From Sulfobacillus benefaciens (GTDB taxonomy: Bacteria; Bacillota; Sulfobacillia; Sulfobacillales; Sulfobacillaceae): a stretch of DNA of 64,000 nt. This document shows positions 1 to 64,000 of the stretch, in pieces (within the stretch, counting starts at the first letter, position 1; each line of letters opens with the position of its first letter). The translations under genes were made by a program, and so were the position numbers. The stretch lies in the NCBI GenBank assembly GCA_003023695.1, contig PXYW01000004.1, positions 14,613 to 78,612 on the forward strand. The letters run 5' to 3'. The notes under the pieces are model-generated. The model saw only the letters and a program-made list of their open reading frames with translations. It ran no database searches and was not told where the DNA came from.

Positions 1-1
1 A

Positions 2-259
2 GTAGTGGGATTCTGCATTTATGGCGCATATGACGGGATCAATGAACGATTTGGGCCTTTTGGTGTAGCCGCATCACTACGCGGTACGGGCCTGGGAAAA
101 GTACTGCTCTATCGATGCCTTGAACAAATGCGACAAGAAGGACTTCACACGGCATGGTTCTTGTGGACCGGCGAGAAAGAAGCCGCTGGGCATCTGTATC
201 TTCGCGCAGGGTTCACCATTACGCGAAGATTTGACGTCATGAAGAAAATTTTGGCCTAA
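2..259 (+). CDS. GNAT-family N-acetyltransferase, C-terminal part (cut by window edge)
   Basis: The reading frame is open to the left edge, so this is the 3' part of a longer gene. The visible 85 or so residues contain the GNAT acetyl-CoA binding signature: a beta strand (FGVAASL) followed by RGTGLGKVLL, matching the R/Q-x-x-G-x-G/A pyrophosphate loop, and a later AGHLYLRAGF segment typical of the last GNAT helix and strand. The acceptor substrate cannot be told. It lies about 50 bp upstream of a PIG-L deacetylase and a NamZ-type muramidase in the same direction, so a role in amino-sugar or cell-wall metabolism is possible but is only a neighbourhood inference. Confidence 0.75.
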   Translation, partial: VVGFCIYGAYDGINERFGPFGVAASLRGTGLGKVLLYRCLEQMRQEGLHTAWFLWTGEKEAAGHLYLRAGFTITRRFDVMKKILA

Positions 260-308
260 CTCCTCAAAGCATAGACAGCTATCTCAAAAAAGGGAAGTGG
301 TTAACCAT

Positions 309-1007
309 ATGAAGATCATGGCAATTGGCGGTCACGCCGGAGATATGGATTTGACTGCGGGGGCTGCGCTGGCCCAAGCCATATTAGATGGCCACCAGGT
401 GGTAATGTTTCATCTGACTCCGGGCGAAAAGGGGCATCCCACTCTTTCATCAGCAGATTATGCCCAACAAAAGATCCAAGAGGCCAACGCATTTGCCGCA
501 AAGATAGGGGCCACCACCAGATTTTTGGATTACGGCGACGGCGAACTTCCCGTGAATGACGACGTTAAATTCCAAGTGGCCGACGTTATTCGCGAGGAAA
601 AGCCACAAATTGTGATCACGCACTGGAAAAACAGTATCCATAAAGACCATGCCAACACCCATGCAATTGTCGAAGATGCCGTATTCTACGCAGAAATTAA
701 GGGCTTTGCCCGGTCACTGCCTCCCCATGGTGTGCGGCAAATTTATTATGCAGATAACTGGGAAGATCCGTTTGATTATAACCCTGATGTGTACGTAGGA
801 ATTCGTGATGAAGCCTATGAGCTATGGCTGGAAGCAGCGTCTCAATATGCCTATGCGCGCGGAGAAACTGGCTTTCAATATTTAGACTACTATAAAGCCC
901 TGTTGGTGGTTCGCGGGCGCCCCCATGGTTTTCCCCGCGCCGAAGCGTTTGCCCGGCCCGAATGGTCGAGACAGACGCGGATGAAATCGTTGACTGAGGG
1001 GGTTTAA
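309..1007 (+). CDS. PIG-L (LmbE-like) family deacetylase
   Basis: A metal-dependent de-N-acetylase of the PIG-L/LmbE family, probably acting on an N-acetylated amino sugar or conjugate in the cytoplasm. The N-terminus reads MKIMAIGGHAGDMDLTAGA, a variant of the family zinc motif AHPDD, with H and D retained. The second zinc segment is seen as IHKDHANTH near residue 115. About 232 residues, the usual size. ATG at 309 is preferred over the in-frame GTG at 297 because the purine-rich stretch GGGAAGTGG ends 8 bases before it. The stop is 2 bases before the next gene, so the two are almost certainly co-transcribed and translationally linked. Pairing with a DUF1343/NamZ muramidase suggests MurNAc or other wall-sugar salvage; the substrate is inference. 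Confidence 0.85.
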   Translation: MKIMAIGGHAGDMDLTAGAALAQAILDGHQVVMFHLTPGEKGHPTLSSADYAQQKIQEANAFAAKIGATTRFLDYGDGELPVNDDVKFQVADVIREEKPQIVITHWKNSIHKDHANTHAIVEDAVFYAEIKGFARSLPPHGVRQIYYADNWEDPFDYNPDVYVGIRDEAYELWLEAASQYAYARGETGFQYLDYYKALLVVRGRPHGFPRAEAFARPEWSRQTRMKSLTEGV

Positions 1008-1009
1008 AC

Positions 1010-2170
1010 ATGGTTGAATTGGGCATCGACCAATTACTTGGCCCTTATCATCATCTTATCCATCATCGAAGAATCGGTCTTATTAGCACATACCCGATGA
1101 CCGACAGTTATTTGCGGCCGGTCATTGATCGTCTTCATAATGATCCCGACACCAACTTAGTCCGTCTGTTTGGTCCCGAGCATGGGGTCCTTAATGCAGC
1201 ACGAGAAGGCGAGCATGTGCCTTTTATGCAGGACACGCATAGCGGACTTCCCGCAATTAGCCTATACGGAGAGTCCAAAGCACCAAGCAGTGACATGTTG
1301 TCGGATTTGGATGCATTGGTCATCGATTTGCAGGATATCGGTTCCCGATATTATACCAATCCCAGTACATTGTATTACGCGATGGAGGCAGCGACAGCTG
1401 CCCGCATTCCATTAGTTGTTTTGGACCGCCCCAATCCCATTGGCGGAAATCAACGAGAAGGGCACCTCTTGGACCCTGCATTTCGATCGTTCGTTGGCAT
1501 GCTGCCGACACCTATCCGTCACGGCCTCACATTCGGCGAGGAAGCCAAATTGATTCAAGGAGTCTTTTTCAAAGATGCCCAGGTTGAGGTAGTGCCCATG
1601 AAGGGTTGGTCACGCAGCATGTTGTGGCCTGAGGTAGGCCTCCCCTTCGTTTCAGCCTCGCCCAACACCACCTCCTTTGAGATGACCCTCCTATATCCGG
1701 GCATGTGCCTCTTCGAGGGCACTAACCTCAGTTTAGGACGAGGCACAACACACCCCTTCGAATGGATTGGCGCACCGTGGGCCGACGGACATCGTGTAGC
1801 AGACTGGTTCAATCGACAAGAGGTTCCAGGCGTCATAGCTCGCCCGGTGTATTTCACACCATGGAACTCCCTGTATGCCGGAAATTTAGTAAGCGGAGTG
1901 CAGATCCACATTACCGATCCACACCGTGTGCACGCGTTAAAGACGGGGGTGACCCTGATCATGGCGTTTGCAACTTTATATCCGGATACCTTTCACATCG
2001 GGTCCCACGATGACGGAGAACACCGTCTCTTCTTTGACCTGTTAGCGGGAGGCAGCAGTCTTCGCGAAGCAATTGAAAGCCATACGGTCGATCAATATTT
2101 CGTTGCAGAACCAAACATTATTCATCAATTCACTCAAGACGTGACGCCATATTTACTCTATGCCGAATAG
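1010..2170 (+). CDS. DUF1343 / NamZ-like exo-beta-N-acetylmuramidase family protein
   Basis: About 386 residues with the hallmarks of the DUF1343 family: LFGPEHGVLNAAREGEHV near residue 53, SLYGESKAPS, DALVIDLQDIGSRYYT and VVLDRPNPIGG. In Bacillus subtilis the characterised member NamZ removes non-reducing-end MurNAc from peptidoglycan fragments. Here no clear signal peptide is visible (it starts MVELGIDQLLG), so export is uncertain and a cytoplasmic role on imported muropeptides is possible. ATG follows the PIG-L stop by 2 bases; GAGGGGG lies 8 bases upstream inside that gene. Family assignment is firm; activity on MurNAc is inferred. Confidence 0.85.
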   Translation: MVELGIDQLLGPYHHLIHHRRIGLISTYPMTDSYLRPVIDRLHNDPDTNLVRLFGPEHGVLNAAREGEHVPFMQDTHSGLPAISLYGESKAPSSDMLSDLDALVIDLQDIGSRYYTNPSTLYYAMEAATAARIPLVVLDRPNPIGGNQREGHLLDPAFRSFVGMLPTPIRHGLTFGEEAKLIQGVFFKDAQVEVVPMKGWSRSMLWPEVGLPFVSASPNTTSFEMTLLYPGMCLFEGTNLSLGRGTTHPFEWIGAPWADGHRVADWFNRQEVPGVIARPVYFTPWNSLYAGNLVSGVQIHITDPHRVHALKTGVTLIMAFATLYPDTFHIGSHDDGEHRLFFDLLAGGSSLREAIESHTVDQYFVAEPNIIHQFTQDVTPYLLYAE

Positions 2171-2202
2171 CTTAAAAATATACTCGCATGACCCTAACCA
2201 TG

Positions 2203-2244
2203 CCAAGGCTGAACTCCTTGATAATTTGGGAAGTACAGCCTTGG
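2203..2244 (+). terminator. Inverted repeat after the PIG-L/NamZ unit
   Basis: CCAAGGCTG at 2203-2211 is repeated inverted as CAGCCTTGG at 2236-2244 with a 24-base loop, 33 bases after the NamZ stop. No clean T-run follows, so it may be a weak or factor-assisted terminator or an mRNA-end stabiliser. Confidence 0.4.
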
Positions 2245-2271
2245 ACCTTACGATCTAAATTAAGCCGTTTA

Positions 2272-2301
2272 TTAAACACCAATAAATTAATAGTGTAAAA
2301 T
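2272..2301 (+). promoter_or_regulatory. Sigma-A-like promoter of the GntR gene
   Basis: TTAAAC (2272-2277), an 18-base spacer, and TAAAAT (2296-2301), about 100 bases before the TTG start of the GntR-family regulator. The flanks are very AT-rich compared with neighbouring genes. Confidence 0.45.
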
Positions 2302-2401
2302 AGGGCTAGTAAGCTCAATGTGGCTGTGCGTACTCATAATATTTAACCAAGAACATCTATCATTCGACAACAGTATGAACTGTCAAGTAGGAGGCCCTCC
2401 A

Positions 2402-3154
2402 TTGAATACGTCGATTACCGACACTGAAAATCCATATCTGCATGTACCAAAATATTTTCGAATTCAACGAGAGTTATGGGATAATATTCAACAACGCCGC
2501 TGGCTTCCCGGTGCTCCAATTCCATCGGAAACGGAACTTTGCCAACAATACCAAGTTTCTCGGGGAACCATTCGCCGTGCCTTGGATGAACTGGATCGCC
2601 AAGGACTCATCATACGCTCTCCAGGAAAATCTACTGTGGTCAACATGCCAAAAATCCCCTTGTTGGCCAGCGGATTTCGTACTGATATTGCTAAAAAAGG
2701 ATTAATCCCGGGCACCCAGGTGCTCACCATTTCACAAGTAATCACTCCGCAGGACATTGCCGACCTACTTCAGGTACCACATTCCACGCCAGTGTTGTTG
2801 ATTGAACGCGTCATTTCTGCCGATGGCATCCCTATCATTGTCGAATCGGCTCATATCTCCCGTCCCAGCGATCCCGTAACCCCAAAAGAAGTCGAGACCA
2901 CATCGCTTCTCGAGTTGATCCCCCAGAAATGTCATGTGTTTTTAAGTAAGGCGGTCGAGTCTTATGAACCCATTTTGCTAAGTGCAGAACAGGCGCATTT
3001 ATTGCAAACTTCCAAAGGTGCCCTTGCTATTCGGGACCAAGCCGTCTTATTCGATTTGCAAAATGTTCCATTGTACGTTTCTACCGCCATTGTTCGAGGA
3101 GATAAAGCACGTATTGTGACTGAAACCTCATTCCAGGTACATCCTGAAACATAA
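2402..3154 (+). CDS. GntR/HutC-family transcriptional regulator with UTRA domain
   Basis: Residues roughly 15-80 form a winged helix-turn-helix of the GntR type: RELWDNIQQRRWLPGAPIPS, then SETELCQQYQVSRGTIRRAL and GLIIRSPGKSTVV. Residues about 90-240 match the HutC/UTRA effector domain, which in relatives binds a small sugar, amine or acid. The TTG at 2402 is chosen because AGGAGG sits 7 bases upstream and the protein then begins just before the HTH; longer in-frame upstream starts have no ribosome site. Its position after the PIG-L/NamZ genes suggests it controls amino-sugar salvage, as many UTRA regulators (NagR/YvoA type) do, but the effector is unknown. It converges on glpK with a 23-base gap. 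Confidence 0.85.
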   Translation: MNTSITDTENPYLHVPKYFRIQRELWDNIQQRRWLPGAPIPSETELCQQYQVSRGTIRRALDELDRQGLIIRSPGKSTVVNMPKIPLLASGFRTDIAKKGLIPGTQVLTISQVITPQDIADLLQVPHSTPVLLIERVISADGIPIIVESAHISRPSDPVTPKEVETTSLLELIPQKCHVFLSKAVESYEPILLSAEQAHLLQTSKGALAIRDQAVLFDLQNVPLYVSTAIVRGDKARIVTETSFQVHPET

Positions 3155-3177
3155 TCGGGCGAATACCGGTCCAACGC

Positions 3178-4662
3178 CTATGGCTGAGCCCAATGCCGCG
3201 ATCGTGATACCGCGTCTTGCCAGCGTTGATATTTTTGGTCTGCCACGGTTCGAGTCATATGGGGCTCAAATACGTCTACAGCGTAACGGGTATCGGGCAG
3301 CTGGTCGACACTCTTCCAGATCCCAATGCCAAGGCCTGCCAAATAGGCTGCGCCAAGTGCGGTGGTCTCCGTCATTTGCGACCGCAGTACCGGTACCCCG
3401 AGAATATCCGATTGAAATTGCATTAAAAACCGGTTGCGGGTGACCCCGCCATCTACCCTAAGCTCCGTGAACGGATATCCGCTGGATACTGCCATTAATT
3501 CCAGCACATCCCGCGTTTGGTAGGCGATGGATTCCAAAGTGGCCCGCACTATGTGCAGAGGTCCTGTGCTCCGACTTAATCCGACGACCGTTCCTCTGGC
3601 AAACCCGTCCCAGTATGGGGATCCTAATCCCGTGAATGCCGGCACAACATACACGTCCTCTGAATCTTTGAGGGACAACGCCACGTTCTCACTGTCCTGG
3701 GCTCTTGAGATGAATCCCATAGGCTCTTTTAGCCAGTCAATGGCCGCACCTGCCATAAATATAGAGCCTTCCAGAGCATATGAGGAGCCCTGCCCCACTT
3801 CGGCCGCCACCGTCGTCAGCAATCCCGGCAATGTAGGCGTAGGGGTCTTCCCTGTATGCATTAACAGAAATGCTCCAGTGCCATAGGTGTTCTTAGCCAT
3901 TCCTGGATAGACACACCCTTGACCGAAGAGAGCCGCGGTTTGGTCCCCAACCATGGCGGCAATGGGAATCTCGGTTTCGGTCAGCCGGGAATCGGTCATC
4001 GCGATGATCCCTGAAGACGGTACCACCTCAGGTAAAATTTCGGGTGGAATATTAAAGAGCTTCAACAAATCCGGATCCCACATGTGGCGATGAATATTAT
4101 ACAGCAAAGTACGCGAGGCATTGGTCACATCGGTTACATGCCTTCGGCCTCCCGTCAGGTTATAAGCTAGCCACGCGTCAACCGTCCCAAAACACAACTC
4201 GCCTCGTTGGGCGCGATCCCGAATCCCCGGGAGGTTTAATAACCATTCTAGTTTGGTAGCTGAAAAGTAGGCGTCCAACACCAGCCCGGTACGTTCTCGA
4301 ATCAGCGGTTCCCATCCCTCATCCACTAATTTTTGGCAACGAGGCGCAGTCCGACGACACTGCCAAACAATAGCTGGCGCCACCGAAACCCCGGTTTTTC
4401 TATCCCAAACAAGTGTGGTCTCCCGTTGATTAGTAATCCCTATCGCCGCAATATCTTTAAAGTCCAGTCCCGATGACTTCAAAGCGAATGTCATCGCTTC
4501 CCATGCGGTGTGCCAGATCTGCTCGGGATCTTGCTCTACCCAGCCTGGTTCTGGATATCGCGGGGCTATTGGGATCTGCCCCGTGGACACGATGTCGCCT
4601 GATGGAGAAAAGATGATGGCTCGCGAACTGGTAGTGCCTTGGTCTAACACTAATAAATACAT
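3178..4662 (-). CDS. glpK: Glycerol kinase
   Basis: Full-length 494-residue FGGY-family kinase that makes sn-glycerol 3-phosphate from glycerol and ATP in the cytoplasm. Diagnostic segments: LDQGTTSSRAIIF at the N-terminus (phosphate loop), PGWVEQDPEQIW, ITNQRETTLVWDRKTG, AMVGDQTAALFGQG, NTYGTGAFLLM and the C-terminal RVDGGVTRNRFLMQFQSDIL. The start is ATG at 4662 with TAGGAGC upstream. The genes that would use its product, glpABC, and the glycerol-3-phosphate antiterminator glpP are nearby in this window, but a glycerol facilitator is not. A hairpin and an operator-like palindrome lie in its leader. Confidence 0.97.
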   Translation of the reverse strand: MYLLVLDQGTTSSRAIIFSPSGDIVSTGQIPIAPRYPEPGWVEQDPEQIWHTAWEAMTFALKSSGLDFKDIAAIGITNQRETTLVWDRKTGVSVAPAIVWQCRRTAPRCQKLVDEGWEPLIRERTGLVLDAYFSATKLEWLLNLPGIRDRAQRGELCFGTVDAWLAYNLTGGRRHVTDVTNASRTLLYNIHRHMWDPDLLKLFNIPPEILPEVVPSSGIIAMTDSRLTETEIPIAAMVGDQTAALFGQGCVYPGMAKNTYGTGAFLLMHTGKTPTPTLPGLLTTVAAEVGQGSSYALEGSIFMAGAAIDWLKEPMGFISRAQDSENVALSLKDSEDVYVVPAFTGLGSPYWDGFARGTVVGLSRSTGPLHIVRATLESIAYQTRDVLELMAVSSGYPFTELRVDGGVTRNRFLMQFQSDILGVPVLRSQMTETTALGAAYLAGLGIGIWKSVDQLPDTRYAVDVFEPHMTRTVADQKYQRWQDAVSRSRHWAQP

Positions 4663-4695
4663 CGTTTATAGCTCCTAAAAATAACCGTCCAGATC

Positions 4696-4718
4696 CACAC
4701 TTTTTAGAAAAAAGTGTG
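4696..4718. repeat. Perfect 10-bp hairpin in glpK leader
   Basis: CACACTTTTT (4696-4705) and its exact complement (4709-4718) flank a 3-base loop. On the minus strand it lies between the likely glpK promoter and the glpK ATG; no T-run follows on that strand. On the plus strand it is followed by TTT only. It could be a GlpP target or a protein site; this is inference. Confidence 0.45.
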
Positions 4719-4720
4719 TT

Positions 4721-4735
4721 TACCGGTCAGTATAG
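4721..4735. promoter_or_regulatory. Operator-like palindrome between glpK and the thioesterase
   Basis: TACCGGTCAGTATAG on the plus strand reads CTATACTGACCGGTA on the minus strand and overlaps a TATACT -10 candidate for glpK (minus). The core CATAC/TATAC-T/C-GAC-C/T-G is shared with sites at 42197-42217 and 51693-51708 near acyl-CoA genes, which suggests one TetR-type regulator. Confidence 0.4.
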
Positions 4736-4820
4736 CATGATTGCTTGTACCAAAAGTTCCGACAGTTTTCCCGGTCCTTTGGACACATGATATACTATTT
4801 CAGGATTTTGAAGGGAGCGT

Positions 4821-5237
4821 ATGCTGTTGCCGCACATCACTAAAGTCCGTGTCCGCTTCGGTGAAACCGATATGGCAGGTCATGTTAACAATGCTGTGTA
4901 TCTATCCTACCTGGAAGAGGCGCGCATAAACTTCTTGCGCGATACCCTAGAAATGGAAGACACGCCCCTCATTCTAGCTTCGATAAAACTTGATTTTCTT
5001 CGGCAAGCATTCTTTCGCGAAGTATTGCGAATCGAAACCATGGTATCCCGGCTGGGAACCTCAAGCTTTGACGTAGTCCACACCATTTATCGGGATACTT
5101 CTGACGAACCTGTATTGACCGCACAGTCGGTTTTAGTGCGATTTAATTACGATACCCAATCCAGTGAGCCCTTGCCCGACCTCTGGAGACAACGGCTCTC
5201 AGCAGTGATGCCCGCGAATCCGGATCCGCGTAAATAA
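4821..5237 (+). CDS. Acyl-CoA thioesterase, hotdog fold (4HBT/YbgC-like)
   Basis: 138 residues, the usual single-hotdog size. The N-terminal sequence VRVRFGETDMAGHVNNAVYLSYLEEAR matches the 4-hydroxybenzoyl-CoA thioesterase/YbgC motif, including the conserved Asp in ETD and His-Val-Asn-Asn of the active-site helix. It would hydrolyse acyl-CoA thioesters in the cytoplasm. ATG at 4821 has GAAGGGAG 5 bases upstream. It is transcribed alone, divergent from glpK, from a region that carries the palindrome also found before the acyl-CoA operon, which fits a role in fatty acyl-CoA turnover. Chain-length preference cannot be read from the sequence. Confidence 0.88.
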   Translation: MLLPHITKVRVRFGETDMAGHVNNAVYLSYLEEARINFLRDTLEMEDTPLILASIKLDFLRQAFFREVLRIETMVSRLGTSSFDVVHTIYRDTSDEPVLTAQSVLVRFNYDTQSSEPLPDLWRQRLSAVMPANPDPRK

Positions 5238-5713
5238 AGGCAGGCCAAGTTCCCTGACGAATCACATCATAATTTAGATTTAAGCAATCTGGGCCAATGC
5301 GGTCATAGCGACGAGGATGGACTTTACCTTTTGGAATTCGTGGACCGTCCCGGGCGCCAGTCCCCCAATGATAGAGCAAGAACTAAGAACACTTCAAATC
5401 CTCGACATTTCCCGCCATAGCGCGTGCTAAAGGGTAGAAATCCGCTTGCGATGATGATTCCTTGTCACCATATTATCCAAGCCCAGGAAGATTTCGGGGA
5501 CCCGGATCGAAAACGCGCTCTTTGAACCCGAAACGAAGGCGGCATTAGCAACAATCTCGTCGAAACGTCAAAGTTTTGTTATCATAATAGCACTGTTTAA
5601 TGGTATCCGGGTTGAGACATGGAGTGCCCGGGCGCCGAACGCGTCCGGGTCGTTTTGCGACATTTTACGGAGCAAACCCCCCGGCAAAATCGCGAAGACA
5701 AAGGGGATAATCC
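5238..5713. other. Non-coding gap before glpP
   Basis: About 475 bases without a convincing gene. Short open frames on both strands have no ribosome site or recognisable motif. The right third holds a possible -10 (CATAAT at 5583-5588) and a GC-rich hairpin (5627-5649). The rest shows nothing I can name; it may contain decayed coding sequence. Confidence 0.4.
5627..5656 (+). terminator. Leader hairpin with T-run upstream of glpP
   Basis: CCCGGGCGC (5627-5635) pairs with GCGTCCGGG (5641-5649) around a 5-base loop, followed by TCGTTTT. It lies 58 bases before the glpP ATG. Its preceding GGAGTG motif recurs next to the glpA leader terminator (minus strand near 15764-15770), so both may be GlpP-dependent antitermination targets; that link is inferred. 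Confidence 0.4.
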
Positions 5714-6283
5714 ATGAACGACAGCAATCTCGCACTGCCACCTGTGATTCCAGCACTTCGATCCCTGGATCTGTGGCAAGAGGTCCATATAAAAACTGGT
5801 CCTAACGTGGTGTTTATCCTGGGGGGCAGCATCAACACCGTGGCAGAACCGGTGGCTTTACTGGAACGACGGGGTTGGCGGGTGTTTTTACATGTCGATA
5901 TGCTAAAAGGACTAACCACCGATGCCGATGGGCTAAGATTTTTAGCCGATTATGTGGGACCCGCTGGAATCATTAGTACCCATGCCCATACTATTCAAAC
6001 GGCGAAAAAAAATAATTTGATTGCCATCCAACGTCTTTTCGTCGTAGATAGCCAATCTGTCGAAACAGGCATTAATCAGGCGCGCACCGCCAAGCCCGAC
6101 GCCGTGGAACTCATGCCTGGCCTCATTCCTCAAGCCATTAGACAAATATCCCATCAATTATCTTGCCCCGTGATTGCTGGCGGATTAGTCACGGACAAAG
6201 AGCATGTACGCCAGGCATTAGCCGCGGGCGCTTGCAGTGTTTCTACCAGCAACGCCCAATTGTGGCAGTGGGACATCGGCTAA
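5714..6283 (+). CDS. glpP: Glycerol-3-phosphate-responsive antiterminator
   Basis: 189-residue GlpP family protein, a TIM-barrel-like RNA-binding regulator. In Bacillus subtilis GlpP with glycerol-3-phosphate lets transcription read through leader terminators of the glp genes. Matching segments: VVFILGGSINTV near residue 32, VFLHVDMLKGLTTD, GIISTHAHTIQTAKK, AIQRLFVVDSQSVETG, DAVELMPGLIP and PVIAGGLVTDKEHV. AAAGGGG precedes the ATG by 8 bases. It is separated from glpK by a thioesterase and from glpABC by several unrelated genes, so the regulon is scattered. A candidate leader terminator lies before glpABC and another before glpP itself. Confidence 0.93.
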   Translation: MNDSNLALPPVIPALRSLDLWQEVHIKTGPNVVFILGGSINTVAEPVALLERRGWRVFLHVDMLKGLTTDADGLRFLADYVGPAGIISTHAHTIQTAKKNNLIAIQRLFVVDSQSVETGINQARTAKPDAVELMPGLIPQAIRQISHQLSCPVIAGGLVTDKEHVRQALAAGACSVSTSNAQLWQWDIG

Positions 6284-6296
6284 CTCGCCAAATGCC

Positions 6297-7874
6297 CTAT
6301 CGTGCAGGAGCAGCCTCGAATACATGGCGGCTAGAGACATTCTCACTCCATAACAGGTAATCGATCGCGTCCAAGAGCGCTTGCCACGATGCCACCAAAA
6401 TGTTGCGAGACACGCCTACAGTTTGAATAACCCGATCCCCATATTCAGACCGAATCCACACTCTTACCGCTGCCGATGTGGCATCGCGCCCATCGAGCAC
6501 CCGCACTTTATAATCCGTCAAACGCAACTCGCGCAAAATTGGGTACATTTGGGTTAGGGCCTTGCGCATCGCTTCGTCTAATGCGTGAACTGGCCCAGCG
6601 CCCTCTCCCACCTCAACAAACCGAGAATCACCGATGGTGACCCGTACCGTCGCCTCACAAATCGATGAGGAATCATGGGTGACAGACACATGGAAGCGAT
6701 CAACACCGTAATAGGAGGGTACGTGGTCTAAAGATTTCTCGACCATAAGCCGCATCGAGGACTCCGCATCCTCAAACTGATACCCTTCCGCTTCCAATTG
6801 CTTTACTTGCTCCACTAAAGCCTGGATTTGCTCTGCATTTAACAGGTCATCAAAATGGTAGAGCAGATTGGAACGACCCGACAGTTCCGACACCAATATT
6901 CGCCGATTTTGCCCTACTAATGCTGGGTCAATGTGCTCATAGGCCTCAGGATGCTTGCGCACCGCTCCGGCATGAACGCCCGCCTTATGAGAAAACGCAT
7001 TTTCCCCAACATAGGGGGCACCATCGTCAGGAGCCAAGTTCGCTATTTCTGCCACAGTGCGCGAAAGTCGAGTCAAATCTGATAGGCGCTCGCGTCTTCC
7101 TGCTTCGAGCCCCATCTTCCACACCAAGTTGGGCCAAATAGTACATAAATTGGCGTTGCCACACCGTTCGCCATAGCCATTAATCGTGCCCTGAACCATG
7201 GTAGCGCCCGCATCGACCGCTTCCAAAGAATTGGCTACTGCCAATCCCGCGTCGTTATGCGCATGGATTCCCAAGGGCAATCGGCTGACCATGCGCGATG
7301 CCTCGACACCATGACGAATCCAGCTAGGCAAGCTGCCACCATTGGTGTCACAAAGCACTAACCATGAAGCCCCTCCTGCCTCAGCAGCTGACAACACCGC
7401 CAATGCATAATCCGGATCCGCCTTCAGCCCATCAAAAAAATGTTCGGCATCAAATATCACCATCACACCATGGTCAACGAGAAATTTAACAGACTCCTCC
7501 ACCATGCGTAGGTTTTCCTCTCGGTCGGTTTCAAGAATTTTTTCCACTTGAAATACCGAAGCTTTTCCAAACAACGTGGCAACTGGGACTTCCAACTCCA
7601 ATATGGATCGTAAACTTGCATCCTGTTCTACTGAGAGCCCTTTACGACGGGTACTGCCGAACGCGGCTACCTGGGAAGTGGCCAACTTCCCCCGTGTTCG
7701 CTCAAAAAAAGCGGTATCTTTAGGATTGGATGCTGGCCAACCGCCTTCGATAAAATCCATGCCATAATCGTCCAGAAGTTCTGCAATCTGGACTTTATCC
7801 TCCAGAGACAAACTAAGCCCACGACGTTGTGTGCCATCACGCAACGTCGTATCGTAAAGATAGACACGGGCCAT
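6297..7874 (-). CDS. cimA: (R)-citramalate synthase
   Basis: 525 residues of the HMGL-like/LeuA family in the longer CimA class. It condenses pyruvate with acetyl-CoA to (R)-citramalate, the entry to the threonine-independent isoleucine pathway. Seen: YLYDTTLRDGTQRRGLSLSL at the N-terminus (metal and catalytic residues), FIEGGWPASNPKD, GIHAHNDAGLAVANSLEAVD (metal-binding HxH), GTINGYGERCGNANL, and a C-terminal LeuA regulatory domain from about residue 370. The opening and the GGWP segment favour citramalate over isopropylmalate synthase. Start ATG at 7874 has GGAGGT upstream (minus strand). A TATAGT -10 candidate lies about 45 bases upstream. It converges on glpP. Confidence 0.92.
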   Translation of the reverse strand: MARVYLYDTTLRDGTQRRGLSLSLEDKVQIAELLDDYGMDFIEGGWPASNPKDTAFFERTRGKLATSQVAAFGSTRRKGLSVEQDASLRSILELEVPVATLFGKASVFQVEKILETDREENLRMVEESVKFLVDHGVMVIFDAEHFFDGLKADPDYALAVLSAAEAGGASWLVLCDTNGGSLPSWIRHGVEASRMVSRLPLGIHAHNDAGLAVANSLEAVDAGATMVQGTINGYGERCGNANLCTIWPNLVWKMGLEAGRRERLSDLTRLSRTVAEIANLAPDDGAPYVGENAFSHKAGVHAGAVRKHPEAYEHIDPALVGQNRRILVSELSGRSNLLYHFDDLLNAEQIQALVEQVKQLEAEGYQFEDAESSMRLMVEKSLDHVPSYYGVDRFHVSVTHDSSSICEATVRVTIGDSRFVEVGEGAGPVHALDEAMRKALTQMYPILRELRLTDYKVRVLDGRDATSAAVRVWIRSEYGDRVIQTVGVSRNILVASWQALLDAIDYLLWSENVSSRHVFEAAPAR

Positions 7875-8155
7875 TTCGGTACCTCCAATTCTCGCGGAAC
7901 GCTACGATAGGGAATTTTGGATTACTATAACACAGTACCGTATGAAATAGGGACGGAAAGCATGTCTTCGAACATAAGATTTCTCTGGAAAATGTTTGTG
8001 ATCCGCCCAGCCCATAAGGTAAACTCATCTAGAAGTTCCTCTTCTCACGCCTGGCCATTCGACAAATTAAGATTGCCATATTGCTGTTTCGAAAAAACTA
8101 GTCGACCAATTAAAATGGATAGAGCTTTGCCAATATTGTAGCGGGTGGTAACGTC

Positions 8156-9292
8156 TTGAGTGCTATTGCGGAAACCTGGTTCCTCGACATCATCCATGGA
8201 GTATTATTGGCAGGATTGCTGGTAGGCATTTGGGAATGGGCGGACCTAGTAGTTGTAGGCTGGAACCAACGGCTGTCGCGGTGGGTAGCTGCTATAGGAT
8301 CTCCCCTAGTTTTGCTGGTGCTCACCCGTTGGGGAGATTTTACCGTTCCCTATGGCATCTATGTGCTGGTCCTGCTGGCCATGTGGTATCTATTTTCCGA
8401 ACGCCGGTGGTCCTTCCTAGGCAGCCTGGGTGTGCTTTTGGCCATGATTGTCACTACAGTGTCAGTTCACGGCTGGTCTCGTCACACGGATCTTGACATA
8501 TTTCTGATGCTTCTGGCCATGGGAGTATTAGCACGGTTTGCCAATTATCGTCCCGTCCTAGTATACACTGGCACGGCAATCGTATTGGTTACCACTATGA
8601 TGTTCAACAGCAATGGCGTCTCCGACCTCATTGTCACCATCACCGGCGCGGTCTTGCTGGCTGGATACCTTTTGGGCCGTTCCCGGCGATCGCTACTCTG
8701 GGCACTCGATGTAGACCGCGCTAACCACGACGCTCTAACCGGAGCCCTTACGCGATATGGATTCGCAAGATGGTGCGAAAAGACATTTCACGGCAATATT
8801 CCAAGTGGCCTCGTAATAGTCTTGGATCTTGACGACTTCAAGTCCGTGAACGATACCTGGGGCCATGTAGCAGGTGACGACATTCTACGGCAGTTTGTCC
8901 AACGAGTATCCGAAGAATGTCGAGAACAAGACGCGCTGGTAAGATCAGGCGGCGACGAATTCATTGTCTGCATACCAGGCACTTTTGATGAGTCCAAGGC
9001 CCGCAGTCTGGCCGAACGCTTGCACCACGCAGCAACCGTCGCGCCTTACCAATTATCGGTGGGTCCTTTGCAACTGGGCGTCTCAATGGGGTATGCCATA
9101 GGCCCTCTCTCCGATGCCACTACGACACTGGCCGACCAAGCCCTTCTGGTAGCTAAACGGAAGGGGAAAAACCAGGTTGTTCAGGCGTCAACAAACGGGT
9201 TTGCACCGCTCGAGGTCTCTCATGGGCCGCTGCGTGCCGAGCTCGGCTGGTTAACCGATGCCGTCCGTGGATTATGGGCCGAGTGGCCATAG
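8156..9292 (+). CDS. Membrane-bound GGDEF diguanylate cyclase
   Basis: Residues 1 to about 175 hold five or six hydrophobic helices; residues about 185-345 are a GGDEF domain. The catalytic signature GGDEF is intact (SGGDEFIVC), the substrate segment LDLDDFKSVNDTWGH is present, and an RxxD inhibitory site (REQD) lies five residues before GGDEF, so it should make c-di-GMP and be product-inhibited. The start is TTG at 8156 with GGGTGG upstream. The domain ends near KRKGKNQVV; 40 more residues run into a stop at 9292, where a PAS-coding frame has already begun in another phase. A c-di-GMP riboswitch at the right end of the window shows that this cell uses the signal. Confidence 0.9.
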   Translation: MSAIAETWFLDIIHGVLLAGLLVGIWEWADLVVVGWNQRLSRWVAAIGSPLVLLVLTRWGDFTVPYGIYVLVLLAMWYLFSERRWSFLGSLGVLLAMIVTTVSVHGWSRHTDLDIFLMLLAMGVLARFANYRPVLVYTGTAIVLVTTMMFNSNGVSDLIVTITGAVLLAGYLLGRSRRSLLWALDVDRANHDALTGALTRYGFARWCEKTFHGNIPSGLVIVLDLDDFKSVNDTWGHVAGDDILRQFVQRVSEECREQDALVRSGGDEFIVCIPGTFDESKARSLAERLHHAATVAPYQLSVGPLQLGVSMGYAIGPLSDATTTLADQALLVAKRKGKNQVVQASTNGFAPLEVSHGPLRAELGWLTDAVRGLWAEWP

Positions 9293-9648
9293 CAGCGGTA
9301 CTCACCAATACCGAAGGCATCATCCTTGAGGTAAACCCAGCCTATGAGCGCGTGACTGGCCGATGTCGGGGCGAATTAGTCGGACAAAAGCCCGGAATCA
9401 ACAGCGCAGGCACTACCGTGCGGCCGACCTATGAAGACCTCTGGAATACATTGCAACAGGGGCAAGTATGGGAAGGAGCGTTGGAAAATAGGCGCCCCGA
9501 CGGAAGTTTTTGGTGGGCCCATGAACTGATTATTCCCATCCGTTTAGGAGAGCGTGTTGCGGGATATTGGGCCATGATTGCAGAGGACTCGGAGTCCACG
9601 GCAAGGACTCTCCCCGATACTGCCGAGAAAACCTCACAAACTCTCTAA
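9274..9648 (+). CDS. Stand-alone PAS domain protein, possibly frameshifted from the GGDEF gene
   Basis: 124 residues almost wholly made of a PAS domain: AAVLTNTEGIILEVNPAYERVTGRCRGELVGQKP, then WEGALENRRPDGSFWWAHELIIPI and AGYWAMIAEDS. No output domain follows. It starts 19 bases inside the end of the GGDEF gene in a different phase, with no good ribosome site before ATG 9274, so it may be translated by coupling, or the two may be one ancestral GGDEF-PAS protein broken by an indel near 9270-9292. Ligand unknown. Confidence 0.65.
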   Translation: MGRVAIAAVLTNTEGIILEVNPAYERVTGRCRGELVGQKPGINSAGTTVRPTYEDLWNTLQQGQVWEGALENRRPDGSFWWAHELIIPIRLGERVAGYWAMIAEDSESTARTLPDTAEKTSQTL

Positions 9649-9675
9649 CTGCAGTTTTGCAGGCCACCGAAGCAT

Positions 9676-10920
9676 TTAGCCCAAATCTCGTGTTTGTCCC
9701 GTGCCCCACGCCAACGTTTTAGTCGTGGTCAAAGCATCCAACCCCATCGGCCCTCGTGCATGAAGTTTTTGCGTACTAATGCCCACTTCAGCACCCAAAC
9801 CAAACTGAAATCCATCGGTAAATCGAGTCGACGCGTTCCAATAGACGACTGCGGCATCCACTCGATCCATAAACTCCCGACCGACAGAATATGAATCGGT
9901 CACTATTGCTTCAGAGTGAGACGTACCGTATTGAGCAATATGTTCACAAGCTTCTCCCAGACCCGATACCACACGCGCTGCAATGTCCAAGCTCAAGTAT
10001 TCGTTGGCCCAGTCTTCTTCTGTTGCCTCCTTTGCCTCCGGCACAAGGGAGCACACAACCTGATCCCCATGCCATACGACGCCATCATCCGCCAAGGATT
10101 GCTTTGCTTTGGCAAGAAACTGCGCCGCAATCGCCTCATGAATCAGCACAGTTTCCAAGGCATTGCAAACCGCGGGATTGCCTACCTTGCCATCACGCAA
10201 AATGCGCACCGCCATGTCGAGATCGGCATCTTCATGCACATAGAGGTGGCAGTTGCCAACCCCGGTTTCGATTACAGGCACAGTGGCTTCTCTAACCACC
10301 GTCTGAATTAGCCCGGCGCCACCACGGGGAATTAACAGGTCCAATCCCTCAAGATGCATCAGGTCCACAGCATATTGCCGATCGGGATTCTCAATCAACT
10401 GAACGGCATCCTCAGGCAAACCTACTCGAGTGAGTGCATATCGCCATAAGGCAGCTAACATGCGGTTGGTTTCCAGAGCCTCATGGCCGCCTCTCAAAAT
10501 GAGGGCATTGCCGCTTTTGATGGTAAGTCCAGCAGCTTCTATCGTCACTCCAGGGCGGCTTTCATAAATAAGGCCAATAACGCCTAGGGGGACCCGAATA
10601 GTCTCCAACCGCAATCCGTTGTTTAATTGCCAACGGCCAGTGCCCTTGCCCAAGGGATCAGCCAAATCGCGAACCACACGAAGTCCGTCACCCAAGTTGG
10701 CAATCTTATGCTCATCGAGCATGAGCCGTTTAAGGAGAGGTCCTTTTAGCCCCGATGCTGCTGCTTTTTCCACTTCATCACGGTTAACTTTCAAAATTTC
10801 CTCAGATCGATGCTGCAGCAAATGCTCCATTTCTGACAACGCCCGATTGCGTTGATCGCCCGAGGCCATTGCCAGGATTTTTTGTGCAGTACGACCCCGC
10901 TCCAGCATTTGATTAAGCAC
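9676..10920 (-). CDS. proA: Glutamate-5-semialdehyde dehydrogenase (gamma-glutamyl phosphate reductase)
   Basis: 414 residues, full length, aldehyde dehydrogenase superfamily; catalyses the NADPH reduction of glutamyl 5-phosphate, the second step of proline synthesis. Motifs: PLGVIGLIYESRPGVT, GNALILRGGHEALETN, PRGGAGLIQTVV, the catalytic Cys in GNPAVCNALETVLIH, and RFTDGFQFGLGAEVGISTQKLHARGPMGL near the C-terminus. The start ATG overlaps the end of proB by 8 bases, so the two are translationally coupled. Both lie under the T-box leader at 11725-11950. Confidence 0.97.
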   Translation of the reverse strand: MLNQMLERGRTAQKILAMASGDQRNRALSEMEHLLQHRSEEILKVNRDEVEKAAASGLKGPLLKRLMLDEHKIANLGDGLRVVRDLADPLGKGTGRWQLNNGLRLETIRVPLGVIGLIYESRPGVTIEAAGLTIKSGNALILRGGHEALETNRMLAALWRYALTRVGLPEDAVQLIENPDRQYAVDLMHLEGLDLLIPRGGAGLIQTVVREATVPVIETGVGNCHLYVHEDADLDMAVRILRDGKVGNPAVCNALETVLIHEAIAAQFLAKAKQSLADDGVVWHGDQVVCSLVPEAKEATEEDWANEYLSLDIAARVVSGLGEACEHIAQYGTSHSEAIVTDSYSVGREFMDRVDAAVVYWNASTRFTDGFQFGLGAEVGISTQKLHARGPMGLDALTTTKTLAWGTGQTRDLG

Positions 10921-11692
10921 GAATCATTCCCCTTTTCGCTAAGAATCGCGTGCCGCCCTGCCAAGCTTTAATCCCTTCGATCTTGTCCAACACGTCGGGT
11001 TCTTGACTTGCAGCCAAAACCATGCTTATGCCCGCTTCCTGGGCAATCCGAGCCGCCTCCAATTTGGTGGCCATTCCTCCGGTGCCTAGTCCTCCACGCT
11101 CTTCGGAACCAAATTTCTGCATGTCCTCAGCAGTTACCCAGGGCACCGATTCAATTCGGTGGGCCATGGGATTCTTCTTGGGATTTTCCGTATAAAGGCC
11201 GTCAATGTCAGACAAAATCACTAATCGGTGCGCCTCCATTAATACAGCCACTCGCGCTGCCAACGTGTCATTGTCTCCAATGCGAATTTCTGCATCGGTC
11301 ACCGTGTCATTTTCATTAATCACGGGAATCGCACCCCAGCTTAATACGCGTTCCAGTGTGCTGCGGGAAGCCTGTCGGCGGTCGTGGTCCTCCAGATCTT
11401 GGCGGGTAAGCAATACCTGTCCCACGACTATAGGATGCAGAGCGCGTTGATAGGCTTCCATCAGACGCGCCTGCCCAATGGCCGCCAACGCCTGCTTATC
11501 AGTAACATCTTGGGGAGTTTTGCCCACGGCCCCCACGCCCGCCCCTACAGCACCGGAGGTTACCACTAATATTTCATGTCCGCGTGACAGCAAGATGCGT
11601 AGTTGCGAAACAAACCGATCTATTTTTTCCTGACTTAGCCGAGCATCGACGTCACAAACGCTCGAAGTGCCAATTTTGATAACCCAACGCAT
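10913..11692 (-). CDS. proB: Glutamate 5-kinase, short form without PUA domain
   Basis: 259 residues of amino-acid kinase fold: WVIKIGTSSVCD, VTSGAVGAGVG, PVINENDTV, DNDTLAARVA, LSDIDGLYTENP and GTGGMATKLEAARIA. It phosphorylates glutamate to start proline synthesis. The C-terminal PUA domain of the E. coli-type enzyme (about 100 residues) is absent; kinase-only forms are known in other bacteria. The ATG at 11692 follows the T-box terminator by about 30 bases, with GGGGGGA upstream. Expected to respond to uncharged tRNA-Pro rather than only to feedback. Confidence 0.95.
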   Translation of the reverse strand: MRWVIKIGTSSVCDVDARLSQEKIDRFVSQLRILLSRGHEILVVTSGAVGAGVGAVGKTPQDVTDKQALAAIGQARLMEAYQRALHPIVVGQVLLTRQDLEDHDRRQASRSTLERVLSWGAIPVINENDTVTDAEIRIGDNDTLAARVAVLMEAHRLVILSDIDGLYTENPKKNPMAHRIESVPWVTAEDMQKFGSEERGGLGTGGMATKLEAARIAQEAGISMVLAASQEPDVLDKIEGIKAWQGGTRFLAKRGMIRA

Positions 11693-11724
11693 TGGTAGGA
11701 TCCCCCCGAGACAAGCGATTCATC

Positions 11725-11950
11725 AAAAAAAGTCGCCCTCAATTGAGGACGACTAACCGCGGTACCACCCCAGTTGCTGAAAAACAGCCCCTTGACCCTC
11801 GATATCGGGAGGTCCCGGTTGACTCTTCATCAACGGCTCCAAAGCGGGGCAACGAAGAGCATGGCTGGGCTTTCACCACTCCCCAACTCGCTATGGCTAT
11901 GCTGAGTTTCGTCGCTTCTCTTTCATCGCGCAATCCCTTATCTAATTAAA
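11725..11950 (-). ncRNA. T-box riboswitch leader of proBA (proline type)
   Basis: On the minus strand the conserved T-box sequence GGGTGGTACCGCG is at 11758-11770, followed by a terminator stem (GTCGTCCTC / GAGGGCGAC) and a run of seven Ts at 11725-11731. Upstream lie a GATGA element and an apical GGTGAAAGCC segment, as in Stem I. The strand returning to the base holds CCCC at 11846-11849 in a likely specifier loop, so CCC or CCG (proline) codons are the probable specifiers, which agrees with the downstream genes. Uncharged tRNA-Pro would favour the antiterminator. Confidence 0.9.
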
Positions 11951-11954
11951 ATAC

Positions 11955-11984
11955 AATCTAACTGACCCACCGCGGTTTTGTCAA
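11955..11984 (-). promoter_or_regulatory. Promoter of the T-box-proBA unit
   Basis: Minus strand TTGACA (11979-11984), an 18-base spacer, TAGATT (11955-11960). It lies just upstream of the T-box Stem I and just downstream of the glpC stop. Confidence 0.65.
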
Positions 11985-11996
11985 TGGTGGCTTTGG

Positions 11997-13139
11997 CTAG
12001 CCCGGGTTAAGTTTCTTATAGAGCCACAACGCCGGATGAAGCGCGGGAACGTCTGTATATTGATGCAAATGAAGCGCACATGTACCGCTATCCACCAGCA
12101 TTGACTCGGGTTCAGGGACAAGATCTAGTTCATCCAGCGCTGCCTTGGCTGATTTTCCCAAAGCTTGTGCCGCATCTTCGTGTTCAGCCTTAAATGCATA
12201 TGAGCCTGCAGCTCCGCAACAAGCAATGCCCAGCGGCACTGGCATTGCACTAGTCAATGCCACCAACTGCTCCATCGATCCTTCTCCTTGAGCCACCTTG
12301 CCACGACATGTGGTATGCACCAAGACTTTTCGATCCTTTTCAGATAATCTTTGCCAAAATTGCTGGGGAGCGTGGGATACAATCCAGTCGGTCCATGGCA
12401 TAATTACTGCGGCCGGGCTGTTAAGTCCCAGGTATCGCGGCCATTCATCACGGATGGTACCATCACAGGTGGCATTGAGAGTCAATAGCGTAGAAACCGG
12501 GGTACGCTTTAGCGCATCATACGTGCTGGAAGCAATGTCTTTCGCATCTTTCAGCCGTCCGCTGGCATATGCCGCCGCTCCACAACAATGAGCCTCTTCA
12601 GGCACCAGTTGAACCCTGTACCCCAGCTGATGGAGGATCCACACCGCAGCCTGCACGGTCTCGCCGCCATAGTCGCGATTGAAACAGTCAACAAAAAGCC
12701 CTATGTCCGGGACACTTGGCCGTGGGGAAAAAGAGAGCGGGCTTTTTGGGGGATAATCCGCATTCCCCGAGAGTCGTACGGCTTTGGCGAAAATTCGCGG
12801 GACCTTATCAGGTCCGATAGGCAATCGCCCAATCCAATGGGGATGCGCCAGAGCAAAGTCACGCAGTCGCGCCACTTTTGATCGATGGTGCCGATGACGA
12901 TCCTTATGTTGAGCAATAAGATGCGCCACTGGAACTTGCGCGGGACAGGCTTCTTCGCAAAGTTGGCAAAATGTGCAGTCGTCCACCGATGGATCTGTTT
13001 CCTGAAGGTCGTCGGCTACTGCACTTCGCCACCACTCTGGACCTAATGCCTTGGGTCCGGAAAATGCAGAGTCCACCCGGACAATTGGGCACGCGGCAAT
13101 ACATAATGAGCATTTAAGACACGCATCATCATTTAGCAA
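11997..13139 (-). CDS. glpC: Anaerobic glycerol-3-phosphate dehydrogenase, iron-sulfur subunit C
   Basis: 380 residues. Two ferredoxin-type 4Fe-4S motifs at the N-terminus (CLKCSLCIAACP and CTFCQLCEEACP) and two CCG-type cysteine-rich domains (HCCGAAAYASG near residue 185 and ACCGAAGSYAF near residue 310), the layout of GlpC and related heterodisulfide-reductase-like subunits. It passes electrons from the GlpAB flavoprotein to the membrane quinone pool. The first ATG overlaps the end of glpB by 11 bases. About 380 residues is slightly short of E. coli GlpC (396), which is within range. Confidence 0.92.
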   Translation of the reverse strand: MLNDDACLKCSLCIAACPIVRVDSAFSGPKALGPEWWRSAVADDLQETDPSVDDCTFCQLCEEACPAQVPVAHLIAQHKDRHRHHRSKVARLRDFALAHPHWIGRLPIGPDKVPRIFAKAVRLSGNADYPPKSPLSFSPRPSVPDIGLFVDCFNRDYGGETVQAAVWILHQLGYRVQLVPEEAHCCGAAAYASGRLKDAKDIASSTYDALKRTPVSTLLTLNATCDGTIRDEWPRYLGLNSPAAVIMPWTDWIVSHAPQQFWQRLSEKDRKVLVHTTCRGKVAQGEGSMEQLVALTSAMPVPLGIACCGAAGSYAFKAEHEDAAQALGKSAKAALDELDLVPEPESMLVDSGTCALHLHQYTDVPALHPALWLYKKLNPG

Positions 13140-14271
13140 GGCTGACCTCCTGCTGCAAGGAATACCACCACTTCAAGACCGAAGCCAAAGTTTGCCCTGC
13201 CCCCCCATGAACGTCACCGTTCCAATTCCCTGAGGATCGGCCCACCACATCATAACTCGAGGAATCTCCGCCAATGGACAGCACTGGCAAGTCTTCGGGA
13301 TTACCACTCCACAAGACCGCCTCCCCGGTCGCCGTGTTCACCACCGTGTGGTCCCAATTTACTCGCAATCCTCCGCCCAATACGCCGCCGGTGGCCAACA
13401 CCGTCCTCCCTGCTAGCATTCTGCCATCAGCGAGCTTAACCCCATCGTTATTAACAAGGATGACTTCCCCGGTGAGCAAGCGTACTCCCTGGCGCACCAA
13501 AAACCTTTGCCATCGTTCTTGGATCCGGATGCCTCCCAAAGCGGGGGCCACCAGTGGGATTTCCTTGACGGTCCGTCCTAACGCCAAACTTAGGCGATTT
13601 AAGATCTTTTCAGTGCCACGGATCCCTATGACTTGGGGCAAAAGCAATGGGTACTGCGCATTCGTGCCCACGGCTGCTTCATCTAAATCGTGCTCGAGCC
13701 AAGCCATCCCGACTTCCGTGTCAAAGAATCCCGCCCAATGCAAGGCGGTCCAACGCGGAGACCAACTGGGCGGCGCTGGACGATACCTAATCTCGGCCTC
13801 AAGTCCACTGCTCAATTGATACCTGGCGGCCCAACTTTCTAAATCCAAATCCACAATGCCATGCCAGGATACTACCGTAACTGGCTCCGGTACTGGGCAG
13901 GCATATTGCCAGCCCGGTACCACATAACGTGGATACAGCACACCCGTGACCGTCGGGCTTAAGAGATTTGCCCCCATCGCATCCACTTGGGTCTCTACCC
14001 CAATGCTCGCCAATATCTGCCGCCAGGTATCCCAACCGGACAGCCATTGATCATAGGAAAGATACCGCGAAAGAAGGTCACGGTGGTCACCAGGATGAGC
14101 AACGGGCCTTAACTGTTGATCCACACTGTAAAAATCTAAGGTTCCGCTCCATAACGGAAACGATCCCTGCCCATGGGCCACAATGGTGACATCATAGCCA
14201 GCCGATAGCAACAACGAGGCAGACAGCAACCCTGACGGGCCTTTGCCCACCACCACCCACTCACGCCTCAT
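13129..14271 (-). CDS. glpB: Anaerobic glycerol-3-phosphate dehydrogenase subunit B
   Basis: 380 residues with an N-terminal FAD/NAD Rossmann motif (VVVGKGPSGLLSASLLLSAGYDVTIV) and a C-terminal second dinucleotide segment (LAGRTVLATGGVLGGGLRV). It is the flavin-binding partner in the GlpABC complex. The start is placed at ATG 14271 because this makes an ATGA overlap with the glpA stop and begins right before the Rossmann strand; a longer in-frame extension would run into glpA by over 50 bases. The stop overlaps the glpC start. Divergent in sequence, as GlpB usually is, but the context is decisive. Confidence 0.88.
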   Translation of the reverse strand: MRREWVVVGKGPSGLLSASLLLSAGYDVTIVAHGQGSFPLWSGTLDFYSVDQQLRPVAHPGDHRDLLSRYLSYDQWLSGWDTWRQILASIGVETQVDAMGANLLSPTVTGVLYPRYVVPGWQYACPVPEPVTVVSWHGIVDLDLESWAARYQLSSGLEAEIRYRPAPPSWSPRWTALHWAGFFDTEVGMAWLEHDLDEAAVGTNAQYPLLLPQVIGIRGTEKILNRLSLALGRTVKEIPLVAPALGGIRIQERWQRFLVRQGVRLLTGEVILVNNDGVKLADGRMLAGRTVLATGGVLGGGLRVNWDHTVVNTATGEAVLWSGNPEDLPVLSIGGDSSSYDVVGRSSGNWNGDVHGGAGQTLASVLKWWYSLQQEVSLAK

Positions 14272-15710
14272 TTTGTGGGCTCCCCCAATCCCTGAAACCG
14301 TATATTGCGTTGCAACAGCCACTCTACCGCATTGTCACCCCAGAGCGCCGATAACATGCCACGTTCTCGTTCGCTGCGAAAGTTGAGCAGTTCCTGGTCG
14401 CTTTGCTCAACTCCCACCCGAAGGCTTTGCCACGCCGCTACGCGATGGCCACAAAATGTTCCCTGACAGGGCCCCATGCCAAACCAGGTACGTGTCCGCA
14501 AATCTGAAAGCGAACCACCAGAATACTGTTGCAATTGCCTGGTTGACACCCTTTCGCATTCACATAAAAAGGGCTCAGCCAGACCACTGCTGTCAAAGGA
14601 CTCTAACCGAGGTGGCAATGGGTGACTCTGGGTTTGGCATGGCGTGGAATAGTGCAGGTATCCCGCCACCCTATCCGCCACTTGTTGCGCCATCAACCGA
14701 AACGTGGTCCATTTTCCTCCAATCACGGAAAATGCCCCTGATAAGGGATGCTCTACGACGACAAAATCTCGGCTGATGTCTCGGGTTGAAGCACTACCGC
14801 TTCCTGGTGCCCGATATAGCGGACGAACTCCGGTAAAAGCTCGCAACACCCGCCACTGCCCCATATCGGGAAACATTTCCTGACCTCGCTCCATCAACTC
14901 GATGACTTCTTGATAATCTGGCGGCGGGGCTTCGGGCAACGCGGTTTCCCGATCGGTGGTTCCCCAGATGCTGATGTGGTCATGAGGAACTAAAATATCG
15001 CCATCTCCGGGCATATCTAGCCGGTTAATGACTTGGGGTTGCTGACGATGGGAAAACAGCACCATGACGCCGCGCGACAGCGTTAACGGCAACGGGTCGC
15101 CCCATAGAGCTGCCACCTCTCCAGCCCAGGGCCCGGCAGCATTCACTACCGCATCCACCGCCAATTCTTGGGTTCCTTCGGCCGATTCGAGAATGACTTT
15201 GCGAATCTTGCCGTTTGCTTCAGCTGCACCAACCAATCGGGTATGAGTCAATACCCTGCCGCCACCCTCTTCAATCCCGCGGGCAAGTGCCTGCAACAAC
15301 GGATAGCCATTAATCACGCCATCGTTGACAGAAAACACCCGATTCCACCGAGAATTGAGCCCTTTCACCACGACACTCTCCGCCACCGGAATGTTCACCG
15401 CCCGACAACCTTGCTTCCATTGATCGATAAGGCGATCAGGCACTTCAGGGGGAGCAGCAAATAGCCCTCCGGTGTCCTCAATGTAGGGACCCGCGATGCG
15501 TCGCAAGCAAAGATTCTCGGCTTGACATTGGCCTGCCGCTACCGCATCAGTCAAGACATATCTTGCCCCACTGTGCAAGAGGCCATGAAAACGTCCAGAG
15601 GTCCCATGAGCCAAGTCTCCTTGATCCACCACTATCACGGCAACGCCTCGCAGCATGAGATCCCAGGCCACCCCAAGACCGGTTGCTCCTGCCCCCACCA
15701 CCACCACCAA
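14268..15710 (-). CDS. glpA: Glycerol-3-phosphate dehydrogenase subunit A (FAD)
   Basis: 480-residue FAD-dependent dehydrogenase that oxidises sn-glycerol 3-phosphate to dihydroxyacetone phosphate. Seen: VVVVGAGATGLGVAWDLMLRG (FAD fold), HGTSGRFHGLLHSGARYVLTD, NAAGPWAGEVA, a segment FSVIGGKWTTFRLMA, and a C-terminal BFD-like 2Fe-2S region with CECERV and GMGPCQGTFCGHRVA. Starts at TTG 15710: AGGGGAG lies 8 bases upstream and no in-frame ATG or GTG fits better. A promoter and a GC-rich terminator hairpin precede it, a layout expected for GlpP antitermination. It forms a tightly overlapped glpABC unit. Confidence 0.95.
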   Translation of the reverse strand: MVVVVGAGATGLGVAWDLMLRGVAVIVVDQGDLAHGTSGRFHGLLHSGARYVLTDAVAAGQCQAENLCLRRIAGPYIEDTGGLFAAPPEVPDRLIDQWKQGCRAVNIPVAESVVVKGLNSRWNRVFSVNDGVINGYPLLQALARGIEEGGGRVLTHTRLVGAAEANGKIRKVILESAEGTQELAVDAVVNAAGPWAGEVAALWGDPLPLTLSRGVMVLFSHRQQPQVINRLDMPGDGDILVPHDHISIWGTTDRETALPEAPPPDYQEVIELMERGQEMFPDMGQWRVLRAFTGVRPLYRAPGSGSASTRDISRDFVVVEHPLSGAFSVIGGKWTTFRLMAQQVADRVAGYLHYSTPCQTQSHPLPPRLESFDSSGLAEPFLCECERVSTRQLQQYSGGSLSDLRTRTWFGMGPCQGTFCGHRVAAWQSLRVGVEQSDQELLNFRSERERGMLSALWGDNAVEWLLQRNIRFQGLGEPTK

Positions 15711-15732
15711 GGCAACATCTCCCCTTCACGAC

Positions 15733-15772
15733 AAAAGCCCGGGGCGCCCCTTAATAAAGGGACACTCCGGGC
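15733..15772 (-). terminator. Leader terminator of glpABC, likely GlpP target
   Basis: On the minus strand GCCCGG...GTCCC pairs with GGGGCGCCCCGGGC (15737-15772), followed by TTTTGT. It lies after the glpA promoter (15814-15843) and 23 bases before the TTG start, so it would stop transcription unless overcome. A glpP gene is in this window, so glycerol-3-phosphate-dependent antitermination is the natural reading. Confidence 0.65.
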
Positions 15773-15813
15773 TCTCCGTTTCTCAACCCGCAACCAGTTG
15801 TCGTCTATCGTGT

Positions 15814-15843
15814 ATTATACGACAAGCGTAATGACTCAAGCAA
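15814..15843 (-). promoter_or_regulatory. Promoter of glpABC
   Basis: Minus strand TTGCTT (15838-15843), an 18-base spacer, and a consensus TATAAT (15814-15819), downstream of the hydrogenase-like operon stop at 15852 and upstream of the leader hairpin. Confidence 0.6.
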
Positions 15844-15851
15844 ACAGGACT

Positions 15852-16280
15852 TCAACCAAGAGTCTTTCGCCAAAGCGCAATCTTCTGCAAGATGTCTTGT
15901 GGCTTTGGAGGACATCCCGAAATCACCAAGTCGGGGGTCCGCATCCCATCCACTCCGCCATGGCACGCGTACGCATCTTGAAACACTCCGCAACCCGCCG
16001 CGCAGTCGCCCAAAGCAATCAGCCACTTAGGTTCGGGAACCGCATCCCAATCCTGCACTAAAGGGCGTTTCATGGTGTCGGTCACGGGGCCGGTCACCAC
16101 CAAGCCGTCAGCGTGCCGCGGCGAAGCCACCACATCAATCCCGAAATGCTGCATATCATAAAAACCATTGCCAAGCGCTGTTAATTCTTGCTCACAACCA
16201 TTACAGCTTCCAGCATCCACGTGCCTTAGCTGCAGCGCTTTGATCGGCTTACCCACCAACTTCAACCCCTTTAACGCCAT
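15852..16280 (-). CDS. Hyf/NuoB-like iron-sulfur (small) subunit of a group 4 hydrogenase-related complex
   Basis: 142 residues, homologous to HycG/HyfI/EchC/NuoB. It carries the proximal 4Fe-4S ligands: C26 and C29 in AGSCNGCEQEL, C93 in GDCAAGCG and C123 in SGCPPKPQDIL. It sits between the catalytic-like large subunit and the electron donor in such complexes, on the cytoplasmic face. Last gene of the operon, 12 bases after the large subunit. All four cluster ligands are kept, although the large subunit lacks a nickel ligand. No HyfH/NuoI ferredoxin subunit is encoded beside it. Confidence 0.9.
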   Translation of the reverse strand: MALKGLKLVGKPIKALQLRHVDAGSCNGCEQELTALGNGFYDMQHFGIDVVASPRHADGLVVTGPVTDTMKRPLVQDWDAVPEPKWLIALGDCAAGCGVFQDAYACHGGVDGMRTPDLVISGCPPKPQDILQKIALWRKTLG

Positions 16281-16292
16281 AATTTTCCTGGC

Positions 16293-17750
16293 CTAGCGAT
16301 CCAAACAGCTATAACACAACTCAAAACTTTTATTAATTAAAGGAAAATCTCCCACCGCGTTGCCCGCAACCGCTTTGGCTAGCAGTGGCCAGTTGCGGAA
16401 CGGACCGGAACGGACATGGTAGCGGATGACCTGCCCGCGATCAACGGCTACGATGTGGGCATTGAGCCCATGAGGGGATTCAGAAAATGTCACCGCTTGC
16501 CCGGCAAGGTCCGATGGCGGCTCCCAAACTGGTAGGGCGCCATGAATTCGACTTCTCTGCAACACCCGTTCCATGAGTCGCCAAGAAGCCTCCACTTCGT
16601 CTAACCGTACCTTGAAGCGGCTGGAAACGTCCCCAGAAGTTTCACTGGCATAGTCCAGAGGCCAGCCCTCATAGAGCGGCATTTGTTGTCGCGCATCAAA
16701 AGTCAGCCCCGATGCACGCGCCACAATGCCTTGGCCACCAAGTCGCAAAGCATCGCTTTGGCGCACCACTCCTACTCCCTCCATCCGGTCTTGAAAACCG
16801 TGATGGCCTTGCACCAAGGAGCGCCACGGCCGCCACTCCCGCTGTAGTTCAACAATCAGGGTGCCCAAGGCTTCGATGTCCACGTCCAAAGGTTTTCCCG
16901 CCTGGACGGTATCAAACAGCAACCGATGACCAAATATGACCTCAAGACCGCGCTGCCATCGTTCTTTCATCGCCAACGCCCTTTGATTGGCCACTGAAAA
17001 TCCCACCCCAGCGGGTATTTGGGCCAGGTCATTGAGATGGCTTAATATGCGCTCCGATTCCAATACCAGAATTCGTTGCCACTGTATCTCCTCGGGGATT
17101 TGATACCCTGCCATTTCTTCCACCGCCATGGCCAAATTAGTCTGGTGGGACACGGTGTCAGCTCCACAAATGCGAGAAATTAAAGGCCACACAGAGCCTA
17201 TGGGACGACCTTGCAACTGGCCTTCCACACCACGATGGTTTTGAAACAGGTGAAGATCCACGTGTAAGATATTTTCCCCGATGATGCTAAAGACAAAGTG
17301 GCCGGATTCGATAATTCCGGCGTGAGTCGGTCCCACTTTCATAATGGTGACGCCTTCACCCTCCACCGTCTGTGCGGGATTATTTGGCGCCACCTCAATC
17401 CACTGTGGTTTGCTCGGTGCGTTCGGTCCTGCCAACGGATAAAATCCATCAGGCCACCTGGGATTACGCACCAAAGCCCGTAAGTCAGGATGCCCTTTTG
17501 GCCGATAGCCAAACATATCGTGAATTTCTCTTTCGTCCCAAGCCACTTCCGGCAATTCCACTGTCAACGAGGGAAATTCCACGCCGTCCATATCCCAATT
17601 TTCCTCGGCAATCTGCCCACTAGGCATAAGCCAGTGGATGGAGATACGGCCTCCGGCAAAGGCCGTCACCCCAAGCACATGCGCTCCCAAATTTTTTCGC
17701 CGAACATTGTGGGCAGCCCAATCGTTTTCTGTCATCAGCGTGGCAATCAT
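16293..17750 (-). CDS. Fused NuoC/NuoD-like large subunit of a hydrogenase-related complex, nickel site altered
   Basis: 485 residues: about 1-110 are the 30-kDa (NuoC) domain (LPEVAWDEREIHDMFGYRPKGHPDLRALV), about 115-485 the 49-kDa/large-subunit domain, the same fusion order as HycE/HyfG. In true NiFe hydrogenases the N-terminal motif is RxCGxCxxxH; here it is RICGADTVSH with C195 kept and the second Cys replaced by D198. The C-terminal pair is kept (C479 and C482 in ELCYSCLDR), and the protein ends there without the peptide cut off during nickel insertion, although the exact end of that peptide varies among families. It resembles energy-converting-hydrogenase-related (Ehr) complexes with unknown substrate. 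Its stop follows 12 bases before the small subunit; its start overlaps the preceding gene by 4 bases. Confidence 0.88.
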   Translation of the reverse strand: MIATLMTENDWAAHNVRRKNLGAHVLGVTAFAGGRISIHWLMPSGQIAEENWDMDGVEFPSLTVELPEVAWDEREIHDMFGYRPKGHPDLRALVRNPRWPDGFYPLAGPNAPSKPQWIEVAPNNPAQTVEGEGVTIMKVGPTHAGIIESGHFVFSIIGENILHVDLHLFQNHRGVEGQLQGRPIGSVWPLISRICGADTVSHQTNLAMAVEEMAGYQIPEEIQWQRILVLESERILSHLNDLAQIPAGVGFSVANQRALAMKERWQRGLEVIFGHRLLFDTVQAGKPLDVDIEALGTLIVELQREWRPWRSLVQGHHGFQDRMEGVGVVRQSDALRLGGQGIVARASGLTFDARQQMPLYEGWPLDYASETSGDVSSRFKVRLDEVEASWRLMERVLQRSRIHGALPVWEPPSDLAGQAVTFSESPHGLNAHIVAVDRGQVIRYHVRSGPFRNWPLLAKAVAGNAVGDFPLINKSFELCYSCLDR

Positions 17751-19099
17751 GCTCTTTCCCCCCCAACAACCGCCGTGCTCGAACCATGACTAGTCGCTTC
17801 CATATCTTCCTGGCTGCCTGATACGGAAAAATTCAAACCTCCCCAAAGGCCACTCAGGAGATGGTAGGTTAAAGCAGCAAACGTCACCAAAAGCGCTAAA
17901 CTCAGCACAGCGATGAGCCACACCTGGTGCATTTGCCACATGGCATGAAGCATGATCCATTCACTGTAAGCCAATCCCAGTGGGGGTACTCCAGCCAGTG
18001 CCAAAATACCGAGTGACCAACTTATCGCCAGTCCCGGATAAGTTTTAGCCATGCCAGTAATCTTTTCCAATCGTTTGCTGTGATAGGCCGCGGATAGATG
18101 ACCCGACAGGTAAAACAGGGTGGACTTAATGGCCGCATGGAAAACCAACTGCAACAACGCGGCCATTTCGGCCAATGGGGTACCAATCCCAAATCCAATG
18201 GCCATAATGCCCACCTGCTCAATCGACGAATAGGCTAGCAGCCGCTTGATATCGCGTTGCACCAACAACGCTAAGGACCCCACGGTAATCGACAGCACCC
18301 CATAAAATATCAACAAGTGGGGGCCAGACAGCAATGCTGTCGAAGGCTGTGGCACAGCTGCCACAAATCGTTCGATAGTCACCAGGCACAGACCCAAAAG
18401 AGCCCCCGACAAAAGTCCGCTCACCGGAGACGGCGCCTCCGAATGAGCATCCGGCAGCCAGGTGTGAAATGGTACCAACCCCACTTTAGTGCCGATCCCG
18501 CTCACAATAAGGATGGTGGCAACACCTCGCACAATGGGAGCAATGGCATGGTAATGGCGGGCAAGATTGCTATAAGCCAAAGTATTCCAGCCTAATCCCT
18601 GAAATCTTAATCCCGCATAAACGAAAATGATGCCAATAAGCGCCAAGGCTAACCCCACCGACGCAATGACAATATATTTCCATGCCGCCTCCAACGCCCT
18701 CCGGTTTCCCATTTCCACTACCAAAGCGCCAGATGCCAGAGTAGAAAACTCAATGGCCACCCACGACACCATTAAATTTTCAGCAAGCACAATCGCCGCA
18801 AGCGCTCCCCAAAACAACGCCCACCAAACGTAGTAACGCCCTACGCGAATATCTTCATGCTCCCTTAAGAACCAGATACTGTCCCAGGCGCTGGTAGTGG
18901 CCAACACGGTGACCACCAACAGCAAAATATCTTGCCAATCTCCCTGGAAAACCGAGGCATACATGTCCACAAAGGTCGCCACTAACACCATAGATACCCA
19001 AAGCGCGATGACCAGGGAAATTTTACGAATTTGCAGTGACACCCCTAGTAAGGCTAAAACAATCACGATCAAGGGTCCTAGTCCATATTGCATGTCCAT
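17747..19099 (-). CDS. HyfF-like proton-pumping membrane subunit (NuoN/MrpD type)
   Basis: 450 residues with about 13 hydrophobic helices. Conserved antiporter-like features: TKVGLVPFHTWLPDAHSEAPSPVSGLLSG (discontinuous helix with charged residues), LVQRDIKRLLAYSSIEQVGIMAIG and AAIKSTLFYLSG with the pumping-channel Lys. It would move protons or sodium when the complex turns over. The last 4 bases overlap the large-subunit start (ATGA-type coupling); 2 bases separate it from the preceding HyfE-like gene. Confidence 0.9.
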   Translation of the reverse strand: MDMQYGLGPLIVIVLALLGVSLQIRKISLVIALWVSMVLVATFVDMYASVFQGDWQDILLLVVTVLATTSAWDSIWFLREHEDIRVGRYYVWWALFWGALAAIVLAENLMVSWVAIEFSTLASGALVVEMGNRRALEAAWKYIVIASVGLALALIGIIFVYAGLRFQGLGWNTLAYSNLARHYHAIAPIVRGVATILIVSGIGTKVGLVPFHTWLPDAHSEAPSPVSGLLSGALLGLCLVTIERFVAAVPQPSTALLSGPHLLIFYGVLSITVGSLALLVQRDIKRLLAYSSIEQVGIMAIGFGIGTPLAEMAALLQLVFHAAIKSTLFYLSGHLSAAYHSKRLEKITGMAKTYPGLAISWSLGILALAGVPPLGLAYSEWIMLHAMWQMHQVWLIAVLSLALLVTFAALTYHLLSGLWGGLNFSVSGSQEDMEATSHGSSTAVVGGERA

Positions 19100-19101
19100 T
19101 T

Positions 19102-19725
19102 TTACCCCCTTAACCGTCGTAGAGCTACAACATCTGTCGTCTTAAACTGATGATGGATACGGTGACTCATCCAAACCAAAATAGCGGCAGCCACCAATAA
19201 ATCCACCAGCATCCCAAATTCCATAAAAGTGGGCAAGGCGCCCGCCACTGACGCCGCTAGCACCACCAAACCATTTTCAATCCCCACTAGCGCAGCTACC
19301 TGAGATAAAACATGGCGGCGACTAACAATCATTAACAGCCCCAAATGGATACTCGCCAATCCGTAAAAGAACAAGGTGCGATGCAAAATAATTCCGGTTG
19401 GTGTCAACAACTGAATCACATGCCCCACCGCCAGGAGCAATCCTGCTGCCACCGGATAAGCCCAAAACGGCAATGGCTGATCTTGCCGAAATTCTGTAGG
19501 CCACCTTGAGACAACACGGTACATGGATCCCGGAATCAGCCCGACCTTGATGGCCAGCGTGGCGGCCATAATGGCCGCCACAGCCCAGGACAACCGCTCC
19601 GTGGAACCCACCATAATGGTCAACGCCATGCCCTCCATGGCCAAAAACAACAGTCCATACACCATATTCCGGGACCACAGTAGGCCCACGGCCCCGGCAA
19701 ATACCAAAAATCCGGCGATTGCCAT
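19102..19725 (-). CDS. HyfE-like small membrane subunit
   Basis: 207 residues with six to seven predicted helices, matching the HyfE family (related to NuoK). It includes SRRHVLSQVAALVGIENGLVVLAA, which resembles the conserved Glu-bearing helix of NuoK/MrpC (GIENG). The start codon abuts the HyfC-like stop directly. Part of the membrane arm between HyfC and HyfF. Confidence 0.85.
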   Translation of the reverse strand: MAIAGFLVFAGAVGLLWSRNMVYGLLFLAMEGMALTIMVGSTERLSWAVAAIMAATLAIKVGLIPGSMYRVVSRWPTEFRQDQPLPFWAYPVAAGLLLAVGHVIQLLTPTGIILHRTLFFYGLASIHLGLLMIVSRRHVLSQVAALVGIENGLVVLAASVAGALPTFMEFGMLVDLLVAAAILVWMSHRIHHQFKTTDVVALRRLRG

Positions 19726-20625
19726 TTAGTTGAATCCTCCCGTCATCACCAGATAAAAGGCCAGAAGCCCTAAACCTGAGGCCATTGCTAAATATGTGGG
19801 CACTTGGAAATATCGCAGCTTGGAAAACCGGCTTTCAATGCCGCCCACTAAGGCAGCGGTACCCATAATTTCTACGATATGAAGCACAGCGGTAAGCAAA
19901 GGCGACGCCAATGAGGGGGAAAGCCACACCCATCCGAGACCTAGCAGTGCCGTGTATTTAATCGCTACGGCCGCTTGATTTTCCGCCAATAGCCGCCCGT
20001 CATATTCCAGCACCGTCGCCTCGTGCATCATGGTCAATTCTAAGTGGGTATCTACATTGTCAATCGGCAACCGCCCTAGTTCCGCCAAAATCACCAAGCC
20101 ATAACTGACCGTTGCCATCCCCCACGGCAATAGCGAAAGATGGCCTACCACTGGAGTAATCGCAGTGCGTCCGGAAACAGCCCATAGTATGCCAAAAGCA
20201 GCGAACAGCGCCGGTTCAATCCCAGCCCCCAACGTTGTGATCCGGCTAGATCCCAACCCGCCAAAGGTACCTGCACTGTCCAGTCCGGCCAAGCCAACCC
20301 AAAATCGTTCAAGGGCCAACAAAAAGAACAAAGTTAACAGATCATGCGGCCAAGAATTGGGCACCCGGCCCGCCCAGGGAATGGTCCCTGCCACCAGTAT
20401 CATTGCCGCCAAGCTAATGCTCGGCGCAACCCGAAATATCCACGAGCTATATTCGGGTACTGTGGTTTCTTTGCCCCAAGTTTTGGCTAGTACCCAATAT
20501 CCCCACCACAAACTGGGTCCGCGGCGACCTTGCAGCCGTGCTTTGACAACTTGGGTGATGCCTAAAACTAATGGCGCCATCATGATGACCACCACCACAG
20601 AAATCCCCTGTACCCCCCACAACAC
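19726..20625 (-). CDS. HyfC-like membrane subunit (NuoH type)
   Basis: 299 residues, eight or so helices, of the HycD/HyfC/NuoH family that anchors the hydrophilic catalytic part to the membrane. Motifs: QVVKARLQGRRGPSLWWGYWVLAKTWGKE near the N-terminus, typical of the QR.GP stretch, and ELGRLPIDNVDTHLELTMMHEA, the conserved acidic loop. It begins 21 bases after the HyfB-like gene and abuts the HyfE-like start. Confidence 0.9.
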   Translation of the reverse strand: MLWGVQGISVVVVIMMAPLVLGITQVVKARLQGRRGPSLWWGYWVLAKTWGKETTVPEYSSWIFRVAPSISLAAMILVAGTIPWAGRVPNSWPHDLLTLFFLLALERFWVGLAGLDSAGTFGGLGSSRITTLGAGIEPALFAAFGILWAVSGRTAITPVVGHLSLLPWGMATVSYGLVILAELGRLPIDNVDTHLELTMMHEATVLEYDGRLLAENQAAVAIKYTALLGLGWVWLSPSLASPLLTAVLHIVEIMGTAALVGGIESRFSKLRYFQVPTYLAMASGLGLLAFYLVMTGGFN

Positions 20626-20646
20626 GGCCCGATACCCCCAGATTTA

Positions 20647-22533
20647 TTAATGTAAGACCAGCAACATCATGCCAACCGCCACCAGCAAATAGGTTAGATA
20701 CAAGCGCACTGGCCCTGCTTGAATTCGCGCAGTGGATTTTGACAACCACCAGGCCATTTGATATCCGGGCCGATATAAATACCGTTCCCAGGTTGGGGTA
20801 GTGCCCCCTTTGTAGACCAATCGTTCTGGAAAATCCCGTGAGTTTTCGCCAATGCGGGACAACTGACGATGGGGCCGATAAATCACGGCAAACGTGGTCC
20901 GAATGGCCTTGGTCATGGATGAGGAGGAAAACTGCATAGCCGGTGTGGCATCGCCGCCGCAAGCCCAACGCGGTACCGTGCGCGCTTGCGATGGGCGCGC
21001 CAACAACACCAACGCCACAACAGCGATACCAAGAAGCACCGCGATCAGGGTGGTCTTTATTGGCAGCAACAAGGAGACCGCATGGTAAGAAGTAGTCGGA
21101 TCAATACTTCCAATGACCCGTACCACCGGCTCGGGGAACACCCCCAGGGCTAATGATATCAAGGCCAGTCCCAATATAGGGGCCGTAATACTGCGTCCTA
21201 AAGGAACTTGGGCAACACGCTGCCTTGGCTGGCCCAAGAAGGTCACTCCTGATGCTTTGACAAAGCACATGCCCGCCAAAGCGCTAGTCGTCGCCAGCAC
21301 CAAAGCCAATCCCAGCGCTGACGCCGCCCAAAGCCCATGGAACCCCGTCGCCAGTGACAGCAAACCACGGAAGGTTAGCCACTCACTCACAAAACCATTA
21401 AATGGGGGCAACGCGCTAATTGCCATGGAACCCAAAAGAAATCCCAATGCCACACCCGGTATGGTACGAATCAGTCCCCCCAGGTGTTCGGCGTCGAGAG
21501 TGCCGGTATGCTGTTCCACGGCACCGGCCGCTAAAAACAACTGACTTTTAAAAAGAGCATGGTTCAGGGTATGGAACAAAGATGCGACCAATCCCACAAC
21601 AGCTATTTGCGGATGATGCAAATCAATGCCCACGCCCATTACTCCCAAGCCCAAGAAAATGATGCCAATATTCTCGATGCTGTGGTACGCCAATAAGCGT
21701 TTTAAATCGTGTTCCATTAACGCGTAAAGAACACCTAAAAGGCTCGATACTGCCCCTAGCACCAGCAACACAATCGGCCATAGCAAGGCCGTGGCCCCCA
21801 AATCCATCAAAAGAAATTGCACAATGCCAAAAACACCAAGTTTAATCATGGCACCGGACATCAAGCTCGACACCGGAGCCGGCGCCACGGGATGCGCCCG
21901 AGGCAACCAGACATGAAAGGGAATAATCCCGCATTTAATGGCAAACCCTAATGTCAACAGCGCAAACACTCCGCTCTTGGTTTCCCAAGGCAAAAAGCGG
22001 GCTTTAGCGGCCCATAAAGCAAAATTCATGGAGTGCAGCGAAGCAGCCATCAAGAGCAATCCAGCCAAAATGGCCATCGCGCTTATTTGCGACATGACCA
22101 AGTAGATATATCCTGCCTTGATGACGCCGGGCTCTTCATGATGCGAGACAACCAACAGAAACGATGTCGCCGCCATTACTTCCCATGCGGTCATAAACAC
22201 CCACACGGTTTGCGACAAGATGACCGCAGCCATCGCCAAAACGAACCACGGCAGCCAAAATCCGGTGAAGACTTGATTATGTTGCTGGTATCCCACCCGA
22301 TACCAGGCAGCCATGGTACTGACAATGCCTACCACCAGCAAAAACCACGCCCGAAGCGGTGTCATTTGAAAATACGGCGTCCATAAATGAATAGAACGAA
22401 AGTCCCATAGCCCTATAACGGCCAAAGCTAGTACACCAATACTTAAACCTAACATCAGATATTGTGAGAGGACTCGATTAAATGCGGCCACAGAGGCCGC
22501 CAGGCCGATCGCGACAATCCCATAAGTCAGCAT
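20647..22533 (-). CDS. HyfB-like proton-pumping membrane subunit (NuoL type)
   Basis: 628 residues with 14 or more hydrophobic helices. Typical of NuoL/HyfB: KCGIIPFHVWLPRAHPVAPAPVSSLMSG, EHDLKRLLAYHSIENIGIIFLGLG and HTLNHALFKSQLFLAAGAV with the channel Lys. Second gene of the operon, 28 bases after the ArsR regulator. With HyfF it gives the complex two antiporter-like subunits, as in hydrogenase-4. Confidence 0.92.
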   Translation of the reverse strand: MLTYGIVAIGLAASVAAFNRVLSQYLMLGLSIGVLALAVIGLWDFRSIHLWTPYFQMTPLRAWFLLVVGIVSTMAAWYRVGYQQHNQVFTGFWLPWFVLAMAAVILSQTVWVFMTAWEVMAATSFLLVVSHHEEPGVIKAGYIYLVMSQISAMAILAGLLLMAASLHSMNFALWAAKARFLPWETKSGVFALLTLGFAIKCGIIPFHVWLPRAHPVAPAPVSSLMSGAMIKLGVFGIVQFLLMDLGATALLWPIVLLVLGAVSSLLGVLYALMEHDLKRLLAYHSIENIGIIFLGLGVMGVGIDLHHPQIAVVGLVASLFHTLNHALFKSQLFLAAGAVEQHTGTLDAEHLGGLIRTIPGVALGFLLGSMAISALPPFNGFVSEWLTFRGLLSLATGFHGLWAASALGLALVLATTSALAGMCFVKASGVTFLGQPRQRVAQVPLGRSITAPILGLALISLALGVFPEPVVRVIGSIDPTTSYHAVSLLLPIKTTLIAVLLGIAVVALVLLARPSQARTVPRWACGGDATPAMQFSSSSMTKAIRTTFAVIYRPHRQLSRIGENSRDFPERLVYKGGTTPTWERYLYRPGYQMAWWLSKSTARIQAGPVRLYLTYLLVAVGMMLLVLH

Positions 22534-22561
22534 GATTAACCGTCCTTACCAAAATTTCGAT

Positions 22562-22888
22562 TTAGTCCCCGGTGCCATCTTGGTCAAGGACCATCTTCAT
22601 GGACTCCACGCGATTCTCAAAAATTTTCCGTGCAATATCCAATAAGTCAAAAACCAAATCATCTCTTACCGTGTAAAAGACATTGGTGCCCAATTTGCGA
22701 GCTTCGACCAGTTGATGACTTCGCATCACCGCCAACTGTTGAGACACCGACGACGCTTCGATGGCTAAATCCTGTTGCAGTTCAGTCACCGTCTTCTCTC
22801 CGGTTCGCAGTAATTCCAAAATTCTGAGACGCACAGGATGTCCTAACGTTTTAAACAAATCTGCCTTAAATTCATGCATCGCTGTCAT
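22562..22888 (-). CDS. ArsR-family transcriptional regulator heading the Hyf-like operon
   Basis: 108 residues with the ArsR winged helix: FKTLGHPVRLRILELLRTGEKTV, then ELQQDLAIEASSVSQQLAVMRSHQLVEARKLGTNVFYTV. The ELCVCDL metal-binding motif of ArsR/SmtB is replaced (TVTELQQDL) and there are no cysteines at all, so it does not sense metal by that site; a redox or metabolite signal is possible. ATG at 22888 has AAAGGAG 6 bases upstream. It is the first gene of the membrane-complex operon and probably represses it; the upstream gap holds palindromes. Confidence 0.85.
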   Translation of the reverse strand: MTAMHEFKADLFKTLGHPVRLRILELLRTGEKTVTELQQDLAIEASSVSQQLAVMRSHQLVEARKLGTNVFYTVRDDLVFDLLDIARKIFENRVESMKMVLDQDGTGD

Positions 22889-23128
22889 CGGTGTCTCCTT
22901 TAAAAGTCTTCATAGAGGATACCATTGCATCATGCAAACCATTATAATCTGCAAATCTTCAAATCTTTATATGTGTGAATTGTAAGATTTTATTGGTCTG
23001 GTTTTTGGTTCAAATTTAAGTAAATGTTTAACAAATTGTTGAAGCACGCAGGATTATCAAATTGTGTGACGAATCATTTCTGTATCCATCACGAGTTCAG
23101 GTACGAGCTCTCGAGGGAAAGGAGACAA
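22889..23128. promoter_or_regulatory. Divergent control region between ArsR and the binding protein
   Basis: AT-rich. Contains a 13-bp palindrome TTGCATCATGCAA (22925-22937) in the arsR leader, a TATAAT on the minus strand near 22943-22948, and AAATCTT repeated twice directly and once inverted as AAGATTT about 16 bases on (about 22953-22990). The repeats are candidate ArsR operators. Confidence 0.45.
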
Positions 23129-24853
23129 ATGATGAAAAAATTAGCAGCAGTGGGAGCGTTAAGCATCCTCTCTCTAGCAATTGCCGGGTGTGGTTCGTCG
23201 ACCAACACGACTGCCACCACCGCCACTCCACAATCTGGGGGCACAGTCGTGATTGCTTTGCCCGAGCAAACTTCTCCCAATTGGTTTTTTCCTGAGCTAT
23301 CATTAACCGCGGATACTACGGTTAATTCAGAAATTGATGACATGTCCTACGAACCATTAGTCTACTTCAACACCAAAGATCAGTTCGATCCTCAGCATTG
23401 TTTAGCGTCATCGGTGAAATGGAACGCGAAAGGCACCGTGTACACCATTCAACTAAACCGCAAATGGCACTGGTCCAATGGTGCCCCAGTCACCGCTCAA
23501 GACGTGGTCTTTACCTATCAGATCATGAGTGCTGGCAGCCAAAGCAATGTCAGCTATGCTTGGGCGTACTCCGGCGCTGGTTCCGGCGGCATGCCGACAT
23601 TGTGGAAAAGCGTGGTCGCGACAGGCCCCTACACGGTGCAAATTACCTTGAACCAGCCTAGCAGCCAGGAATGGTTTGTCCGCAACGGCATCGGACAAAT
23701 TTATCCGGTTCCCAAATCGGTATGGGATAAGTATCCTCACAGCATGTCCAAAGAATTTCAATTTATCCAAAACGTATCCAACAGCCCCAACAATGCAGTG
23801 TATAAGGTGGTAGACGGCCCATACCAATTTCAAGCAATGTCACCTAACAACTACTGGACCTTTGTACCCAATCCTAAATACAACGGACATCAGTCCTACG
23901 TCAAAAAAGTGATGTTCCAATATGAAACCTCGTCAACTGCAGAGTTCACGGCGCTCAAACAAGGCACTGTCAATTACGGGTATCTGCCAGGGGATCTGTT
24001 AGGGGTTCGCAGCGAACTCACCAATGATGTGTTGACTCCCCTATATTCCCTCGGCTTTAACTATATTCAGCTGAATATGAGCCCTCAGGCTCCCAATGGC
24101 ATTGGCAAAGCGTTTGATGAACTGCCAGTACGCCAAGCGCTGCAACTCGGAGTGAACCAGCCCGGCATCATCAATGCCGTTTACCATGGCTACGGCGTGG
24201 TAGATGATACCACCTTAGCCCCCAAACCCAAAAACATCTTTGTCGATCCAGCGTTAGCTAAGGATCCTTATGCCTATAATCCGGCTCGCGGAAAGAAAAT
24301 TTTGGAAGCCGACGGCTGGCATGAGGTTGACGGGGTTATGACCAAGCATGGCATAAAACTTGAATTTACCATGTTTGCAGCGTCAGGCAGCACCAGTTAC
24401 GATCATATCGACCAAATTCTTCAACAAGGCTGGGCCCAAGAAGGCATCATCTGCCACATTGAATACCAGCAATTCAACACGGTGGTCAGTTATAGCCCGA
24501 GTGACGCCTCGCAGTGGGCAGTATTGAATTGGAACGGCGGTTGGGGTTATGCGTCAGGGTATCCATCAGGCGGCGTTCTTTTTAAGACGGGAGCTGCTGA
24601 AAACTCTGGCAGTTACTCAAGCAACACCATGAACACCCTGATAAACGACACCTACAAGCCGGGAACCCCGAGCCAAGCAATCCAACGGATGTACAACTAC
24701 GAGGAATATGCGGCAAAACAACTGCCCGCAGCCATTTTCTTGCCCGAATTTCCCAGTCTCGTCGTGCATGCCAAGAACCTGCACGGAACATTGACCGATT
24801 ACAACCCCATTGGCGGCGTCATATTCCCCAGCCACTGGTGGATTTCCAAGTAA
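23129..24853 (+). CDS. Extracellular solute-binding lipoprotein, family 5 (peptide/nickel ABC type)
   Basis: 574 residues. Lipoprotein signal MMKKLAAVGALSILSLAIAGCGSS with lipobox IAGC. The mature part has the SBP family 5 layout: YEPLVYFNTKDQF, then VKWNAKGTVYTIQLNRKWHWSNGAPVTAQDVVFTYQ and RQALQLGVNQPGI. It should bind an oligopeptide or similar ligand outside the membrane. ATG 23129 (or the adjacent ATG 23132) fits the signal and GGGAAAGGAG upstream; the longer in-frame extension lacks a ribosome site. No permease or ATPase genes are next to it, so it must work with a transporter encoded elsewhere. A terminator follows directly. Confidence 0.9.
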   Translation: MMKKLAAVGALSILSLAIAGCGSSTNTTATTATPQSGGTVVIALPEQTSPNWFFPELSLTADTTVNSEIDDMSYEPLVYFNTKDQFDPQHCLASSVKWNAKGTVYTIQLNRKWHWSNGAPVTAQDVVFTYQIMSAGSQSNVSYAWAYSGAGSGGMPTLWKSVVATGPYTVQITLNQPSSQEWFVRNGIGQIYPVPKSVWDKYPHSMSKEFQFIQNVSNSPNNAVYKVVDGPYQFQAMSPNNYWTFVPNPKYNGHQSYVKKVMFQYETSSTAEFTALKQGTVNYGYLPGDLLGVRSELTNDVLTPLYSLGFNYIQLNMSPQAPNGIGKAFDELPVRQALQLGVNQPGIINAVYHGYGVVDDTTLAPKPKNIFVDPALAKDPYAYNPARGKKILEADGWHEVDGVMTKHGIKLEFTMFAASGSTSYDHIDQILQQGWAQEGIICHIEYQQFNTVVSYSPSDASQWAVLNWNGGWGYASGYPSGGVLFKTGAAENSGSYSSNTMNTLINDTYKPGTPSQAIQRMYNYEEYAAKQLPAAIFLPEFPSLVVHAKNLHGTLTDYNPIGGVIFPSHWWISK

Positions 24854-24858
24854 CCCAA

Positions 24859-24891
24859 ACACAGAGGGAGGCAATCTGCCCCCCTCTGTGT
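24859..24891. terminator. Terminator between the binding protein and S9 peptidase
   Basis: ACACAGAGGG (24859-24868) and CCCTCTGTGT (24882-24891) form a 10-bp stem with a 13-base loop, then TTCATCTTT. It lies 5 bases after the binding-protein stop and serves convergent genes. Confidence 0.7.
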
Positions 24892-24913
24892 TCATCTTTG
24901 CCTTATCCCCATA

Positions 24914-27034
24914 CTATTCGACTGGAATTCCCCCATATTGGGCAAACCAGCGATCAATGCGGGCAAGACGATCGATGGCCCGTTTCGGCCGAGAGTCGGA
25001 CTCATGATGCTCTTTGGGATAAATCACCAATTCGGTCGGCACCCCGCGCTTCTTTAACGAGACATAGAGTTGCTCGGCTTGGCTTAAAGGGCAGCGCCAA
25101 TCCCATTCCCCTGCCGTAATAAGCAGGGGCGTATGGATATTGGCCAGACCACTGGCGGGCGATGTTTCGTAATACCGCTCCTGGTTTTGCCAAGGCACCC
25201 CCATATCGTCTTGCCACCACAAATGGCAATCATCCGTGCCAAAAGCGGACACATAATCAAATACGCCGTGCTCGGTTACTGCCGCCCGAAACCGATCGGT
25301 GTGCCCGACCGCCCAGTTGGTCATAATGCCACCCATGGAAAATCCGGTGATATAAAGTCGCTCCGGATCTACCCATCCCTGGGCAATAACATAATCGACA
25401 CCGCACATCACATCATCATGTTCCCGTGGGCCCCAGGAACCTTGAATGGATTGGCAAAACGCTTCGCCGTAAGAAGTAGAGCCGCGATAATTAACCAATA
25501 ATACCAAATACCCGCGCCCGGCCCAGTATTGCGTTTCAAATTCAAACTCTGGCGCCTCATAGGACATTGGACCCCCATGGATTGACACCAATAAGGGGGG
25601 CCGCGACGTTCCCGGCTCAAAATCGGGAGGAGTTAATATGAGCGCCTCAATAGGCTCGCCTTCATGATTGGCATATTGAATCCATTGGAACCTGCCCAGT
25701 TGCCTATTAGAAAGCCACTCAGCAGAGCCACGCGAAAGACGCGGACCCAGTGCCCCATCATCCAACCGAAAGACTTCGGGTCCAGTATCGGGGAACCCCA
25801 TTAACAACACGACTTCAGAAGATTGGGCATCAAAACCATACACAGTCCCGGTGCGTTCCTGAGGCTGCACTGCGCGCCACAGTCCATTGCTATCAAAGGA
25901 TACCAATTTAGCTTGCCCGAGCATCGACGCCACCGTCAATATCTGATCCCTCTCGGTCCAAATTACGGGTCCATCAATAGTCCCCGTGAAATCTTTAGAA
26001 ACCATCTCCATCGGGGATCGCTTCAAAGGTGTGGGGTATACCCGGGCGTTGGCTACCGGATCCCCTGAAAACACATCTGGCACTACCCCGCCGATTTGTG
26101 ACCATCCTTGGCCAATATTCGCTGGGAATTCACCATCCGGTAACGCATCCGCCAGTGCAATTTTCCAAAGCCTCGTGAGGACATACTGGTTTTCCGGCGC
26201 TTCAGAGGAGATAAATGCCACCGACCGTCCATCCGGAGAAAACGTAGGGTGTTGTGCGTCAACATCTCCCTGAGTTAAACGCCGCACGGTATTGCCATCG
26301 GGCGAGATGAGCCACAGATCCACTCTTCGGTTATTGTCCGGATCTCCCGTCCGGTTGGACTGAAACAATATCCAGCTTCCGTCGGGCGACCACTGAGGAT
26401 TCATCTCACTGGCCTCTCCCTGTGTAAGTTGCCGAACGGACCGTGACTTTACGTCCACCACAAAAAGATGACTTTTGACATCGTCCAAGTAGCCCTCACC
26501 ATCATATTTGTGCTGAACTCGGTCCAGCACTAAAGGCCCTGGACTTTTCTTATCCCTTATGGACTTCAAGTAATTGGCCTGCTGCGGTGTCGGATCCCGT
26601 CCCGAAAATACCAGACGTGTCCCATCGGGGGACCAACTGAAAGATTGAACCCCTTCGGAGCGATGGGTAATTTGGCGCGGTTCCCCACCCCAAAGCAAGT
26701 CATAAACCCAAATTTGGTCAACGGGTTCTAGAGGTTCTTCCCCCTCTTTTGTTGGTTCCTTTAGCTCCAACTCGTTTCCCCGTTTGGACAAGATAGCCAG
26801 GTACCGACCATCCGGAGACCACCGGATATGATGATCCTGGACCATCTGGCGGCTAATCCGATAGGGTTCGGTACTGCCATCGGTCAACGTCATCCATAGA
26901 TTGGAAGAATAATCATTATCCTCTTTAATTGCCTCTGTTTGAACATATGCCAACCTCTTGCCGTCCGGGGACAACCGCACTTCTTTTACAGGGGTTAACA
27001 AATAAAAGTCGTCAAGCATCAAAGTATGAGCCAT
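24914..27034 (-). CDS. S9 family peptidase (acylaminoacyl-peptidase / prolyl-oligopeptidase type)
   Basis: 706 residues. N-terminal beta-propeller with several TolB-like repeats of the form WSPDG/FSPDGR up to about residue 420, then an alpha/beta-hydrolase domain. Catalytic residues: nucleophile Ser in ITGFSMGGIMTNW, Asp in AGEWDWRCPLSQAEQLY and His in YPKEHHESD. No signal peptide, so cytosolic breakdown of peptides is likely. ATG 27034 preferred over TTG 27037 because GAGGG then has a workable spacing. It could process peptides brought in by the transporter that uses the neighbouring binding protein. Confidence 0.9.
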   Translation of the reverse strand: MAHTLMLDDFYLLTPVKEVRLSPDGKRLAYVQTEAIKEDNDYSSNLWMTLTDGSTEPYRISRQMVQDHHIRWSPDGRYLAILSKRGNELELKEPTKEGEEPLEPVDQIWVYDLLWGGEPRQITHRSEGVQSFSWSPDGTRLVFSGRDPTPQQANYLKSIRDKKSPGPLVLDRVQHKYDGEGYLDDVKSHLFVVDVKSRSVRQLTQGEASEMNPQWSPDGSWILFQSNRTGDPDNNRRVDLWLISPDGNTVRRLTQGDVDAQHPTFSPDGRSVAFISSEAPENQYVLTRLWKIALADALPDGEFPANIGQGWSQIGGVVPDVFSGDPVANARVYPTPLKRSPMEMVSKDFTGTIDGPVIWTERDQILTVASMLGQAKLVSFDSNGLWRAVQPQERTGTVYGFDAQSSEVVLLMGFPDTGPEVFRLDDGALGPRLSRGSAEWLSNRQLGRFQWIQYANHEGEPIEALILTPPDFEPGTSRPPLLVSIHGGPMSYEAPEFEFETQYWAGRGYLVLLVNYRGSTSYGEAFCQSIQGSWGPREHDDVMCGVDYVIAQGWVDPERLYITGFSMGGIMTNWAVGHTDRFRAAVTEHGVFDYVSAFGTDDCHLWWQDDMGVPWQNQERYYETSPASGLANIHTPLLITAGEWDWRCPLSQAEQLYVSLKKRGVPTELVIYPKEHHESDSRPKRAIDRLARIDRWFAQYGGIPVE

Positions 27035-27091
27035 CAAATCCCTCTTTTCCGATGCATTCGCTATTGATCAATCATTGCGGGAGTCCCAGTG

Positions 27092-28270
27092 TTACAGCGC
27101 ATTGGTGCCAGTCTGCCGTCCTTGGGGCACGTGATGGCCAATTAAGACCGCAGCGGTTAACCCTAATCCTCCCATTAAAAACCATAAGCCAAGTTTTCCC
27201 CACCCGGACAGAATAAGGCCACCCAAGACTGGTCCAATTACCATACCCATCGCGTTAAAAAAGCTGCCTGCCCCTTGATATCGAGCCCCAAATCCTTTCG
27301 GAGCCTGTTCGGCGTACTCTCCCGGCGGCAATGGCTCGTACACCAATTCTCCCATAGTAACCACCAAAAACGCCACCACAATCATGGTTACTTCTGCCGA
27401 AATTCCTAAAACAATCATTGCCACCGCATATAATATAGCACCTAGCCCCATCCAAAAGCGGCGGCTTCGATGCTGTAGCAAGTAGGATACTGGCCATTGT
27501 AAAACGGCTATCAATGCGCCGTTCATAGCCCATAAAAGACCATACCAACGCAACACTGACAATGTATGACCCATTTCCATCGGAAAAGTCGAGGCCAACT
27601 GACTATAAATCACGCCAATTAATGTGCCTCCTAAGGCTAGCGACCAAAATCCTGACTGCTTCCACGGCGGCAAGTACAACCATTGACGCCAAACTTTCCC
27701 TGTAAAAAGCCGCACCTTGGGTCCAATCCTGCGCCCCAAACCGCTTGGCATGGCAAGTGCCAATACCAAACTGCTAGCCAAAAGACAACTGCCGTCAATC
27801 CAAAAAATCAGGGAAAAATGATTAAGCGCCAGCGGCAGTCCCGCCAGTGGACCTATAATGAGTCCCGCATTATAAGCCAATATCAACAAGCTAAGCGCCT
27901 GGGTTCGACGCTTGGAAGTGCCCTTCATCGTCATCGCATGGAGCATCGCAGGATAAGCCACGCCAGTCATCGTTAAGGCTAATCCATAAGCAATAACCCA
28001 CACCCAAGCCCTATGGGCCATAGGAGCCATGATAATAGATACCCCGGATATCGCATACGCCATCACTGCAACCAATTTGGGACCGAATCGGTCTGTCAAA
28101 TATCCTGCCGGCAGTTGACCTAATACATACCCAATTCCTGCGATACCCATAAAAATCCCGGCAGATGCCATGGGCAAATGAAGATTTCGCGTGAGATAAA
28201 AAGCGACGAATGGATATAAAAACCCATCGCCGAGAGCGTACAAGAATTGGCCTATCGCTAGACCCCACAT
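27092..28270 (-). CDS. MFS transporter
   Basis: 392 residues with 12 predicted transmembrane helices. MFS signature between helices 2 and 3 reads GQLPAGYLTDRFGPKLV, and the helix 4-5 region follows family pattern (AYPAMLHAMTMKGTSKRRTQALSL). Resembles drug/sugar efflux-type MFS, but the substrate cannot be told. Same direction as the peptidase downstream, with a 54-base gap; the stretch 28271-28514 upstream has no gene I can see. Confidence 0.85.
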   Translation of the reverse strand: MWGLAIGQFLYALGDGFLYPFVAFYLTRNLHLPMASAGIFMGIAGIGYVLGQLPAGYLTDRFGPKLVAVMAYAISGVSIIMAPMAHRAWVWVIAYGLALTMTGVAYPAMLHAMTMKGTSKRRTQALSLLILAYNAGLIIGPLAGLPLALNHFSLIFWIDGSCLLASSLVLALAMPSGLGRRIGPKVRLFTGKVWRQWLYLPPWKQSGFWSLALGGTLIGVIYSQLASTFPMEMGHTLSVLRWYGLLWAMNGALIAVLQWPVSYLLQHRSRRFWMGLGAILYAVAMIVLGISAEVTMIVVAFLVVTMGELVYEPLPPGEYAEQAPKGFGARYQGAGSFFNAMGMVIGPVLGGLILSGWGKLGLWFLMGGLGLTAAVLIGHHVPQGRQTGTNAL

Positions 28271-28514
28271 GATATCACTACTCCAAACCTATCACCATCC
28301 TCATCGAGGATTGCTTTTGGTACCGACCCTGGTTGCGGTGGGTACACTACAAGCGTAGACCTTTGGGGCGATGTCCCGCAATCAAGGAAAATCCTGAATT
28401 TTCATCGGGGATTGCAACGGTTAGGCGCCATTGCAGAGGCTATGAAACCGCCCCTAGAATAACGCCCAATTAATTGCATTTGCTTCATTTTGGAGGGTAC
28501 TTTGCCAAAATTGA

Positions 28515-30809
28515 TTAGGTTCTAGGCTTTAACACAAACCAAGACTGGGTATCCATGCCGGGCCCTATCGAATAGTAGCGCCCGGTCAAATAGGGGTTCA
28601 AAAGATTATCATATTGGGGTGATAAGGGATGGCCCGATTGCCCGGTGAGGTGAACCGCAACACTGTCGCTCGGGTGCGCCGGCACCATAATTTGGCGGTA
28701 ACTTGGCATAAAAGCAACCATCCTTGGCCATGGCAATTGAGGATCCAAAGCAAACGCTGCTTGCCGTGGAGTGTAGAGATCGCCAGCCATTGGCAAAGCA
28801 CGACGGCCAAATAGCGGTTTTAATAATTTGACCTGATTAAATGGATGAAATGCCTCGGCTTGATGGGCCTTTCCCCAAGTCCATTGGGACACTTCAGATC
28901 CAAACGCCCGGCTGCCGGATTTGGTGGCATCTTCTATAGCTTGACCTAAATCGATCTGGTCCCAAAGTTTAAGCACCAAAGGTCCAATCCGTTCGCCGAG
29001 CAATCCCCACAAGCGTTCAGGAAACGGATGAGTGCCAGGTAGAGATGGTTCCACATCATGGAAAAATGGCTTGTCTAAAACCTTTTTTAACGAATCTGGC
29101 AAAGCGGAAACCATGAATAAATAGAGCATTGTAGGGACACTAGTGTCGGGCGTAACCTGTCCATCAAAAGATTTGAGGCGATTTCTCCACTCATCCGGAA
29201 GGCTGTCCCATTGCAAAAGTTTTTGCGCAACGCGATAGAGCGGATCAGAGTAGACATCTGCTTGAATCTTAGCGAAACTATCACGATCATGCAACGCATT
29301 GGCTTGAATTAGAGATTCGATACGGGCCGCACGATATCCTAAACTATAGCGGCCAAAAATGTAGAGATCCGATGTTTGGCCTACAACAGGGTTATTAGCG
29401 GAAATTGCGTAGCCCTGGGGAGGATCAAAAAGTCGGGGCATCTGACTCCAATCCACTGTGCCTGTCCACTCGGTTGCCCGTGTGTTGCCATTGGCACATC
29501 CAAGATGAGGCCCCCCATTGCGTGTAGGAATTTGCCCGGCACAAAGATAGCCTATATGGCCGTTACGATCCGCATAGACAAAGTTCTGCGCAGGAACCCA
29601 CCACTCGGCCAGAGCACTGACAAAAGTCTCCCAGTCATGAGCCTGATTTAATCCCATGATGGCCTGCATCATAGGAAGCGCTTGAAACCCAGTCCACCCT
29701 AGAGCAATCATGGTTCCGTCCGGCTCTTGGTGGATAACAGGCCCAACGTGTGAGTCGTAACACGTCAATGTTTGATCCGGCTTTCCCCGTACCTTCATGA
29801 CCTCCTGACGAATCGTCAGCTCACCAGTTTGGTCATCTAGCGGGTAGCTCAAACCATCCGGGTTCATGTGAATGCGATATAAATCTTGGACATCAGGATC
29901 CACATTGGTAACGCCCCAAGCAATATCCCGATTTTGTCCGATAACAATCCCAGGAGCCCCAGGCAAACTCACCCCGAATGCCGCAAGACTACCGCCTTCC
30001 ACAAACATTTCATACCATATCGACGGCAGTTGAGGCATAAGGTGCGGATCATTTGCCAACAAGGGAGTCCCATCTTTGGTATGCGCTCCGTCAACCACCC
30101 AGTTGTTGGACCCTACCCCGATGCTTCCCCAAGCCAAGGGTTGCCCTGTGCCGGGGATTATCGTCAGATTGGGAGCGTCCGGTAACGAACCAAATAACCA
30201 CTCTTGAATCTCGGTCAATTCTTGTACCTGATCATACCCCCACTTGGCAGTCCAAATGGTATTAAGCGTCCAGGCTAATTGATAGACCAAAAGATTGCTG
30301 TCGTCCAGGGTCCATGGAAGCAAGGGTTGCTTAAGAAAGCGATATTCGGGAGGCAGGGGAATTTGGGAAAATGCCAGATTAACACCATTGATATAGCACT
30401 CTGCGTACTGCCTTGTGCTCTCGGACCAGGTCTCCGGCGCTTCTTTTGCCCAACGCATTAAATTCAAACGCCGCATGAATCGATCATACGGCAAAGCACT
30501 TTCGCCCAACAGCTCTGCCAGTCTGCCTGCGGGCAACCTGCGCGACAAATCCATTTGAAAAGCGCGTTCCCGTCCATGAAGATATCCCTGGGTAAACAGC
30601 GCATCACGCATAGTAGCTGCTTGAATGTGGGGAACGCCCACGGTATCCCATCGCACTTCCACAGGTTGGGTCAGTCCCTGTTCTACTATCACTTCGCGGG
30701 ACATTCGAGGAGGGGATTTCAAAACGCCTAGCCACCGAAACAATCGACTGGCACGGCGAAATCCTGGCAAACGGAAGTCTCTTCCGTCGCTGGACACCTG
30801 ATCCATCAT
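28515..30809 (-). CDS. Penicillin acylase family (S45, Ntn-hydrolase) amidase
   Basis: 764 residues. The autoproteolysis/catalytic Ser is in GVGSNNWVVDGAHTKDG near residue 230, preceded by a WGSIG spacer end and followed by PLLANDPHLMPQLPSIWYE, all typical of penicillin G/AHL acylases. N-terminal part (VRWDTVGVPHIQAATMRDALFTQGYLHGRERAFQMD) forms the alpha chain. No signal peptide is evident, whereas many family members are exported, so it may act in the cytoplasm. It would cleave an acyl-amide such as an N-acyl amino acid, a homoserine lactone or a lactam; which one is not decidable. Confidence 0.9.
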   Translation of the reverse strand: MMDQVSSDGRDFRLPGFRRASRLFRWLGVLKSPPRMSREVIVEQGLTQPVEVRWDTVGVPHIQAATMRDALFTQGYLHGRERAFQMDLSRRLPAGRLAELLGESALPYDRFMRRLNLMRWAKEAPETWSESTRQYAECYINGVNLAFSQIPLPPEYRFLKQPLLPWTLDDSNLLVYQLAWTLNTIWTAKWGYDQVQELTEIQEWLFGSLPDAPNLTIIPGTGQPLAWGSIGVGSNNWVVDGAHTKDGTPLLANDPHLMPQLPSIWYEMFVEGGSLAAFGVSLPGAPGIVIGQNRDIAWGVTNVDPDVQDLYRIHMNPDGLSYPLDDQTGELTIRQEVMKVRGKPDQTLTCYDSHVGPVIHQEPDGTMIALGWTGFQALPMMQAIMGLNQAHDWETFVSALAEWWVPAQNFVYADRNGHIGYLCAGQIPTRNGGPHLGCANGNTRATEWTGTVDWSQMPRLFDPPQGYAISANNPVVGQTSDLYIFGRYSLGYRAARIESLIQANALHDRDSFAKIQADVYSDPLYRVAQKLLQWDSLPDEWRNRLKSFDGQVTPDTSVPTMLYLFMVSALPDSLKKVLDKPFFHDVEPSLPGTHPFPERLWGLLGERIGPLVLKLWDQIDLGQAIEDATKSGSRAFGSEVSQWTWGKAHQAEAFHPFNQVKLLKPLFGRRALPMAGDLYTPRQAAFALDPQLPWPRMVAFMPSYRQIMVPAHPSDSVAVHLTGQSGHPLSPQYDNLLNPYLTGRYYSIGPGMDTQSWFVLKPRT

Positions 30810-30936
30810 TCATCCCCACTCCTATGACCATTAAACGTATTAAAAACAGTGTACAATTCCCTATGGTTATTGACTAGATATTTAGGAGTATTGGCTTTGG
30901 TATTCATCGAGCGGATTATCAAGCGCCCGCCATAGT

Positions 30937-31698
30937 CTAATTTAAAAAATCTGGTTCTTCTCGAACAATCATTTCCCATAGCGGGTGAAAACTAAACCAT
31001 CCTGCTAAAGCATTACCAATCTGATCATGTGTTAATTGTGCATAAGCTGGGTCAATCAACCGCGGGGTGCCTGCAGCCTCGGCCGCAAGCTGAGCTTGAC
31101 AAGTCCGTTCCATGGTAATGAACCAAAATGCAGCTTCCTCAACACTGTGTCCTACGGTGAGCAATCCGTGATTTTGCAAAATGATGGCTTTCATCGGTCC
31201 CAGTGTTTTCGCTATGCGCCGGCCTTCCTCCGGATCCAACACCACCCCTGTATAATCACGCATCAAAGCATGGTCGTTGTAGAAAATGCACGCGTCTTGG
31301 GTTATGGGATCTAGGTGGCGTCCTAGGCTGGACCAGGCCTTACCATAAATCGAATGGCTATGAGCCGCAGCAATTACGTCCGGTCGCGCTTCATGAACCG
31401 CGGAGTGAATAGCAAACGCTGCTGCATTTACCATACCTTCACCTTGCACCACCTGACCCTCACTATTGACCAAAATTAAATCCGATGCCCGAATAGAGCC
31501 AAAATATTTTCCAAACGGGTTAACCCAAAAGTGGTCAAGTAATTCGGGATCGCGAGCCGTGATATGTCCGGCCACGCCTTCATCAAATCCCCATCTGGCA
31601 AATAGGCGAAATGCTCCAGCCAGACGCTCCTTGCGATATTGCCTTGCTTCGTCTAGCGACTTAAAATGGGGTGGTGTTACTGGGGCTTGCAATTCCAT
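30937..31698 (-). CDS. Class II aldolase/adducin family protein
   Basis: 253 residues. Metal-binding His in AAAHSHSIYGKAWS and ILQNHGLLTVGHSVEEA, plus GHITARDPE and FWVNPFGKYFG, are diagnostic for the L-fuculose/L-ribulose-phosphate aldolase fold, in the larger subgroup that lacks a proven sugar-phosphate substrate. The ATG at 31698 is chosen because AGGAGG lies 8 bases upstream; the open frame continues 52 codons further with no ribosome site. Transcribed alone. Confidence 0.85.
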   Translation of the reverse strand: MELQAPVTPPHFKSLDEARQYRKERLAGAFRLFARWGFDEGVAGHITARDPELLDHFWVNPFGKYFGSIRASDLILVNSEGQVVQGEGMVNAAAFAIHSAVHEARPDVIAAAHSHSIYGKAWSSLGRHLDPITQDACIFYNDHALMRDYTGVVLDPEEGRRIAKTLGPMKAIILQNHGLLTVGHSVEEAAFWFITMERTCQAQLAAEAAGTPRLIDPAYAQLTHDQIGNALAGWFSFHPLWEMIVREEPDFLN

Positions 31699-31922
31699 AC
31701 CCTGTCCTCCTTCAAGATGACATGTATTGCCAGTCGAAAATATTTTGCATTCACCATCCCATATCGTTAATCTTTTTGTCAAGCAAGTGTTTTCCCATAT
31801 TATGCCATATCCCTTTAGGTGAGTTAGAACCGCCCTTGGAAAACCATCAGCCAAAACCGCATCGGAATCGGGTATCCTAATATAATCAAGAAGTGACCGA
31901 ATAGCAGGGCGGTGATGGTTTT

Positions 31923-32618
31923 ATGGCAGAGCGTATTGATAAAAATCCGTGGGAAGTTCTGGGAATTGCGCCAACGTATGACAAAGAGGCCATTCGCCAA
32001 GCTTACCTCAGTGCTGTTCGCCGCCATCACCCTGACCAATTTCAACGCGACGCGGCACAGTTTCACCAGCATGAAGAAGCGATGAAGGATATCAACCGTG
32101 CCTACCAGTTGATTCTGGCCGGCAAGGCCCCAGAACCCCATAATGAGACTACGCCGCCACCGACCGGGACGCCAGGCCAGACTTATAAGGCCCCGCCCCG
32201 AAATGATGCGCCGCCCCCAATTTTTTGTCCGCGGCATCATCAGACTGCGTGGAGAAGATGCCAAGTCTGCCAAACCCCACTATGCACCGAGTGCATAGGT
32301 TTTTATACGTCACTATGCGCGAAACATTACCGTAAAAGCGCACTCAAGAGATATCGCAATCGGGTGGTACGTGAATGGGTTCCCCTAATTATAGGGGTCG
32401 CTGTGTTGAGAGAAGTAGGTCTAGGGTCGGCTGTTCTGCTTTGGGGCGTTCTTGGCTACTTGGCTCTGTTAGGATTAGGCTGGTTGCGGCGAAAACGTTG
32501 GATGGGTTGTCTAGCCCTGCTATTTTTTCCATACAGCTTAGTATTAGCGGGTCTTTACAGCCTTTATGAAGGACTGAGTCAATGGAATAAGTTTGCAATG
32601 GAATCTAAACATCTCTGA
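31923..32618 (+). CDS. Membrane-anchored J-domain protein with B-box-like zinc finger
   Basis: 231 residues. Residues about 8-70 are a J domain (NPWEVLGIAPTYDKEAIRQAY with the HPD motif in RRHHPDQF) that would stimulate DnaK. A Pro-rich linker follows, then a zinc-finger-like module about residues 100-137 (CPRHH, CQVC, CTEC, CAKH), close to a B-box spacing. The last 90 residues hold three hydrophobic segments, so the J domain should sit on the cytoplasmic side of the membrane. No Gly/Phe region or DnaJ cysteine repeats, so it is not DnaJ itself. Client unknown. Divergent from the class II aldolase gene. Confidence 0.8.
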   Translation: MAERIDKNPWEVLGIAPTYDKEAIRQAYLSAVRRHHPDQFQRDAAQFHQHEEAMKDINRAYQLILAGKAPEPHNETTPPPTGTPGQTYKAPPRNDAPPPIFCPRHHQTAWRRCQVCQTPLCTECIGFYTSLCAKHYRKSALKRYRNRVVREWVPLIIGVAVLREVGLGSAVLLWGVLGYLALLGLGWLRRKRWMGCLALLFFPYSLVLAGLYSLYEGLSQWNKFAMESKHL

Positions 32619-32964
32619 GAGAACATCCTTTCGGTTCTAGCGGACCGGCAGGATACGATATACTGATGGTGCTTCGGATGAGGTAGATCATGTCTAAGAG
32701 TGGGTCAACATTGTTGCTTTCACCATAACATCAAATAGCCAGGCCATTTACCATTCGGCGATGAGTAGCAGGTAGTGTGGTTCAGAATAGGATAACGGAA
32801 AACGAATCAGGTACAATATGAGTGATGTCGTTCGCAAATGTGTCATGGTACGCGATGAGCCCCACCCAAAGCAAAAGGTCAATCGGCCACGAGAAGTCGA
32901 TCCATCCATTAACACGTTAATTGGAGAAATGGCGTTTCGGTCCTTAGTGTCAGGAGGTTTGACG
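32619..32964. other. Non-coding stretch upstream of a small basic protein
   Basis: About 345 bases. I see one -10-like TACAAT (about 32812) followed by an open frame that runs in phase into the small protein at 32965 but has no ribosome site of its own. Nothing else identifiable. Confidence 0.35.
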
Positions 32965-33156
32965 ATGTTTCGAAATACCGTGCCTCATTGGGCCAGACGG
33001 CGTCGTTCATCATCCACACCCGCCCCCCGATCCTTTTCTGTATCGTGGTCAGACGGTCGACAACTTTGGCCCTGGGAAGAAGAACCCGCAGCGGCCCCCA
33101 GGCCCGAGCTCAAAACACGTGTCCAGAGGCGGCGGGAAAAAAATCAACGGCGTTGA
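32965..33156 (+). CDS. Small basic hypothetical protein
   Basis: 63 residues starting MFRNTVPHWARRRRSSS, Pro/Ser-rich in the middle, with an acidic-aromatic patch (QLWPWEEEP) and a very basic tail (RVQRRREKNQRR). I do not recognise it. The call rests on a perfect AGGAGG 7 bases before ATG 32965 and a strong terminator just after the stop, which make it a monocistronic unit. The basic ends suggest nucleic-acid or membrane-surface binding, but that is a guess. A longer in-phase reading from 32818 is possible but less supported. Confidence 0.6.
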   Translation: MFRNTVPHWARRRRSSSTPAPRSFSVSWSDGRQLWPWEEEPAAAPRPELKTRVQRRREKNQRR

Positions 33157-33164
33157 ATCACCAG

Positions 33165-33198
33165 TGCCCGCCCATTTCATCAAAACTATGGGCGGGCA
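33165..33198 (+). terminator. Terminator after the small basic protein
   Basis: TGCCCGCCCAT (33165-33175) pairs perfectly with ATGGGCGGGCA (33188-33198), 11 bp with a 12-base loop, then TTTGTC. Confidence 0.75.
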
Positions 33199-33337
33199 TT
33201 TGTCGGTACTCCGGCTGCTTAGGCGATTGCCTTTCGTCAACTCGCAAAACTCACCCGAGCTCGACAAAGTCAACGGATGATGAGAATAGGCGCATGGCAA
33301 TGACGGGAAATTGACGGCCAAACTTGGGAGGATATCC

Positions 33338-33925
33338 ATGCGCAAGGGACTAATAGGATTCGCGGCGACTTTAGTGATTTTCGGAGGATGGCTTTTATTA
33401 GACGGTGCGGGTCTATTTCTGCCATCCGCGGGTACGCCACTGACGATCGGCAACCCTGCGCAAGAACAATCCCATTGGACGGTAGAGGAGGAGACGGCGA
33501 CCTCGGGTCCGTGGCAGGGGATGCTTCAAATGCGCTACAAACCCATTGCACCTCTTGTTCGCAATCATCACTCGCAATCGCAATTTGATGTGGTGTGGTC
33601 CGAGCAACTTCAGTACCATGGACTGTTTCCCCCCACATTGCTACAGTGGCCCGAAGATATAACGTGGCCCAAAGGCATCGCTGGCGGGGGAACTCAAGGC
33701 ACACCCATCCAACCCATGAGGTTGCGCCTTGGGACGTTTCTCTACGCGAACACCCTAACGAAGTACCCCGATATGCTCATATCCCTGACCCAACTCCAAA
33801 CGGCGTTTGATTCGGTAAAATATGACATTGTGTGGCGAGGATTCACGGTGTTGCCGCCCACGCGGCTATGGTCTGTTGGACCCGTTCATACCCGCAGTGT
33901 AACGTTAAAAACCTCGTTGCGTTAA
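33338..33925 (+). CDS. Hypothetical single-pass membrane protein
   Basis: 195 residues. Begins MRKGLIGFAATLVIFGGWLL, a signal anchor with no clear lipobox or cleavage site, then a soluble domain with many Trp/Pro (SHWTVEEETATSGPW, LQWPEDITWPKG, DIVWRGFTVLPPTRLW) that should face outside. ATG 33338 has GGGAGG 8 bases before it. No family recognised. A decayed second gene follows 12 bases later, whose start also encodes a short signal-like helix, so this may have been a two-gene unit. Confidence 0.65.
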   Translation: MRKGLIGFAATLVIFGGWLLLDGAGLFLPSAGTPLTIGNPAQEQSHWTVEEETATSGPWQGMLQMRYKPIAPLVRNHHSQSQFDVVWSEQLQYHGLFPPTLLQWPEDITWPKGIAGGGTQGTPIQPMRLRLGTFLYANTLTKYPDMLISLTQLQTAFDSVKYDIVWRGFTVLPPTRLWSVGPVHTRSVTLKTSLR

Positions 33926-33937
33926 ACGGAAGGACTA

Positions 33938-34188
33938 GTGAGGAAAATATGGATTGCTTTGAGCGTCATTGCGGCGGTTGCACTATGAAACTGAGTCTCC
34001 CTCTGGGATCCTAACTCATTTCTCTTGGGCTGCTACATCCGAAACGGGTAAGATAGCACCGTATTGCCACCGCCTCGGACCATCGTGATTATGGTGCCAC
34101 ATGGATCAAGGCCGCCGATAACGACTCGTTTTTTTCTATTATGTATGACGACGCTGGCGAAATGAATGCCGTAGTTTTAAGGTATTAG
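33938..34188 (+). pseudogene. Decayed secreted-protein gene
   Basis: GTG at 33938, with GGAAGGA upstream, begins VRKIWIALSVIAAVAL, a signal-peptide-like stretch, then hits TGA at 33986. Coding-like text continues in shifted frames (THFSWAATSETGK near 34013, then ATWIKAADNDSFFSIMYDDA up to TAG at 34186). The sequence reads as one small secreted protein broken by at least one stop and one frameshift. No family recognised. Confidence 0.4.
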
Positions 34189-34347
34189 CATGCCACGCTT
34201 GTAAAGAGTATGCGCCTCATGTCCGTTGACGGTGAATTGATCACTGGTGAGGGTAACACCGCTTCTAACAATTTGCGGCTTTTCGAATGCAACAAGTTTT
34301 CGATTCATGCCTCAATGGATAATTACGGGAAAACTTATTGGAAACTG

Positions 34348-35952
34348 TCAAACCCCTCCGTTGTCGGCGTCAGACGAGGTCTTTAACAATCGACGCATGA
34401 CCTTGCCGGTAGCGGATACAGGCAAAGCTGGCACGATAAAGACCTCCCGGGGAACTTTGTAATCAGCCATGTGATTTTTGGCCCAATCCACCAATTCCTC
34501 CGGACTTAAAGCAGCCCCGTGCTTTAATACAACAAACGCGGCGACTACTTCCCCACGATACGGATGGGATTTGCCAATGACTGCCACTTGTTGTATGGCC
34601 GGATGGCGAATTAACAGCTCTTCTACATCTTCCGGAAACACACTATATCCAGAAACCTTAATCATCTCTTTGAGGCGCCCCTGGAAATATAAGTAGCCGT
34701 CTGCGTCTAAATATCCCATGTCTCCGGTCGCCACAAAACCAGATTTTAGTGTTTTTTGGGTTGCCTCAGGTTGATTCCAATACCCGGCAAACACCCCCCG
34801 ATTTTTTATCCAAATTTCCCCGCTATCGCCTGAGGCTACGTTGTCCCCCGTGTTCGGATCCACGATGCGTATCTTGGTATCCTGGATCGGTTTCCCGACC
34901 GAACCCCAGCGAATTCTATGCACGGGCATATAGGTGTCTGCAGTGTGGGTTTCCGTGAGTCCGTAAGCGGCTTCGTGAATAATTGCTTTGGTTTTGACAA
35001 GCCATTCTGCAGCCAAAGACTCGGTCAAGGGTATTCCAAAACTGGTACACAGATTATGACGAAGCGAACGCATACGAACATCGTCGGGATTCAGCCGATC
35101 CAAGACTGCCCGGTTCATCGGAGCCACGCTATACCAGAAGCTGCAATGATATTGCTCTATAGCGGCGATGACGGTGTCAGGATCAAACTGATGGATCATG
35201 ACTTGGGTGGCGCCCAAATAAATTGGCACGTTGAGCCCCATCAATAACCCAGCTATATGGGATAATGGCATTACTGTCAAAAAGATGTCCTTAGCCGTTG
35301 CGCCATTAGCCTCGCTGCCAGCAGCAGCCTTGAAGAGCGCGTTGTCATAGGTCAACATTGCTCCTTTGGGCATACCGGTGGAGCCCGACGTATACATCAT
35401 CAACGACACCTGATCTAAACGCGGAGTGACATGCGGGGGATCTCCGTTGATTTCCTCCAGGACCTGCCATGAGTCAACTCCCGGATCATCGCTGGAAGGA
35501 CCTGGACTGTCGGGCAAGGGCCATGGCAGCACGGGATGCTCCGGCAAAAACTCTCGATAGTTGGTGACCAGCACCCGTGCCATCGGCACCGATAACCGGA
35601 CGGTCTCCCAATGTGGAAACAACCGGTTTTCGGTAATTAATACCGTGGCCCCGCTGTTTTGCAACTGGTATTCCAACTCCCACGCTTTAAATAACGGACT
35701 GACCGGTGTGACGATAGCCCCTATTTTTTGTGCCCCTAAAAACGCCATCACATATTGAGGACAATTTCCTAAATATAACGCCACCCGATCCCCGGATTTA
35801 ACTCCTTGGTGCGTCAGCCAAATCGCAATGCGATCACTGTATCGATTCAGCTCGCCATAAGTGATGTTGCGGCCGTACCAAATAATGGCTGCCCGATTTG
35901 GATGAGATCTTGCATGATCACGCAAATATTCATGCAGTGGCAGATGGTTCAT
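34348..35952 (-). CDS. Acyl-CoA ligase (AMP-binding, class I adenylate-forming)
   Basis: 534 residues. Phosphate-binding motif MMYTSGSTGMPKGAMLTYDN near residue 190, AYGLTETHTA (ATP/Mg), GDMGYLDADGYLYFQGRLKEMIKVSGYSVFPEDVEELL and the catalytic Lys near the C-terminus in PVSATGKVMRRLL. It forms acyl-CoA from a carboxylic acid, ATP and CoA. AGGAGGG precedes ATG 35952. Last gene of the seven-gene minus-strand acyl-CoA operon. Pairing with the kinase/dehydrogenase genes suggests it may activate a hydroxy or keto acid; a medium- or long-chain fatty acid is the alternative. Confidence 0.92.
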   Translation of the reverse strand: MNHLPLHEYLRDHARSHPNRAAIIWYGRNITYGELNRYSDRIAIWLTHQGVKSGDRVALYLGNCPQYVMAFLGAQKIGAIVTPVSPLFKAWELEYQLQNSGATVLITENRLFPHWETVRLSVPMARVLVTNYREFLPEHPVLPWPLPDSPGPSSDDPGVDSWQVLEEINGDPPHVTPRLDQVSLMMYTSGSTGMPKGAMLTYDNALFKAAAGSEANGATAKDIFLTVMPLSHIAGLLMGLNVPIYLGATQVMIHQFDPDTVIAAIEQYHCSFWYSVAPMNRAVLDRLNPDDVRMRSLRHNLCTSFGIPLTESLAAEWLVKTKAIIHEAAYGLTETHTADTYMPVHRIRWGSVGKPIQDTKIRIVDPNTGDNVASGDSGEIWIKNRGVFAGYWNQPEATQKTLKSGFVATGDMGYLDADGYLYFQGRLKEMIKVSGYSVFPEDVEELLIRHPAIQQVAVIGKSHPYRGEVVAAFVVLKHGAALSPEELVDWAKNHMADYKVPREVFIVPALPVSATGKVMRRLLKTSSDADNGGV

Positions 35953-35968
35953 CTCAATCCCTCCTGTT

Positions 35969-37495
35969 TCAAAACCCGGTAGGCCAATTGGCTAGTTTTC
36001 GTTTTCCCATGATAGGTCCTGCAGATCGCAGCGAGCGAAAAACCCGGGTAAGATATCGCCGAGTGGTCTTGGGGTCAATCACGTCGTGAATCCAGTACTG
36101 CCCGGCTGCCGGATATGGCGACACCTCAAACTGCCACTGCTGCAAAAGTTCCTGACGCAACTGATCCGGGTTGTCGGAAGCTTCCAGTTGCTTTTTATAC
36201 ACAACATTGATGCCCACCTCTGGACCGGTAAAGCTAATCTCGGCACCGGGCCATGCTACGACCAAATCCGAACCCATTTGCGGCCCCGCCATATTGCTAT
36301 ACGCAGCTCCAATACTTTTACGCACCACCACAGAGATTTTTGGAACGGTCGCCCACGCCAGAGCCTGATTCCACACCATAATTTTGGTAGGCATCTTCTT
36401 TTGCTCTGCTAAACTGCCGACGCGAAATCCGGGAATGTCGTGCAAAAACACCAATGGGATATGAAAGGAATCACACCAGCAAATAAACGCGGTGGCTTTA
36501 TCCGCTTCATCGGGTCCTGCGGCGCCCGCCTGCACCAACGGCTGATTCGCCACAACCCCCACCGCTTGCCCGTCCAGGCGGGCCAAGCTGGTCAGCAGTG
36601 CAGCGCCAAACCTCTCGCCCACTTCAAATACGCTGCCTTGGTCAAAAATATTTTGCACTAGACGACGCATATCGTACGCTTGTTGTCGGCGAAGAGGCAC
36701 CAGCTGTCCCACATCGTCCAACACCCGATGGGGGTCGTCAGTACTTGGCCCCGTCGGCGGCGCTTCTCCACCATGGGCAGGCAAATAACTCCAAACCTTT
36801 TTTAAAGTATCCAACGCTTCTGATTCCGTCTTCGCGACATGATCGACTTGCCCAGTCATAACAGCTTGAACAGATACCCCACCCAGGTCTTCGGGGTTAA
36901 TCCGTTCTCCGGTGGCCACCTCCAACATGCGGGGACCAACGGCTGCCATCGTGGTTCCTTGGACTTGGGTGACAAAGTCCGATGACACCGCAGTCCAGGT
37001 CGGGCCACCAAAACTATCGCCTAAAATCGCTGTCAAGAGAGGAACCTGACGTCCATGACGCAAAAGATCAATAGGCATCATCGATTGACTGATGCCATCA
37101 GATCCCATGCCGTCAGGAATTCTCAGCCCGCCACCTTCAGCTAAATGAAAAATCGGCAAACGATGCTTGACTGCATATTCGTGAAAATGATGCCACTTGC
37201 GCAAGTGAACTCTACCTTCAGTCCCAGCTAACACCCCGTTGTCAATGGCTACTACCACGGCTTGACGCCCAGCTACACTCGCTATTCCGCCAATTATGCC
37301 ATCCGCAGGAGTACGCGTTTCAAATCCAGGTACGTCCGAGTGGCTTAACCGGCCCCATTCCAAAAACGAGTCGGCATCCACCAAATAGTCAATGCGTTGC
37401 CGCGCAGACCAGGATCCTCCACGACTCCGGGCTTCGGAAGCCCGTTGCCGACGCTCGGTTAAATCGGCCACCACATCATCGAAATTTCGATCCAC
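35969..37495 (-). CDS. Acyl-CoA carboxylase, carboxyltransferase (beta) subunit
   Basis: 508 residues of the biotin-dependent carboxyltransferase family (PccB/MccB/AccD type). Two crotonase-like halves: RTPADGIIGGIASVAGRQ, HLAEGGGLRIPDG and DSFGGPTWTAVSSDFV in the first, NQPLVQAGAAGPDEADKATAFICWCD, LHDIPGFRVGSLAEQ and GAAYSNMAGPQMGSDLVVAWP in the second. It carboxylates propionyl-, methylcrotonyl- or a similar acyl-CoA; the biotin carboxylase and carrier subunits are not in this window. Starts at GTG 37495. The intact oxyanion-hole Gly pairs suggest an active enzyme. In this operon it could handle propionyl-CoA released by odd-chain or levulinate-type degradation. Confidence 0.9.
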   Translation of the reverse strand: MDRNFDDVVADLTERRQRASEARSRGGSWSARQRIDYLVDADSFLEWGRLSHSDVPGFETRTPADGIIGGIASVAGRQAVVVAIDNGVLAGTEGRVHLRKWHHFHEYAVKHRLPIFHLAEGGGLRIPDGMGSDGISQSMMPIDLLRHGRQVPLLTAILGDSFGGPTWTAVSSDFVTQVQGTTMAAVGPRMLEVATGERINPEDLGGVSVQAVMTGQVDHVAKTESEALDTLKKVWSYLPAHGGEAPPTGPSTDDPHRVLDDVGQLVPLRRQQAYDMRRLVQNIFDQGSVFEVGERFGAALLTSLARLDGQAVGVVANQPLVQAGAAGPDEADKATAFICWCDSFHIPLVFLHDIPGFRVGSLAEQKKMPTKIMVWNQALAWATVPKISVVVRKSIGAAYSNMAGPQMGSDLVVAWPGAEISFTGPEVGINVVYKKQLEASDNPDQLRQELLQQWQFEVSPYPAAGQYWIHDVIDPKTTRRYLTRVFRSLRSAGPIMGKRKLANWPTGF

Positions 37496-37516
37496 AACGT
37501 TTCCCCCACCCTGCGT

Positions 37517-38272
37517 TTACGGCCCGCCCCTCACGTAGAGCACTTGACCCGAAATGAATGCCGCATCATCAGAACACAAAAACGCCACCACATTGGCAAT
37601 ATCTTGCGGAATCCCTACCCGACGCAAAGGAATCTCCTGGCTTGCCATCTTTTTCAACTGTTCAAAATCCATACCCATGCGTTCTGCTGTTTGCCGGGTC
37701 ATTTCCGTTTCAATGAATCCCGGCGCGACCGCATTGACATTGATGTTATAAGGTCCCAACTCGATGGCTAGGGTTTTCGTGAACCCTTGCAACCCCGCCT
37801 TGGCTGCGGAGTAATTGGCCTGTCCGCGATTACCCAAGGCTGACGTTGATGACGTATTAACAATCTTCCCCCAGCGGACTGGCACCATATATTTTTGTGC
37901 CGCTTGGGCGCACAAAAACGATCCTTTCAGGTGCGTGTTCATCACCGCATCCCAATCCTGGTCGGACATTTTAAAAAGTAAGTTGTCCCGGGTAATTCCC
38001 GCGTTATTCACCAAGATCCCAATTCCCTGCCATAGATTCGCAACCTGTTCAAACGTGGCCTCGACTTGGTCTCTCTGACTAACATCACAAGCAAACGCTT
38101 CCGCGGTGCCCCCTGCCTCCCGGATAAGATTGCGGGTGGCTTCTGCGTCTTCTTGACGCAAATCCAACACCGCTACTATGGCACCTTCCTCGGCGAGACG
38201 TATCGCCTCGGCTTGTCCAATCCCGCGACCCGCACCGGTTACTACCGCAACGCGTCCTTTAAGTTTCCCCAT
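37517..38272 (-). CDS. SDR-family dehydrogenase (FabG-like)
   Basis: 251 residues. GRVAVVTGAGRGIGQAEAIRLAEEG (NAD(P) fold TGxxxGxG), VNNAGITRDN, catalytic Ser-Tyr-Lys in NTSSTSALGNRGQANYSAAKAG and NAVAPGFIETEMT. Start ATG 38272 gives the usual N-terminus; a longer open frame extends upstream into the spacer before the enoyl-CoA hydratase gene. It would reduce or oxidise a 3-oxo/3-hydroxy-acyl-CoA or another hydroxy acyl intermediate. Second of two SDR genes in the operon, so they probably act on different positions. Confidence 0.9.
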   Translation of the reverse strand: MGKLKGRVAVVTGAGRGIGQAEAIRLAEEGAIVAVLDLRQEDAEATRNLIREAGGTAEAFACDVSQRDQVEATFEQVANLWQGIGILVNNAGITRDNLLFKMSDQDWDAVMNTHLKGSFLCAQAAQKYMVPVRWGKIVNTSSTSALGNRGQANYSAAKAGLQGFTKTLAIELGPYNINVNAVAPGFIETEMTRQTAERMGMDFEQLKKMASQEIPLRRVGIPQDIANVVAFLCSDDAAFISGQVLYVRGGP

Positions 38273-38303
38273 AGCATGGTCACACTCCCTTAGTGAATGG
38301 TTA

Positions 38304-39083
38304 TCAACGGCCTTCAAATTGCGGACGCCTTTTTTCTAGAAACGCCGTAACCCCTTCTTTGTGGTCATGGCTAGCAACCATGTGCGGTTGAGTAGCTTGC
38401 TCAGCTCGCAGCATCTCTTCCAAGGTGCTGGAAAACGACTTGTCGGCCAATAGTTTCATTTGCCCAATGGCCAGTCCTGGGCCATGCACCAGGCGATCCA
38501 TCAATGCCTCGGTTGCTGATTGCAGTTGTTCTGAGGGCACCACTCGGTTGACAATCCCTAAATCACGGGCCTCGGACGCAGAAATAGGGTCTCCCAGAAA
38601 CAAAAGTTCTTTGGCTTTGTGCGGTCCGAGCAATCGCGGCAGAAAGTACATTCCGCCACCATCGGAAATCAGTCCCACTTGGACAAAACTCATCACAAAC
38701 TTGGCGTCCTCAGCAGCCACAATTAAATCGCAGGCCAATGCCAAGTTAAAGCCGGCACCAACGCAAAACCCGTGCACTTGAGCCACGACCGGTTTGGCAA
38801 GATGTTTTAAGGCAAGCACGGCTTGATTTAATCGGCCCACATACTCTTCGACGATATCGGGATTGGCGGCTTGCATGGCACGTACGTCTCCCCCTGTGCA
38901 AAACGCCCGCCCTGCTCCTTTAATGACCACACCTTTAATCGATTCGTCTAAGGCAATCTTGTTCATGGTCGTGGTAATGCCATCCACAATCTCTTCACTC
39001 AGCGCATTCAATACCTCGGGGCGGTTCAGTGTAACCCACGCTACACTGCCCTTTTGTTCCACTAAAAGTTCCGCTGCCGCCAT
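38304..39083 (-). CDS. Enoyl-CoA hydratase/isomerase (crotonase family)
   Basis: 259 residues. VAWVTLNRPEVLNALSEEIV, then the oxyanion hole KGAGRAFCTGGDVRAM and QVHGFCVGAGFNLALACDLIVAAEDAKFVMSFVQVGLISDGGGMYFLPRLLG. The second catalytic position of mitochondrial-type hydratases (Glu in the loop before GGG) is Asp here (ISDGGG), so isomerase or other crotonase chemistry is possible. Start ATG 39083, with AGGGGAG upstream; the open frame continues 25 codons without a better site. Confidence 0.9.
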   Translation of the reverse strand: MAAAELLVEQKGSVAWVTLNRPEVLNALSEEIVDGITTTMNKIALDESIKGVVIKGAGRAFCTGGDVRAMQAANPDIVEEYVGRLNQAVLALKHLAKPVVAQVHGFCVGAGFNLALACDLIVAAEDAKFVMSFVQVGLISDGGGMYFLPRLLGPHKAKELLFLGDPISASEARDLGIVNRVVPSEQLQSATEALMDRLVHGPGLAIGQMKLLADKSFSSTLEEMLRAEQATQPHMVASHDHKEGVTAFLEKRRPQFEGR

Positions 39084-39106
39084 TTTTGATGAATCTCCCC
39101 TCGTGA

Positions 39107-40165
39107 CTAAATTTGACGCAAATGTGGCCGTGTAGACAAAGCGTAATCGACCAGCCACTCCACCACTTGGTTCATGTCGGCAAACCGAGGATCTTGAGTC
39201 TGACCGCGGTGGTATCGATAATAGATTTGGGCAACGATCACGGCAAGTTTAAAATAGGCAAAGGTCAGGTAATAGGAAAAATGAGTCAAATCACGACCGC
39301 TTAATCGGGCATATTCAGAAATCCATCGATCCCGGCTCCAAAACCCAGGCAATATCGTGATTTTTTCGTGGAGCGCATTCTTCATCCGTTCATCGTCGTT
39401 GTCCTGAATCCAGTAACTCATAGCGACCGCCACATCCGCTATCGGATCCCCGACAGTGCTCATTTCCCAATCAAAAATTCCTGCCACATCATGATAATCT
39501 GGATCAAACACCATATTATTCAGTTTGTAATCGTAATGAATAATCGTCGGTGGAGGCGAGGGTGGAACATGGTTCAAAAGCCACTGGGTCAATTCTTGAT
39601 CTCCTGCAATGTCAGCAATTTTTGCCCGCTGGTAACGCCCAATCCAACCTTCCACTTGACGCCGCAAAAACCCTTCGGGTTTAACCCTAGACTCGAGTCC
39701 GGTGCGTTTCCAGTCCACTGCATGCAAATCCACCATGCGCTCGACCAATATTTTGGAAATGCGTTCGCCGAGTGTGGGCGTGTATCCTCCGGGTTCAAGG
39801 GTCTCCTCCAACAATACCCCAGGACGATGCTCCATTAAAAAGAACGTACTTCCCAGCACCGAAGCGTCAGTACAGAGCGCAATAGGTTTAGGAGCCCAGG
39901 GAAATACGGGATAGATACCAACAAGCCACTCATATTCACGCACCATATCATGAGCCTTCGGCGGCACCGGTCCCAGCGGAGGGCGGCGCAAAACATAATC
40001 TTGCCCTCCAAGAGACAACAGATAGGTCAAATTAGAACGGCCTGCGGCAAATTGCCAAATCTGCAGAGGCGCTCCAGGCAAATCCGGTATCGCATTGCGC
40101 AAATATGATTCCAGGCGCACGATATCGAGTTCTTCTCCAGATCTCATTGGCGTAAGTTGCGACAT
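39107..40165 (-). CDS. APH-type phosphotransferase (ACAD10/11 and LvaA-like kinase)
   Basis: 352 residues of aminoglycoside phosphotransferase fold: WQFAAGRSNLTYLLSLGGQDYVLRRPPLGPVPPKAHDMVREY (ATP-binding), FFLMEHRPGVLLEE, the Brenner catalytic motif HYDYKLNNMVFDPD and metal-binding FDWEMSTVGDPIADVA. This subgroup sits beside acyl-CoA dehydrogenases; in Pseudomonas putida LvaA and in animal ACAD10/11 it phosphorylates the 4-hydroxyl of 4-hydroxyacyl-CoA. That function is inferred from the family and the neighbouring dehydrogenase. ATG 40165 has AGGAG about 10 bases upstream. Confidence 0.88.
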   Translation of the reverse strand: MSQLTPMRSGEELDIVRLESYLRNAIPDLPGAPLQIWQFAAGRSNLTYLLSLGGQDYVLRRPPLGPVPPKAHDMVREYEWLVGIYPVFPWAPKPIALCTDASVLGSTFFLMEHRPGVLLEETLEPGGYTPTLGERISKILVERMVDLHAVDWKRTGLESRVKPEGFLRRQVEGWIGRYQRAKIADIAGDQELTQWLLNHVPPSPPPTIIHYDYKLNNMVFDPDYHDVAGIFDWEMSTVGDPIADVAVAMSYWIQDNDDERMKNALHEKITILPGFWSRDRWISEYARLSGRDLTHFSYYLTFAYFKLAVIVAQIYYRYHRGQTQDPRFADMNQVVEWLVDYALSTRPHLRQI

Positions 40166-40183
40166 ATTTTCACCGCTCCTCAT

Positions 40184-40954
40184 TCACACGGATTGACCAC
40201 CATCAACCACGATGACTGCCCCGGTCATGTAATCGGAAGCCTTTGACGCCAACAACACCGCAATACCCTTGATATCGTCTGGCGCGCCAAAGCGTTTGAG
40301 CGGCGTGGAGTCTAAAAGAAACTCGGCATTTTGTTCAATAATGGCCCGGGACATCTTGGTCGGGAAAAACCCCGGAGCGATGGCGTTCACTTGAATTCCC
40401 AACGGGCCCCATTTCACCGCCAAATCTCGAGTCAACGCAATAATGGCTCCCTTGCTTGTGCTATAACCGACGGCATCCAGCGCCCGAGGATTACTGCCGC
40501 GAAGTCCTGCGACCGATGCAATATTAATGATCTTTCCAGAGTGTTGCGGTATCATGACACGCGCTGCCTGTTGACTCATTAAAAACGTCCCGGTAACGTT
40601 GACCTCCATCACCTTATGCCAGGCTTCAATCGGCATGTCGACCGCCGGTGCCCCCCAACTGGCTCCGCTGTTATTGACCACAATATCTAGTGAATGAAAT
40701 TCTTCAATAGTGGTATTAACGACTTGTGCTACTTGTTCAGGAGAACTTACATCCAGCGGCAGTGCCAAAGCCTTTCCCCCGAGCTTCACCAATGCGTCGG
40801 CGGTCTCCTCGCAAGCCGCCAATTTCCGTGAGCACACTACCAGGTTAGCTCCCGCTTCGGCCAAAGCCTCCGCCATGACCCGGCCCAGTCCGCGCCCTCC
40901 TCCAGTGACAATGGCCGTCTTGCCATGGCAATCAAATAGTTCTTGGACCTTCAG
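40184..40954 (-). CDS. SDR-family dehydrogenase with probable CTG start
   Basis: 256 residues when read from CTG at 40952-40954. Its cofactor motif AIVTGGGRGLGRVMAE lies upstream of the first ATG (40876), so that ATG cannot be the true start. Between the preceding gene's TAA (40973-40975) and the motif there is no ATG, GTG or TTG, but CTG at 40954 has AAGGAGG 7 bases upstream. Catalytic Ser-Tyr-Lys are seen in NIASVAGLRGSNPRALDAVGYSTSKGA, with NNSGASWGAP. Likely a 3-hydroxyacyl-CoA or similar alcohol dehydrogenase; it resembles LvaD-like SDRs in position. The end overlaps the phosphotransferase leader. Confidence 0.85.
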   Translation of the reverse strand: MKVQELFDCHGKTAIVTGGGRGLGRVMAEALAEAGANLVVCSRKLAACEETADALVKLGGKALALPLDVSSPEQVAQVVNTTIEEFHSLDIVVNNSGASWGAPAVDMPIEAWHKVMEVNVTGTFLMSQQAARVMIPQHSGKIINIASVAGLRGSNPRALDAVGYSTSKGAIIALTRDLAVKWGPLGIQVNAIAPGFFPTKMSRAIIEQNAEFLLDSTPLKRFGAPDDIKGIAVLLASKASDYMTGAVIVVDGGQSV

Positions 40955-40972
40955 AAAAACCCCTCCTTCCCT

Positions 40973-42178
40973 TTAGGAACGGTATTGTCTCAACTCGTCA
41001 CGAGCCAACTGGTCCAAATGCACCTCATCGGGACCGTCTGCAATGCGCAGCGTGCGTGCATTGGCCCACATACGGGCTAAGGGAAAGTCATCGCTGACGC
41101 CGGCTCCGCCAAATGTCTGAATGGCACGATCCAGCACCGAGAGTGCCACGTTTGGCGCCACCACTTTGATCATGGCAATTTCGCGCCGCGCTGCCTTATT
41201 CCCTTCGGTGTCCATCTTATAGGCGGCCCATTGGGTTAATAATCGAGCTTGATCAATCGCTATCCTAGATTGTGCAATCCACTGGCGAATCACGCCTTGA
41301 TCAGCCAAAGATTTCCCAAAGGTTTCCCGGGTTAACGATCTGCGGGCCATCAATTCCAAAGCACGTTCGGCTGCCCCAATCATCCGCATCGAGTGGTGAA
41401 TTCGTCCCGGTCCGAGCCTCCCCTGAGCAATGGCAAATCCTTTCCCTTCACCCCAAATGATATTATCTTCCGGAACCCTAACCTGGTCAAAAGTGATCTC
41501 GCCATGCCCATGCGGCGCATCGTCATAGCCAAAAACCGGCAGTACCCGTGTAACCGTCACTCCAGGCGTATCCAGCGGCACCAGAATCATTGATTGACGT
41601 TCATATTTAGGACCTTCGGGATTGGTTAATCCCATGACAATCGACACTCGGCATTGGGGATGACCAGCACCGGACGACCACCATTTGCGCCCATTAATGA
41701 CATATTCATGCCCATCTTTGACAATTTGGGTACGGATATTAGTAGCGTCAGACGACGCCACATCGGGCTCCGTCATTGAAAAACAGGAGCGGATAGTGCC
41801 ATCTAACAACGGTTTGAGCCAGGTTTCCTTTTGTGCTTCTGACCCGTAGCGAACTAAAACCTCCATATTACCGGTATCCGGTGCATCACAATTGAAGACC
41901 TCAGCGGCGAAGTAGGCACGTCCCATGATCTCCGCCAATGGCGCATATTCCGTGTTCGTCAACCCCGCACCATATTCCGATTCTGGCAAAAATAGATTCC
42001 ACAATCCTTGTTTTCGAGCTTTTTGTTTCAACTCCTCTATAATTGGCGGCACCGCAAACCCGAGTTCACGGACTTGCCGTTCATAAAGATGCTCGTTAGG
42101 GTAAATGTAGTCATCCATAAACTTTGTTAGTTGCTTTTGTAACTCTTGTGCTCGTTCGGACATAGCAAATGGTGTCAT
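40973..42178 (-). CDS. Acyl-CoA dehydrogenase (ACAD10/11, LvaC-like)
   Basis: 401 residues, FAD flavoprotein. N-terminal helical domain; [42 protein letters not shown] is the FAD-binding middle domain, and [61 protein letters not shown] the C-terminal domain. Proteins of this group next to an APH kinase remove the phosphate from 4-phosphoacyl-CoA. Whether it is an eliminase or an ordinary 2,3-dehydrogenase is not decided by the sequence. Start ATG 42178: GGAGG lies 8 bases before it, and the longer frame has no site. First gene of the operon; a palindrome lies between its -35 and -10. Confidence 0.9.
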
Positions 42179-42196
42179 CGGTACTGCCTCCTCGAA

Positions 42197-42222
42197 CATA
42201 CTGACTGACGAGTATGGTTCAA
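42197..42222 (-). promoter_or_regulatory. Promoter and palindromic operator of the acyl-CoA operon
   Basis: Minus strand TTGAAC (42217-42222), a 16-base spacer, TATGTT (about 42195-42200). Within it CATACT (42197-42202) and AGTATG (42211-42216) are inverted repeats around GACTGACG. The left half, AACATACTGACTG, matches the site at 51691-51703. Confidence 0.5.
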
Positions 42223-42226
42223 GCAT

Positions 42227-43440
42227 ACCCTATTTTAATGGGTTCCCCAAGAGATCTTTTTACCCTTAAGACTCAGACTCCGCATGTCACCAAATGGAAA
42301 TTACCATAGTAGATATTCTGGGCAGCCAGCAATCCCCGTCTCAACATCGTGTCTCGCCAGAGAGCAGACGTGCGCTATTATCATGTATTGTTTCCGCAAT
42401 CATTGCACCCCTTGTGCACCATCCGACCTGGCAATAGCTCGATATAGTCGTTCCTGCGGGATTCGCGTGGCGCGCTATCAGTGAGCAATGGAATGTAGTG
42501 AGCTTGCAAGTTTATCCCTTATTGGATAATTAGCTCACTGAGCATCTGAGCAACCATGATCATATAGACGGATGAAAGCAGATTTATCGGCCCATGAAAG
42601 ACTTTACCCAAAGTGGAAAATTTTGGCCGTGATTCGGCTTACATGTGTACTTTTGGCCTATAAGTGCTTTACGGCAACCTTTGAGGACGACTGAACGGGG
42701 CTCGTGTAGCGCTATAATTGGCCAACTATTGGTTTATTTCGTGGCCAACAATTGGCTAAAGTCACACCATTGATTCATGAGATTGGTTGGGTGTGCCGAA
42801 CGGTGCTGCAGTGGCGCAGTCATCAACACTTTCATCAGCACGAGCGAGACGAAGCTATATGCACAGTGTTCTCCATGGATGCCGAATCCGCATTTTCCAG
42901 AATACCCAAAACGTCTCAGATGTATTCAGGCGCGCCGCCGTCGCTTGGACGGGGGGTTCACTAGAAAGAAAGAGCAGGCACTGGAGGAAGAAGTAGTATC
43001 CCGAAATATTAGGGATTACTTGTTCGTGTCTTAAGTCACACTGCAAAACACTCTACAGCCTTGCTGGTATCCAAATCGGGTGCATTCCGTTGTAAAATCC
43101 GCTGCCCGTCCCATGACAACCGCAGAACGGTTCGGTTGGCCTTGAATGCGGCGTCACCATGAAGCCATGGAATAGGTGTTTTGGAGCCACAGCGTAGATG
43201 CGAAGAAGTGCTGACTTCGTTTCTGTACGAGGGTTCCAGCGCATCGGGGCAACCCCATAGACGCCTGAGTGCGGTTCTTCTAATCCCGGCCGAATCCTTC
43301 CGGGGACACCAAATTATTTGTGGCCCCACAAGGGTTTCCGGGTTTTCACCGTTGCCAACGCAGACGGTGATTTTTATTTTGTGTGCCTATAGTGTGCCGT
43401 TTCCAAACAGGAGGCTTTCGGGTTTTCTCGTAGCCTGCTG
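42227..43440. other. Gene-poor region with mobile-element remains
   Basis: About 1.2 kb with no gene I can support. It holds AGTGGAAAATTTTGGCCG and later GTACTTTTGGCC (about 42610-42660), which recall repeats at IS21-type ends; a near-direct repeat GGCCAACTATTGG/GGCCAACAATTGG (42721-42757); and a T-rich hairpin (43353-43385). Short open frames here lack ribosome sites and familiar motifs. Confidence 0.45.
43353..43385 (+). terminator. Terminator-like hairpin in the mobile remnant region
   Basis: TCACCGT and ACGGTGA flank a 9-to-10-base loop, followed by TTTTTATTTT. No gene directly upstream is recognisable. Confidence 0.4.
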
Positions 43441-43590
43441 TTACAACGTCGGCAACACATGACTGTAGGTGTCTAGGGTGAGAGTAATACTCGCATGTCC
43501 GAGTCGTTCACTGACCACCTTGGGGTTTTCGCCTGCCACTAGGAGCAATATGGCACGCGTATGACGCTTATGTAGCCGGTAGCATAAGCG
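43441..43590 (-). pseudogene. Tyrosine recombinase (integrase) C-terminal remnant
   Basis: Minus strand, ending at TAA 43441-43443. It reads HKRHTRAILLLVAGENPK, then VVSERLGHASITLTLDTYSH, matching the phage-integrase catalytic end: RHT box, LGH and the Tyr nucleophile. The HDLRHT box is one residue short (LHKRHT), and no upstream catalytic domain is present, so it is a fragment. A 12-bp perfect inverted repeat (ATGACGCTTATG, 43561-43594) lies over its upstream edge. Confidence 0.75.
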
Positions 43591-43701
43591 TCATTATGGG
43601 TCGACCACGGTTATGCGAAGTCACCCCCAGAGTAGCGCAATATAGAAAGGCTTCCACCCAATATCCTGTCACATAATGTTCAACGGCAAAGGTTTTCTAG
43701 C

Positions 43702-43832
43702 GTAACCGTCAAATCTTACCCACATTCCATTCGGCGCGGTGGCACGGCATACTCGGGTTAACACCCCGAGTAAAGGAGTGAACTGCCGATGACGACTACG
43801 GAACGTGAAACGCTTCAACAGGTCTGGAATGC
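43702..43832 (+). repeat. Left copy of long inverted repeat
   Basis: Aligns with the complement of 45034-45164 with about eight mismatches in the inner 125 bases (43708-43832). Contains CTCGGG/CCCGAG dyad, AAAGGAG and a start codon followed by the codons for MTTTERETLQQVW. Confidence 0.85.
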
Positions 43833-43896
43833 ACGCATACAGGAATTTCGCTCAGCCGACGGTATCACACGAAGAGTACCTGTGTCAGCGATTTGA
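43789..43896 (+). pseudogene. Truncated IS66 TnpA-like ORF, left copy
   Basis: 35 residues: MTTTERETLQQVWNARIQEF then RSADGITRRVPVSAI and a stop. The pattern W-x-x-R-x-x-x-FR recalls the N-terminus of IS66 accessory protein TnpA (OrfA). AAAGGAG sits 10 bases before the ATG. It has no further domain, so it is treated as a remnant; the similarity is by eye. Confidence 0.4.
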
Positions 43897-44186
43897 GACT
43901 TACGCCACCATAGCACGTTCGGGGTGTTGCGGCGGTGAAAGCCGGCTGGGTTAGCACAGGTCTTGCGGACCGGCACAGCGCATCATCAAGTCCTCCCCCA
44001 TACCCATATGCGCTATGACGAACGGTTGTCGCCATGCGACACATCGACCCCAGGTATATCCGCGAACATGGAAGAGGTTCAAAGACGCAGCCATGTCGGT
44101 TTACGAAACGAACCCTCCCCAATCTATGAGGGTCATAGAGAACCTTTCCATGGGCACGTCACGCGCCATCGTCGCGCCTCATTCCT

Positions 44187-44804
44187 TCAATGTGTGTTGC
44201 CGGACCGCGCTCCGAGCGAAATCCCTAGGATGATGTGATAAATCTCGGCGGGATAAAAAGCTCCGTCCATGAGCGCAACGAGCCCCGTCGTGGGAAACGC
44301 TAACATATCTTCATAGAATTGGGCAACCCACGCGTGAACCCAAGGATTGGAGAACGCTGCGCCGATGAAAACCCAGTAGCCCAATGCGGTGAGCACGCGA
44401 CTGGGTAGCGTCCAGCTTCGGCTCAATTGGCGCCCAAGGGCACTGAAGGTCACCCACGCCACCACCATGGCCATCGTGGCCACGATGGCCGCGGTGAAAG
44501 GCGCCAGAGGATGCACAGGAAGCCCACCCCGAATAAACACGCCGCCGGCGCTCGCAATGGCCGTGATCCAACTGGTTGCGAGCAAGGCCGTCGCGATAAC
44601 GCCCACCATCACCATGGTACCGGTCTTCCAAAGGATGCTCGCAACCGGGACCGCCAGACACGCGACGCCGAGTGACCACCAGAATAGTGGGTCCCAAAAA
44701 AATCCCGTCTCGGGAATGGTGACGACGACCGTCGCGGTGCCGGCGGCGACAATCGCCAATAAAATCGCCGTTGCCACGATGACCGTGAGAATATAACGGT
44801 GCAT
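44187..44804 (-). CDS. Hypothetical polytopic membrane protein (element cargo)
   Basis: 205 residues with five or six hydrophobic segments, starting MHRYILTVIVATAILLAIVA; a large share of Ala/Val/Thr. I do not recognise the family. It follows the 83-residue gene by about 21 bases and is read from the right end of the inverted-repeat element, so it is probably cargo expressed from the element end. The coding sequence is richer in G+C than the flanking chromosome, which suggests transfer. An upstream in-frame start at 44813 is possible. Confidence 0.6.
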   Translation of the reverse strand: MHRYILTVIVATAILLAIVAAGTATVVVTIPETGFFWDPLFWWSLGVACLAVPVASILWKTGTMVMVGVIATALLATSWITAIASAGGVFIRGGLPVHPLAPFTAAIVATMAMVVAWVTFSALGRQLSRSWTLPSRVLTALGYWVFIGAAFSNPWVHAWVAQFYEDMLAFPTTGLVALMDGAFYPAEIYHIILGISLGARSGNTH

Positions 44805-44825
44805 CTCACGCACCCCCCCAGAATC

Positions 44826-45077
44826 CTAACGCCGGGAGACCTGGCGGTGCCACGACGCCAACCATCCGCGCGTATCCGATCCCACGGCGGTCTGAACACT
44901 CTCTCGCCTCGCCTCCTCAACTTCTATCCGCGACTGGGCGAACCCCTTGCGCATCATGCCCCACCTCTCCTTTATCGAAACCCCGGCCCAAAAGCCGACA
45001 GCCAGCGATGTTTGGTAATCGAAATAGTTTTGAGCATACCATACCTGTTGAAGCGTTTCACGTTCCGTAGTCGTCAT
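44826..45077 (-). CDS. Small hypothetical protein sharing its N-terminus with the inverted copy
   Basis: 83 residues. The first 13 (MTTTERETLQQVW) and the ribosome site AAAGGAG are identical to those of the inverted copy at 43789, after which the two differ completely. The rest (SIKERWGMMRKGFAQ, SRIEVEEARRES) is charged and may be helical. It looks like a TnpA-type start fused to other coding sequence. Upstream partner of the membrane protein gene. Confidence 0.55.
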   Translation of the reverse strand: MTTTERETLQQVWYAQNYFDYQTSLAVGFWAGVSIKERWGMMRKGFAQSRIEVEEARRESVQTAVGSDTRGWLASWHRQVSRR

Positions 45078-45164
45078 CGGTATTTCACTCCTTTACTCGG
45101 TGTGGTAACCCGAGTATGCCTTGCAACCGCGCCGAATGGAATGTGGGTAAGATTTGACGCTTAC
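45034..45164 (-). repeat. Right copy of long inverted repeat
   Basis: Complement of the left copy. Begins GTAAGCGTCAAATC at 45164 and ends within codon 15 of the 83-residue gene; the dyad in this copy is CTCGG/CCGAG. Confidence 0.85.
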
Positions 45165-45214
45165 CCATCAACGCACGATCAGGATGTGGAATCAGGCCCA
45201 TTTGACGCATTTGT

Positions 45215-45511
45215 CACAATCTAACTTTGCCGAAGACCTACCACGTGCTGCTACTGGCCTTGCAGTTCGCCCGCTTCATGCGGGCGATGGTCCGCGACGC
45301 CCTCCACGATTAGCCGCTCAAGATCCCGCATCGGACGGTCCAACGCCCGTCCGATGCCGTAATTTTAGATGCCTTACGCCCGCTCTGGGTCCTCCGCAAA
45401 GAGGATGGTGCGGCCGTCTGGTACCAATGGGCCGAGTGCCACGCCCGTCGCATTCTCGAGGCGCTACAAATCCCCGTCACGCGACGGTTGGTCTGGGAAC
45501 CGTCCGGTTAG
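45215..45511 (+). pseudogene. Decayed coding fragment
   Basis: One frame reads TYHVLLLALQFARFMRAMVR, then an in-frame TAG near 45314, then SDAVILDALRPLWVLRKEDG and AVWYQWAECHARRILEALQ up to TAG at 45509. It has protein-like composition on both sides of the internal stop but no family I know. High G+C like the adjacent element. Confidence 0.4.
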
Positions 45512-45741
45512 GGTCGGAAAAATTCCCCAAAACGCCCTGCACTGGCAGGCGGAAGCTGAGGTAAGAGATATTGGGTATCCGTATTTCATGATTGATCGGC
45601 CGTTGTGCCTCCCTGAATGAACCGAGTTCTTTTCCGTCGATCGAAGTCATCTGTAAGCCGCGGCACAACCAGTCAAATGTGATTGTGCGGATGTCTTGTG
45701 CTTAGCCCGCTAACGCCCCCTTTAGCTGAAGAAGGACGTCC

Positions 45742-46974
45742 TTAGTCTTCATACTTTTTTAATACTAAAACAGCATTGTGTCCCCCAAAGCCGAAAGCAT
45801 TTGATATACCTATTTTAAGCTGTGCACTTCTGGCTTTATGAGGTACATAATCAAGATCACATTCTGGATCAGGGTTCTCTAAATTGATCGTTGGTGGAAT
45901 TATACCTTCCTGAAGGGTTTTGGCGAGGGCCACAGCTTCGACTCCTCCGGCAGCGCCTAGCGTGTGCCCCATCATTGATTTGTTGGCGCTTATCGCAAGT
46001 TTGCAGGCATATGCTCCAAACAGCCGCTTAATGGCGCACGTTTCAGACACGTCCCCGATAGTACTCGTTGCATGGGCGTTTATGTGATCAACCTCTTCCA
46101 ACGCAATCCCAGCATCTTCAATCGCTTCCTTCATAGCCTGAACTGCACCTGAACCATCCGGATCTGGTGCAACGATGTGGTACGCGTCGGCGGATGTACC
46201 GTATCCTATGACCTCAGCGTAAATATAGGCATCACGTTGTTTCGCGTGTTCCAGCGTTTCCAACACCACTATTCCCGCACCTTCGGAAACTACAAACCCG
46301 TCCCGTTCAGCGTCAAATGGGCGACTCGCCTGCTGTGGTTCTTCATTACGAGTGGACAGAGCGGTCGCATTCCCCAATCCCGAAAGCGTGAGTTCGTTGA
46401 TTGCAGCCTCTGTCCCGCCTGCGATGACAATATCAGCCTTGTTATGCTGCAGTAGCCGATACGCCTCACCGATCGCATTGTTACCTGTAGCACACGCCGT
46501 CACAGGCGCCATGCATGGTCCCTTTGCCCCAAAATGGATACTTACTTGGGCTGCTGCCATATTTGTAATCATCATGGGCACCAACGTTGGACTCACTCGC
46601 TTGGGTCCACGATTGAGCAGGGTTTCATGATTGTCTAATAACGTTTGAATACCACCAATGCCGCTCCCAATGTACACCCCAACTCGTTCAGGACTTTCGT
46701 TAGCCATGTTGATGTTTGCGTTGTCGATGGCTTGCTCTGCCGCAGCTAACGCAAATTGACAAAACCGATCCATTCGACGACCCTCGCGACCAAATAAGGT
46801 GTCGGGATAAAAGGCTCGAACGATTCCTGCGATTTTTGATTTATGGTGTGTAACATCAAATGTGTCAATCTTGGATATTCCCGATTTTCCGGAAATAAGG
46901 GAATTCCAGAATTTATTTACCTCGTTTCCGAGTGGGGTTATCACGCCCATGCCAGTGATAACTACTCTTTCCAC
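45742..46974 (-). CDS. fabF: Beta-ketoacyl-ACP synthase II
   Basis: 410 residues, full length. VERVVITGMGVITPLGNEVNKFW, catalytic Cys in APVTACATGNNAIGEAYRLL, both His in INAHATSTIGDVSE and NKSMMGHTLGAAGGVEAVA, and SNAFGFGGHNAVLVLKKYED at the end. It elongates acyl-ACP in fatty acid synthesis. GTG 46974 chosen because GGAGG lies 8 bases upstream. It stands alone rather than in a fab operon, divergent from an XRE/MltR regulator, so it may be a specialised or second FabF. The codon use and lower G+C differ from the acyl-CoA operon to the left. Confidence 0.93.
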   Translation of the reverse strand: MERVVITGMGVITPLGNEVNKFWNSLISGKSGISKIDTFDVTHHKSKIAGIVRAFYPDTLFGREGRRMDRFCQFALAAAEQAIDNANINMANESPERVGVYIGSGIGGIQTLLDNHETLLNRGPKRVSPTLVPMMITNMAAAQVSIHFGAKGPCMAPVTACATGNNAIGEAYRLLQHNKADIVIAGGTEAAINELTLSGLGNATALSTRNEEPQQASRPFDAERDGFVVSEGAGIVVLETLEHAKQRDAYIYAEVIGYGTSADAYHIVAPDPDGSGAVQAMKEAIEDAGIALEEVDHINAHATSTIGDVSETCAIKRLFGAYACKLAISANKSMMGHTLGAAGGVEAVALAKTLQEGIIPPTINLENPDPECDLDYVPHKARSAQLKIGISNAFGFGGHNAVLVLKKYED

Positions 46975-47004
46975 TACGCATTCCTCCATTCGATATCTCT
47001 GTAG

Positions 47005-47041
47005 ACAGGTTGCCATAAACTTTATCCTGGTACAGGTTGCC
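47005..47041. promoter_or_regulatory. Direct repeats in the fabF-regulator gap
   Basis: ACAGGTTGCC occurs at 47005-47014 and 47032-47041, 27 bases apart start to start, each followed by an AT-rich TAAA/TTTA stretch. Candidate operator for the divergent XRE-type regulator acting on both genes. Confidence 0.45.
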
Positions 47042-47093
47042 GTTTATACTGGTATGATGAGTAACACGATCACTTTATATGGAGGAGTACGCG

Positions 47094-47927
47094 GTGAAAG
47101 ATGTTACGCGACGGCAAGCGCTGTCCGAGTTTTTAAAGGCCCAAAGAGGCAAGCTACAGCCACATTCCGTTGGATTACCTGTTAGTGGTCGAAGGCGCAC
47201 ACCAGGTCTCAGGCGCGAAGAGGTCGCATTTCTGGCAGGGGTGAGTACCACTTGGTACACATGGCTGGAACAAGGACGAGATATTTCAGTGTCATCACAA
47301 GTACTGGACTGTATAGCCAATGCTCTTCGCCTGAATGAGGACGAACGTAAGTATTTGTTTATACTTGCTACTAGTCAACACGAGAATCCGGTACTGAAAC
47401 CTAGTACTATAGAAATTAGTCCAGCGATAAATCTGATTCTTAACGAATTACGTTATTTCCCAACCATTGCTTCGGATCGAAGGAGTAATGTTATTGGTTG
47501 GAACGAGGCTGCAGCCAAGGTATTCATTGACTTCGGTTTAGTCCCTGCGCAAGAACGCAACATTTTGTGGATTTTATTCACGAGGAAAGAATTCAAAGTA
47601 TTGGCGGGAAATTGGAATGATTTTATCCGTGGATTTGTGGCGATTTTTCGGTCGTATTATGGGCAGTTCATAGGTGACCCTTGGTATGCCGATTTTTTGA
47701 ACAAGATTAGCGCCGAAAATCCTGAATTCCTGAGTTTCTGGAATCATAATGAAGTAAGTTCATCTCCTGAGGTGTTCATCGAATTCAGACATGCGAAGGC
47801 AGGAAAGATGCTGTTTGACCTAACTTCTTTGCAAATTCAGGGAAGTACTGATGTTCGAATTAGCGTATACACTCCATCGAAAGGATCAAACACAGAAGAA
47901 AAAATCAAGAATCTGATTCACAAGTAA
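47094..47927 (+). CDS. XRE-family regulator with MltR/MmyB-type ligand-binding domain
   Basis: 277 residues. HTH at residues about 5-75: RRQALSEFLKAQRGKLQPHS, GRRRTPGLRREEVAFLAGVSTTWYTWLEQGRD. The C-terminal 190 residues (LNELRYFPTIASDRRSNVIGWNEAAAKVF, FVAIFRSYYGQF, FLSFWNHNEV) match the MltR ligand-binding (PAS-like) family, some of whose members have been seen with fatty acids in crystals. GTG 47094 has GGAGGAG 6 bases upstream, mirror-like to the fabF start. Most likely controls fabF in answer to a fatty acid or related ligand; that is inferred from position. Confidence 0.85.
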   Translation: MKDVTRRQALSEFLKAQRGKLQPHSVGLPVSGRRRTPGLRREEVAFLAGVSTTWYTWLEQGRDISVSSQVLDCIANALRLNEDERKYLFILATSQHENPVLKPSTIEISPAINLILNELRYFPTIASDRRSNVIGWNEAAAKVFIDFGLVPAQERNILWILFTRKEFKVLAGNWNDFIRGFVAIFRSYYGQFIGDPWYADFLNKISAENPEFLSFWNHNEVSSSPEVFIEFRHAKAGKMLFDLTSLQIQGSTDVRISVYTPSKGSNTEEKIKNLIHK

Positions 47928-48141
47928 CCCATGGGTCGTATTGAATTAAACTGCCTGTTAGTCCATCCACAACTACCCGATTATAGTGTACACGACTGCT
48001 ATCAGCTACGCTCCAATTAACGCAGAATTCTCCACTATGGGCGCGGTGATCAAGCACACAATATGATTTCGCATCCGCACGACGACACGCCAAAAACATC
48101 TGATCAATCCCGAAATACCCGAGATATTCTACTATTACCAT
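47905..48141 (-). CDS. Possible small hypothetical protein
   Basis: 78 residues (MVIVEYLGYFGIDQMFLACR...). Composition is protein-like and the gap between flanking genes would otherwise be empty, but no clear ribosome site precedes the ATG and no family is recognised. It overlaps the end of the convergent regulator by 23 bases. Confidence 0.3.
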   Translation of the reverse strand: MVIVEYLGYFGIDQMFLACRRADAKSYCVLDHRAHSGEFCVNWSVADSSRVHYNRVVVDGLTGSLIQYDPWVTCESDS

Positions 48142-48226
48142 TGGTTATCTGCGATGATTCCTCTGTGAAACCAATGAGCTTCCGAAAACGTTATGCGGAT
48201 GACAACGATCTGGGAGGCACCGATTT

Positions 48227-49516
48227 ATGAAACGCTTGGCATTGCTTCTGTGGGGAATGGGCATCACTGTGGGAATGTCCGGTTGCGGTGCATTGAACGC
48301 GTCGGTTGCCGTGACACCACACCGCCATCACGCTAAGTCCACCGCAACCCATCACATCACCCATCAAGCGTCCCCGCCCGGTTCTGCTTTCGTACCTTCA
48401 ACAACCGTACAATGGCTGCGGTTGCCACTACGCACCGTCTTTAGTCAACCAACCATGATTGGTGGCATGGCAGCAAATGATAACGGGCTGGTGCTGCAGG
48501 TAGAGTCATATACCCTGAACCAAAATGCTGTCCGAGGCACCGATCATGTGGTCCCGTGGAATCCCAAAAGTCAAGTACTGGGTATCCCATCTGCATCGTC
48601 GGGGATATCGTCAACCCCGACGCCTGTATATCAACTGTTGCCTGGGGCGACTAGCAACTCTCCCCCTCGACTCATGAACGGCAAGAGCAGCGCTGCCATT
48701 TCTTGGCCTACTCAAATCTCTACGTATCAATCCGGCCAAAACCCGGCTTCAACCCCATTTCAATTCGATAATCGCGTCATCGGCCAATCCGGCCAGTGGA
48801 TTTGGGTAGCCCTAAAGGGTCCTGATCGTGCCAACTGGGATTTCCCCAGCGGGGTTTGGGGTTTTCGTCATTGGGATCGTTTGGTCGCGTTGAATGTCGC
48901 CACCGGCCAATACCGAATATTTTCTTTGCCCCGTTCATATTCTGAGACTCTCACCTATCCTCTTTGGTCGCAGCCTCCAGCATTTGCCACGGCCGCAACA
49001 CATGTATACATTGGTATTGGCTCCTGGATAGGAACCTTTCCGGCAAACCCACTTCTCGCGGAGAAAATTCTCTATCGGGGTTCACCCTCGTCATCCCTTA
49101 CCACCGCACGCATTCACCGGGCGCTCACACTTATTAACCAAAACGCTTGGCAATCGGTTGATGCCGATGCGGCGTTTTGGAATTGCTATGTCATGAAAGA
49201 CTCGAGCCGCCAAGCATGTCCCGCAGGTGATGCAATGCCGTTTAGTTCCGCCTTAAGTCAGAGTCCCACGTATTTTAATCACGGGGATGTCGGATTTTCT
49301 CTAATATGGGCCAGCTTGCTGCCTATGCCGCATGAAGACGCCAAACAGCGGACTATTGCCATGCAATACCTTAATCAGGCGCTAAAGGCCAGCCTTTTGT
49401 ATGACTGGATTGGCAACCCCAGCTCCCAAGCTATACGACATCAGTATCCCGATGGCCCGCCCTATGCCTTGCCGGGCTATTATCGAAAAAATGGGATGTA
49501 TTGGGCAAAAACATAA
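48227..49516 (+). CDS. Hypothetical secreted lipoprotein
   Basis: 429 residues. Lipoprotein signal MKRLALLLWGMGITVGMSGCG with lipobox MSGC, then a His/Thr-rich linker (HRHHAKSTATHHITHQ) and a Trp-rich domain with possible beta-propeller-like strands (QWIWVALKG, HWDRLVALNVATGQYRIFSLPRS). No family recognised. ATG has GGGAGG 8 bases upstream. First gene of a three-gene unit with a small membrane protein and an L,D-transpeptidase, so a role in the cell envelope is plausible. Confidence 0.75.
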   Translation: MKRLALLLWGMGITVGMSGCGALNASVAVTPHRHHAKSTATHHITHQASPPGSAFVPSTTVQWLRLPLRTVFSQPTMIGGMAANDNGLVLQVESYTLNQNAVRGTDHVVPWNPKSQVLGIPSASSGISSTPTPVYQLLPGATSNSPPRLMNGKSSAAISWPTQISTYQSGQNPASTPFQFDNRVIGQSGQWIWVALKGPDRANWDFPSGVWGFRHWDRLVALNVATGQYRIFSLPRSYSETLTYPLWSQPPAFATAATHVYIGIGSWIGTFPANPLLAEKILYRGSPSSSLTTARIHRALTLINQNAWQSVDADAAFWNCYVMKDSSRQACPAGDAMPFSSALSQSPTYFNHGDVGFSLIWASLLPMPHEDAKQRTIAMQYLNQALKASLLYDWIGNPSSQAIRHQYPDGPPYALPGYYRKNGMYWAKT

Positions 49517-49529
49517 CCGGAACGACACT

Positions 49530-49763
49530 GTGATTTTTGCCTCCAATGAGCAAGTGATGCCCAAAGGCGGGGCTGTGGTCCCCGTAGAACCACAAACCGT
49601 GAATCCACGCCTGATCACATGGTTAATTCTCCACGCGGCGCTTGCCATTTTCTGGTATTATTGCTGTCGTAAAGTGCGATATTTGAGAATTTCTCGCAAC
49701 CTCTTGGGAAACCGTGGCGTTGTTGTTATTGTACTTGGAATGAAAGAAGGCGATCTGATTTGA
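49530..49763 (+). CDS. Small single-pass membrane protein
   Basis: 77 residues when read from GTG 49530 (ATG 49557 is an alternative). One hydrophobic segment (ITWLILHAALAIFWYY) is followed by a basic stretch (CCRKVRYLRISR), suggesting an outside-N orientation. The last 4 bases (TTGA) overlap the TTG start of the L,D-transpeptidase, which indicates translational coupling and is the best evidence that it is real. Confidence 0.5.
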   Translation: MIFASNEQVMPKGGAVVPVEPQTVNPRLITWLILHAALAIFWYYCCRKVRYLRISRNLLGNRGVVVIVLGMKEGDLI

Positions 49764-51433
49764 GCGTGTCACATTCTCGAACACATAGGGGATTTCGTCC
49801 CTATCCGGCAGGTTCCCCGATTACTTGGATTTGGATACCAGTGGTTTTCCTGGGAATCATTACTTTGTTCGTCCTATCGTTGCCGCGTGTCCGAACCACA
49901 GAAAGCCGAAGAGGACTTCTTCGGGTAACCTTAGGCGGATGGGGAGCCCAGGTGGCGGACGCGACATTCAGCTATGAAGGACACACCATAGCACTGGCTT
50001 TGCATCGCCAGCGTTTGATGCCTGACCGTGTTCTCCCTCCAGGGATTTTGGGATCAGTGCATTTGATTATACAGCACGCGCCTATTGTGAACTGGATTCC
50101 CGGAGAAAGCCAACACCTGCTGATTCCGGTCACAACCCCAGCAACTCCTACTGTGGCAGAGCCTCATATGACCCGGAGTGTTGCACCAGTCATGACGCTC
50201 GTCTTTCAAAAACCTGTGGCGATGGTCACTTACGCTACAGAGCATCACATGGGCACCGTGCGCCTAGCTGTGCCTCATCGCAGGGTTACCGTTGCCGTTG
50301 GTGTCACATCACCGGGAACCACCGGTTCCATTACGGTACGTACTGCAGCGGCTCTTTGGGAATCCTTGGGCCCGGCAAATACCGTCCAATGGACAGCACC
50401 ACCTTATCTTACCGCATCCAGCGCCCCGAAAACGGAAATATCCCCTAACTCGCCGTTAACGGTTACTTTTAGCCAACCGTTGACCCATCGAAACTTAAAA
50501 CATTGGCAGGTGGCGCCAAAAACCCCGGGATCATGGAGGGAAATCAGTGCAACCACGTATCAATATACCCCGGATTCAGCATTTGGATTCGGTCCCAATG
50601 CGTTGGTGGCAGTAACCATCCCCGGCGGATTGAATGGTCCCCGCACCCGATCTGGGTCCTATCTGGCACACACGACCACCCTAACCTGGACCACAGATCC
50701 GGGATCCGTTCTGCGTTTGCAGCAATTATTGGCCGAAGAAGGCTATCTTCCCGTTACTTGGCAACCGGCAACACCAGACACCCACACACTGTCCGCCGAA
50801 ATTTCGACGATTTATGATCCTCCCACTGGAACATTTCAATGGAAATCCGAAAACTGGCCCCAAGCATTAAAAGATCTATGGGACCCTGGTAATTGGACCG
50901 TAATGATCAAAGGCGCAGTCATGCAATTTGAGCGCGTCAATGGATTGACTGTGGACGGCATTCCTGGACCGATGGTATGGAGAACCCTAATCGATGATCG
51001 GCTTTCGGGGCGCGTCAGTCCGGACGGTTATACGTATATTTTTGTCACCGAAGATCTGCCGGAAACCATGGAACTATGGGATAACGGACGGTTGATCCTC
51101 TCTTCGGATGCCAACACAGGCATTCCTCAAACGCCTACCTACCTTGGGACCTTTCCCATCTATGAGCGTTTGCCTTTCCAAATAATGCGCGGACATAATC
51201 CGGACGGGACGCCGTATGCCGATCCGGTGCACTGGATTAACTATTTCAAGGGAGGCGATGCAGTGCATGCATTTCCTCGGGCGTCCTATGGGTTTCCGCA
51301 AAGTTTGGGCTGCGTGGAATTGCCACTAAATATCGGACCCATTGTATACCAAACCGTGCACTATGGTACTTTGGTCACCGTAAATCCCCCGGGCGTATCC
51401 CCGGCGCCAGCAACTGCGTCTAGTTCATCGTAG
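49760..51433 (+). CDS. L,D-transpeptidase (YkuD) with peptidoglycan-binding region
   Basis: 557 residues. One signal-anchor helix (ITWIWIPVVFLGIITLFVL) near residue 25; then an extracellular region with an Ig-like part (TEISPNSPLTVTFSQPLTHR, typical of Big_5 domains), a PG_binding_1-like repeat (VNGLTVDGIPGPMVW), and a C-terminal YkuD domain from about residue 430 with catalytic His in VHAFPRASYGF and Cys in SLGCVELP. It would make 3-3 or lipoprotein cross-links, or help remodel the wall. Starts TTG 49760, overlapping the preceding gene. Confidence 0.88.
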   Translation: MSVSHSRTHRGFRPYPAGSPITWIWIPVVFLGIITLFVLSLPRVRTTESRRGLLRVTLGGWGAQVADATFSYEGHTIALALHRQRLMPDRVLPPGILGSVHLIIQHAPIVNWIPGESQHLLIPVTTPATPTVAEPHMTRSVAPVMTLVFQKPVAMVTYATEHHMGTVRLAVPHRRVTVAVGVTSPGTTGSITVRTAAALWESLGPANTVQWTAPPYLTASSAPKTEISPNSPLTVTFSQPLTHRNLKHWQVAPKTPGSWREISATTYQYTPDSAFGFGPNALVAVTIPGGLNGPRTRSGSYLAHTTTLTWTTDPGSVLRLQQLLAEEGYLPVTWQPATPDTHTLSAEISTIYDPPTGTFQWKSENWPQALKDLWDPGNWTVMIKGAVMQFERVNGLTVDGIPGPMVWRTLIDDRLSGRVSPDGYTYIFVTEDLPETMELWDNGRLILSSDANTGIPQTPTYLGTFPIYERLPFQIMRGHNPDGTPYADPVHWINYFKGGDAVHAFPRASYGFPQSLGCVELPLNIGPIVYQTVHYGTLVTVNPPGVSPAPATASSSS

Positions 51434-51658
51434 TCACATCAATCTCTGTCTTTGGTGTCCCAACAGAGCTAGACTCAGATTCTGTTCTTATAGCTTGGAT
51501 GTACTGACAATTGACCGAGAGGTTGATGTACTGCGACAGGCCAGGCTCTTTCGTCGCAGTAACATCCAGGCTATAAGGCGGACTTAATGAAGCAGCAAAT
51601 CCTGTTGACGAATTTAGAAGAAATCTTATGAGTCTATGAAAACTCTTGAATGCTGGCC
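51434..51658. other. Gap after the L,D-transpeptidase gene
   Basis: Nothing with a ribosome site on the plus strand. The minus strand is open across it with protein-like text (SLDVTATKEPGLSQYINLS), but it runs on through the lactonase promoter, so it is not called. Possibly the end of a lost gene. Confidence 0.3.
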
Positions 51659-51687
51659 TTGGGACATGAACGAAAACGCAGTATAAT
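51659..51687 (+). promoter_or_regulatory. Promoter of the lactonase-ligase unit
   Basis: TTGGGA (51659-51664), a 17-base spacer, TATAAT (51682-51687). Confidence 0.65.
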
Positions 51688-51692
51688 CGGAA

Positions 51693-51708
51693 CATACCGA
51701 CCGTATAG
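51693..51708. promoter_or_regulatory. Palindromic operator over the lactonase start site
   Basis: CATACCGACCGTATAG, an ATAC-GTAT dyad with a 5-base centre, lies 5 bases after the -10 where transcription should start. It matches the site before the acyl-CoA operon (42197) and one at 4721-4735. Confidence 0.5.
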
Positions 51709-51740
51709 TTTGAGAAATATTTTAATGAGGATGGTGAACT

Positions 51741-52688
51741 GTGTTGACGAAGATTCCTTTGGTTGGCGGCCATCAAATCACCCCGGATCAGTTGGGATTT
51801 ACCCTGATCCATGAACACTTGCGTACCGAAACGGATGGCGTTCGATTTCAATGGCCCCATTTGTACGATGACAGGCGACAATTTGATCGTGCTGTGGAAG
51901 AAGTGACAAACGCGATGAAGCACGGTGTCCGCACGATTTGTGACCCGACTGTTCTTGGTTTGGGGCGCGATGCCCGTTTCATGGAGCAGGTAGTCAAAGA
52001 GTCTGGAGCTCAAGTAGTGGCAGCCACCGGTCTCTATACCTACCGGGATCTGCCCCATTATTTCGAGAATCGCTCCATCGACTTTATGGCCGATTTATTT
52101 GTCCGCGATATCACGCTGGGGATTCAAGGAACCTCTACCAAAGCAGGATTCATTAAATTTGCCACTGACGAACCAGGCATCACCCCTGGAGTAGAAAAAG
52201 TAATCCGCGCTGCAGCCCGCGCCCATCGCAAAACCGGAGTTCCCATCATCACCCATTCCCACGCCCATAACAGTTCCGGCCTCGATCAAATCGCGTTACT
52301 AGAGGAAGAAGGCGCGGATTTATCGCATGTCGTCATCGGACATGTTGGCGATACTGACAACCTCGAGTACCTCATCACGGTGTTGAAGCGCGGGGTCTTT
52401 ATCGGAATGGACCGCTATGGGCTGGACATCTACCTGCCCACCGAAAGACGTAATCAAACGGTCGTCTCGCTAATCGAACAAGGATATGCGGACCAGTTGC
52501 TGTTGTCACAGGATGCATGCGCCACTATCGACTGGTTCGAGCCGGAAGAAATAACGGCCATGGTTCCCAATTGGAGCATGTCCTACATTCCCGAAACCAT
52601 CTTGCCAGCGCTGAAAGCCTCTGGAGTAACCGATGACCACATCCACAGGATGACGGTGGAAAATCCGCGTCGTTTATTTGATCAATAA
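51741..52688 (+). CDS. Phosphotriesterase-like lactonase family protein
   Basis: 315 residues of the PTE/PLL amidohydrolase fold. First metal pair in FTLIHEHLRTE, carboxylated Lys in AGFIKFATDEP, His in IITHSHAHNSSG and VVIGHVGDTDN, Asp in LLLSQDACATI. The conserved Tyr-97-like segment and the long loop near the end (WFEPEEITAMVPNW) recall lactonases, which open gamma/delta-lactones or acyl-homoserine lactones, rather than true phosphotriesterases. Starts GTG 51741. It is followed 18 bases later by an acyl-CoA ligase, so a lactone-to-hydroxyacid-to-CoA route is plausible. Substrate not determined. Confidence 0.85.
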   Translation: MLTKIPLVGGHQITPDQLGFTLIHEHLRTETDGVRFQWPHLYDDRRQFDRAVEEVTNAMKHGVRTICDPTVLGLGRDARFMEQVVKESGAQVVAATGLYTYRDLPHYFENRSIDFMADLFVRDITLGIQGTSTKAGFIKFATDEPGITPGVEKVIRAAARAHRKTGVPIITHSHAHNSSGLDQIALLEEEGADLSHVVIGHVGDTDNLEYLITVLKRGVFIGMDRYGLDIYLPTERRNQTVVSLIEQGYADQLLLSQDACATIDWFEPEEITAMVPNWSMSYIPETILPALKASGVTDDHIHRMTVENPRRLFDQ

Positions 52689-52706
52689 ATTAAGGGAGGA
52701 TTTGCC

Positions 52707-54362
52707 ATGCAATCGATTTGGCTCAAATCATGGCCGAAAGGAGTCCCCACGATATGGGAAAAGCCTACGGAAACGGTTGCCCAAAAAATTTTTTTGTGGG
52801 CCCAAGAGACTCCGGATCATACCGCCCTCATATACTACGGCAGACGATTTAGTTATCAAGAGCTCGCCCAATGGGTCGGACGCACTGCAAATGCTTTGAT
52901 AACCACCGGAATTAATCCTGGAGACCGTGTGTTATTATTCATGCAAAATACCCCTCAATTTGTGTTTAGTTACTTGGCGGCCCATGCTGTGGGCGCCGTG
53001 GTTGTCGCCGCCAACCCAATGTTTATGGCCGACGAGCTTCGCTATGAATTGGATGATAGCAAAGCCTCCGTTCTTATTGCCGGCAGAGAATTAGCCCCGG
53101 TGGTGGAAAAAGCGCTTATCGGCCAGGAAAGCATTCCAGTAATTTATGCTGACTTTGATGAATTTTTGCCGGACAATCCGGTTCCCGCAGTTCATGCGGA
53201 CATGCGGCGCAACCCTCCGGAGATTCTCCCTCAACGCATGCTGTTTAGGCAGTGGGTTGCCTCGCTTGAAGCCATCGATCCCAAATCGCTGAACCTGGAC
53301 CAGGATTTAGCCTTGTTGCAATACACCTCTGGCACCACGGGACAACCCAAAGGGGCGATGCTCCTGCACAAAAACGTATTGGCCAATGTCATGGGTTCTA
53401 TCTTGTGGACAAAAGTCAATCAAGAATCGATGCACATTGCTGTCCTTCCGCTGTTCCACGTGACAGGCATGGTGCACTCGTTCTTGGCTCCCTTATACGC
53501 AGGAGGCACGATTTTGTTAATGACCCGGTTTGAAACTCCTACTTTTGTTGAAGCCATCGACCACTATCGCCCTACCCATTGGGTCGGCATTGCCACCATG
53601 AATATTGCGGTAACGCAATTTCCGGACATTCAAAAATATCATCTTGATTCTCTCCAAGCCTGCATGTCCGGCGGCGCCCCTATCCCTATCCCAATTCTAG
53701 AAAAATTCCATGAGCTTACTGGCGCCTCTCTAATCGAAGGCTATGGTCTTAGCGAAACCATATCGCAGGTTACGGTGAATCCAATGGATCGGCCAAAAAT
53801 GGGATCGGCAGGCATACCTGTGTTTGACGTGGACCTGCGGATTACCGAAATAGGGCAATTCGACCATGAGCTGACGCCCGGTGAAACCGGGGAAATATGG
53901 GTCAAAGGACCGCAAGTGATGGCAGGATACTGGCAACGGCCCGAGGCTACAAAAGAGGTATTACGCGCCGATGGCTGGTTTGACACGGGAGATATTGGCT
54001 ACGTCGATCCCGATGGCTATCTATTCATTTCCGGCCGCAGTAAAGAACTGATCAAGGTGTCGGGGTTTTCCGTATTTCCGGCCGAAGTCGAAAGCCTATT
54101 GTATAAGCACCCCGACATTGCCGAAGCGGTAGTTATCGGAGTACCTGACGCTTATCGTGGGGAAACGGTGAAAGCGTTCGTGGTGTTAAAACCAGGAGCC
54201 ATTACTACTGGCGACCAAATCGTTGCTTGGGCGCGACAGGAAATGGCCGCCTATAAGGCACCGCGAGTAGTCGAGATCCGCGAATCGCTTCCCAAAAACG
54301 GGTCAGGCAAAATTATGCGGCGGCTTTTGGTCGATGAAGAAACCGCTCGCACTTCAGGTTGA
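52707..54362 (+). CDS. Acyl-CoA ligase (AMP-binding)
   Basis: 551 residues. LLQYTSGTTGQPKGAMLLHKN near residue 205, EGYGLSETISQVT, WFDTGDIGYVDPDGYLFISGRSKELIKVSGFSVFPAEVESLL and the catalytic Lys in LPKNGSGKIMRRLL. It converts a fatty or hydroxy acid to the acyl-CoA. GGGAGG precedes ATG 52707. Second gene of the lactonase unit and a relative of the ligase at 34348-35952, but not its near copy. A terminator-like hairpin follows. Confidence 0.92.
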   Translation: MQSIWLKSWPKGVPTIWEKPTETVAQKIFLWAQETPDHTALIYYGRRFSYQELAQWVGRTANALITTGINPGDRVLLFMQNTPQFVFSYLAAHAVGAVVVAANPMFMADELRYELDDSKASVLIAGRELAPVVEKALIGQESIPVIYADFDEFLPDNPVPAVHADMRRNPPEILPQRMLFRQWVASLEAIDPKSLNLDQDLALLQYTSGTTGQPKGAMLLHKNVLANVMGSILWTKVNQESMHIAVLPLFHVTGMVHSFLAPLYAGGTILLMTRFETPTFVEAIDHYRPTHWVGIATMNIAVTQFPDIQKYHLDSLQACMSGGAPIPIPILEKFHELTGASLIEGYGLSETISQVTVNPMDRPKMGSAGIPVFDVDLRITEIGQFDHELTPGETGEIWVKGPQVMAGYWQRPEATKEVLRADGWFDTGDIGYVDPDGYLFISGRSKELIKVSGFSVFPAEVESLLYKHPDIAEAVVIGVPDAYRGETVKAFVVLKPGAITTGDQIVAWARQEMAAYKAPRVVEIRESLPKNGSGKIMRRLLVDEETARTSG

Positions 54363-54373
54363 TTCCTCAAAAA

Positions 54374-54410
54374 GGCAACGGCCACCACAATTTCTTGAGT
54401 GGCCGCTGCC
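54374..54410 (+). terminator. Terminator after the second ligase
   Basis: GGCAACGGCCAC (54374-54385) and GTGGCCGCTGCC (54399-54410) pair with one mismatch; GTTTTT follows after 10 bases. The hairpin lies 12 bases after the stop. Confidence 0.6.
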
Positions 54411-54515
54411 AGAGGCTAAAGTTTTTCCCTCGCAACGGCTATCATGTGTGCGTTTCGTGATATTCTCATTATGTGTTTGTCCAGCCACAACGAATTATTA
54501 GCAAAGGATGATTGT

Positions 54516-55067
54516 ATGGCAGTCGCACTGTTGGTTATCGACATCCAAAAAGACTACTTCCCAGGCGGAAGGATGCCTTTGGTGAACCCAGAATCGGCTG
54601 CAACTGCGGCTAAAAAACTTTTGGACGGTTTTCGCAGTCATCACTGGCCAGTGATTTTTATGCAACATGTATCACTGAACCCTACCGCCTCTTTTTTCTT
54701 ACCCGACACAGACGGCATCGCCATTCATCCTTTGGTGGCTCCACAAACAGGGGAGACCATATTGGTCAAACACTACCCGAACAGCTTCCGGGAAACCAGG
54801 CTGCTGGAAGTATTACAACAACTACAGGTCACCGAGCTGGTCATCTCAGGAATGATGACGCACATGTGCGTAGATGCATCGACCCGGCAAGCTTTCGACT
54901 TGGGACTGTCCTGCTTCGTCGCCTACGATGCCACGGCTACTCGTAGCCTCCAGTTTAATGGTCTGGCCACCTCGGCCACGGAAGTGCAAACCGCATTCTT
55001 GTCGGCTCTTAATGGGACATACGCACTAGTACAGTCTGCGGCTTCAATTTTGGCGTCTCTGTTTTAG
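54516..55067 (+). CDS. Isochorismatase-like cysteine hydrolase
   Basis: 183 residues of the isochorismatase/nicotinamidase family. Catalytic Asp in LLVIDIQKDYFPGG, Lys in ILVKHYPNSFRET, and nucleophile Cys in GMMTHMCVDASTRQAFDLG. It hydrolyses an amide or vinyl-ether in the cytoplasm; the substrate is unknown. ATG 54516 fits AAAGGATG upstream; the longer frame has no ribosome site. The last 59 bases overlap the convergent cytochrome gene. Confidence 0.85.
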   Translation: MAVALLVIDIQKDYFPGGRMPLVNPESAATAAKKLLDGFRSHHWPVIFMQHVSLNPTASFFLPDTDGIAIHPLVAPQTGETILVKHYPNSFRETRLLEVLQQLQVTELVISGMMTHMCVDASTRQAFDLGLSCFVAYDATATRSLQFNGLATSATEVQTAFLSALNGTYALVQSAASILASLF

Positions 55068-55494
55068 GGACCGGCACCGTCCGTTGATTTAGAGACTCGA
55101 CGTAAAGTGTTAAGCTTTGAATTTGCCCCGGTGTCATGGTCTCCCCCCATGCAGGCATCATGCCATCCCCTTTGGCAATCACTTGGGCAATTTTTTGTGC
55201 TGGCCAGTCTTCAGTAGCTAGGTTATCCAGTCTCGGGGCACTGGTACCAGTCGGTAATATCCAAAAGCCTTCTCCGTTACCTCGCGGTCCATGACAGGAC
55301 AAACAGCTTTCGGCAAACAGAGCGGCACCTTCCGCTATGGATGGCACCGACGGTTTTTGCCGTGGAATTGGCTTAGGCACAATCCGGTGTCGAAACGGGG
55401 GTGGCAGAGCGGCGTTTGCCACCCCGGCATATGAAGATAACGTCAAACCGAAACACATGATCAAAAGACATACTTTAGCCCAATACGGTGCCAT
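55009..55494 (-). CDS. Secreted mono-haem c-type cytochrome
   Basis: 161 residues. Signal sequence MAPYWAKVCLLIMCFGLTLSS ending at ANAALPP; one haem motif CLSCHG near residue 64 followed by GPRGNGEGFW; Met ligand candidate in GDGMMPAWGETMTPGQIQSL, and the conserved C-terminal helix LTLYVESLN. Class I cytochrome c, acting outside the membrane. Its ATG overlaps the end of the phosphoesterase gene by 20 bases, so the pair is co-translated. A Pro/Lys tail (VPVPKTETPKLKPQ) is unusual. Confidence 0.9.
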   Translation of the reverse strand: MAPYWAKVCLLIMCFGLTLSSYAGVANAALPPPFRHRIVPKPIPRQKPSVPSIAEGAALFAESCLSCHGPRGNGEGFWILPTGTSAPRLDNLATEDWPAQKIAQVIAKGDGMMPAWGETMTPGQIQSLTLYVESLNQRTVPVPKTETPKLKPQTVLVRMSH

Positions 55495-56422
55495 GGTTCA
55501 CCTCGGAAAGTAATAAATTTGTGATCTGAAGATCCCCGGAAGCTGACACATCAACCACCCGGTATCCTAGCCCCAAATAAGGGTGGGTAGCCCCTTGCGG
55601 CCATGGCTGAAGCTTCACCAAATCCCCCGGCTCCGGAAACGGCCAGGCCGTAGGAAGTCCAGCCCAATGCGCCATGTTTTCTGTTCTATGGCTCATCATT
55701 TGATGCACGTGACCGTAGAACACCGTGACCCGGTGAAAACGTGCTGCCATCGCACGGAGTGCCGCCCCGTCAAAGGTGTACCAGTTCCATGGCGCAAATA
55801 CGTTATACAAAGGGGCATGACAGAACAGCATTAAAGGGGTCGCCGGATCCATCATATCAAGTTGCCGTTTGACCCACTTCAATTGCTCCCGCCCGAGAAA
55901 AAATCCCCTCGACACGTTGTCTAGCCCTAAAAACTGCACTCCTTTATGGATAAACCCGTAGTGAAGATCTCCCATCACCATTTGGTACAATACCCCGCGG
56001 TCCATTAATGCATCATGTTCTCCAGGTACTGTGTAATAGGGAATTTTACTCGCGTCTAAAACCTGCTTAAACAACAGCAATCGGCGTTTGCGTTCATAAT
56101 CGGAGGCGGTGCCTTGTGTTAAATCTCCGGTAACCAGCAAAAAGTCAGGATGAGGCGTCAAGGATGCAATTTGACCTAACGCCATCGTGATCGTGCCCAT
56201 TACGCTGCGGTTAGCATCTCCGACATAACCCAAGTGGGTATCGGTTAATTGGACAAATCGGAAAGGAGTAATCGGGCCTGATGATTTTAAAGACTGAGCA
56301 TACGCCGCAAGGTGAAATGCACTGCCGCTTGCCGCCAGTCCGACGGCGGTTCCGCCCAATGCCAAAAATCCTCTTCGCGTCAGCATGGATTCCTTGGTAA
56401 TGGAAGATGTTGGTTGTGACAT
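55475..56422 (-). CDS. Tat-exported calcineurin-like metallophosphoesterase
   Basis: 315 residues. Twin-arginine signal LTRRGFLALGGTAVGLAAS; then the metallophosphoesterase blocks FVQLTDTHLGYVGD, LLVTGDLTQGT, VPGEHDALMDRG and FYGHVHQMMS. The usual GNHD motif is GEHD, so a metal-ligand Asn is replaced by Glu. Placed outside the membrane beside a c-type cytochrome in the same operon. ATG 56422 has GGGGAGGG, but this lies inside a strong hairpin; the internal ATG 56386 with AAGGA before it would give a standard Tat signal and is an alternative start. Substrate unknown. Confidence 0.85.
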   Translation of the reverse strand: MSQPTSSITKESMLTRRGFLALGGTAVGLAASGSAFHLAAYAQSLKSSGPITPFRFVQLTDTHLGYVGDANRSVMGTITMALGQIASLTPHPDFLLVTGDLTQGTASDYERKRRLLLFKQVLDASKIPYYTVPGEHDALMDRGVLYQMVMGDLHYGFIHKGVQFLGLDNVSRGFFLGREQLKWVKRQLDMMDPATPLMLFCHAPLYNVFAPWNWYTFDGAALRAMAARFHRVTVFYGHVHQMMSHRTENMAHWAGLPTAWPFPEPGDLVKLQPWPQGATHPYLGLGYRVVDVSASGDLQITNLLLSEVNHGTVLG

Positions 56423-56464
56423 ATTTAGCCCTCCCCGGAAAGAATTTCCCGGCGAGGGCTAAAT
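56423..56464 (-). promoter_or_regulatory. Hairpin hiding the phosphoesterase ribosome site
   Basis: ATTTAGCCCTC (56454-56464 on the minus strand) begins a long stem that pairs with GAGGGCTAAAT next to the ATG, with a GGAAA/TTTCC extension and a 3-to-4-base loop. The GGGGAGGG ribosome site is wholly paired. There is no U-run, so it is not a normal terminator; translational control or a heat-sensing role is possible. Confidence 0.55.
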
Positions 56465-56484
56465 TATGTATCATCCTTTACTGT

Positions 56485-57318
56485 TTACAGTGGCGGCTTA
56501 ATATCGCTGCGGATGCTCTCACGATATAAAAACATAGCTTGGTATGCAATCCAGGCCAGCATAATGCCAGACGCAATCAAGGCCAGCAATCCGCCCAAGA
56601 GCGGGATCTGCGCCAAAAGTGACATCGCCAGCACAAAGACAATGAGCAGCGCAGCTTCTAATAGCACAAATCGCAGTCCAAAGGTCCAATGTTTTTGAAT
56701 CCACCCTAAAGCCTCTTTAAGTCCTTCGCCTGGGTTCACCTGTCCATAAAAGACTGCGCCGACCCAATATAGCAGGGTAGCAAACCACAACATCATCAGG
56801 CCAATGAGTATGATAAGCGCCACCACGCTAAATATGGGAGCAATGGCAGGAATAGCGCGCCCGGCTAATGACAGCAGCAACGACACCGCCATCAAAACCA
56901 TGAACAAGACAATGAACCCGATAAATGCCATGACCACCAGGGTAAAGGTCCGCCAAAAATTATGTCCGCCAAACTTAAAAAAGCCAAACAAACCCGTTAG
57001 CGATTCTTTGCCGCGAGCGGCTTCCGCAGCCCCTCCATAAAGTCCGCCCATCACAAAGGGCAGGATGATAAGCACCAGCGTCAGGTAAACCAGCGCCACT
57101 TTAGCCAAAACACTGGCCGCAATGTGAGGAAAATGTGGAGAGACCACGTTCTGCAGGCTTAGGTGCGTCAACGATGATGGCAACGAAGCTCCCAAACGGC
57201 TTAAAACAAATAGCTGAAAAAGGGAAGTGATAAATAGGTACCAAAACGCCATCACCAAAATCCCGGGCTTTTGCCAAATTTGACGCCACGCTATACGAAA
57301 TAATCCTGTAGCTGACAC
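56485..57318 (-). CDS. Polytopic membrane protein, YciC/DUF4013-like
   Basis: 277 residues with about six hydrophobic segments. MSATGLFRIAWRQIWQKPGILVMAF and the Gly-rich segment PFVMGGLYGGAAEAARGKESLTG are typical of the DUF4013/glycerophosphoryl-diester-related membrane group, whose role is unknown. It lies 62 bases upstream of the phosphoesterase gene and is probably its operon partner. Identification rests on the general layout. Confidence 0.65.
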   Translation of the reverse strand: MSATGLFRIAWRQIWQKPGILVMAFWYLFITSLFQLFVLSRLGASLPSSLTHLSLQNVVSPHFPHIAASVLAKVALVYLTLVLIILPFVMGGLYGGAAEAARGKESLTGLFGFFKFGGHNFWRTFTLVVMAFIGFIVLFMVLMAVSLLLSLAGRAIPAIAPIFSVVALIILIGLMMLWFATLLYWVGAVFYGQVNPGEGLKEALGWIQKHWTFGLRFVLLEAALLIVFVLAMSLLAQIPLLGGLLALIASGIMLAWIAYQAMFLYRESIRSDIKPPL

Positions 57319-57457
57319 ACGCGTCCCTCTTTTCCGTTCCGTTAACCACTACCGTAACCAGCCGAAGCGGATTCCGTCAAGTCCCCTTGAAAAAGCTCCC
57401 AACATCCAGCATAATTTGACCCGTTACTGTTGCCTAGAGGAGAAAGGACAAAACACC

Positions 57458-57853
57458 TTGCGACATATTTTAGTCATTGACGACGAAGATGGCATTCGAA
57501 AAATCGTCAGTCTAGCCCTCTCCCGTCATGGGATAACAGTCACCGAAGCGGCCACCGGAGAGGCTGGCCTGGCGATGGCTTTAACAAGTCAACTTGATGC
57601 TATTATAGTAGATCTGCGGCTTCCAGACATTTCGGGTGTAGAAGTTGCCGCACACTATCAGTCGCAAGGAGGTACCGCCCCTGTAATTCTGCTTTCAGCA
57701 TCCGATGAGTTGGAGGCCATGGCAAAACATCCGGCGATTACACGATCACTGTCCAAGCCGTTCACCTTAAGTCGCTTATGGTCCACCGTACAAGGCACGC
57801 TTACGGCGAAAACGCACGGGGTAACCGGACCAAAAACACAGACCCTCCATTAG
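57458..57853 (+). CDS. Receiver-only response regulator
   Basis: 131 residues. Acidic pocket in VIDDEDGIRKIV, phospho-accepting Asp in IIVDLRLPDISG near residue 51, Thr/Ser in VILLSASDE and Lys in SLSKPF. No output domain, so it works by protein contact. Starts TTG 57458 with AAAGGAC 8 bases upstream. Its end overlaps the convergent histidine kinase gene by 53 bases; the two are likely partners, although they are transcribed from opposite strands. Confidence 0.85.
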   Translation: MRHILVIDDEDGIRKIVSLALSRHGITVTEAATGEAGLAMALTSQLDAIIVDLRLPDISGVEVAAHYQSQGGTAPVILLSASDELEAMAKHPAITRSLSKPFTLSRLWSTVQGTLTAKTHGVTGPKTQTLH

Positions 57854-59357
57854 GCCGTGTCTGATAGGTAATAGAGCCCCCCATTTTGTCCAGTATCCGT
57901 TTCGATAAGTAGAGCCCCAGTCCAATTCCTCCGGTGGCCGGACGATGCAATGAATCTGGTACCCGATGAAACAATTCGCGGGCCATCGAGCGTGAAATGC
58001 CTGGGCCGCGGTCCGCAACGGCCAACCGCACCATATCCCCTTCGTCAACCAGGTCGATGTCTATCGGATGTTCTGCCGGGGAAAATCGATTAGCATTGGA
58101 TAGGAGTATCTGTATTATCAGCAGCAGCAGTTCCTGATGTCCAGAGACCATTGCGTGAGATAGCCCAGTATATCTCCAAGAACGGCCGGGTGACAACCGC
58201 TCTTGCGTTTCCAACTCTTCTTGAATCAGCGCCACCATATCCACGGGTTCCAATTTTATGGTAAAATCAGGAGCTTGCATTTGAGCCACGGTCCAAATCT
58301 CACGAATAAGTCGTCCCAGACGATCGGATTCACGCCAAATCACACGAATGTTGTGCGCAACCTGGGGATCCAGATCTTCGCCAGATTGTGTCATCCAATC
58401 CGCCAACCCAACTATTATGGTAATTGGGGTGCGAAATTCGTGGGCGATCAACGAAAGAAAGGCGTCGCGTTCTTTTTTGACCGCCACCTCTTCGGTTATT
58501 TCCGTATAAACTGCGACGTGCTCGGCTGCCTGACCGGACGCATCTGTTGTTAAAACTTTGCCACGACAACGGATATAGCGTGGCGGCATCCCCTTCATTT
58601 CCACAACATGGTCCCAATCTCCAGCAGCGGACAATTCCATCAAAAGTGACGAGCCATCTGTAATTCGTTCCGACATTTTTCGCATCAGACGATCTAACGG
58701 TCGGCTCAGATCTTTACGCTCCAAAAGCCACAGCTGCAAAAATCGGTCATTGGCATAGGCAACCGTCCCGTTCCGGATATAAAGCACAGCGGCTTCCGTA
58801 ACCGCCAATAATGTTTCCATCCGGTTTGTCACTGTTTGCTGGGACTCCAAAAACATGACCCATTGCATCATCATCCCGACCGCTTGGGCTACATTTTCCC
58901 ATCGGGACTGTTCTTCTAAAACTTCAGACGGAGATTGACGCCAATATAATGCCAATACCCCCATCACGATTTTTTGTTCGTCATACAAGGGATATATCCA
59001 AAGTTCACGAATATGTTCCTCAATGAGGAACTCAGGACATTGGATAACAGGAATCTCCGAGATCTTGAGAAAAACCGGGGACTTTTTCCAGCGAATTGAG
59101 TCAATAAAGGCGATGAGACGGGGATCCTCTGTGATGTCTTGATATCGTGACAAATCCAGACCGCCGACGGCCACACGTTCCCAACGATGGGAGCGCTGAT
59201 TCCATAACCGTACCCCAAGCCGACGCTCGGGGTACATTGCCATAAGTCGATCCACGACCCATCGTGCAGCACTATAGCGCAAAGTAGGATCTTCTCGCCG
59301 AGTCGCTACAAAGCGCTGAAATTCCGAGATAAATTCAAAAAATATATCGTTATTCAT
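57801..59357 (-). CDS. Cytoplasmic sensor histidine kinase with GAF and PAS regions
   Basis: 518 residues. Residues about 1-180 look like a GAF-type sensor; about 190-290 a PAS (LLAVTEAAVLYIRNGTVAYANDRFLQLW); H box SLIAHEFRTPITI near residue 305; N box LLSNANRFSP, G boxes ADRGPGISRSM and GGIGLGLYLSKRILDKMGG. No transmembrane helices. ATG 59357 has GAGGGAG 6 bases upstream. It follows the second kinase by 13 bases, so they form an operon. Confidence 0.9.
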   Translation of the reverse strand: MNNDIFFEFISEFQRFVATRREDPTLRYSAARWVVDRLMAMYPERRLGVRLWNQRSHRWERVAVGGLDLSRYQDITEDPRLIAFIDSIRWKKSPVFLKISEIPVIQCPEFLIEEHIRELWIYPLYDEQKIVMGVLALYWRQSPSEVLEEQSRWENVAQAVGMMMQWVMFLESQQTVTNRMETLLAVTEAAVLYIRNGTVAYANDRFLQLWLLERKDLSRPLDRLMRKMSERITDGSSLLMELSAAGDWDHVVEMKGMPPRYIRCRGKVLTTDASGQAAEHVAVYTEITEEVAVKKERDAFLSLIAHEFRTPITIIVGLADWMTQSGEDLDPQVAHNIRVIWRESDRLGRLIREIWTVAQMQAPDFTIKLEPVDMVALIQEELETQERLSPGRSWRYTGLSHAMVSGHQELLLLIIQILLSNANRFSPAEHPIDIDLVDEGDMVRLAVADRGPGISRSMARELFHRVPDSLHRPATGGIGLGLYLSKRILDKMGGSITYQTRPNGGSVFLVRLPRAFSP

Positions 59358-59370
59358 AAATTTCTCCCTC

Positions 59371-60246
59371 TCAGCCGTCCGCACCAACGCCTGATTCAAC
59401 CGTAGGCAACCGAATGAGAAACACCGCTCCCATGGTTGATGGTTCTAACTCCAAGGAACCACCCCAAGATTCTATTATCCGGCGTGAAAAAAATAGGCCC
59501 AATCCATGTCCCTGAGTCTTCGTAGTAAACGGTGCAGAAAAAAGGCGGGTTGCCACAACCGGATCCACCCCGTTGCCGGTATCTTCAACGCGGATTTCAA
59601 GCCAATCTTCATTTTTTTTCATATCGATTCGGATAACACCAGGAGGCAAAATGCTCTCCGTCGCGTTATTCAGTAGATGTTGTATGACTTGGGCTAGCCG
59701 TTTCCGTTCGGCCATAACCCAACAGGACACTAAATTCGTTTGCAGCGCAATATTCTTTTTTTGTAGATAAGGTCCCCACTGATCGGCCAACTGCTGAATC
59801 AGTGGCGACGGATCTAATAATGTAGTCGGGTATTCGACAACGCCTCCCAGTATCTCCTCCAGTCTTTCATCAAGCTGCAGAACCTGTTTTGCAGCCCGAT
59901 GCAAATATTCATCATCAGGATGTTTCCATTGTAACAACTCTAAGTATCCTGAAGCTACTGTTAAGGAACTTTTCGCATCATGCACGGTATTGGCCAGCAA
60001 AACCAGCAAAGTCGCATGCTCCGCCCGTTGTTCCACCAACATCGCGAGTAAAACGGGGATCTGCGGGGTTACCGGTTGATCAAAATACATTGTTAATAAT
60101 CCCCATCGAGTTTCTTGTTCTACCACAAAATCGGTACTTGATGGCAATCCGCTATGATCCTCGGCTAAAGACATAGCGACAATGCCCACGCCAACCGTTT
60201 TGGCCCATTGTAATATCTCCGTCAATACTTGGTGGAAGACATCCAT
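59371..60246 (-). CDS. Small cytoplasmic histidine kinase
   Basis: 291 residues. Short N-terminal sensor (GLLTMYFDQPVTPQIP), H box LANTVHDAKSSLTVASGYLELL near residue 90, N box LLNNATESILPPG, G1 VEDTGNGVDP and G2 QGHGLGLFFSRRIIESWGG. No membrane helices and no known ligand domain. Start at ATG 60246. First gene of the two-kinase operon; the nearest receiver proteins are at 57458 and 63402. Confidence 0.85.
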   Translation of the reverse strand: MDVFHQVLTEILQWAKTVGVGIVAMSLAEDHSGLPSSTDFVVEQETRWGLLTMYFDQPVTPQIPVLLAMLVEQRAEHATLLVLLANTVHDAKSSLTVASGYLELLQWKHPDDEYLHRAAKQVLQLDERLEEILGGVVEYPTTLLDPSPLIQQLADQWGPYLQKKNIALQTNLVSCWVMAERKRLAQVIQHLLNNATESILPPGVIRIDMKKNEDWLEIRVEDTGNGVDPVVATRLFSAPFTTKTQGHGLGLFFSRRIIESWGGSLELEPSTMGAVFLIRLPTVESGVGADG

Positions 60247-60503
60247 CTAGCATCACCCCGTTCCGTTAGGAAAGTGTTCCTAACTACGGAATTCCCATAG
60301 GTGGCATGATGTCAGAATCCCGCAATCAATTCTTTTCGCGAAATTCCCATAAAATCCCTGCTTGGGAAACCGTATAATGAATAACAAACCATAAATTTCA
60401 CGGGCTCGATGCAATGACAGATTCTCGCTTTGTTGTGCCAAAGCCATTGGCAGCGATTAGCAGATACCGCAAACCATGAATAGCCAAATTTGTGAGGTGC
60501 GTT

Positions 60504-61532
60504 ATGCAAGTTGACCTTTTTGCCATCCAACCCTATATGTCTTTAGAGGATTACGCGACCCACAGTGCCTTTTACTGCAAACTGCGCAGCTTGATTGAGG
60601 CAGCTCACCTCATGCGAAATCCTCAAAACCCAGCCTTAGCTGTGTTTCCGGAAGATTTGGCAACGTTCTTGGTCGTTGCTAACCGTGTGGGGGTAATAGA
60701 GTCTGCCACGACAATGGACGAAGCATTTTCCCGAATTGGCACCCGATTGATGCCCAACATTGTGTATACCATGGCCCGATTTCGGACTCGCTCTCTAAAA
60801 CGCGCTTTTTTCACCTGGGCCGCACCCCAAGTGTGGCGCATCTGGTATCAGACCATGACCGAATTGGCCAAGACCTATCACATGACCATTGTGGCAGGTT
60901 CCGCACTCATGCCGGAAAATCGGTTAGGGCTCAACACGGCACACTTTGCTGCACAGTCTGCAGACATCTACAATTTTAGCTTTACCGTGGATCCGTCAGG
61001 CCAAGTTGTTTACCATACCAAAAAAGTCAACTTGGTTCCCACTCAAGAAGACGTCTTAGACCTTACTCCAGGACCCTTGGAATCCGCCCTGGCTTCTTGC
61101 GCATGGAACGGAATTCCACTGGCAACCAGCATTTGCTACGACGGATTCTCCATGCCGCACACCACGACAGAGCCCAAGTTCTGCTCCTTAATCCCCCTTT
61201 TGGATACTCGAGGGGTCCGTCTTGTGGCTCAGCCCTCGGCCAACCCCTGGCCATGGCAAGACCGATGGGTTTTTGCCAGTAAACAAGACCAAAGAACCCG
61301 GCAACAGCAATGGATGGCAGAAGGGTCTTATCTGGCGCTCCAAAATTGTCAGTCCATTGAGGTCATCGTAAATCCCCAAATCCTTCTCGACATGCTCGAT
61401 ATCCATTTTGATGGCTCAAGCATGATTATTGCCCGCACTCTATCCGGCGGGGTAGAAATCCTCTCGCAAAGTGCGGGCTTCCAAGCGAATCCTGCCAACG
61501 AGGAAGTACTGCACGCCACTTGGGATTTTTAG
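60504..61532 (+). CDS. Nitrilase-superfamily carbon-nitrogen hydrolase
   Basis: 342 residues with the Glu-Lys-Cys triad in place: E50 in AVFPEDLA, Lys in YHTKKVNLVPT and Cys in ATSICYDGFSM. A long insertion after the first Glu (residues about 55-110) is unusual for the family. It would hydrolyse a nitrile or amide in the cytoplasm. ATG 60504 has GAGGTG upstream. Followed by a second nitrilase-type gene with a lost Cys. Confidence 0.85.
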   Translation: MQVDLFAIQPYMSLEDYATHSAFYCKLRSLIEAAHLMRNPQNPALAVFPEDLATFLVVANRVGVIESATTMDEAFSRIGTRLMPNIVYTMARFRTRSLKRAFFTWAAPQVWRIWYQTMTELAKTYHMTIVAGSALMPENRLGLNTAHFAAQSADIYNFSFTVDPSGQVVYHTKKVNLVPTQEDVLDLTPGPLESALASCAWNGIPLATSICYDGFSMPHTTTEPKFCSLIPLLDTRGVRLVAQPSANPWPWQDRWVFASKQDQRTRQQQWMAEGSYLALQNCQSIEVIVNPQILLDMLDIHFDGSSMIIARTLSGGVEILSQSAGFQANPANEEVLHATWDF

Positions 61533-61564
61533 CCAAAAAATGTGCGAACAACGCACTCTTCTAA

Positions 61565-61593
61565 TTGCCAGAAACTTCTATTTTAGCTACAAT
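61565..61593 (+). promoter_or_regulatory. Promoter of the fusion gene
   Basis: TTGCCA (61565-61570), a 17-base spacer, TACAAT (61588-61593), about 34 bases before the ATG. Confidence 0.6.
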
Positions 61594-61626
61594 ATGGCTT
61601 ACAACACAGTAAGAAGGTGACTTACG

Positions 61627-63123
61627 ATGTCGGTACCCCGCATCGCGGTGAGTCAAGCCCCCTATTCTCGTGAGGTAGACGTAGCACTTCACCGCGTCAT
61701 TTCTCACATGCGTCAAGCAGCTAGCCATGGTGTCGACATTATTGTCTTCCCAGAATGGTTTATGGGCTTAAATCCTGTCGAGATTGTTCCCAACCGCTAT
61801 ACCGAAAAAATCGGTCGTTTGGCCAAAGAACTGAACCTGGTCGTCATTTGTGGAAGTCTTCGGGTCCTTGACGGTGATACCGGGAAAAAGCAGCAACGAG
61901 GGTTGGTTATCGAAAGAGATGGCACCATCATTGGCAGTCAAGCCAAGATATTGTTTCAGCCGACAGAACGGCCATGGTTTGAGCCAGGAACAAATGTCAT
62001 GCCCATTGCCACTAGTTGGGGGCGGGTTGTCATATTGCTGGGGCTCGATGCCACTGATAATGATATTTGGACCGAAGCAGTCAATTTGCGACCAGATATG
62101 GTGGTAATGGCGGCGAGCGCCCATTCCGGACCCGAACGCCACCAATTACAAGAACTTGCGGTCACACGCAGTTTAGAGCTGGGGTCTACGGTAATCTTAA
62201 GCCCCCTGCTCGGACGGTTTGGTGGGCTTTCCTATAACGGTGGGGCCGTTATAGCCCACCAGGGACGCATCATCTCTTCCACTGATGACGCCGAAACCCT
62301 GTTAATGGCCCAAGATCCTAAAGCGCCATTAATTCAACTAGGTGCCGTTGACGTTTCTTGTTACGTCCCCCTCAGTCCCCCACCCAAGGGCATGTTGATT
62401 GATCCCAAACGCACTTTAGGTCCTGAAGCCGAAAAAAAAATCCTCTTCGATTGGGGAGCCCTAAAAACCTCCGATCTGTTGGCTGCGGGACGTGAGCTGT
62501 TGTTGCAAACACAAGGAAACCCGCGTTGGCTGGCGCTTGCCCCGGCCAAACCCACTATGGTGCGAGATTTGTCCACCCTGCTCAACGAAGGTGCTGTAGG
62601 TGCCTTTGCCTATCCTGGACTGGATGGTATCAGCCCATACTCTGAATCTATACGCGAAATCGGCCAAGTGATGACGCTCTATCGGCGTCCCTTGATGGTG
62701 CACGTGGGGCCTGGTATCGCGTCTCTGCGTTACGACAGCCCCTTGCTCTGGGATGACTTTTTGTTAGAGTTCCCTACGGTACCAGTAGTCTTATTGCATA
62801 TGGGGGGGCGGTCCCCTTACTTGGAAGAAGCCCTGCTGCTTGCCGAACGTCATGCCCAAGTATGGCTGGAAACCAGTCAGGCACCGCTATCAGCGATTAA
62901 AGAAGCGCTGACCTTAGCTCCCGACCGCGTGCTATTTGGTAGTGGCGGATTAGCGAGAGATTTTGCCACTGAATGGGATAAAATACGGCAATTGGAACCC
63001 GATATTGCTCCTGATGAGTATCAAAACGTCATTCATAATAATGCCTTACGCCTGTTTTTCTCATCTCCCGCCGCAACCGAACCACGTCCAGGAACGTTGC
63101 GGGTGGTGCGCCAGCCCAGTTGA
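61627..63123 (+). CDS. Nitrilase-like/amidohydrolase-like fusion, both sites degenerate
   Basis: 498 residues. Residues 1-about 255 are nitrilase-like (FPEWFMG with E43, K107 in SQAKILFQP) but the catalytic Cys segment, normally xICYD, reads LLGLD, so Gly replaces Cys near 139. Residues about 290-480 resemble the C-terminal half of amidohydrolase_2 (LMVHVGPG, VVLLHMGGRSPYLEEA, VWLETSQAP, RVLFGSGG, VIHNNALRLF), yet the FGSDxP aspartate is Gly440 and no N-terminal HxH is present. It is probably non-catalytic, possibly a regulatory or scaffold partner of the intact nitrilase upstream. ATG 61627 with AAGGTGA upstream. Confidence 0.7.
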   Translation: MSVPRIAVSQAPYSREVDVALHRVISHMRQAASHGVDIIVFPEWFMGLNPVEIVPNRYTEKIGRLAKELNLVVICGSLRVLDGDTGKKQQRGLVIERDGTIIGSQAKILFQPTERPWFEPGTNVMPIATSWGRVVILLGLDATDNDIWTEAVNLRPDMVVMAASAHSGPERHQLQELAVTRSLELGSTVILSPLLGRFGGLSYNGGAVIAHQGRIISSTDDAETLLMAQDPKAPLIQLGAVDVSCYVPLSPPPKGMLIDPKRTLGPEAEKKILFDWGALKTSDLLAAGRELLLQTQGNPRWLALAPAKPTMVRDLSTLLNEGAVGAFAYPGLDGISPYSESIREIGQVMTLYRRPLMVHVGPGIASLRYDSPLLWDDFLLEFPTVPVVLLHMGGRSPYLEEALLLAERHAQVWLETSQAPLSAIKEALTLAPDRVLFGSGGLARDFATEWDKIRQLEPDIAPDEYQNVIHNNALRLFFSSPAATEPRPGTLRVVRQPS

Positions 63124-63244
63124 TCAGAGAATTATTGAGAATGGTCGCTACGCATTTTTCCAACAATCTTCACTATGTGTTTTGGCGACACCTCATTGGC
63201 AAGCTGGACCTTTATTACCTCTGCCGGATCCTAGATACTCCGCG

Positions 63245-63340
63245 ATGACCCACAAACAAAAGCTCTTGTCTCATGATGCCAAGCAGAAAAAGAAGCTTAA
63301 TAAAAAAGGACATTGGCATCTATTGGCGAATCTACTCTGA
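63245..63340 (+). CDS. Possible very small Lys-rich protein
   Basis: 31 residues (MTHKQKLLSHDAKQKKKLNK...), strongly basic. No ribosome site worth the name precedes the ATG, and the open frame continues upstream without another start. Kept only because the 278-base gap is otherwise empty. Confidence 0.2.
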   Translation: MTHKQKLLSHDAKQKKKLNKKGHWHLLANLL

Positions 63341-63401
63341 TATTGCGGTCTGACGATATCGATCCAGAAAACATCCGACACCGCGAAAAGGAGGGATCCA
63401 T

Positions 63402-63830
63402 GTGCCTATCACTGCGCTTATTGTGGACGATTCGGAGGAAACGCGTGAGGTCTTATCCTTGTTGATCAATCAGGCTGGAGCCGAAGTAGTCGGGGCTGTC
63501 CCCGATGGGATCACTGCGTTAGAATTCCTCAAAATGCATCCTGTCGATCTAATATTTACCGACTACCAAATGCCGAAAATGAATGGTATTGCTTTAGCTC
63601 AAGAAATCCGCACCCGATATCCCCGAGTTACCTTAGTCATGATCACGGTATTGGATGACATGAGGCTTCGGGAACGCGCCGCCGAGGCAGGTATTGATAT
63701 GTTTTTGCCTAAACCCATCACCTTATCGACATTGGAAACCCTTGTCGCCTCTTTGGAGCGCATTCCTCATAGCGCTGAGGAATGGGATCGCTGGCTGGCC
63801 CAATGGGCTCCCCGCAGTCAACAGATTTAA
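63402..63830 (+). CDS. CheY-like response regulator
   Basis: 142 residues. ALIVDDSEETREVL, phospho-Asp in LIFTDYQMPKMNG, Thr in MITVLDD and Lys in FLPKPITLSTLE. A short tail (EEWDRWLAQWAPRSQQI) adds nothing known. GTG start with AGGAGG 6 bases upstream. It lies upstream of the c-di-GMP riboswitch but ends well before it. Partner kinase not clear. Confidence 0.9.
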   Translation: MPITALIVDDSEETREVLSLLINQAGAEVVGAVPDGITALEFLKMHPVDLIFTDYQMPKMNGIALAQEIRTRYPRVTLVMITVLDDMRLRERAAEAGIDMFLPKPITLSTLETLVASLERIPHSAEEWDRWLAQWAPRSQQI

Positions 63831-63874
63831 TTTAATCTTACCGTCTTTCGGATATGACTTAGTGCCTAAATATT

Positions 63875-63902
63875 TTGGCATTGGTTAGATGTCGTTTACA
63901 AT
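63875..63902 (+). promoter_or_regulatory. Promoter of the riboswitch transcript
   Basis: TTGGCA (63875-63880), a 16-base spacer, TACAAT (63897-63902), just before the riboswitch core. Confidence 0.6.
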
Positions 63903-63907
63903 AAAAA

Positions 63908-64000
63908 AGCAAACCTGTGCGAAAGGCAGGGACGCAAAGCCACGGGCCTACAGTTAATTTTTCACGTAACTATGGCAGCCGGGTTGCCGGAGCTGGTTCC
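63908..64000 (+). ncRNA. c-di-GMP-I (GEMM) riboswitch, cut by window edge
   Basis: GCAAACCTGTGCGAAAGGCA followed by GGGACGCAAAGCC and GGGCCTACAGTT, then AACTATGGCAGCCGGGTTGCC. The GCAAACC, a GAAA tetraloop arm with CCTG/CAGG, GGACGCAAAGCC and the tetraloop receptor arm (GGCCTA ... TATGGCAGCCGGGTTGCCGG) are the conserved parts of the class I aptamer. The controlled gene lies beyond the window. Confidence 0.92.

Follow-up and report, generated by a model that had tools for sequence, protein, structure and literature searches.

The inverted repeats and their reading frames

The window, that is, the whole stretch of 64,000 nucleotides of Sulfobacillus benefaciens DNA that was analysed, contains two inverted arms of 131 nt each (43702–43832 and 45034–45164), which in a repeat search of the window were 93% complementary with a spacing of 1201 nt. 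The likeness of the two arms is far beyond chance. Both show the tip GTAA.CGTCAAATCTTACCC, the left one with one substitution (GTAACCG versus GTAAGCG), and in each arm a ribosome site (AAAGGAGTGA) lies upstream of an ATG, with 13 identical first codons, MTTTERETLQQVW. The frame that starts in the left arm reaches a stop after 35 codons, and the one that starts in the right arm forms an ORF of 83 aa (45077–44826, minus strand), followed 12 nt further on by a 208-aa membrane-protein ORF (44813–44187, minus strand). An earlier note on this DNA had described these repeats, with their ribosome sites and shared codons, and the frames that follow them; all of these were confirmed. The features of the region are the following:

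43149–43311, plus strand: diverged copy of a family-wide repeat of approx. 173 nt that ends in a tRNA-Arg-like 3' half, belonging to the mosaic that flanks the unit; 76% to an intact copy
43562–43701, no strand assigned: left target, in which the left IS66 end interrupts, at 43701, the last part of a tyrosine-recombinase cassette whose recombinase gene is on the minus strand; empty sites in genomes G030, G016 (two contigs) and G022
43702–43851, plus strand: left arm, a truncated IS66 left end (left terminal repeat IRL, leader, ribosome site and the first ~20 tnpA codons); 90–93% to the IS66 left ends on contigs C170, C99 and C46 and in relatives
43789–43896, plus strand: 35-codon ORF, a tnpA start reading into non-IS sequence up to a stop
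44027–44977, minus strand: interior, non-IS66 DNA, including non-coding DNA on both sides of the membrane gene; 70–77% alike to single loci in four relatives
44187–44813, minus strand: conserved membrane-protein gene, truncated here, 208 aa versus 238 aa in G006 and G015; deletion of ~46–49 nt at 44211/44212
44826–45077, minus strand: 83-codon ORF, read from tblastn and an alignment to G015 as 15 tnpA codons fused to intergenic DNA
45034–45164, minus strand: right arm, a truncated IS66 left end with its tip pointing right; identity of 97.7% with the C99 copy and of 93.1% with the left arm
45165–45242, no strand assigned: right target, a repeat that has nothing in common with the left target and is found uninterrupted in G022 and G030

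Origin of the arms

Elements of the IS66 family carry the genes tnpA, tnpB and tnpC (the DDE transposase), and have left and right terminal repeats of approx. 20–35 bp. Further copies of the arm sequence are present in the same genome on contigs C170, C99 and C46, to which the arms are 90–98% identical, and there is a diverged copy on C68. The C170 copy opens an IS66 element, with the terminal repeat, the leader, a full tnpA of 103 aa and the first part of tnpB; its TnpA matches the NCBIfam family NF047593 (E=1e-18), and the arms are homologous to this real IS66 left end with tnpA. The assignment of the repeats to IS66, and of the shared codons to a TnpA start, had been made in the earlier note and proved to be right. 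In the left arm the IS66 homology goes beyond the 131-nt repeat and extends to 43851, 150 nt in total. On the other hand, the IS66 right end found on C125 has its tip, GTAAGCGTCAAATAATCCCC, 29 nt past the end of the tnpC frame, and shows no homology to the 131-nt leader; this genuine right end shares with the arms just the tip of ~20 nt. From this common tip, C125 and C170 presumably belong to the same IS, of which the genome has no complete assembled copy. Because the left end with tnpA on C170 matches the arms, and the right end on C125 does not have the 131-nt leader, both arms are left ends, and not a left and right pair; the IS from which they come is a resident IS66-family element of this genome. 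No IS66 right end was detected near the arms; in this part of the window, nothing but the tips of the two left ends comes close to the C125 tip. Likewise, the set of tnpA, tnpB and tnpC is absent from the unit, which has only the first ~15–20 codons of tnpA in each arm, and the matches to tnpB and tnpC in its own genome lie on other contigs. A TnpA scan of genome contigs returned only MAGs labelled Bacillota bacterium, apparently with the same copies as in G001, G004 and G033.

The right arm is closer to the C99 copy than to the left arm (97.7% versus 93.1% identity); between the left arm and C99 the identity is 93.9%. In a tree of 131 columns the right arm pairs with C99 and not with the left arm (bootstrap 75), which, the arms being short, is moderate evidence for two separate insertions. 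Among the copies examined, the longest exact runs are of 38 nt between the arms, 60 nt between the left arm and C46, and 70 nt between the right arm and C99. Other IS66 left ends were found whose likeness stops at ~50 nt (G012), ~165 nt (G004), ~191 nt (C99) and 350 nt (G004); left ends cut short in this way, after 50 to 350 bp, are common in this lineage, with the caveat that some truncated copies end at contig ends, so that their length is not biological.

The DNA between the arms

The interior (44027–44977) is collinear with single loci in G004, G006, G015 and G026, with 70–77% identity over the parts that each of them shares, and the match reaches non-coding DNA, which lies on the downstream side of the gene in G004 and on its upstream side in G015. 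No IS66 tips were found near the matching loci of these four genomes. The inner junctions, 43852–44026 and 44978–45033, have no identified relative. The deletion at 44211/44212 shifts the frame of the membrane gene and replaces its C-terminus (SLG-ARSGNTH and a stop); this gene is broken or shortened in G026 and G004 too, and is therefore dispensable. Neither the 83-aa nor the 208-aa ORF matched a family in Pfam or NCBIfam. Regarding the former, residues 16–83 have no relative by tblastn in the fetched loci, and the alignment of its DNA to intergenic sequence of G015 needs about five single-base indels over 158 nt; by these two results, the ORF is intergenic readthrough from a tnpA start, and not a gene or a conserved protein.

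Target sites and surroundings

The two flanks lead to different sites. The left empty site is uninterrupted in G030, G016 (two contigs) and G022, where GGTTTTCTAGC is joined directly to CACGCCATGAG, with close variants; in G030 and G022 an intact tyrosine-recombinase gene ends at this target, and three such genes lie in a row in G030. The segment 43562–43701 is the remnant of the end of a RIT-like cassette of three consecutive tyrosine recombinase genes, which is intact in G030 (L089:288–2999). The missing half of the left target is absent from the window, and the rest of the genome has no match to it at the insertion point; the sole trace there, on contig C8, is a 75% match to sequence from within the recombinase gene. 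The right flank past 45164 runs leftward into other sequence in G022 and G030, on other contigs (CCGGT..CC joined to CCATCAAAG), and the continuations of the left and right sites bear no resemblance to each other, and the flanks do not join. An empty-locus comparison from the acyl-CoA dehydrogenase gene to the FabF-like gene was uninformative, since within the genus each side finds its match in another genome and on another contig. No 8-bp target duplication was found beside the tips (TTTCTAGC versus CCATCAAC), and IS66 elements produce target duplications of 8 bp (table in PMC3281130). Given the separate empty sites and the differing bases that flank the tips, the simple insertion of one unit does not account for the pair of tips.

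The surroundings (43149–45725) are a patchwork of further repeats. At its end, the repeat of ~173 nt resembles the 3' half of a tRNA-Arg(UCU), CCA included, and it has intact copies, e.g., at L097:1803–1974 and 5664–5836; genomes throughout the family contain many copies of it, with several per contig a few kb apart (G004 C55, G006 C12, G030 C192). Neither ARAGORN nor Rfam gave a call for this tRNA-Arg-like repeat; tyrosine-recombinase elements may reuse it as an attachment site. Other dispersed repeats (45246–45560 and 45571–45725) are present in several genomes of the family, the first being probably the remnant of a transposase C-terminus. Two riboswitches were also recorded, a c-di-GMP-I riboswitch at 63898–63991 of the window (RF01051, 78 bits) and an FMN riboswitch at L097:7265–7411 in the related genome G004 (RF00050, 84 bits).

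Origin of the unit and competing explanations

The unit is best explained as two decayed IS66 left ends that flank a fragment of a decayed chromosomal gene, i.e., a genomic scar and not a working mini-transposon or a switch, a reading to which we assign a probability of about 0.83. Two resident copies of the IS66 family, of slightly different lineages, would have entered sites that have nothing to do with each other: the first close to where a tyrosine-recombinase gene ends, the second within a dispersed repeat. Everything distal in each copy (the remainder of tnpA, then tnpB and tnpC, and the right end) would later have disappeared, presumably by deletion, leaving solo left ends of 150 and 131 nt; a deletion or rearrangement would finally have placed these left ends, facing outward, around a decayed segment that was formerly a chromosomal gene. 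The order of these events is likewise our reconstruction. The possibility that two elements recombined, offered in the earlier note as an alternative, comes close to the evidence when the two elements are taken as remnants of two copies. Most likely the unit has no function of its own, and transcripts started from the IS leader, if any, would carry non-functional ORFs.

The main claim of the earlier note, a mini-element whose ends drive captured cargo, is not supported, in view of the unrelated flanks, the lack of a duplication and of a second copy, the readthrough nature of the 83-codon ORF and the frameshift of the membrane gene. One version of it, which we regard as improbable, is a non-autonomous transposon derived from IS66 and bounded by two left ends: it would have picked up a chromosomal gene, moved by means of an IS66 transposase acting in trans, and later lost a flank through an adjacent deletion. 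The outer tips are indeed near-intact, save for the substitution on the left, and face outward, fragments of IS66 transposase are present in the genome, and an adjacent deletion promoted by the IS and starting exactly at the tip would likewise give unrelated flanks and no duplication; families other than IS66 do move DNA between two miniature ends (PMC4133298). Nevertheless, the arms are not the closest copies of each other, the cargo gene is broken, the arm-interior-arm unit occurs once among 61 genomes (none in the 60 related ones) and is absent from 72,556 plasmids, and it has two left ends, whereas the IS66 of this genome uses a left and a different right end. Less probable still is that a transposase-free element with two IS66 left ends once moved as a unit and afterwards lost its flank by adjacent deletion; if true, such a unit would show that the IS66 transposase can use two left ends.

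An assembly chimera, in which two loci were joined through IS66 repeats, has in its favour that the assembly is a draft (179 contigs, 3.8% contamination), that IS66 left ends are numerous and that the contigs of some relatives break in this repeat. Given that exact matches between the copies compared do not exceed 70 nt, such a chimera is very unlikely; in addition, the inner junctions sit where the IS66 homology ends, and not within a shared exact repeat. Furthest from the evidence is an inversion switch, also suggested in the earlier note, in which recombination between the arms would flip the interior and so exchange the ORFs behind the two tnpA starts. Recombination at a low frequency could take place between inverted repeats of this length (131 nt) and likeness (93%), but the exact run common to the arms is 38 nt at most, no invertase gene or site that pairs with the arms was found, the only adjoining recombinase sequence being a remnant, and the ORFs to be swapped are readthrough or frameshifted, so neither orientation yields an intact conserved protein; we give this scenario hardly any credence. 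As biology, the scar carries little weight; it is an ordinary mosaic of IS decay. It is a clean example of two decaying IS copies that imitate a cargo transposon, and the imitation was exposed by two tests, namely whether each flank has an empty site of its own and which copies each arm most resembles.

Comparison with known systems

Mobile insertion cassettes and MITE-bounded composites (TIME-COMP, PMC4133298) resemble this unit in that transposase-free DNA lies between inverted IS-derived ends. Such elements are recognized by a unit present at more than one place, or by an empty site across the whole unit; here there is one copy, with a separate empty site per flank. The unit also differs from them in its lack of a target duplication, in arms that come from two lineages, in the absence of a right end, both of its ends being left ones, and in its broken cargo. 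The comparison with the IS66 family (tnpA-tnpB-tnpC) is closer for the arms than for the whole. An IS66 element has a left and a right terminal repeat at its two ends, plus tnpB and tnpC, and these genes and the right end are missing here; each arm is a fragment of 131–150 nt in which the terminal repeat, the leader and the tnpA start are 90–98% identical to the IS66 left ends of its own genome.
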